Below, one piece after another: positions 1 to 22,774 of a stretch of 22,774 bases of DNA. Origin of the DNA: a virus; IMG/VR virus record IMGVR_UViG_3300032288_004148, positions 1-22,774 of that record; one strand, given 5' to 3'. Position numbers and translations under genes: made by a program. The notes under the pieces were generated by a model. The model saw only the letters and a program-made list of their open reading frames with translations, ran no database searches and was not told the origin of the DNA. Position 1 is the stretch's first letter, and each line of letters opens with the position of its first letter.

Positions 1-4
1 AAAA

Positions 5-178
5 ATGAAAAAGTTAAAAGAGTGGGGTATGGCAATCCTCAACGAAAACTTTACATTTCTTGGCTTCTTTGTAGCATGGGTGGTTTTAGAGGGTAGCGCA
101 AAGACGGTGGTTGGGTATGTAACCCTAGCATCAGTAGCCATATGGTTTGCAACCATAGGTATTCGTAAAGAAGACTAA
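5..178 (+). CDS. Small membrane protein, possible holin-like component
   Basis: This is a 57-residue ORF starting at the first ATG of the window and ending in TAA. It has a short charged N-terminus, then two hydrophobic stretches (about residues 15-29 and 34-52) separated by a Glu-Gly-Ser-Ala-Lys turn, and a charged tail (Arg-Lys-Glu-Asp). That is a two-TM hairpin layout. It lies directly upstream of a lipoprotein, another membrane protein and an endolysin, so a role in lysis is a reasonable inference, but no family was recognised. The start could lie outside the window if the reading frame extends upstream; the five bases before the ATG cannot settle this. Confidence 0.6.
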   Translation: MKKLKEWGMAILNENFTFLGFFVAWVVLEGSAKTVVGYVTLASVAIWFATIGIRKED

Positions 179-182
179 TAAG

Positions 183-193
183 TTTGATATAAT
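183..193 (+). promoter_or_regulatory. Extended -10 promoter, leaderless for the lipoprotein gene
   Basis: TTTGATATAAT holds a TG at 185-186 and TATAAT at 188-193. The ATG of the next gene begins at 200, only 6 nt after the hexamer, so transcription should start at or next to the start codon. No convincing -35 is seen, as is usual for extended -10 promoters. Confidence 0.6.
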
Positions 194-199
194 GGGAGT

Positions 200-406
200 A
201 TGACAAAAACACGCATACTCCTATTATCAATTATCCTAGCATTAGGATTATCTGGTTGTGGATATGATGGTCATTATAGATATCCATGCCAAAATCCAGC
301 AAACTGGGAAGCAGCAGAATGCAAACCACCAATTTGTACCGCTAACGGGGCATGTCCAGAAGATTTATCAGATCACGAAAAGGTGGAGGGAACACAAAAT
401 GGCTAA
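200..406 (+). CDS. Small phage lipoprotein
   Basis: The 68-residue product has a lipoprotein signal: Lys/Arg near the N-terminus, a hydrophobic core, then the lipobox Leu-Ser-Gly-Cys with the lipidated Cys at residue 20. The mature part is short and Cys-rich (Cys at about 30, 41, 46 and 52), with GYDGHYRYPC near its start. From memory, similar small lipoproteins sit beside lysis genes in many aquatic phages, but I cannot name the family. It overlaps the next gene by 8 nt. An o-spanin role was considered but is doubtful because an actinobacterial host would normally lack the Gram-negative outer membrane. Expression is probably leaderless from the TATAAT at 188-193. Confidence 0.75.
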   Translation: MTKTRILLLSIILALGLSGCGYDGHYRYPCQNPANWEAAECKPPICTANGACPEDLSDHEKVEGTQNG

Positions 407-806
407 ACAAAGACTAACTCCTCAAGAGTTAGATGCAAGACTTAAATTCATTCTAGGAATTACTTTAGGATCAATTTTATTTATTACAGCAGTAGGCATT
501 ATGTATGCTTTAATATTTGTTACACAACCAATTACAGGACAATCAGAAAATGATAAAATGTTTTTTAATGTTCTTGGTAGCGTAGCAACATTTATTACAG
601 GAACACTTGCTGGTCTTCTTATTGGCTCATCTGGTGCTAAAGATGTAATGGCAGCACAGATTGCAAACAAAGAGGTTGATGCTAAAAATACAATGGCAGA
701 TAAAAAATTAGAAGCAGAAATTGATGAGGCTAAAGCACGTAGACTTTCAAAGCCAGATGGTGCAATGCCAGAAGAACAACCAGTTGATACTGATTGGAAT
801 AAATAA
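399..806 (+). CDS. Two-TM phage membrane protein with charged helical tail (holin candidate)
   Basis: The start is the ATG at 399, preceded by GGTGGAGGG at 382-390 as ribosome binding site; the longer same-frame ORF upstream would run antisense to the reading of the lipoprotein and has no RBS. The 135-residue protein has a charged N-terminus, TM segments at about 17-42 and 60-83 (the second rich in Gly and Thr), then a Lys/Glu/Ala-rich hydrophilic helix and an acidic tail. The TAATG junction couples its stop to the endolysin start at 806. Position and topology suit a holin or holin regulator, but this is inference; I remember similar unnamed proteins in aquatic phages. Confidence 0.75.
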   Translation: MAKQRLTPQELDARLKFILGITLGSILFITAVGIMYALIFVTQPITGQSENDKMFFNVLGSVATFITGTLAGLLIGSSGAKDVMAAQIANKEVDAKNTMADKKLEAEIDEAKARRLSKPDGAMPEEQPVDTDWNK

Positions 807-1381
807 TGGCAGAGCAAGGTACAGCAGCAAGATTAGTTGAAGTTGCTACAGAAGAAATAGGAACTGTAGAAGGTCCTAAAGATAACGAAACCAAATATGG
901 TAAGTTTACAAAAGCAGATTTTCAACCTTGGTGTGGATCATTTGTTAATTGGTGTGCTAATGAGGCTGGAGTAAAAATTCCAAATACCGTTTACACTCCT
1001 GGTGGTGCACAAGCATTTAAAAAAGCAAATTCATGGATTGACGGTGATTTAGCAGATCCAGAACCAGGCGATATTGCATATTTTGATTTTCCATCTGACG
1101 GGGTAGATAGAATTAGCCACGTAGGTATAGTAGCAGTAGACAATGGAGATGGAACAGTTTGGTGTATTGAGGGCAATACTTCTGGAGATCCTAAAGGTAG
1201 CCAAAGAAATGGTGGAGAGGTTTGTAAAAAACTTCGTGCTTTTAAGAAAAATAAAAAAGGAATTATGGTTTCAATTGTAGGGTTTGGTAGACCTAAGTTT
1301 GGCTCTGCCCCTACGGGTACTGCTAAAAAGGCTGCTGCCAAGCCTAAAACATGCTCAGAATGTGGTCAAAACATTAAATAA
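806..1381 (+). CDS. CHAP-domain endolysin
   Basis: A 191-residue peptidoglycan hydrolase of the CHAP family (Cys-His amidase/peptidase). The catalytic Cys is at residue 43 in PWCGSFVNW, the His at 105 in SHVGIV, and the third acidic/polar residue is likely Glu122 in IEGN. The spacing fits CHAP enzymes, which cleave the peptide part of murein at the end of infection. The C-terminus from about residue 165 is a low-complexity Ala/Lys/Thr/Pro linker ending in a half zinc-ribbon (Cys183-x2-Cys186), perhaps a wall-binding or trimmed domain. There is no signal peptide, so a holin is expected to release it. It is the last gene of the lysis cassette; a new promoter follows at 1388. Confidence 0.88.
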   Translation: MAEQGTAARLVEVATEEIGTVEGPKDNETKYGKFTKADFQPWCGSFVNWCANEAGVKIPNTVYTPGGAQAFKKANSWIDGDLADPEPGDIAYFDFPSDGVDRISHVGIVAVDNGDGTVWCIEGNTSGDPKGSQRNGGEVCKKLRAFKKNKKGIMVSIVGFGRPKFGSAPTGTAKKAAAKPKTCSECGQNIK

Positions 1382-1387
1382 AGGTGT

Positions 1388-1416
1388 TTGACTAAGCAAT
1401 AATCATTTGCTATACT
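1388..1416 (+). promoter_or_regulatory. Consensus sigma70-type promoter
   Basis: TTGACT at 1388-1393 is followed after exactly 17 bp by TATACT at 1411-1416. Transcription would begin near 1423, giving a leader of about 19 nt with a G-run (1431-1435) as ribosome binding site for the TTG start at 1442. It drives the paralog-protease-paralog unit. Confidence 0.7.
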
Positions 1417-1441
1417 TAAAGAGTATAAAAGGGGGCACATT

Positions 1442-2209
1442 TTGTTAGTAGTTCCAGAAAAAACTATTGCCTATATTCCTGTAATTAAACATAAAGCAGA
1501 TTTACCATTTGATATGGACATATCTAAATTTTTAAATCCTTTAAACAAAGATCATAAAAGAGATTGGTTTACACCACATTTTTATAAATGTTTGCCACTT
1601 TCTATAGCAAATATGCAAGGTTTGGTTTTTAGTTCTCCGTTTAGTTTTGAATTATTTTGGAATGGAAACAGCAGTCCAGAAGATTTATCTATAAACGTTT
1701 ATAATGATTCTGAAATATTAAATTTTGAAAAAATGAATCATGTAAATATTTCATCACATTTTGGACATGGTATATTTACATTTACTCTTCCCATAATGTT
1801 AAAAACCCCCCCTAACGTAAATTTAATGACAATTGCTCCACCAAACTACCCACTGCCTGCAATTAGCCCAATGAGTGGGGTAATAGAAACAGATAACTTA
1901 TCGTTTACCTTTACATTAAATTTTAAAATAGATTTTTCAAATACTTTAATAAAAGTAGAAAAAAATTATCCATTAATGGGAATAATTCCAATACCAAGAT
2001 ATTATTGTGATTCATTTGAACTTATAAATGCATATGACATTTTAAATAAAGACGATATAGAAAAAGAAAGGCAAATTTCACAAAAACAAAATTTATCTAG
2101 GGAAAAACAAAATAAATTTAATGAAAAACCAGATGGAAGATATTATAAAGGTATAGATATTATGAACAATAAATTTAAAAATCATCAATTGCCAAAGAAA
2201 AAAATATGA
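1442..2209 (+). CDS. DUF6065-like protein, copy 1 of a five-member paralog family
   Basis: A 255-residue protein with a TTG start chosen because a G-run RBS lies 6-10 nt upstream and the promoter spacing fits. It matches my memory of DUF6065: an N-terminal CLPLSIANMQG segment, an FWNG strand, an FGHGIFTF strand, KTPPNVNLM, then GVIETDN and IPIPRYYCDSFEL. The stretch with RDWFTPHFYKCLPL is almost the same as in the copy at 2752, and 45 nt there are identical. The central GVIETD and later P-L-M-G-I-I-P-I elements align with GI[VI]D-x-D and GTP...IIP elements in the genes at 11214, 18447 and 20982, and resemble dUTPase motifs 3 and 4. The biochemical role is unknown. ATGA overlap with the next gene implies translational coupling. 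Confidence 0.75.
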   Translation: MLVVPEKTIAYIPVIKHKADLPFDMDISKFLNPLNKDHKRDWFTPHFYKCLPLSIANMQGLVFSSPFSFELFWNGNSSPEDLSINVYNDSEILNFEKMNHVNISSHFGHGIFTFTLPIMLKTPPNVNLMTIAPPNYPLPAISPMSGVIETDNLSFTFTLNFKIDFSNTLIKVEKNYPLMGIIPIPRYYCDSFELINAYDILNKDDIEKERQISQKQNLSREKQNKFNEKPDGRYYKGIDIMNNKFKNHQLPKKKI

Positions 2210-2736
2210 CCGTACTTGCTGTTGTTCGTGATCAAGCAACTAATAAAATATACATGGCTGGTGACCGTGGTGCCTCAGATGATAATACAATTCTTCCATT
2301 AACATCTCCAAAGGTTTGGAAACTTGGTCCATATTTGCTTGGATACGCAGGAGCATTAGATGGAGAACGTATTAGATATAATTTTAATCCATATGTGCCA
2401 GATATAAAAGATTTAGATAAATTTATGCAAACTAAATTTATTAAACAACTTAGAAATTTTTATGAAGATTGGTGGGTAGATACCACTAAAGAAGGTGATT
2501 TAGGTCTTATTATTTGTATTAAAGGTCAAATATATGAACACAACGCTATTGATATGTCTTTGTCAAAATATAATTTAGATTATTTAGCAATGGGTTCAGG
2601 AGCAGAATATGCTTATGGATACTTATCTGCTACAGAAAAATCTAAAAATCCTCGTAATCGTGTTGTGGGAGCGGTAAACGCAGCAATAAAGTTTAGCCCA
2701 ACCTGTATGGGTCCAGTTGACGTAGTAAATATTTAA
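2206..2736 (+). CDS. HslV/proteasome-beta-like Ntn-hydrolase
   Basis: A 176-residue protein beginning Met-Thr-Val-Leu-Ala-Val. In the HslV/proteasome family the residue exposed after loss of Met is the catalytic Thr1, which fits Thr2 here. Asp20 (in AGDRGAS) and Lys36 (in SPKVWKL) are 16 residues apart, as are Asp17 and Lys33 of HslV. LLGYAGA at 44-50 matches the Gly-rich strand after them, and MGSGAEYAYG at 129-138 matches the GSGG-x-YA segment with its conserved Ser. Known family members form ring-shaped proteases driven by an ATPase. No HslU, ClpX or Mpa-like gene is in the window. The gene is coupled to the preceding DUF6065-like gene by a 4-nt overlap and followed 15 nt later by the second copy, suggesting a joint function, which is inference. 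Confidence 0.82.
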   Translation: MTVLAVVRDQATNKIYMAGDRGASDDNTILPLTSPKVWKLGPYLLGYAGALDGERIRYNFNPYVPDIKDLDKFMQTKFIKQLRNFYEDWWVDTTKEGDLGLIICIKGQIYEHNAIDMSLSKYNLDYLAMGSGAEYAYGYLSATEKSKNPRNRVVGAVNAAIKFSPTCMGPVDVVNI

Positions 2737-2751
2737 AAAAGATTATTTTAT

Positions 2752-3540
2752 ATGATAATTAACCAAGAGAATAATTTAATTGTTCCAGATAAAACTATTG
2801 TATGTTTTCCAGTAATTCCAAATAATGGAGCAATTCCTTTTAATTTAAAAAATATAAATTTATTTTTAAATCCTTTAAACAAAGATCATAAAAGAGATTG
2901 GTTTACTCCTCACTTTTATAAATGTTTGCCTTTAGCAATTGGAAATATGCAAGGTTTCGTTTTTAGTTTACCATATACTTTTAGTGTCATATGGAATGGT
3001 GGAAATCATCCAAATGATGTTTTTATAAAATATTTTGAAGATTTTGAAAAATATAAAAATATAAATTTTATTTATCCAAATTCAGAGTTTGGTAATGGTA
3101 TTTTAACAATACATTATCCATTAACACTAAAAACACCACCTGGAATAAATTTAATGACAATTGCTCCTCCAAATTTTCCACTTACTGGATTAAGCCCAAT
3201 GACTGGTGTAGTAGAATCAGATAATATTAGATTTAGTTTTACATTAAATATAAAAATAAATTTACCAAATTCAGAAATAATTATTGAAGCAAACACGCCA
3301 TTGATAGGATTATTACCAATACCTAGATATTTTTGTGATTCTTTTGAATTAAAAAGTGCATATGATATTTTTGATAAAAACATAGTAGAAGAAGAAATAA
3401 GTGTAACTAATGAACATGCTGCCTTTAGGGCATACTCAATAGACCAAAATAAAGCAAAACCAGATAGATTGTATTATACTGGAAAAGATATTAGGGGAAA
3501 TAAATTTAAAGATCATCAACTTCCTAAAAATAAAAATTGA
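2752..3540 (+). CDS. DUF6065-like protein, copy 2 of the paralog family
   Basis: A 262-residue paralog of the protein at 1442, alike along its whole length: FLNPLNKDHKRDWFTPHFYK, IGNMQG, IWNGG, FGNGILTIHYP, KTPPGINLMTIAPP, GVVESDN and LPIPRYFCDSFEL occur in the same order. It keeps the KTPPG form where copy 1 has KTPPN. The C-terminal tails of both copies share a Pro-Asp-Arg/Gly...Tyr-Tyr...Gly-Lys/Ile-Asp-Ile...Asn-Lys-Phe-Lys...His-Gln-Leu-Pro-Lys block. No Shine-Dalgarno is visible before the ATG at 2752, so translation may depend on readthrough from the protease gene. The two copies flank the Ntn protease and probably arose by tandem duplication. Function unknown. Confidence 0.75.
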   Translation: MIINQENNLIVPDKTIVCFPVIPNNGAIPFNLKNINLFLNPLNKDHKRDWFTPHFYKCLPLAIGNMQGFVFSLPYTFSVIWNGGNHPNDVFIKYFEDFEKYKNINFIYPNSEFGNGILTIHYPLTLKTPPGINLMTIAPPNFPLTGLSPMTGVVESDNIRFSFTLNIKINLPNSEIIIEANTPLIGLLPIPRYFCDSFELKSAYDIFDKNIVEEEISVTNEHAAFRAYSIDQNKAKPDRLYYTGKDIRGNKFKDHQLPKNKN

Positions 3541-3565
3541 CTTTTTTATTTAAAGGTGTTATACT
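3537..3565 (+). promoter_or_regulatory. Consensus promoter, leaderless for the gene at 3572
   Basis: TTGACT at 3537-3542 (overlapping the preceding stop codon), 17 bp, then TATACT at 3560-3565 with an upstream TG at 3557-3558 (extended -10). The next ATG starts at 3572, 6 nt after the hexamer, so the mRNA should begin at the start codon itself. Confidence 0.72.
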
Positions 3566-3571
3566 TTTTAT

Positions 3572-3790
3572 ATGACAAACTTTGATGACATTATGAAAAA
3601 AATTAGAGAAGATGAGTCTGACATTAATGAATTTGAAATTTGGCTAGAAAATGGAATTGAGCGGGGATGGGTAACAGAACCGTTCTGTAATACTCATGAA
3701 GGAGATCCTTACATGAGTGATAAAGAAGCACAAGAGTGGGAAGAGGGCGGAGACCCTTGTCAAGTAGTAATTAAAATAAACAACAACTAA
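3572..3790 (+). CDS. Small acidic protein of unknown function
   Basis: A 72-residue soluble protein rich in Asp/Glu (net strongly acidic), with Trp residues at several places and two Cys (in PFCNTHEGDPYMSD and GGDPCQVV). No family recognised. The start is fixed by the leaderless promoter at 3537-3565, since the ATG lies 6 nt from the -10 box and there is no RBS. It is followed 13 nt later by a secreted protein gene with its own GGGG-type RBS, so the two probably share a transcript. Confidence 0.65.
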   Translation: MTNFDDIMKKIREDESDINEFEIWLENGIERGWVTEPFCNTHEGDPYMSDKEAQEWEEGGDPCQVVIKINNN

Positions 3791-3803
3791 TAAAAGGGGT
3801 AAA

Positions 3804-4484
3804 ATGAAAATAAAAAATAAAATTATTGGTACAATTTTTAGTGTAATTGTATCATCATTTGTATTTATTACGGTTTCAGAATCAGCAAATGCGGGAGAAT
3901 GTTCTACTTTAGATCCATGCCATACTTATGCAGTTTTAGATGATTCTGGAGTTGTAATAAACACTATTGTATGTCAGCCATCATTTTGTGGTGGAGGAAT
4001 TCTTCCAAATGGCAATAAAGTAGTTCCACAAGTATCAGCAAATGCTGAAGGAAAAAATCAAGGTGGACATTATAATCCTCCAGGTAGTGGTAAAGAAGTT
4101 GTCTACTCAAACGGCACTTTTACAATAAATAATCAAATTGTTGTTAATAAAGTTGATGTAGTTGTAGATTCACAAAAAATTGAAACAAGCACCGTTTCCG
4201 TTTCTATATCTGAAGGAAACAAAAATATTTTTACTTATGAAAATACAATTGGGAAAACTTTGGATAAAATTGAGTTTACTACTTTGCCACTTGACAATAA
4301 TGTTAGTGCAACTATTAGTGCATCTGAAATAACTTCTACTTCCACAATAACAGAATCAACAACACTTCACGAAAGAAAAACTGCGGAAGAAGTATCTTCT
4401 ATACTTACACAAAGAAATTTAAATTTGTTACAATCAAGAATCAATAGATTGTTAATACTTTTAGATGGTTGGATAAAAAAGTAA
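3804..4484 (+). CDS. Secreted protein with Sec signal peptide, unknown function
   Basis: A 226-residue protein with a classical Sec signal: Lys-rich N-terminus, hydrophobic core at about 8-25, and a signal-peptidase site after Ala-Asn-Ala near residue 31. The mature part has four Cys in its first 35 residues (ECSTLDPC, IVCQPSFC) followed by Gly-rich GGGILPNG, then a long Ser/Thr/Val-rich beta-like region and a C-terminal amphipathic helix rich in Leu/Arg. No lipobox or sortase motif. AAAAGGGG at 3792-3799 is the RBS. A phage-coded exported protein could act at the host surface, for example in superinfection exclusion, but this is speculation. The window holds a second, unrelated secreted protein at 19681-20079. 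Confidence 0.7.
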   Translation: MKIKNKIIGTIFSVIVSSFVFITVSESANAGECSTLDPCHTYAVLDDSGVVINTIVCQPSFCGGGILPNGNKVVPQVSANAEGKNQGGHYNPPGSGKEVVYSNGTFTINNQIVVNKVDVVVDSQKIETSTVSVSISEGNKNIFTYENTIGKTLDKIEFTTLPLDNNVSATISASEITSTSTITESTTLHERKTAEEVSSILTQRNLNLLQSRINRLLILLDGWIKK

Positions 4485-4495
4485 TTAATTAAGTT

Positions 4496-4566
4496 GCGGA
4501 TATTGCATAGTGGTAGTGCGTAACCTTGCCAAGGTTAATGTGCGGGTCCGATTCCCGCTATCCGCT
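4496..4566 (+). tRNA. tRNA-Gly (anticodon GCC)
   Basis: A full cloverleaf can be folded. The acceptor stem GCGGATA (4496-4502) pairs with TATCCGC (4559-4565) and is followed by discriminator T. The anticodon stem TAACC/GGTTA encloses loop TTGCCAA with GCC at 4528-4530. The T arm GCGGG-TCCGATT-CCCGC is intact. CCA is not encoded. It reads GGC/GGT codons. Confidence 0.93.
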
Positions 4567-4570
4567 CTTA

Positions 4571-4642
4571 GCCCTCATCGTCTAGTGGTTAGGACATCAC
4601 CCTTTCACGGTGGTAACAGGGGTTCAATTCCCCTTGGGGGTA
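4571..4642 (+). tRNA. tRNA-Glu (anticodon TTC)
   Basis: The acceptor stem GCCCTCA (4571-4577) pairs with TGGGGGT (4635-4641), with G1-T and T5-G wobble pairs, as is common in bacterial tRNA-Glu. The anticodon stem CACC/GGTG encloses CTTTCAC with TTC at 4604-4606. The T arm is AGGGG-TTCAATT-CCCCT. CCA is not encoded. Only 4 nt separate it from tRNA-Gly, so the two are probably co-transcribed. Confidence 0.93.
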
Positions 4643-4651
4643 CTAAAAATT

Positions 4652-4687
4652 TGGTATAATAGGATTGTATCTGCCTACGGGGGATAC
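4652..4687 (+). promoter_or_regulatory. Extended -10 promoter and 5' hairpin leader of the Hsp20 gene
   Basis: TGGTATAAT at 4652-4660 is an extended -10. A start 7 nt downstream falls on G4667, which is also the first base of a hairpin at 4667-4687: GTATC pairs with GATAC, continuing with T-G and two C-G pairs around a short TAC loop and one mismatch. The mRNA would thus begin with a stem, followed by an unpaired A/C-rich leader and AAAGGAG before the ATG at 4718. Confidence 0.55.
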
Positions 4688-4717
4688 ATAAAACTAACTC
4701 GCTGAAAAGGAGAAAAA

Positions 4718-5137
4718 ATGGTAAGTTCGTTTACATTGGATCTTTTTAAGGATCCATTTTTTATTGGTTTCAATCGTGAATTGGACCGTTTAAGTACAGT
4801 ACATAATCTAGCAACTCGTCAGGCATATCCGCCATACGATATTTTAAAACTAGACGAAGATACATATAAACTATCTTTGGCTGTTGCTGGATTTTCAAAA
4901 ACAGATATTGATGTTTCAGTAGATAATGGAACATTAATAATTAAAGGTGAAATAGCAGAAGTAACAGATGCTGAAGTTGTTCATAAGGGAATTGCTGCTC
5001 GTAAATTTACTCGCACATTTGCTCTTGGTGAATACATGGAAGTATCTAGTGCTGAACTTAAGGATGGCATGCTTACAGTTAATATTGTTCGTGTTGTTCC
5101 TGAAGACAAGAAGCCTAAAGTAATTAAAATCAAGTAA
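4718..5137 (+). CDS. Small heat-shock protein, Hsp20/alpha-crystallin (IbpA-like)
   Basis: A 139-residue ATP-independent chaperone of the Hsp20 family. A short N-terminal arm (1-38) has Phe-rich LFKDPFFIGF. The alpha-crystallin domain begins at YPPYDILK (about 39) and includes LAVAGF, VDNGTLIIKGE, the ARKFTRTFAL strand, and the ELKDGMLTVNI strand ending at about 127. The C-terminal KPKVIKIK carries the I-x-I type motif used for oligomer assembly. The length matches IbpA. Hsp20 genes are frequent in aquatic phages, where they may aid virion protein folding. AAAGGAG at 4706-4712 gives a strong RBS. The gene sits just downstream of two tRNAs and has its own promoter and structured leader. Confidence 0.93.
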   Translation: MVSSFTLDLFKDPFFIGFNRELDRLSTVHNLATRQAYPPYDILKLDEDTYKLSLAVAGFSKTDIDVSVDNGTLIIKGEIAEVTDAEVVHKGIAARKFTRTFALGEYMEVSSAELKDGMLTVNIVRVVPEDKKPKVIKIK

Positions 5138-5175
5138 AACAATAACCTGGGCATGTTGTAAAACTGCCTATTATT

Positions 5176-5184
5176 TGATATACT
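5176..5184 (+). promoter_or_regulatory. Extended -10 promoter before the FmdB-like gene
   Basis: TGATATACT (TG at 5176-5177, TATACT at 5179-5184). Transcription near 5191 leaves a leader of about 17 nt that contains AGGAG (5199-5203) ahead of the ATG at 5208. Confidence 0.55.
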
Positions 5185-5207
5185 TATATATAACTATAGG
5201 AGAATTA

Positions 5208-5381
5208 ATGCCAAGGTATGATTACAAGTGTTCTATTTGTTCTTCACAAATTGAGTTTGAAAAAAAATTTGATGAAGAAAAATACCCAATATGTTGTAAT
5301 CAATCTATGCAAAGACTTTGGAGTGCTCCTACTGCAATTTTCAATGGTAGTGGATTTTATTCAACTGACAATAGAAAGTAG
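5208..5381 (+). CDS. FmdB-family zinc-ribbon protein
   Basis: A 57-residue protein beginning MPRYDYKCSIC, the hallmark of the FmdB/CxxC-CxxC-SSSS zinc-ribbon family. The first Cys pair is at 8 and 11; the second half is an unusual adjacent Cys-Cys (ICCNQSM) where the family normally has C-x2-C. The C-terminal GSGFYSTDNRK matches the GSGFYxTD tail of the family. FmdB-like proteins are small putative regulators; the role in phages is unknown. The start at 5208 is chosen because AGGAG lies 5 nt upstream and the family starts there. It is a single-zinc or altered-zinc version if the Cys-Cys pair does not bind metal as usual. Confidence 0.82.
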   Translation: MPRYDYKCSICSSQIEFEKKFDEEKYPICCNQSMQRLWSAPTAIFNGSGFYSTDNRK

Positions 5382-5384
5382 ATG

Positions 5385-5390
5385 TATAAT
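5385..5390 (+). promoter_or_regulatory. Candidate -10 box, leaderless start for the gene at 5397
   Basis: TATAAT at 5385-5390 lies 6 nt before the ATG at 5397, matching the spacing seen at 200, 3572, 20079 and 20391. The TG adjoins the hexamer without the usual one-base gap and no -35 is clear, so this is weaker than the others. It argues against the upstream in-frame ATG at 5382, which would overlap the promoter. Confidence 0.45.
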
Positions 5391-5396
5391 AATACT

Positions 5397-5654
5397 ATGA
5401 ATAGCATTGTTAAAGAACATCCAAGTGTAGTTTCAAAAAAATATATATTAAATATAAAAGATCGTTGTGATAAATGCCAAGCACAAGCACTTGTTAAGGT
5501 TAAAGGGGCTTCTGGCGAGTTAATGTTTTGTAGTCATCACTATGATAAGATAATGAACAATCCTGAGTCATACGCAAAAATGATGTCTTTTATGTTAGAA
5601 GTTATTGATGAGCGTGAAAAGTTAGTTGAAAATAGAGCGATTGGGGCAATATAA
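5397..5654 (+). CDS. DUF7455-like zinc-binding protein
   Basis: An 85-residue protein with DRCDKCQAQALVKVK near residues 23-37 and ELMFCSHHYDK near 43-53. The C-x2-C plus C-x2-H-H arrangement matches my memory of the DUF7455 family, which is typical of Actinobacteria and their phages; it suggests one bound zinc. The C-terminal part (from about 58) is a predicted Met/Glu-rich helix. Function unknown. The start at 5397 follows from the -10 box 6 nt upstream; the in-frame ATG at 5382 is the alternative (90 residues). The stop overlaps the next start by one base. Confidence 0.72.
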   Translation: MNSIVKEHPSVVSKKYILNIKDRCDKCQAQALVKVKGASGELMFCSHHYDKIMNNPESYAKMMSFMLEVIDEREKLVENRAIGAI

Positions 5655-6061
5655 TGTATGAGTATTTTGTTAAAGAAGTAAAAAATGTTGTTGACGGAGA
5701 TACCATTGATGTAATTATTGATTTAGGGTTTGATATTTTATTTTCATCCCGTGTTCGTTTGGCTGGCATTGATACACCAGAAAGTCGTACAGCAGATAAG
5801 GCTGAAAAGGCTCTTGGCATTGAGGCTAAGGAATATTTAAAGAAACAATTAAAAGATGCTAAATCAGTTGTTATTCGTACAGAAAAAATGGATTCATCTG
5901 AAAAGTATGGTCGTATTCTTGGTTGGGTGTATATTAATGGAGATTCTGAATCTATTAATAATAAAATGATTAATGACGGGTATGCTTGGGGATACCTTGG
6001 TGAAACTAAAATAAAAGATTTTGAAGTATTAAAAAAGGCTAGACTAAAGTCTGGAAAATGA
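5654..6061 (+). CDS. Thermonuclease (SNase-like) family nuclease
   Basis: A 135-residue protein with the staphylococcal nuclease fold. VVDGDT (12-17) holds the calcium-binding Asp. RLAGIDTPE (35-43) supplies Arg35, Asp40, Thr41 and Glu43, and KYGRILG (84-90) supplies Arg87, so all catalytic positions of SNase are present. No signal peptide is visible, so it would act in the cytoplasm or be released at lysis; phage SNases may degrade host DNA or trim replication products. It ends with an ATGA overlap with the thioredoxin gene. The start at 5654 overlaps the preceding stop by one base. Confidence 0.92.
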   Translation: MYEYFVKEVKNVVDGDTIDVIIDLGFDILFSSRVRLAGIDTPESRTADKAEKALGIEAKEYLKKQLKDAKSVVIRTEKMDSSEKYGRILGWVYINGDSESINNKMINDGYAWGYLGETKIKDFEVLKKARLKSGK

Positions 6062-6330
6062 AAACAGTTTTTTATTTTACAGCAGAATGGTGTGGTCCTT
6101 GCAAAAAAACAAGACCAATTGTTGAAGAATTAAAAAAAGAAGGTTATCAGTTTCAAATAATTGATGCTGATTATGAACAACTACTAGTTAAAAAATTTGA
6201 GATAAAGTCGGTACCGACCTTTATATTGTTCAACAATAAAAAAGAAATTAAACGTATAACTGGGGCACAAACAAGAGAGCAGTTGGAAAATTTTATTAAT
6301 TATGAAAAAATTATTCAAGAGAATATTTAA
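6058..6330 (+). CDS. Thioredoxin
   Basis: A 90-residue thioredoxin with the active site Trp-Cys-Gly-Pro-Cys at 11-15 and the cis-Pro at 53 in SVPTFILF. It is slightly shorter than bacterial TrxA (about 105 residues) because the N-terminal helix is missing, as in many phage thioredoxins. It could reduce a ribonucleotide reductase or act as a polymerase processivity factor in the T7 manner, but neither partner is present in the window. It is translationally coupled to the nuclease (ATGA) and overlaps the next gene by 29 nt. Confidence 0.92.
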   Translation: MKTVFYFTAEWCGPCKKTRPIVEELKKEGYQFQIIDADYEQLLVKKFEIKSVPTFILFNNKKEIKRITGAQTREQLENFINYEKIIQENI

Positions 6331-6688
6331 TCCAGATAGGAATAATATGACTTCTGATGAAAATGAAATGATTGAACGGTTAATTCTTGATGGCGGAATA
6401 GAAGTTGCTGGTATTGACTCTGAAGATGGATCATTATTATATTCTTTTACTCCTAAAATTAAAGACTTGATGCCAGAACTATATCATGATCATATGAATG
6501 CTGTAAATTCTGAAATACTTTCTTTATGGGAAAGAGGGTATGTAGACATAGATTTATTATCAAAAGATCCAATAGTTACACTTACCCTAAAATCATTTGA
6601 TGAGGAAGAAATATCTAAGTTAAGTAAGCGTGAAAAATGGTCTATTGAAGAACTTAAAAGGCTTTCTGGAAAACACCCCAACAACTAA
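6302..6688 (+). CDS. Conserved phage protein of unknown function
   Basis: A 128-residue soluble protein. It has a basic N-terminus (KKLFKRIFNP), an acidic block with two-residue Asp/Glu repeats, a core around AGIDSEDGSLLYSFTPKIKDLMPELYHDHMNAVNSE described here only in part: a beta strand pair then a helix, and a C-terminal KREKWSIEELKRL helix. I remember similar unnamed proteins in cyanophages and actinophages. Two starts are possible: 6302 (no clear RBS, inside the thioredoxin gene) and 6347 (AGGA 7 nt upstream). The longer form is kept because homologues I recall also carry a basic N-terminus. Confidence 0.65.
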   Translation: MKKLFKRIFNPDRNNMTSDENEMIERLILDGGIEVAGIDSEDGSLLYSFTPKIKDLMPELYHDHMNAVNSEILSLWERGYVDIDLLSKDPIVTLTLKSFDEEEISKLSKREKWSIEELKRLSGKHPNN

Positions 6689-6692
6689 AGTC

Positions 6693-6701
6693 TGATATAA
6701 T
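6693..6701 (+). promoter_or_regulatory. Extended -10 promoter of the structural-like run
   Basis: TGATATAAT (TG at 6693-6694, TATAAT at 6696-6701). Transcription near 6708 leaves a leader with AGGAGG at 6716-6721, the best Shine-Dalgarno in the window, before the ATG at 6728. It probably drives the run of genes up to the terminator at 12390. Confidence 0.6.
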
Positions 6702-6727
6702 CTATATATAAACTTAGGAGGTTTTCT

Positions 6728-7741
6728 ATGCCAGTAGGCGGAAGTAAAAAACCAGCAGGTGGATATCGTGCAGGCAAGAAGGGGTCTTATGGATGTAGTG
6801 GATTTCCAACAGTAAGTGCTGATGGTACAGTTCATGGATGTCATCCAACAAAGGCTAAGGCACAAGCACAGGCTCGTGCAATTTGGGCAAGCGTAGCACG
6901 TAAATTTATTTCATCAGTAGAAAAGTCAATGGTAGTTGAAGGTGACTTTGTTATGTATATGGGTGAAGAGGATGAAATTAAAGTTGGTCGTGTTGAATAT
7001 ATAATGACAAATCCAGGATTATTAGGTCTTCAAGGATCTGAGTATTCACTTGAATATGCAGAAGATGACAAACCAGTAATTGTTAGAGAATATGAAGAAG
7101 AAGATGGTTCTTGGGAAGAAACAGAATATGTTTGTTATCATAGAATGTCTGAAGTAGTAAAGATTGAATCTTTATCTGTTTCAGTTGATTTAATTGTAGA
7201 AATGGGTTCAAGTGGAAGCGGTATTCCATCAACACCACAACAATCTGATATGCAAAATATGTACGATGTTCAAGTTGGTAAAGCAGATAAGCCAAATTAT
7301 CAAGATATAATTAAGCCACGTAAGGGTGAGCCATCAAATGGTAAACTTTATGCAAGAATTATTAGTGAAGCAAAAGATAAATTTGATGTTTATCCATCAG
7401 CAGTAGCAAATGCATGGGTTGTAGCAGAATATAAACGTCGTGGTGGAACATATAAATCAGAAAAACGTGAATACTCTACAGCATCTCGTGAAAGAATGTC
7501 AGAATCAGGGAATGCAATGCCTGACGGATCATTTCCAATTGCCAATCGTGCAGATCTTATGAATGCAATTCGTTCTGTAGGTCGTGCAAAAGATTATGAA
7601 AAAGCAAAAGCACACATTATTCGTCGTGCAAAAGAACTTAATGCAGTTGACATGTTACCAGAAGATTGGAATAGCATGGCTCGTAAAGGCATGACTGGTT
7701 GGGGCGGATCTTTGTTTGATCTTAATCCGTTTACAAAATAA
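6728..7741 (+). CDS. Multidomain phage protein, structural or head-associated candidate
   Basis: A 337-residue protein in three parts. An N-terminal Gly/Lys/Cys region (1-60) contains CSGFPTVSADGTVHGCHPTK, with Cys and His possibly binding metal, and an Ala-Gln-Ala repeat. A central acidic, beta-rich region (70-160) is followed by a Ser/Gly/Pro/Gln linker. The C-terminal part holds FDVYPSAVANAWVVAEYKRRGG and then MPDGSFPIANRADLMNAIRSVG with KAHIIRRAKEL. From memory, these last two modules recur in phage structural or prohead-protease-associated proteins (DUF5872- and DUF6582-like), but I cannot confirm this. It ends in GGSLFDLNPFTK; the protein at 8093 ends in GTAFDLRK. The strong RBS and dedicated promoter suggest high expression. 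Confidence 0.7.
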   Translation: MPVGGSKKPAGGYRAGKKGSYGCSGFPTVSADGTVHGCHPTKAKAQAQARAIWASVARKFISSVEKSMVVEGDFVMYMGEEDEIKVGRVEYIMTNPGLLGLQGSEYSLEYAEDDKPVIVREYEEEDGSWEETEYVCYHRMSEVVKIESLSVSVDLIVEMGSSGSGIPSTPQQSDMQNMYDVQVGKADKPNYQDIIKPRKGEPSNGKLYARIISEAKDKFDVYPSAVANAWVVAEYKRRGGTYKSEKREYSTASRERMSESGNAMPDGSFPIANRADLMNAIRSVGRAKDYEKAKAHIIRRAKELNAVDMLPEDWNSMARKGMTGWGGSLFDLNPFTK

Positions 7742-7899
7742 TGTCTAAAAGATCTTCAGGATCTTATTTTAAAGATCATGGCTTTAATCCATTACAAATT
7801 AAAAATGGAAGAATAGTTCGTCTTAGAAAAGACGGTAGCATTAAAGCAGATCTTGGTCCATATCCAAAAATAAAGGCAGGGGTAGCCAATGGCAAATAA
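7741..7899 (+). CDS. Small basic phage protein
   Basis: A 52-residue ORF whose ATG overlaps the last base of the preceding TAA. It is basic (many Lys/Arg) with a Ser/Gly-rich N-terminus and a beta-like GRIVRLRKDGSIKAD core, ending in PKIKAGVANGK. The tight junction, matching codon use and the coupled gene downstream support it being real. No family recognised. Confidence 0.6.
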   Translation: MSKRSSGSYFKDHGFNPLQIKNGRIVRLRKDGSIKADLGPYPKIKAGVANGK

Positions 7900-7996
7900 A
7901 GAACAAAAGAGTAATGCCAATAAAAAGAAAGAGCCAAAAATGACTCTTAAAGAAAAACGCATTGCAAAACAAGAAAAAAGGGGGGGTAAAAAATGA
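7889..7996 (+). CDS. Very small Lys-rich protein
   Basis: A 35-residue, extremely basic peptide made mainly of Lys, Glu, Asn and Gln, probably helical or disordered. It overlaps the preceding gene by 11 nt and the next by 4 nt (ATGA), and GGGG at 7879-7882 gives an RBS. It could be a nucleic-acid-binding or scaffold-like peptide; this is a guess from composition only. Confidence 0.5.
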   Translation: MANKEQKSNANKKKEPKMTLKEKRIAKQEKRGGKK

Positions 7997-8100
7997 GTAC
8001 ATTTTATTTCTTGCACTCATTAGCAATAGGTTTGTTAATGATTGGATCATTTTTTTGGGGTAGATCCTATGAAACAAAAAGAATAAAGAAAAATGGCTGA
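7993..8100 (+). CDS. Very small single-TM protein
   Basis: A 35-residue peptide with one TM segment (about residues 4-23, including LAIGLLMIGSFFWG) followed by a basic tail. The ATGA overlap with the upstream gene, a six-G run at 7981-7986 as RBS and an 8-nt overlap with the next gene support expression. Function unknown. Confidence 0.55.
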   Translation: MSTFYFLHSLAIGLLMIGSFFWGRSYETKRIKKNG

Positions 8101-8461
8101 TACATACACACCTAATGCTGGCATGAAGGCTGCTGCACGTCGTGCTCTAAAGTGGAAAGCAGATGGAAAGGCTAAAGGAGCAGGAACTCCAGTAGGTTGG
8201 GGTCGTGCAACTGACATTGTAAATGGATCCGTTATGTCTCTTAGTACTGTTAAAAGAATGTATTCTTTTTTCTCTCGTCATGAAGTAGATAAAAAAGGCA
8301 AAGGGTTTTATGATGGCCCAGAATTCCCATCTAATGGAAGAATTATGTGGGATGCTTGGGGTGGGGATGCAGGGTTTGCATGGAGCCGTGCAATTGTAGA
8401 AAGAGAAAAGAAAAAAGTGGAAAAAGTATGGCAGGGAACTGCTTTTGATTTAAGAAAATAG
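8093..8461 (+). CDS. Phage protein with conserved RHEVDKKG / WGGDAG domain
   Basis: A 122-residue protein. The pattern is an N-terminal helix with MKAAARRALKWKADGKAKG, a turn GWGRATDIVNG, a helix with VKRMYSFFSRHEVDKKGKG, and SNGRIMWDAWGGDAGFAW near the end. I remember this domain as common in phages, alone or fused to structural and protease proteins, without assigned function. The C-terminal GTAFDLRK parallels the FDL ending of the protein at 6728. The start overlaps the preceding gene by 8 nt, and the preceding coding region supplies an A/G-rich RBS. It probably belongs to the virion or assembly set, which is inference. Confidence 0.7.
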   Translation: MADTYTPNAGMKAAARRALKWKADGKAKGAGTPVGWGRATDIVNGSVMSLSTVKRMYSFFSRHEVDKKGKGFYDGPEFPSNGRIMWDAWGGDAGFAWSRAIVEREKKKVEKVWQGTAFDLRK

Positions 8462-8470
8462 GGGGGGAAT

Positions 8471-8632
8471 ATGGATAATTTAGAAAAAAATGAATTAATT
8501 CAGTTAGTTGGGTTTTATAAGCAAAAACTATCCGACACAGAATTAGAATTATTAAAATTTCAAATTGAAATTAATAAACTTAATTCCATGATTTTAAGTT
8601 TAACAAAAGAGCCAACAAAAAAATCTAAATAA
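8471..8632 (+). CDS. Small coiled-coil protein
   Basis: A 53-residue ORF preceded by a seven-G run (8461-8467) as RBS. It is nearly all helix-forming, with hydrophobic residues (Leu/Ile/Val) at heptad spacing from about residue 4 to 44, then a Lys-rich tail. A homo- or hetero-oligomer by coiled coil is likely. It is 9 nt after the previous gene and 2 nt before the next one. No family recognised. Confidence 0.6.
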   Translation: MDNLEKNELIQLVGFYKQKLSDTELELLKFQIEINKLNSMILSLTKEPTKKSK

Positions 8633-8634
8633 AA

Positions 8635-9063
8635 ATGGAATATTTATTAATTATAGGCTTGACATTAGTAATTTTTTGGTCTATAATTAAAGTATCAAAT
8701 AAAAAAAGAATAACATTTTTAAAAAAAATTAAATATAGACAGAGCGATATGCACGAAATAATTAAAAACGTTATTCCAAAACAAAAATTTGATAAACCTA
8801 GATCTATTACTCAATCTCAAAAACATATTCAAAAAAACATGTTAAGGGTAGTAATAGAAAAAAATAAGGCATATTGGATATTGGATAATGTTTTTTATAC
8901 TGCTGATGCTATTAATGGCAGGGTAAATGAAAATACAGCAAAACCATTAAATGTTGAAAATATGTCTAAAAAAGAATTAGATAAGATGTTATCAATACTT
9001 GATGACTTAAAACAAGGGGTAGGACCAAATGATAGTGGCAGTGCAGGGAACAAAAGAGTTTAA
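8635..9063 (+). CDS. Membrane-anchored protein of unknown function
   Basis: A 142-residue protein with an N-terminal TM anchor (about residues 3-21) followed directly by Lys/Arg residues, which predicts a cytoplasmic C-terminal domain. The soluble part is Lys/Ile/Asn-rich, with a VIEKNKAYWILDNVFYTADAI-type beta region (given in part), then a helix KKELDKMLSILDDLKQG and a Gly/Ser tail. Its 3' end overlaps the SLOG-like gene by 35 nt. No family recognised. Confidence 0.62.
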   Translation: MEYLLIIGLTLVIFWSIIKVSNKKRITFLKKIKYRQSDMHEIIKNVIPKQKFDKPRSITQSQKHIQKNMLRVVIEKNKAYWILDNVFYTADAINGRVNENTAKPLNVENMSKKELDKMLSILDDLKQGVGPNDSGSAGNKRV

Positions 9064-9379
9064 TCAATATAATATATTTTTACGTGCCATGAGTGTTGCC
9101 TTGTCAGGTATGAAAGATGAAGATAGTGAATTTATTATCTACTCCGCTGGTCCATTAAAAATAAATAATTTTGTTTCAGAGTTTTCTAATTTATCAGAGC
9201 GTGGAATGAAAGCAAGAGGCAAAAAAATTAAATTTTATAATGTAGCACCTGCATGGTTAAGTGAACATATAAATCAAATTAATTATTTTGCTTTTTTAAG
9301 TAATCCAAAAGAACCAAAATCAAAATTGGTTTTAACTGCAGAAGCAAATAATATTGACGTTGGTCTTTTTAAATATTAG
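9029..9379 (+). CDS. SLOG/DUF2493-like nucleotide-binding protein (putative)
   Basis: A 116-residue protein beginning MIVAVQGTKEFNQYNIFLRAM, which resembles the GT-[RK]-xF start of SLOG/DUF2493 (YpsA-related) Rossmann-like proteins. A later IIYSAGPLKINNFVSEF segment matches the G-[GA]-A-x-G-hydrophobic position where those proteins bind nucleotide-like ligands, although the Gly content is lower. Related domains are thought to bind NAD- or ADP-ribose-type molecules and some serve as sensors in conflict systems. The start at 9029 is supported by GGGGTAGGA at 9016-9024. The assignment is tentative. Confidence 0.55.
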   Translation: MIVAVQGTKEFNQYNIFLRAMSVALSGMKDEDSEFIIYSAGPLKINNFVSEFSNLSERGMKARGKKIKFYNVAPAWLSEHINQINYFAFLSNPKEPKSKLVLTAEANNIDVGLFKY

Positions 9380-9388
9380 GAGAAAAAA

Positions 9389-9598
9389 ATGATAATTAAA
9401 AGTTTAAATACAATGGAAAAAATTGTAAACAAAAATAAAAATTTATTTTGGTATGGTTGGGATGTTGTTGATTTAAAAGAATCTGATATAGCAAAAACTT
9501 CTCCTTTAGGAATTAGAGTAAAAGATAAATGGTATTTACATAGAGTTTATAAACCTGGTCGTAATGGTTGGGACATACCAAATAAGTATAAGGACTAA
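9389..9598 (+). CDS. Small phage protein of unknown function
   Basis: A 69-residue protein with AGGAG 6 nt upstream of its ATG. It has a Lys/Asn-rich N-terminal half, then LFWYGWDVVDLKESDI and a C-terminal VKDKWYLHRVYKPGRNGWDIP stretch of aromatic and basic residues that looks like a small beta domain. No family recognised. It ends 2 nt before the WhiB gene. Confidence 0.62.
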   Translation: MIIKSLNTMEKIVNKNKNLFWYGWDVVDLKESDIAKTSPLGIRVKDKWYLHRVYKPGRNGWDIPNKYKD

Positions 9599-9600
9599 TT

Positions 9601-9882
9601 TTGAAACAGCATTTATGGAAAGACGAGGCTTTATGTTTGGAAACAGACAATAACGCATTTTTTGATAAATACGAAGATCACGAAGTATCTAGAAGAGATA
9701 TTGACGAACTTTGCAAACAATGCCCAGTTAGAAAAATATGTTTTGCTAATGGTATTTCTGGTAAAGAGTGGGGTGTTTGGGGTGGAGTCTATTTAGAAGG
9801 CGGAGAAGTTTCAAAAGAATTTAATAAACATAAAACCAAACAAGACTGGTCAACTATTTGGCAAGCCCTAACAATGGAATAA
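9601..9882 (+). CDS. WhiB-family Fe-S transcriptional regulator
   Basis: A 93-residue WhiB-like protein starting at TTG. The four cluster-binding Cys are at 12, 38, 41 and 47 (C-x25-C-x2-C-x5-C), and the family's G-[VI]-W-G-G turn is at 58-62 (GVWGG). These bind a 4Fe-4S cluster, and such proteins usually partner with the host primary sigma factor to change promoter choice. WhiB proteins are confined to Actinobacteria and their phages, so this gene sets the host phylum. The basic C-terminus after the turn (Lys-His-Lys-Thr-Lys) may contact DNA. It lies in the plus-strand run between unknown genes and could reprogram host or late phage transcription. Confidence 0.92.
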   Translation: MKQHLWKDEALCLETDNNAFFDKYEDHEVSRRDIDELCKQCPVRKICFANGISGKEWGVWGGVYLEGGEVSKEFNKHKTKQDWSTIWQALTME

Positions 9883-9883
9883 A

Positions 9884-10114
9884 GTGTATACAGATACTAT
9901 GCGTATGGCCGTGCATTCAATTACACCACCTAAAGGATTTGGGGTAGAAATTATTGACAATGAGCATTTTCTTACAGTAAAATTAGATGAAAGAAAGTTT
10001 TTGCACATGGTCCATGATGATAAAATATCAGCACTACAATATGTTGTAAAACTAAAAAAAGTTTTAGAAGAATGTGGTGCTATAGTTTTAGTAACTAGAG
10101 AGGCAGTTAAGTGA
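9884..10114 (+). CDS. Small phage protein of unknown function
   Basis: Up to 76 residues from GTG at 9884, one base after the WhiB stop; ATG at 9899 or 9905 are alternative starts. The core is beta-rich (GFGVEIIDNEHFLTVKLDE) followed by a helix (LQYVVKLKKVLEECGAIVLVT). The C-terminus overlaps the next gene by 4 nt (GTGA). The compact alpha/beta look suggests a small folded domain, but no family was recognised. Confidence 0.6.
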   Translation: MYTDTMRMAVHSITPPKGFGVEIIDNEHFLTVKLDERKFLHMVHDDKISALQYVVKLKKVLEECGAIVLVTREAVK

Positions 10115-10242
10115 TTAAACAATTATTTAAAATTTTTACTTGTAAAATTAAAAATCATACATTAGTTATTGCTGGCGCATGTCCATTTACAGGGAAAAAA
10201 TATAACGCTTGTACAAGATGTGGAGCAATGATATCAATATGA
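10111..10242 (+). CDS. Very small zinc-ribbon-like protein
   Basis: A 43-residue peptide starting at GTG within a GTGA overlap. It has Cys11, His16, Cys24, Cys34 and Cys37, the last two as C-x2-C in NACTRCGAM, enough for one zinc site. The N-terminus is basic and hydrophobic. It overlaps the next ATG by 4 nt, which supports translation. No named family. Confidence 0.6.
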   Translation: MIKQLFKIFTCKIKNHTLVIAGACPFTGKKYNACTRCGAMISI

Positions 10243-10364
10243 AAAAAAAGACAAAAATATTAATTTTAATAGCAATATCTATTTTAACTGCTACAACACT
10301 TTGGATAAAGTTTAATTTAAAAAAAATATCTGATTTAGATTTTTTTGATATAGAAAAAAACTAA
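10239..10364 (+). CDS. Very small single-TM protein
   Basis: A 41-residue peptide with a Lys-rich N-terminus, one TM segment (about residues 6-22) and a Lys/Asp/Phe tail. It could be a signal-anchor or an uncleaved signal peptide. Overlaps at both ends (ATGA with the upstream gene, TAATG with the downstream one) show it sits inside a coupled operon. Confidence 0.58.
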   Translation: MKKKTKILILIAISILTATTLWIKFNLKKISDLDFFDIEKN

Positions 10365-10852
10365 TGCAAACCTTTTTGCCATATAAAGATTATGATCAGT
10401 GTGCGGAAATACTAGATAATAAAAGATTAAATAAACAGATATTAGAGTCATATCAAATACTAAAGGTTTTATCTGGTCAATCCTCTTCAGGTGCTTGGCG
10501 CAACCATCCAGCGGTTTTGATGTGGAAAAATTCTGAAAAATCATTGCGTATATACGTCAATACCATGATTAAAGAGGCTAGGCTTAGGGGTATTAGAACA
10601 GATGGCAATGAGACCAATTTAGACGCTTTAGAAGCCGTTTCTGGGCATTTATGGGGTACTGATAAGCCAGTCTGGAGTCAGGTATCTCATATAAAACGTG
10701 TCAATATTACTCACAGGGCTAATCTTTATCGTAAAGACCCAATATATTATGCTGAGTTTTATCAAGATACTAAAAATAAAAATAATAAACCATGTTGTGA
10801 TAAGTGTTTATATTATTGGACAACCCATGCTATTCGGAATGGAGTACAATAG
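10364..10852 (+). CDS. MSMEG_6728-like / pyrimidine-dimer DNA glycosylase-like protein
   Basis: A 162-residue protein beginning MQTFLPYKDYDQCAEILDNKRLNKQ, given here in pieces: the QTFLPY start, DNKRLNKQ, QILKVL, and WRNHPAVLMW. From memory these match the MSMEG_6728 family, which is annotated as related to T4 endonuclease V (pyrimidine-dimer glycosylase). Family members are common in Actinobacteria. The C-terminal part adds VSHIKRVNITHRANL and a C-x2-C pair (CCDKC) that may bind zinc. A dimer-repair enzyme would suit a phage of sunlit water. The start overlaps the preceding stop by one base. Confidence 0.78.
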   Translation: MQTFLPYKDYDQCAEILDNKRLNKQILESYQILKVLSGQSSSGAWRNHPAVLMWKNSEKSLRIYVNTMIKEARLRGIRTDGNETNLDALEAVSGHLWGTDKPVWSQVSHIKRVNITHRANLYRKDPIYYAEFYQDTKNKNNKPCCDKCLYYWTTHAIRNGVQ

Positions 10853-10857
10853 GTATT

Positions 10858-11217
10858 ATGGAAATGATGTTTTTGGTATTTTTTGCTACTCTTTCTTTTT
10901 CCTTTGGGCTATCGTATTGGGTAACATCTAATAAATTAAAAAAATCTAACCTATTGTTGGCTGAACTTTTTATAAAAAACAAAGCACTTGAAAAATTAAA
11001 CTTTCAAACCAATAACGAAATTAATATTTCTGAAGATACATTACATAGAGAAAACTTTATAAAATTTTTATCTGATTCTAGAGATTGGGCATTTGAATAT
11101 ATTGAAAAATCACAGCAAACTATTAAAGAAATTTCAGATGAATTAAAGGTAAAAGGTTTGCATGACTATTCTGACAAACTTTTAACGCTTTTACCAGAAA
11201 AAAATATAAATAAATGA
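10858..11217 (+). CDS. Membrane-anchored coiled-coil phage protein
   Basis: A 119-residue protein from the ATG at 10858 (an upstream in-frame start would overlap the glycosylase gene by more than 40 nt). It has an N-terminal TM anchor (about 3-22), then a Lys/Glu/Leu-rich helix with heptad-like hydrophobic spacing, and a core NFIKFLSDSRDWAFEYIEKSQ which I remember from other actinophage proteins of unknown function. A TACAAT at 10845-10850, 7 nt upstream of the ATG, may give a weak leaderless start. It overlaps the next gene by 4 nt. Confidence 0.65.
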   Translation: MEMMFLVFFATLSFSFGLSYWVTSNKLKKSNLLLAELFIKNKALEKLNFQTNNEINISEDTLHRENFIKFLSDSRDWAFEYIEKSQQTIKEISDELKVKGLHDYSDKLLTLLPEKNINK

Positions 11218-11933
11218 AAAATAATAAAAAAGTTTATTTTATTCCTACAACAAAACAAGCAGAAATTTTAGATAAACACCCCCAACCATCAAAATATTAT
11301 ATTCCAAAATGGTATAAAGACATGAAAAATGAAACAGAAACATTGGATGGAAGAAAAATTCCCAGTGCAAAAATGTGTATTCCATTTTTAGACTCTTTTA
11401 CTACTGGATATACTCAAGAATTACCAGCAGATATTGAGTTTATTTTTGTTGGCATTGATCCAGACACTGGTAGAGATCTGTATAGTTATAAATGGTCTGG
11501 AGAATTTAGACCTGTATCAAGTAGAGGTGAAGAATTAGGAGAAAAAAATATTTTTCCAAAATTTGATGGATACAGTAATTCAGAATTTCATTGGAACTCT
11601 GTTTGGGAACCAAAGACCCCTAAAGGATATAGCACAATATATTTTCATCCAAATAACAGGTTAGATTTACCATTTCACACTTTAACTGGAATAATAGATA
11701 CAGATAAATGGTCTATTGGTGGACCAGTTCCATTTTTATTAAAAAGTGGTTTTTCTGGAATAATACCCGCAGGAACACCAATTTATCAATTTGTTTTTAT
11801 AAAAAGAGATAAATGGAAATATTTTAAAGAAAAATTTAATGATGAGAATATTAGAAAAAACGCATATAAAATAAAAAGATTTCTTTTAAATGGATATAAA
11901 AAAATAATTTGGCAAAAAAAGGAATATTTATAA
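11214..11933 (+). CDS. Paralog-family protein, long form (copy 3 of 5)
   Basis: A 239-residue protein sharing architecture with those at 18447 and 20982. Its N-terminus has YYIPKWYKDM (28-37), then KMCIPFLDSFTTGY (53-66) and LPAD (70-73). The C-terminal half has KTPKGYSTIYFHP (124-136), LPF-x-TLTGIIDTD (152-164) and IIPAGTPIYQF (183-193). The GIIDTD and GTPI elements are 28 residues apart, close to the distance between dUTPase motif 3 (GVIDxD) and motif 4 (GDRIAQ) in the family as I remember it. The motif-5 Gly-rich tail of dUTPases is absent and the residue after D-x-D is Lys, not Tyr, so dUTPase activity is unlikely. Function unknown; coupled to the preceding gene by 4 nt. Confidence 0.72.
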   Translation: MKNNKKVYFIPTTKQAEILDKHPQPSKYYIPKWYKDMKNETETLDGRKIPSAKMCIPFLDSFTTGYTQELPADIEFIFVGIDPDTGRDLYSYKWSGEFRPVSSRGEELGEKNIFPKFDGYSNSEFHWNSVWEPKTPKGYSTIYFHPNNRLDLPFHTLTGIIDTDKWSIGGPVPFLLKSGFSGIIPAGTPIYQFVFIKRDKWKYFKEKFNDENIRKNAYKIKRFLLNGYKKIIWQKKEYL

Positions 11934-11935
11934 AA

Positions 11936-12094
11936 ATGAAAAATATTATAATGTCATTAATAACAGGTTTTGGGTGCGGTGTCGTGTTCGCAGCATTCAA
12001 ATTGCCAGTACCAGCACCACCAGTTTTTGCGGGAGTCGCAGGAATTATTGGTTTATGGATTGGTTTCACAACACTAACACGAATTATATCCTAG
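11936..12094 (+). CDS. XapX-domain-like small membrane protein
   Basis: A 52-residue, almost wholly hydrophobic protein starting at the ATG at 11936 (2 nt after the preceding stop). The order is a TM segment with GFGCGVVFAAF, a short LPVPAPPVFAGVAGIIG linker and a second TM ending in WIGF. This matches the XapX domain (DUF1427), in which a Gly-rich helix and the S/V-PAPP element recur. The function of XapX proteins is not established. Position one gene before a holin-like protein hints at a membrane role in lysis or transport. The longer upstream TTG start is rejected because it would overlap the preceding gene. Confidence 0.72.
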   Translation: MKNIIMSLITGFGCGVVFAAFKLPVPAPPVFAGVAGIIGLWIGFTTLTRIIS

Positions 12095-12102
12095 GAGGAA
12101 TA

Positions 12103-12381
12103 ATGAATAACTTACTAAATGATAAGACAAAGGCAATGCTAGCATCATATGGACGATCTGTTCTTGGTGCAGTAATTGCATTATATATGGCTGGTGTAAC
12201 AGATCCAAAAGATCTATGGGCTGCATTAATTGCTGCTTTAGCACCCGTTGCATTGAGAGCACTCAATCCTAACGATAAAGCGTTTGGCGTATTACCAGAT
12301 ACAGGTGCTGTTTCAGATGCACTTAGCAAGATTGTACCTGCTAAGAAGGCTCCAGCAAAAAAGGCTGCTAAGAAAAAGTAG
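12103..12381 (+). CDS. r1t-type holin-like membrane protein
   Basis: A 92-residue protein with AGGAGG (12093-12098) as a strong RBS. TM segments lie at about 14-31 (SVLGAVIALYMAG) and 36-53 (LWAALIAALAPVALRAL), followed by LNPNDKAFGV, which I remember from holin-like proteins of actinophages. The C-terminus is a Lys/Ala/Pro tail (AKKAPAKKAAKKK), which is typical of the basic end of holins. A holin would release the CHAP endolysin, but the two genes are 11 kb apart, so another candidate (gene at 399) exists. It is the last gene before the terminator at 12390. Confidence 0.7.
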   Translation: MNNLLNDKTKAMLASYGRSVLGAVIALYMAGVTDPKDLWAALIAALAPVALRALNPNDKAFGVLPDTGAVSDALSKIVPAKKAPAKKAAKKK

Positions 12382-12389
12382 TTTGTTTT

Positions 12390-12431
12390 AATAAAGGGGG
12401 CAAACTTAAAAACTTGCCCTCTTTATTTTTT
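12390..12431 (+). terminator. Strong rho-independent terminator
   Basis: AATAAAGGGGGCAA (12390-12403) pairs with TTGCCCTCTTTATT (12414-12427) through 14 bp with one G-T wobble and no mismatch. The loop is 10 nt (12404-12413), followed by TTTT at 12428-12431. It closes the plus-strand run and separates it from the glycan island. Confidence 0.9.
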
Positions 12432-12445
12432 ATAACGGGGTAACT

Positions 12446-13138
12446 ATGGACTTTGTATATATTTGTAAAGAAGGCGTTAACGAAGAACTAAAATATTCTA
12501 TTAGATCTGTAGTTGAAAGTTTTTCAGACTCAAATATATGGGTTGTTGGTGGTAAACCTGATTGGTACATAGGAAACTATATTGAAGTTCATCAGATACA
12601 CACCAAGTATAAAAATGCTGTAGAAAATTTAAAAATGGTTTGTTCTTCACCACAAATATCTGATAAATTTATTTTAATGAATGATGACTTTTATATTATT
12701 AAAAAAATAAATAATATAGAAATTTTTCATGGTGGATATTTATTAAACAAAATAAATTTATATCAAAAATTAAATGGTAATTCTAATTATACTAGAAAAC
12801 TTAATGCTACATATAAAAGATTAAGGGCTATTGGAATTGACGATCCATTGGACTATGAACTACATGTACCTATGGTTATGGAAAAACAAAAATTGCAAGA
12901 AGTATTAGATAAAAATGACCAGTTTTTGTGGAGATCTATATATGGCAATATATTTAAGGTAGGTGGATTGGAGATGCAAGATGTTAAAGTTTATACTAGA
13001 GGTCCATTAGTTTTTAAATCTTATAATTTAGACATAAACAATCACACATATTTATCTAGCGCAGATAGTTCTTTTGATATGATTTGGAATAATATACTTA
13101 AAATTCAGTTTAAACAAAAAACTAAATTTGAAAAATAA
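12446..13138 (+). CDS. Stealth-like sugar-phosphate transferase / glycosyltransferase
   Basis: A 230-residue protein in the style of Stealth (capsular polysaccharide phosphotransferase) proteins. It starts MDFVYICKEGVNEELKYSIR, given in part, which mirrors the conserved region-1 pattern with NEELKYSIRSV. The catalytic-type region is FILMNDDFYI (about 76-85), and HVPMVM occurs near residue 140. These proteins transfer sugar-phosphates in surface glycan synthesis. It is shorter than full-length Stealth proteins (often 300-400 residues), and I am not certain that all conserved regions are present. The GGGG at 12437-12440 gives the RBS. Its 3' end overlaps the convergent gene by 17 nt. Confidence 0.68.
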   Translation: MDFVYICKEGVNEELKYSIRSVVESFSDSNIWVVGGKPDWYIGNYIEVHQIHTKYKNAVENLKMVCSSPQISDKFILMNDDFYIIKKINNIEIFHGGYLLNKINLYQKLNGNSNYTRKLNATYKRLRAIGIDDPLDYELHVPMVMEKQKLQEVLDKNDQFLWRSIYGNIFKVGGLEMQDVKVYTRGPLVFKSYNLDINNHTYLSSADSSFDMIWNNILKIQFKQKTKFEK

Positions 13139-14159
13139 GTTCCAAGTATTTATCTTTTAAAATATTGGGAGAAAAATTATTAATCCCAAGATTATATGCT
13201 TGTTCTTTATATAATGTTTTATCTTTAATAATAATATAGTCATCAATTTTTTTTGCTAAAACCCTTGGATCTGCCTCAAATAATTCAAGTCTAACCTTAG
13301 TTTTTATTGTTCCTATTGAATCACTTTTGACTAACCATTCTGTAGGTAAAATAGAATTATTTGGAGATATATCAGTCATGAAAACTGGCAGGGCACTCAT
13401 AAGAGCCTCATTCATAGGTAAACAAAGACCCGCATAACGTCTAGGAAGTACCATAGCATCAAATCCATCATACATATCTTCTCTATTATCTAGATTCCCA
13501 ATTTCAATTTTAAGTCTTGAATCTTTAATATTTGTTTCTATTTCGCTTTGACTTCTAATTACTAACTCATAGTTTGCCTTTGAGTGCTTAAGCATATCAA
13601 TAACAGTCTCAGTACCATTCCTATCTTTTGCTGCTTTTTTACCAGCAATATGCAACACTCTATTATGTGATTTAGATAAGTTATTTTCTTTTACCTTGCT
13701 AAATAGTTCTTCATTTGTTGGTGGTGGAAGATGAATAACTTTTGTTTGGCTACCAAACATTTTTTTTATGTGTTCAATTTGCCATACACTTGGAGATAAA
13801 AGTACTGTTGGTAATGGTTGATTGGGGTTTGCTAAATGACCAAACAATTCATAGTTATATTGAAGTATAGTTTTTACATTTCTTTTATTTGCAAACCTTA
13901 TAAAATTTTGATCATAAAATGTTTCACAACTTAACACAACATCTACATCACCCAAAAACATTTTAACTTGTTGAACAGATGGAAAACCATTGCTTCTAAT
14001 ACAACTATACTCTTCATACCACTCTGGATGTTGTTTATTTTTATTAAATGGTGTAGAGTCAATTAAAAGAATTTTATCAGGATTAAGCATATTAACTAAT
14101 TCTTTGGTTTGATTACCAAGACCAGTATTATCAGATCTTGCTATAATTCCAAGTCTCAT
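13122..14159 (-). CDS. GT-B glycosyltransferase (GT4-like)
   Basis: A 345-residue protein with a GT-B layout. The N-terminal domain begins MRLGIIARSDNTGLGNQT, where the Gly-rich loop binds the acceptor, and the C-terminal domain includes RVLHIAGKKAAKDRNG, VIRSQSEIE, DMYDGFDAMVLPRRYAGLCLPMNEALMS and PVFMTD. The DGFDA...EALMSALPV pattern is the nucleotide-sugar-binding region typical of GT4. It probably adds a sugar to a surface or virion glycan. It is the last gene of the minus-strand operon, coupled to the next upstream gene by 4 nt, and converges with the Stealth-like gene. Confidence 0.8.
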   Translation of the reverse strand: MRLGIIARSDNTGLGNQTKELVNMLNPDKILLIDSTPFNKNKQHPEWYEEYSCIRSNGFPSVQQVKMFLGDVDVVLSCETFYDQNFIRFANKRNVKTILQYNYELFGHLANPNQPLPTVLLSPSVWQIEHIKKMFGSQTKVIHLPPPTNEELFSKVKENNLSKSHNRVLHIAGKKAAKDRNGTETVIDMLKHSKANYELVIRSQSEIETNIKDSRLKIEIGNLDNREDMYDGFDAMVLPRRYAGLCLPMNEALMSALPVFMTDISPNNSILPTEWLVKSDSIGTIKTKVRLELFEADPRVLAKKIDDYIIIKDKTLYKEQAYNLGINNFSPNILKDKYLELIFQI

Positions 14160-14917
14160 TCTTTATATCCCCATGCTTCATCATCGCTTGTAAATTTTCT
14201 AGTGCCTTGACGACCATCTAAATGATAAGAGCGTTTAATTTGCCCCTCTGGGTGATAAATCCAAAGTTTGTGTATGTCCCATCCTTCTTGGCTAAAACAG
14301 TTATCTGGTAAAACATCGTCTTGAATTTTACCATGAAATCTATCTTCAATAAAAGTTTTTTCATTAGAAAATGGCAAAACTATATCTTTATAATATTTTA
14401 CAGTGCTTAAGTGTGGTCTTTGACTCCATTGTGCTGTTTTCATAAATCCATTTTCTAGTCCAAACATAAGATGTCTATGCGGTTCTGGAATTTGTGCTTC
14501 ATGATGAAAGCGAATAGTATTAGCGTGGCCAAGTTCTAACATATCTAAACATTTTTGCCAATCAATTTCATAATCTGGAGTTAGTGGAGCATCACCCTCA
14601 ACATAAAGCATTACTGCAGTATCTATAAGTTTGATAGTTTTTTTCATCATCGTAGTCTGATGACTATGTTGATTAAAAATTATTGGCAATATGTTTTTAT
14701 ATTGATGCAAACATTTCCATAATATACGGTTTTTATATTCATCATAATCTTTTTTGCGATCAATTTGTTCATCTCTTAGTCCATCTATTTGCATTATTAT
14801 TTCATTTTTTGGAAAATGAACTCTTAAATCATTAATAGTTTGCTCTATCATCGCAGTATTAGGATGATCTGGAATTATAGATGTTGCAAGAATTATAGTT
14901 ATATCTCTTTTATGCAT
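14156..14917 (-). CDS. GT-A-type glycosyltransferase-like protein
   Basis: A 253-residue protein whose N-terminus (RDITIILATSIIPDHPNT) resembles the first strand and loop of GT-A enzymes. VEGDAPLTPDY (about 109-119) offers a metal-binding E/D-x-D type motif. Later there are HHEAQIPEPHRH and EDRFHGKIQDD. The residues and length fit a small glycosyltransferase, though I do not recognise a family. It is coupled by 4 nt to the GT4-like gene downstream and by 8 nt to the gene upstream. Confidence 0.62.
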   Translation of the reverse strand: MHKRDITIILATSIIPDHPNTAMIEQTINDLRVHFPKNEIIMQIDGLRDEQIDRKKDYDEYKNRILWKCLHQYKNILPIIFNQHSHQTTMMKKTIKLIDTAVMLYVEGDAPLTPDYEIDWQKCLDMLELGHANTIRFHHEAQIPEPHRHLMFGLENGFMKTAQWSQRPHLSTVKYYKDIVLPFSNEKTFIEDRFHGKIQDDVLPDNCFSQEGWDIHKLWIYHPEGQIKRSYHLDGRQGTRKFTSDDEAWGYKE

Positions 14918-15758
14918 TTACTTGTCTCATTAATTTAATGCCAAGATCTCTTTTATATTTTATCCACCAACAAACAACCTGATGCATATTTGCTGGATAA
15001 TTTTCAAGCAAACGAGGAATTATTTTTGTTAAATCATTCCAATTACCTGTAATTTCTACTGGAAAGTCTGTGCCAAAAACTAAAGTAAAAAAATTTGTTT
15101 CTTGCATTTTTGAATTTAATTTATCACCTATTGGTAAACATAACATTTCTATAGCCTCATAGAACCTAAAAGAATCTATCACCTCTGCCCCACTTGGACA
15201 TGGAACAATTTTACTAATAAACATTTTGTCATAGTATACTTTAGGCTTAAATCCTTGTGCAAAACCAGTTGTTGGTTCATATATAGAGTTTGGTATTGAT
15301 GGCATTATTTTTGCTAATTCTTTTCTTCTTTGATGAGTTATTTGTCCAGCAAAAAATACATCATATGACTTATCTTGGTATTCTGGTAAATTTTTTTCTA
15401 GATGTTGTGGAACGCCAAGTGCTAACCTATTATATTTTTTATGTTTATCATGTGGACATGCTACCCATATTTCAATATTATTATGTTTAATTTTATCTAC
15501 ATCAAAAGATCCACTTTCATCGCCCGTAATAAACAAAACAACTCTTTTTATTTTATTTAATTCATTTGATATTAATTCTTCATGATTAATATTTTGTGGT
15601 CCAGGAATAACTACAAATGCTCTTTCTTCATTTGATAATGATGTAACATTAATTGGTTCAATTTCATATTTTTCAAAAAATTCTTTTATTAATCCGTAAT
15701 CCCATTTATGACTAGCAGAGTCTTCTTCTTTTACTGAATAAAGATATGCACTAACCAT
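14910..15758 (-). CDS. Exostosin-like (GT47-type) glycosyltransferase
   Basis: A 282-residue protein with DVFFAGQITHQRRKEL near 133-148 and PCPSGAEVIDSFRFYEAIEMLCLPI near 186-210, given in part. The latter matches the GxxSxRxYEA...xCIPVI nucleotide-sugar region of exostosin proteins. The N-terminal half has a Rossmann-like strand order with FVVIPGPQNI and VVLFITGDESG. It probably transfers a sugar in the same pathway as the neighbours. Its ATG directly abuts the TAA of the epimerase gene upstream, with no gap, so translation is probably coupled. Confidence 0.75.
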   Translation of the reverse strand: MVSAYLYSVKEEDSASHKWDYGLIKEFFEKYEIEPINVTSLSNEERAFVVIPGPQNINHEELISNELNKIKRVVLFITGDESGSFDVDKIKHNNIEIWVACPHDKHKKYNRLALGVPQHLEKNLPEYQDKSYDVFFAGQITHQRRKELAKIMPSIPNSIYEPTTGFAQGFKPKVYYDKMFISKIVPCPSGAEVIDSFRFYEAIEMLCLPIGDKLNSKMQETNFFTLVFGTDFPVEITGNWNDLTKIIPRLLENYPANMHQVVCWWIKYKRDLGIKLMRQVNA

Positions 15759-16685
15759 TTATTTATCCATATAAAAATTTACTATTTCTTTCATACTATC
15801 TTTCATAGTATGCTGTGGCTTCCATCCCGTTTTTTCTTGTAATAGAGATGAGTTCATAAACTGTTTTTTAATTTCAAATCCATCACTTTCAACTATTTCA
15901 TATTTAATTTCTTTACCAATAACATTTTTAACAATATTAAATACTTCAAGAGTAGAATATCTTTCTCCAGATGATATATTAAATGATGGAATATTATTAA
16001 CTGTTTCTGAGTATGTTAATATATTGTCATATGCTAAAACAACATCTTTGACGTTAATATACTCTCTTATATCTTTTCCACCATTTCTTATTGTAAATAA
16101 TGCATCATCTTTGTATGCTTTTACAATTCCAGGAATTAATCTTTGAGCATTGCCATCACCAGTTCCATAAATATTACAGGCACGGGTAGTTACAATAGGC
16201 ATATTGTATGTATTTCTATATGAGTTACATATTATATCTGTAATAGACTTAGATGCGTCATATGGGTATATTCCATTAAGAACATGATCTTCAAAATATT
16301 CATCTTTTGTTAGTTCTCCATATGCCTTATCACTAGAGGCAACAATGGCTGATTTACAATTTTTGTATTCTCTTAAAGATTCAAGAACGTTTAAAGTCCC
16401 AACTGAGTTAGTATAAAAAGTGTTATATGGATATTTAATTGAGTCATATGCCTGAGTTTGTGCTGCAAGATGTATAAAATAGTCTGGCCTTGACTTTTCT
16501 ATAAAAAAATCAATATCAAATTTATTATTAATACTTCCATAAACCTTATTAACATTATTAGATAGTTGTGTTTTACTATGTTCATCTTTTAATAAAACAA
16601 AAACATTCCATCCCATAGATAAGTAGTGATTTGAGAGATGCGATCCTAATAAGCCTGTTGCACCTGTAATTGATATATTTTTCAT
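15759..16685 (-). CDS. NAD-dependent epimerase/dehydratase (CDP-glucose 4,6-dehydratase-like)
   Basis: A 308-residue extended short-chain dehydrogenase. The NAD-binding G-x2-G-x2-G is at the very N-terminus (ITGATGLLGSH), which is why the start at 16685 is preferred over the 12-residue-longer ORF that would overlap the preceding gene. The catalytic Tyr and Lys are in YPYDASK (Y142, K146), and the upstream SSDKAYG resembles the 4,6-dehydratase group. NGGKDIREYINVKD and the C-terminal KTGWKP are family-typical. It makes a 4-keto-6-deoxy or related activated sugar for the island's transferases. It starts just after the TAA of the methyltransferase gene (TAAAATG). Confidence 0.85.
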   Translation of the reverse strand: MKNISITGATGLLGSHLSNHYLSMGWNVFVLLKDEHSKTQLSNNVNKVYGSINNKFDIDFFIEKSRPDYFIHLAAQTQAYDSIKYPYNTFYTNSVGTLNVLESLREYKNCKSAIVASSDKAYGELTKDEYFEDHVLNGIYPYDASKSITDIICNSYRNTYNMPIVTTRACNIYGTGDGNAQRLIPGIVKAYKDDALFTIRNGGKDIREYINVKDVVLAYDNILTYSETVNNIPSFNISSGERYSTLEVFNIVKNVIGKEIKYEIVESDGFEIKKQFMNSSLLQEKTGWKPQHTMKDSMKEIVNFYMDK

Positions 16686-16686
16686 T

Positions 16687-17442
16687 TTATTGTCTTTTCT
16701 CAAAATACCAATGTGCTTCATGGTTTTTTGCTAAAAATTCTCCAACATAGCCAAAAGATTCTAAGTATGAAATAGTATCTTCTGGAGTTGTGTCATAGTC
16801 ACGAATACCTAAATCATCATGAATTGATACAAATATCTTTAAATTATTGTCTCGTAATGTTTTTTCCGCACCCTTAAACACAAGAAGTTCGGCACCTTCT
16901 ACATCTATATTTAACACATTTGGAGTAATGCCAATCTCTGTAACATAGTCATCTAGTTTAATCATTGGTATATTTTCTGTGTTATCATGAATATATACAT
17001 ATTTATTTCTATCAATAATTGGTCCAAGATATTTTTCTCCCCAAGCATTTAGGCTACTACCTTTACGAATGTCTGTTGTATTATCACTCATCAGTCCAGC
17101 GTAACAGGCTAAAGGATCTACTGAATAGTTTTTATACCATAGTGCATGAATGTTTGCCCAAAACTCAGGCGTTGGTTCAATTAGTACCATGTTTTCTGGT
17201 CCAACAATGTCAGCATAAACTAAATTACACCATCCAGCCTCTGTCCCAATATCAAAAAATACATCACCTTTTTTTAAATGAGTTTTCATACTTTGAATTC
17301 GTTCTTTTTCCCAGTAATCCCAAACATCCCAACTTGCAAGGGGTTCATTTAATTGAAGGTTATAGTCATAAATAAATGTTTCACCTTGACGTAAGTATGG
17401 AACTGTTTTCCATTTAATATCTGATCTTTCTATAAAATTCAT
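16687..17442 (-). CDS. FkbM-family methyltransferase
   Basis: A 251-residue SAM-dependent methyltransferase. VFFDIGTEAGWCNLVYAD (61-78) is the SAM-binding motif I region, with LIEPTPEF after it. NVLNIDVEGAELLVFKGAE, the hallmark FkbM block, lies near residue 176. It probably methylates a sugar hydroxyl in the glycan. The start at 17442 is preferred over the upstream TTG because AGGAG lies 8 nt upstream and the ATGA overlap with the preceding gene's stop indicates coupling. Confidence 0.85.
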   Translation of the reverse strand: MNFIERSDIKWKTVPYLRQGETFIYDYNLQLNEPLASWDVWDYWEKERIQSMKTHLKKGDVFFDIGTEAGWCNLVYADIVGPENMVLIEPTPEFWANIHALWYKNYSVDPLACYAGLMSDNTTDIRKGSSLNAWGEKYLGPIIDRNKYVYIHDNTENIPMIKLDDYVTEIGITPNVLNIDVEGAELLVFKGAEKTLRDNNLKIFVSIHDDLGIRDYDTTPEDTISYLESFGYVGEFLAKNHEAHWYFEKRQ

Positions 17443-18395
17443 AATCCTAACTCCTTTATAATTGATGCCCATCTATGAACATAAGTATGTTCTGTTTTTG
17501 TTTTTTGATGACCAGCAAGCCTTATTTCTTCTCTAGTTAATCCATCCAATATATAATAATCTATTTTTTGTTTAAGATCTTGAAGATTTCCATGCTCATA
17601 AAATATAATTTCTTTACCATCTTCAAAGTATTCATCAAGACCTTTAATGCGAGGGTAAATAGTAAATCCACCACGACCAGTGCTTTCAAACAACCTATCA
17701 CTAGTATAGTATGGATAATTAAAATTAATGTTTAAACTATCACCTATTGCTACTTTGCTTTTTGCATAAATACGATTAAGTGCATCTCCACGTACAGTTC
17801 CAGTATCACCATCTCCACCAACATGTAAAAATCTTTTACCATATGTTTTTCTTAAAAAGTCTATTAACTCTGGACGGTATTTGTGTTCTGGATGATATCC
17901 CTTACTACCAACAAATATAATGTCATTTTCAAAGTTATATGGGTCATAATCTGCATGAATATAACATTCTTTATCATATACTCCAGCAGGTAGAAAATGT
18001 CCTTTGACCTGTGTATTTTCATTAAACCAATCACACATTAATTTATCTGTAGCAAAAAAATGACCAATATTTGTATAAAAATCATCATTCTTTAAATCTT
18101 TTTCACGTTCAATTCCAAACCACAAATCTAAGTGATAGGTCATAGTTGGTATGCCAGCAGCCTTTAATTCCTTTAACACATCAGTCATAGATCTAGATCC
18201 TGGAGTCTGCCATCTATGTGTGTGTACCCATATAAATAAATTAGACTTTAATGCTTTGTTTAGTATTTCTGTGCTGCCCGCTTTTTTTTCTTGTAATTTT
18301 TCAACGGTATGTCCAAGAGATTCCAAAGACTTAGCATGATGATTCTCACTGCTATAAGGCACTTCAAAGTTGCCAAGAAATGTTATTTTTATCAA
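17439..18395 (-). CDS. CgeB-like glycosyltransferase (GT-B)
   Basis: A 318-residue protein starting at TTG, with AGAGGTGGT upstream as RBS. The N-terminal half has LFIWVHTHRW and TYHLDLWFG, and the C-terminal half has NDIIFVGSKGYHPEHKYRPELI, VAIGDSLNIN and YYTSDRLFESTGRGGFTIYPR, given in parts. The RLFESTGRGGF...YPRIKGLDEYF element resembles the CgeB / Glyco_trans_1_2 C-terminal nucleotide-sugar site. It is the first gene of the glycan operon and has its own promoter at 18420-18428. Confidence 0.78.
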   Translation of the reverse strand: MIKITFLGNFEVPYSSENHHAKSLESLGHTVEKLQEKKAGSTEILNKALKSNLFIWVHTHRWQTPGSRSMTDVLKELKAAGIPTMTYHLDLWFGIEREKDLKNDDFYTNIGHFFATDKLMCDWFNENTQVKGHFLPAGVYDKECYIHADYDPYNFENDIIFVGSKGYHPEHKYRPELIDFLRKTYGKRFLHVGGDGDTGTVRGDALNRIYAKSKVAIGDSLNINFNYPYYTSDRLFESTGRGGFTIYPRIKGLDEYFEDGKEIIFYEHGNLQDLKQKIDYYILDGLTREEIRLAGHQKTKTEHTYVHRWASIIKELGL

Positions 18396-18419
18396 AATGC
18401 CACCACCTCTTTTATAATA

Positions 18420-18428
18420 ATTATATCA
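18420..18428 (-). promoter_or_regulatory. Extended -10 promoter of the glycan operon
   Basis: Read on the minus strand, this is TGATATAAT. Transcription near 18413 leaves a leader of about 18 nt holding AGAGGTGGT before the TTG start at 18395. It is in the same form as the plus-strand promoters at 183 and 6693. Confidence 0.6.
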
Positions 18429-18446
18429 CTAAATAAACATAGATTA

Positions 18447-19160
18447 TTATTTATAGTTTTTAGGAACCCTGATTGTTCTTGAATAAGAACTAATGATGGT
18501 TGTTTTTAATTTTTCCATATTAAAATAATATTGATTAGGCTTTTCTAATACAAAATCTGATTCCCAATTTTCTCTTTTTATAGGTATTATTTGAAACATT
18601 GGAGTGCCCTTTTTTATTATTCCTTCAAAATTATTTTTTATTAGTATTGGAGTATTTATATCAGTTTCAAAATTATCTGTATCAACTATCCCAGATATTG
18701 CCCTAATTGGTAAATTAGGATATGCAATTGGATGTGTAATTAAACATGACCAACCAGGCGGTGTTTTTATTGTCCATCCATGATAATATTTGAATATAGT
18801 TGGAGAAAATCCATCTGAAATCTCATAAGTTGAAACTTGTGCTGGTGACCAAACGTCAAATACTTGTTCTTGTGTTGTCCATTTTATAAATGGTAAACCA
18901 TTTTCTTGAGATACCATTACATCAGCCCACAATGGAACTATATAGCCAGCAGTAATTGCATCAAGAGTTGGAGCACATTTTTTTACAGTAACAGATGGAT
19001 ATGGACTCAGTGTTAATTTATTGTCATGGCTAGAATAGGGTGGCATTTGTTTCCACCAATTTGGCAATTCTTTAGATGCTGGATATGGTTTTTGACGAAC
19101 TTCCCAAACATGTTCTCTTTGTGCTCTAAAGGTAATTTTGTTTTTATTTTTAAATTTCAT
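18447..19160 (-). CDS. Paralog-family protein, long form (copy 4 of 5)
   Basis: A 237-residue protein from the ATG at 19160, with AGAGGA 6-11 nt upstream. It has ELPNWWKQM (31-39), KKCAPTLDAITAGY (60-73), PLWAD (76-80), KTPPGW (132-137), ISGIVDTD (145-152) and KKGTPMFQIIPIKRENW (173-189). The same elements occur in order in copies 3 and 5, and the C-terminal half aligns with the DUF6065-like pair. The G147-D150 and G175-Q180 elements are arranged like dUTPase motifs 3 and 4, though the active-site Tyr is replaced by Asn. Function unknown. It is the last gene of a short minus-strand unit with two small genes upstream. Confidence 0.72.
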   Translation of the reverse strand: MKFKNKNKITFRAQREHVWEVRQKPYPASKELPNWWKQMPPYSSHDNKLTLSPYPSVTVKKCAPTLDAITAGYIVPLWADVMVSQENGLPFIKWTTQEQVFDVWSPAQVSTYEISDGFSPTIFKYYHGWTIKTPPGWSCLITHPIAYPNLPIRAISGIVDTDNFETDINTPILIKNNFEGIIKKGTPMFQIIPIKRENWESDFVLEKPNQYYFNMEKLKTTIISSYSRTIRVPKNYK

Positions 19161-19362
19161 TTTGTCCTCTAGCAATTGCAGCAGATGCTTCAAAGGCTTT
19201 TTGTGTTCTACGAGATTTTAAAAAACCTTTTGATTTCCAAAGTGGAATGGTTGCTTCAATGTCTTTGGCTATTTGCTCTCTTATTTCTTTGACAGTAAAA
19301 ACAATAAAGTTCCAAACATCCTCTTTTTGTTTATCATTAAGTTCATCAGTCCAGTTACTCAT
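19150..19362 (-). CDS. Small helical protein
   Basis: A 70-residue protein starting at the ATG at 19362 with GAGGAAG a few bases upstream; the longer in-frame start (19374) lacks this. It is mostly amphipathic helix with a WNFIVFTVKEIREQIAKDIE core and a basic SKGFLKSRRTQKAFEA stretch. No family recognised. It overlaps the gene upstream by 8 nt and the paralog gene downstream by 11 nt. Confidence 0.62.
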   Translation of the reverse strand: MSNWTDELNDKQKEDVWNFIVFTVKEIREQIAKDIEATIPLWKSKGFLKSRRTQKAFEASAAIARGQNEI

Positions 19363-19456
19363 TTTCTTCCTCAAATTCTTTTAAAGCAGCAGAATTACGA
19401 TAACAATTAAAACAGTTCCCGTTGATCAATTTGCCACCACAAAATTCACAAAACAT
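19355..19456 (-). CDS. Very small zinc-ribbon protein
   Basis: A 33-residue peptide, MFCEFCGGK..., with Cys3, Cys6, Cys15 and Cys18 as two C-x2-C knuckles (CEFC and CFNC), a complete four-Cys zinc ribbon in half the usual size. The C-terminus is Glu-rich and its last 8 nt overlap the next gene. A degenerate TGATATCAC lies 6 nt before the ATG, in the window's leaderless spacing, but it lacks the final T of a good -10. Confidence 0.6.
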   Translation of the reverse strand: MFCEFCGGKLINGNCFNCYRNSAALKEFEEENE

Positions 19457-19488
19457 ATTTATGTGATATCATATTTAAAATCATTTTA

Positions 19489-19674
19489 TTATTCTATCTT
19501 TACTATTTTATATCCAGAATTCTTAATTCCATTAAGAATAAATTTACTAATTGTCACATAGTTTAATTCTAGCATAGAGTTATCTTTATCTATCGTATGT
19601 ATCTTTAAATTATTAGACATGCATTCTAAAAGTTTATTACAAATAATTTTTTGTATCTCTATATCAGTTGTCAT
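19489..19674 (-). CDS. Small protein of unknown function
   Basis: A 61-residue protein without recognised family. It is helical in the first half (IQKIICNKLLECMSNNLKI) and ends in a ISKFILNGIKNSGYKIVKIE stretch that looks like helix then strand. It starts 7 nt after the stop of the secreted-protein gene, with no strong RBS, so it may depend on that transcript. Confidence 0.55.
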   Translation of the reverse strand: MTTDIEIQKIICNKLLECMSNNLKIHTIDKDNSMLELNYVTISKFILNGIKNSGYKIVKIE

Positions 19675-19680
19675 GTGTTT

Positions 19681-20079
19681 TTATTTTTTTATAGAGTTAC
19701 ATAATTTATCAAAATTAGTAACTGCTTTGATTTTTAAATCCATTGCAGCAGTAATTGCTTCAATATTTTTATCAAGAATAGCAGTTTTTGTATTTTTTTC
19801 AGCAAGAAGCCAATTTTTAACACTAATGTTTATCTTACCACTTGTATTTTTTTGTTTTGTAGTCAACATTTTAATGTTTAAGTCTATTTCTTTTAATACA
19901 TCTTGATCAGTTATGTTACCACTAGCCCAATTAAGGATAGCATCTGTTTTATATTTTGTTTTAATAAACTTACAAGAGTTTTGATTATTTTTAGTATTTA
20001 AAGATTTTGTTGTAGCCTGTGCTGAAGAGATAGGAATTAGTAATGCCACAATTATTGCTATTGTTATTATTTTTTTCAT
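19681..20079 (-). CDS. Secreted protein with Sec signal peptide, unknown function
   Basis: A 132-residue protein with a Sec signal: two Lys, a hydrophobic core (IITIAIIVALLIPI), and Ala-Gln-Ala at about 20-22 as cleavage site. The mature part is Lys/Asn/Thr-rich and mainly helical, with two Cys (36 and 127) far apart that could form one disulfide. There is no lipobox. The start is fixed by a leaderless promoter (-10 at 20086-20091). It differs from the secreted protein at 3804 in sequence and length. Confidence 0.66.
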   Translation of the reverse strand: MKKIITIAIIVALLIPISSAQATTKSLNTKNNQNSCKFIKTKYKTDAILNWASGNITDQDVLKEIDLNIKMLTTKQKNTSGKINISVKNWLLAEKNTKTAILDKNIEAITAAMDLKIKAVTNFDKLCNSIKK

Positions 20080-20085
20080 ATTATA

Positions 20086-20114
20086 AGTATATCAAATCTT
20101 TGTTGTTTTGTAAA
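20086..20114 (-). promoter_or_regulatory. Strong leaderless promoter on the minus strand
   Basis: On the minus strand TTTACA (20114-20109), 17 bp, then TATACT (20091-20086) with an extended TG. The ATG at 20079 is 6 nt after the hexamer, and those six bases are themselves TATAAT. There is no RBS, so the mRNA is probably leaderless. Confidence 0.7.
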
Positions 20115-20122
20115 GTAACTAT

Positions 20123-20287
20123 TTATTTTTTTAAAACTGGATCAAGCCTATCCCAATATCCATTAACCGTTCCTTGATAAGTTTGTCCAGTTTCTCTATC
20201 TATCAGTATCCATTTTTCAGGACATTTTGTATAAACAATTAATTCTATTGGTTTTTTAATTTGTTTAAATTGTTTTTGTTTTCTCAT
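20123..20287 (-). CDS. Small basic protein of unknown function
   Basis: A 54-residue protein, with an ATGA overlap to the zinc-finger-like gene upstream. It is basic at the N-terminus (RKQKQFKQIKK), then has IELIVYTKCPEKWILIDRET, given in part, which looks like a beta hairpin, followed by TYQGTVNGYWDRLDP. No family recognised. Missed by a 60-residue cutoff but well supported by coupling and the promoter upstream. Confidence 0.6.
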   Translation of the reverse strand: MRKQKQFKQIKKPIELIVYTKCPEKWILIDRETGQTYQGTVNGYWDRLDPVLKK

Positions 20288-20391
20288 TTATGTTTCTTCA
20301 GATGATTATAAATCGTTTGATAAGCCATTGCCGATCTTACCTGTATTTCATCATTACATATTTCACAAACAACAAACCTGTTAGACGACAT
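20284..20391 (-). CDS. Very small C2H2-like zinc-finger protein
   Basis: A 35-residue peptide with Cys9-x2-Cys12 (CEIC) and His30-x3-His34 (HLKKH), separated by 17 residues, the layout of a long-linker C2H2 finger. The C-terminal HLKKHK is basic. It is expressed from a near-consensus leaderless promoter (-35 TTGACA, -10 TATACT, ATG 6 nt later) that overlaps the divergent promoter. A DNA-binding regulator acting on that region would fit but is not shown. Confidence 0.62.
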   Translation of the reverse strand: MSSNRFVVCEICNDEIQVRSAMAYQTIYNHLKKHK

Positions 20392-20397
20392 ATATTT

Positions 20398-20426
20398 AGT
20401 ATATCAAAATTTGATCAATATGTCAA
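20398..20426 (-). promoter_or_regulatory. Near-consensus leaderless promoter (divergent pair, minus arm)
   Basis: On the minus strand: TTGACA (20426-20421), 17 bp, TATACT (20403-20398) with extended TG. The ATG at 20391 follows 6 nt later. The elements interlock with those of the plus-strand promoter at 20411-20439. Confidence 0.78.
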
Positions 20427-20439
20427 TATAGGGTATAAT
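20411..20439 (+). promoter_or_regulatory. Plus-strand promoter of the divergent pair
   Basis: TTGATC (20411-20416), 17 bp, TATAAT (20434-20439). The ATG at 20448 starts 8 nt after the hexamer, so the mRNA is leaderless or nearly so. The first 16 bp of this promoter lie inside the minus-strand promoter. Confidence 0.78.
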
Positions 20440-20447
20440 TGTTATAT

Positions 20448-20795
20448 ATGAGTTTTAAACTTAAAAGTATACTATGGGTACAAGCATTTCTAATCGTAAT
20501 ACTATCTACCGCCTTGTTATTTTTGGGCGGGGATTTAAAACATTCTCGTAAAATGACATTAGATCAATCTAACTATTGTATAAGATATACAAGTGATATT
20601 ATTGCAAGCAGTCGTCTTGATTTGATAAGAGAACAAGATGCCCATGGACGTGATGTTGATAGGGCTAATACGGTAATTACTGATATGGTTGAAAGGTATA
20701 ACTCAATTGTGGCACGGTATAACAAAAGTACTGGTGGCTATAACTACGATCCTTTAAATCCCTATTCTTATAAAATAATGAGAACAGTACCTTAA
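20448..20795 (+). CDS. Membrane-anchored protein of unknown function
   Basis: A 115-residue protein from the ATG at 20448 (a TTG nine bases upstream would lie at the promoter edge). It has one N-terminal TM segment (about 7-27), then a soluble helical region with conserved-looking Arg/Asp/Glu repeats (DLIREQDAHGRDVDRANTV, given in part) and a Tyr/Asn/Pro-rich C-terminus. It could be a signal-anchored protein. No family recognised. It starts a two-gene plus-strand unit. Confidence 0.66.
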   Translation: MSFKLKSILWVQAFLIVILSTALLFLGGDLKHSRKMTLDQSNYCIRYTSDIIASSRLDLIREQDAHGRDVDRANTVITDMVERYNSIVARYNKSTGGYNYDPLNPYSYKIMRTVP

Positions 20796-20796
20796 T

Positions 20797-20985
20797 ATGT
20801 GTCCACACTGTAATAACCCACTAATTCCAATACTATATGGATATGCTAATCCCAAATATGTAGATATGCACAAAGAAGGTTTGATATTTTTAGTCTCTAC
20901 CACTTACCATACCAAGAATGATCCTACTTCATACTGTAAAAAATGTGAAGAGAGTTTTGATATTAAAATAAAACATAATTTTTAA
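20797..20985 (+). CDS. Small zinc-ribbon protein
   Basis: A 62-residue protein with C-x2-C pairs at the N-terminus (CPHC at 2-5) and near the C-terminus (CKKC at about 47-50), joined by about 40 residues with a LIFLVSTTYH beta stretch. The four Cys fit a zinc ribbon. It begins one base after the preceding stop, with no clear RBS, so coupling is likely. Its stop overlaps that of the convergent paralog gene by 3 nt. Confidence 0.66.
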   Translation: MCPHCNNPLIPILYGYANPKYVDMHKEGLIFLVSTTYHTKNDPTSYCKKCEESFDIKIKHNF

Positions 20986-21665
20986 TCATATTGTTTACGT
21001 GTCCAAAAGGTTTTTTTATACCAACCAGATGCAACTGATGCAGACCTTTCATCATTTTTTAGACCATCTTTAACTAAACCTTTTGTTTCTTTAGATATCC
21101 AATTTTCTTGACAATATGGTATTATTTGAATTATTGGGGTCCCTTGATTGATTATTCCTTCAAAATCTTTTTTAATAAAAAATGGAATATTTCCACTAAC
21201 ACTTGTAGTGAATCCTCCGTCAATAATACCACTTAATGTTGTAAAAGGTAAATCATGTCTATTTAGTGGATGAGTATAAAGCATGCTATATCCTACTGGT
21301 ACAGATGTTGCAGCAGCAGCATGCCAGACAAACTCTGTTGGACTATGCCCAGTTGGAATTAAATTTAAATTATTTGGTGATTTTCTTGCTTGTGGTGGAA
21401 AAACAGAGTACCTCCAAGAAATATATGGCTCTCCATTATTATTTTTAACATAAAGATCATTTGGCAAAACAATCATATATCCACTAATAAAAGAATCTAA
21501 AAGTGGAACACAGTGTTTAATTCCATGGTTATCAAATGTTTCATTATCTTTTAGTTTTGGCTCTTTTTTATACCATTCTGGGACATGATTTTTAGCAGGT
21601 GTAACTATATTAGGATATACTTCTATGGCGGATTCATATTTAAGTACTGGTTTTTTTCTAAACAT
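20982..21665 (-). CDS. Paralog-family protein, long form (copy 5 of 5)
   Basis: A 227-residue protein from the ATG at 21665, chosen because the -10 box at 21673-21678 overlaps the alternative in-frame ATG at 21674. It has HVPEWYKK, KHCVPLLDSFISGYM, LPNDLYV, GYSMLYTHPLNRHDLPFTTLSGIIDGG and INQGTPIIQIIP, given in parts, all in the same order as in copies 3 and 4. It is closest to copy 3 in the HPLNRHDLPF segment (HPNNRLDLPF there). GIIDGG replaces GI[VI]DTD, so the second Asp is lost. The gap to GTP is 29 residues against 28 in copies 3 and 4. Function unknown. It converges with the zinc-ribbon gene. Confidence 0.72.
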   Translation of the reverse strand: MFRKKPVLKYESAIEVYPNIVTPAKNHVPEWYKKEPKLKDNETFDNHGIKHCVPLLDSFISGYMIVLPNDLYVKNNNGEPYISWRYSVFPPQARKSPNNLNLIPTGHSPTEFVWHAAAATSVPVGYSMLYTHPLNRHDLPFTTLSGIIDGGFTTSVSGNIPFFIKKDFEGIINQGTPIIQIIPYCQENWISKETKGLVKDGLKNDERSASVASGWYKKTFWTRKQYD

Positions 21666-21672
21666 ATCTATC

Positions 21673-21681
21673 ATTGTATCA
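21673..21681 (-). promoter_or_regulatory. Extended -10 promoter, leaderless for copy 5
   Basis: On the minus strand TGATACAAT (21681-21673), with TACAAT followed 7 nt later by the ATG at 21665. No clear -35 is visible, and there is no RBS. Confidence 0.52.
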
Positions 21682-21739
21682 TCTCCAAAGATTAGCGCAA
21701 AATAAAAATAACAAAATTTAGTATACAGTTAATATTTAA

Positions 21740-21850
21740 CTAATGATTAATATTTTTAGGATAGCACACAGGACATTTTTTTGTAGGATTTGAAGTATTT
21801 TTAAGAACTTCAAAGTAAAGCCCACAGTCAAAACATAGTACTTTAATCAT
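21740..21850 (-). CDS. Very small zinc-ribbon protein
   Basis: A 36-residue peptide with Cys6-x2-Cys9 (CFDC) and Cys26-x2-Cys29 (CPVC), a complete four-Cys zinc ribbon. The start overlaps the preceding stop by 8 nt, which supports co-translation. It belongs to the window's set of tiny Cys-rich proteins. Confidence 0.62.
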   Translation of the reverse strand: MIKVLCFDCGLYFEVLKNTSNPTKKCPVCYPKNINH

Positions 21851-22037
21851 ATGCCTGATTCAAGAACTCATCTGCCCAAAAGGCAGTGAGTGACTCATTC
21901 CCAATATCATCAAAGTAATAACGATTGTTTTCAAGGCTATAGGTCCAACCCTTCCATACATCCCCTTCATCCCAAGTAAGGTTTGTAGGAGTTTCAGCCA
22001 TAGCCTCATCTATCATGGTTTGTAGATCTGATTTCAT
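21843..22037 (-). CDS. Small acidic protein of unknown function
   Basis: A 64-residue acidic protein with three Trp-containing repeats (TWDEGDVWKGWTYS, given in part) and a AFWADEFLNQAYD C-terminus. No family recognised. It is coupled to the 25-residue TM peptide upstream by an ATGA overlap and to the zinc-ribbon gene downstream by 8 nt. Confidence 0.62.
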   Translation of the reverse strand: MKSDLQTMIDEAMAETPTNLTWDEGDVWKGWTYSLENNRYYFDDIGNESLTAFWADEFLNQAYD

Positions 22038-22111
22038 CTTTTTACTTTGCTAATTATTAAGGTTATTATTGCTAATTGAATGCATATACAGGCTAACAAA
22101 AACTCTGTCAT
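22034..22111 (-). CDS. Very small single-TM peptide
   Basis: A 25-residue peptide, almost entirely one TM helix (about residues 4-20) with a Lys-Val-Lys-Arg tail. The ATGA overlap with the next gene is the main support; the RBS (AAGAG 9-13 nt upstream) is weak. It might instead act only as a leader that sets translation of the downstream gene. Confidence 0.42.
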   Translation of the reverse strand: MTEFLLACICIQLAIITLIISKVKR

Positions 22112-22180
22112 TTTTACCAACTCTTTCTTATAGGAACATTCAATCTTACCATATTTTGGCTGAAATAGCAAAAGAGCCTT

Positions 22181-22189
22181 TTATCCACA
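22181..22189 (+). promoter_or_regulatory. DnaA-box-like 9-mer
   Basis: TTATCCACA is the E. coli DnaA-box consensus. Only one perfect copy is seen in the gene-free region, so it may be chance. Confidence 0.3.
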
Positions 22190-22258
22190 TGCTCAGGTGT
22201 ATTCCAGTTATTTAACGTCGCTGTTTTCTCCACGACATATCTGCGACTCCACGATTAG

Positions 22259-22290
22259 ATGGTGCAGAAAATTATAATAGCACCATTTTT
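22259..22290. other. Inverted repeat with AT-rich loop and T-run
   Basis: ATGGTGC (22259-22265) pairs with GCACCAT (22280-22286) around a 14-nt loop that contains TATAAT, followed by TTTTT. It could be a weak plus-strand terminator or an operator over a -10-like box; no gene is next to it. Confidence 0.4.
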
Positions 22291-22324
22291 GACTGGCATA
22301 AAGTTCGGCGCAAAATAGAACTAT

Positions 22325-22762
22325 CAAACCTTCATCTGCCCAACATGGGCAATAGCGGTTAGTATCCTAAATCTGCGGGTATAAAAAGAATGTCGTAATA
22401 TCCCCAATGTAATAACAAACCTTTCAAACCCTATGTTCCAGATATCCCAGATATTCCCATATCCCAGACACAGGATGTGCTTGATATGAAGGTTTGACAG
22501 TATGTGCAACTGTCTGGTTTGATAATGAGAATATGCACAATATGGATCCAGGGCGATGGTTTGATACCCGCTGATTTAAGGCTTAAAAGGCTGATTTGAA
22601 GGTTTGTAGGGTTTGGCATAGACAAAATAAATCTTACTGATATTTTTTAGATTGAGTTAGAGTGGAGGAAAGTGGAGGATAGTGGGTGATTGAGCGATTT
22701 TATAGATGGCGTCGTAATCCTCTGGCGGCCAAACCTTCCTATCCCAAACCTCCAAACCTTTC
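22325..22762. repeat. Clustered CAAACC/GGTTTG repeats, iteron-like
   Basis: Eleven CAAACC or GGTTTG cores occur at 22325, 22416, 22425, 22491, 22516, 22558, 22601, 22610, 22730, 22745 and 22753. Several extend to CAAACCTTC. The last ones include a 17-bp repeat, CCAAACCTTYCTATCCC, at 22729 and 22752, 23 bp apart. The window ends here, so the array may continue. Confidence 0.7.
22661..22690 (+). repeat. 10-bp tandem repeat, three units
   Basis: AGTGGAGGAA, AGTGGAGGAT and AGTGGGTGAT follow each other directly. Units 1 and 2 differ at one base; unit 3 is more diverged. It lies between two clusters of the CAAACC repeats. Confidence 0.65.
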
Positions 22763-22774
22763 TATCCCGCATAT

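Follow-up and report, generated by a model that had tools for sequence, protein, structure and literature searches.

The locus described here raises the question of whether a viral gene resembling the bacterial peptidase HslV encodes a genuine member of the proteasome family and, if so, which of its neighbours works with it. The window, i.e., the whole stretch of DNA analysed, is 22,774 nucleotides long (IMG/VR record IMGVR_UViG_3300032288_004148), and its features are listed in Table 1. The first-pass annotation had placed the protease in a three-gene cassette with the DUF6065-like genes on either side, here called D1 and D2.

Table 1. Coordinates and characteristics of the features of the protease locus in the window.
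Feature	Position	Strand	Remarks
CHAP-domain endolysin	806–1381	+	191 aa; in close relatives mostly followed by the protease after 61–66 nt
Promoter-like element	1388–1416	+	TTGACT-17-TATACT, extended -10; between lysin and next gene
DUF6065 paralog D1	1442–2209	+	TTG start; PF19541/DUF6065 4.8e-38
HslV/BPH-like N-terminal-threonine protease ORF	2206–2736	+	176 aa; ATG-Thr start
DUF6065 paralog D2	2752–3540	+	Between protease and orf72; PF19541/DUF6065 5e-34
orf72	3572–3790	+	Acidic small protein, 72 aa; invariant C-x2-H and D-P-C
Hsp20 small heat-shock protein	4718–5137	+	Of 51 sufficiently long close loci, 45 have it at most 5 kb downstream of the protease
Further DUF6065-type gene (PHROG_7084)	11214–11933	+	
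Further DUF6065-type gene (PHROG_7084)	18447–19193	-	
Further DUF6065-type gene (PHROG_7084)	20982–21674	-	

Identity of the phage protease

The protease is translated with Thr2, Asp20, and, 16 residues further on, Lys36, together with GYAG at residues 46–49 (the oxyanion loop) and GSGxxYA at 130–136, so that every residue and motif cited by the first-pass annotation is present in the protein. Its reading of an HslV-like protease whose N-terminal threonine and other catalytic residues are intact is likewise borne out by the family match, the structure match, and the conservation described below. PHROG_1040, annotated as "peptidase HslV family", matches the protein over its whole length (3e-16, residues 1–176). 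The Pfam family "Proteasome" gives a weak match below the cut-off (0.0046), and the NCBIfam HslV equivalog TIGR03692 has a cut-off of 157.75 bits, of which the protein reaches 14, a score that sets it apart from HslV proper. The single sequence has no real match in the PDB by phmmer; a profile of 32 relatives searched against PDB sequences found BPH (5ovu, 4.3e-9) and HslV (1m4y, 7.4e-9) as best matches.

The AlphaFold (AF2) model of the protease (pLDDT 92.7, pTM 0.89) has the alpha-beta-beta-alpha Ntn fold and matches HslV/BPH in Foldseek at 1e-12. HslV and BPH entries overall reach Z 18–20 across approximately 165 residues of the model; by VIA, the values are Z 20.2 and 2.6 A over 163 residues for Staphylococcus aureus HslV, and Z 20.0 and 2.5 A over 165 residues for T. 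denitrificans BPH. Where a PDB entry numbers the threonine as 1, model residue 2 aligns with chain residue 1. The fold, Thr1/Asp17/Lys33, and the oxyanion loop of the structures 6kr1, 1m4y, 5ovt, and 5ovu are thus found in the protease, but identity to bacterial HslV/BPH is only approximately 17%–23%, and an HslU partner, which HslV possesses, was not found for the phage protein in the window or in the long related records. Placement relative to the Ntn-hydrolase clan had been set beforehand as a test, and PHROG_1040, the PDB profile matches, and the superposition of the model all keep the protease within that clan. On these profile and model comparisons, it is placed within the proteasome family on the HslV/BPH branch, as a member of the already known phage family PHROG_1040.

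PHROG_1040 includes proteins of T5-like phages, Vibrio phage phiTY18, and others, whose homology to the window protease is full-length but amounts to only 25%–31% identity. The homologs of Salmonella phage S124 and phiTY18 have the Met-Thr start, the Asp and Lys positions, and the glycines in common with it, while their contexts differ: the S124 gene lies between thymidylate synthase and RNase H, the phiTY18 gene is accompanied by a probable S49 peptidase gene, and the window protease lies between a CHAP lysin and orf72. Phage proteasome homologs have been catalogued, and we know of no characterised one. A comparable protein is PPH, which is likewise encoded by phages and grouped with HslV/BPH among the proteasome homologs; it is described as having approximately 140 residues and no helix H2 (Fuchs et al., 2021; PMC8665760). 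Compared with that description of PPH, the window protease is longer, with helices at residues 53–59 and 70–88 of its model.

One scan of IMG/VR recovered 382 relatives of the protease. One pattern scan of 84,980 bacterial genomes, limited by its pattern, gave no bacterial homolog, and the phiTY18 protein used as a query found nothing. A distant relative (L165, 774–1346) occupies, as judged by eye, a probable TerS–TerL position, where TerL possibly contains an intein.

Conservation and selection

Among 109 non-identical relatives, M1, T2, G19, K36, G46, G130, and G132 are invariant; the Met-Thr start was used to pick full-length proteins for this set, so the invariance of M1 and T2 is partly by construction. 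The same start is present in all 32 rows of an alignment that was not selected in this way (A6). G49 is kept in 106 of the 109 proteins. At residue 20, 105 proteins have Asp and four have Glu (L024 2049–2579, L026 8001–8531, L031 3295–3825, and L040 5925–6455); the latter are natural variants whose activity may be reduced or lost through the Glu at the Asp17 position.

The protease is under purifying selection, with a dN/dS below that of its neighbours. Median pairwise values, taken over sequence pairs that are not independent, are 0.064 for the protease, 0.112 for the lysin, 0.135 for orf72, 0.143 for Hsp20, and 0.271 for D1/D2-type DUF6065.

Locus organization and the DUF6065 genes

The relatives were divided into 71 distinct close loci (87%–98% identity) and distant loci (58%–74% identity). 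The usual order in the close loci is CHAP lysin, a gap of 61–66 nt, protease, a gap of 15 nt, orf72, variable genes, and Hsp20; in only six of 44 distant loci does the lysin immediately precede the protease. The gene after orf72 in the window (3804–4484) encodes a secreted-looking, fast-evolving protein, often with 30%–40% identity between close relatives and with no reliable family match.

The gap between lysin and protease in relatives contains a conserved TTGACT-17-TATAAT-like element with an extended -10 and a GGGG ribosome-binding site. A promoter scan of the region gave a site total not above that of shuffles, and the element at 1388–1416 was conserved and tied for best. It stands directly before the protease in relatives without D1 and before D1 in the window, from which D1 appears to have been inserted between the promoter or leader and the protease. 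The protease of the window is then probably translated by coupling to D1. A second promoter-like copy (TTGACT-17-TATACT, extended -10) is present at 3537–3565, just before orf72, which may therefore keep its own promoter after the insertion of D2.

The local arrangement noted in the first pass is accurate: D1 and the protease share 4 nt, the ATGA at the end of D1 that includes the protease start codon, and a second DUF6065-like gene does follow the protease. The cassette itself, in which the paralogs would be substrates, adaptors, or cofactors working with the protease, did not hold up when the same gene order was sought in relatives. DUF6065–protease–DUF6065 occurs in one of the 71 close loci, which is the window itself, and in none of 44 more distant loci with both flanks, so the neighbourhood is not conserved. 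An upstream, D1-type gene is present in two of 56 distinct close loci, and DUF6065 adjoins the protease in one of 51 loci at 58%–74% identity. In favour of the cassette are the overlap with D1, the 13 of 70 distinct close loci in which a DUF6065 gene comes immediately after the protease (in several of them with a 4-nt overlap of the protease stop), and the position of DUF6065 beside the protease in four of the six long records that have a high-scoring DUF6065 gene. Against it, many records with the protease are without any DUF6065 nearby, and unrelated cargo occupies the same slots. Upstream, L010 and L013 carry a sulfotransferase-like gene; downstream, L010, L012, L018, and L046 carry an SGNH-like gene with a NodU-type carbamoyltransferase (these names were given by eye from the sequence), and L043 and L053 a JmjC-like gene (in L043 with a sub-threshold match to Pfam JmjC_2). 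The L010/L013 insert is of DUF6065 size and was rejected as a DUF6065 gene. DUF6065 genes are also found away from the protease, at three other places in the window and in haloarchaeal viruses and cyanophages, and their predicted fold (below) is dUTPase-like, which also speaks against a cassette. A working cassette is accordingly very improbable. Both flanking slots in close relatives hold DUF6065, other cargo, or nothing, and the DUF6065 genes are optional, interchangeable cargo rather than constant partners. What survives of the association is that a D1/D2-type gene lies beside the protease in approximately one in five close relatives, above the expectation for random positions.

D1 and D2 belong to DUF6065 (PF19541)/PHROG_7084, for which no function is recorded in Pfam or PHROGs, and no paper naming DUF6065 was found in the literature searched. 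Five paralogs of this family lie within the one 22.8-kb phage fragment; D1 used as a query against viral contigs found nothing. For the D2 model (pLDDT 80.7), the 50 best Foldseek rows are all dUTPases, some of them repressor-bound (lowest E 1.4e-3), and by VIA, they reach Z up to 9.6 over 115–128 residues, covering whole dUTPase chains. The DUF6065 profile has a single match among PDB sequences, a dUTPase at motif III, which at E 1.3 is not significant alone. The catalytic motif II PRS(S/G) is missing in 34 of 34 aligned DUF6065 members. The model thus points to a fold like that of dUTPases, with the PRS motif missing. The paralog at 18447 has relatives in haloarchaeal viruses and cyanophages; those of the haloarchaeal virus HRTV-5 (L246, 4881–5723) and the cyanophage S-RIM4 (L247, 3953–4747) lie near ribonucleotide reductase genes, and this setting fits a nucleotide-related role.

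The constant neighbour orf72

The small gene orf72 is a newly recognised neighbour of the protease. It lies at most 1 kb downstream in all 51 loci at 58%–74% identity (directly adjacent in 47) and in 53 of 69 close loci, and of 129 distinct loci, 86 have a gap of exactly 15 nt between the protease stop and orf72. The window departs from this arrangement, as D2 has pushed orf72 away from the protease. The invariant residues of the product are C39-x2-H42 and D61-P62-C63. It has no match in Pfam, PHROG, or NCBIfam, and the pattern-limited scan of the 84,980 bacterial genomes gave one doubtful 13-residue match, in a Planctomycetota MAG. In the most distant relatives, orf72 is not near the protease, and the linkage could be plain synteny. 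From the gene order, we infer that orf72, as an adaptor, regulator, or substrate, is the best partner candidate of the protease and a better one than DUF6065.

Search for an ATPase partner

The first-pass annotation had seen no ATPase partner in the window and proposed a search for an HslU/ClpX-like ATPase beyond it. Neither the window nor any of 25 related records of 44–118 kb, none of which is known to be complete, gave a match to the AAA_2 family (HslU/ClpX-type), whereas all 14 control genomes were positive. PF00004 gave six weak matches of approximately 15 bits; the two that were examined (L151 and L152) were rejected as unfoldases, being small kinase–nucleotidyltransferase fusions. These fusions, which join a P-loop kinase-like N-terminus to a nucleotidyltransferase-like C-terminus, recur in the clade (L151 904–1671, minus strand; L152 1477–2250). 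A phage ATPase could have been missed in these possibly incomplete records, or a host unfoldase could be used.

In the latter case, the protease would dock onto an AAA+ unfoldase of the host and redirect protein degradation in the host. The hosts of T5-like phages have HslU, and T5-like phages carry a PHROG_1040 member, which is in line with such docking. The phage context of the window is, however, actinobacterial: a WhiB regulator is encoded in the window, the closest matches to RecA from the related record G002 come from Streptomyces phages (45%), and the lysin matches are mostly from actinophages. Together, these point to actinobacterial hosts for the phage clade. Actinobacteria, to our knowledge, are generally without HslU, and docking on a host unfoldase is improbable here.

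Proposed mode of action

A narrower activity has also to be considered, in which the protein is a processing protease or a connectase-like transpeptidase acting on one phage or host protein, with orf72 as a possible substrate or inhibitor. The lack of an ATPase match and the many loci in which a small protein with conserved Cys and His is encoded 15 nt behind the protease are in agreement with it, and precedents exist, as connectase, a homolog of the proteasome, works as a ligase, and several proteasome homologs may not build stacked rings (Fuchs et al., 2021; PMC8665760). The helices, length, and residues of the protease are close to those of HslV/BPH, which makes the narrower activity rather unlikely.

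The locus as a whole is probably best explained by a phage HslV/BPH-like threonine peptidase with a ring chamber and no phage unfoldase, for which orf72 is the foremost partner candidate and DUF6065 is optional. Host methionine aminopeptidase, from what is known of this enzyme, would cleave off Met1 and leave Thr2 at the N-terminus as nucleophile, and no propeptide would be needed. The subunits would then form a small closed ring, as HslV or BPH does, and peptides or unfolded proteins would be cleaved in its chamber with no phage unfoldase dedicated to the task. In relatives, a conserved promoter of its own, immediately behind the lysis gene, would drive the protease, and the orf72 product would be made alongside it as its candidate partner, while D1 and D2 would be optional insertions with a predicted dUTPase-like fold that the protease does not need. 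The protease is thus most likely an ATPase-independent, self-compartmentalising peptidase, whose activity, ring assembly, and ATPase independence we infer from these comparisons. A further step is put forward tentatively, with the odds against it: that an ATPase-independent HslV-like protease and the Cys/His protein orf72 make up a two-gene phage module, conserved throughout a large freshwater actinophage clade, in which orf72 is dedicated to the protease as adaptor, regulator, or substrate.

Host range and significance

The phages are presumably of freshwater origin; two papers on freshwater actinophages make no mention of HslV or a protease. For the AAH homologs, it was reported that no actinobacteria-specific phages encoding them could be found (Fuchs et al., 2021; PMC8665760). 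In the present analysis, several hundred phage contigs, actinophage-like where examined, encode an HslV/BPH-like homolog. The predicted dUTPase-like fold offers a first structural lead for DUF6065, a Pfam family of unknown function, and the constant small-gene neighbour, orf72, makes the function of the protease testable.
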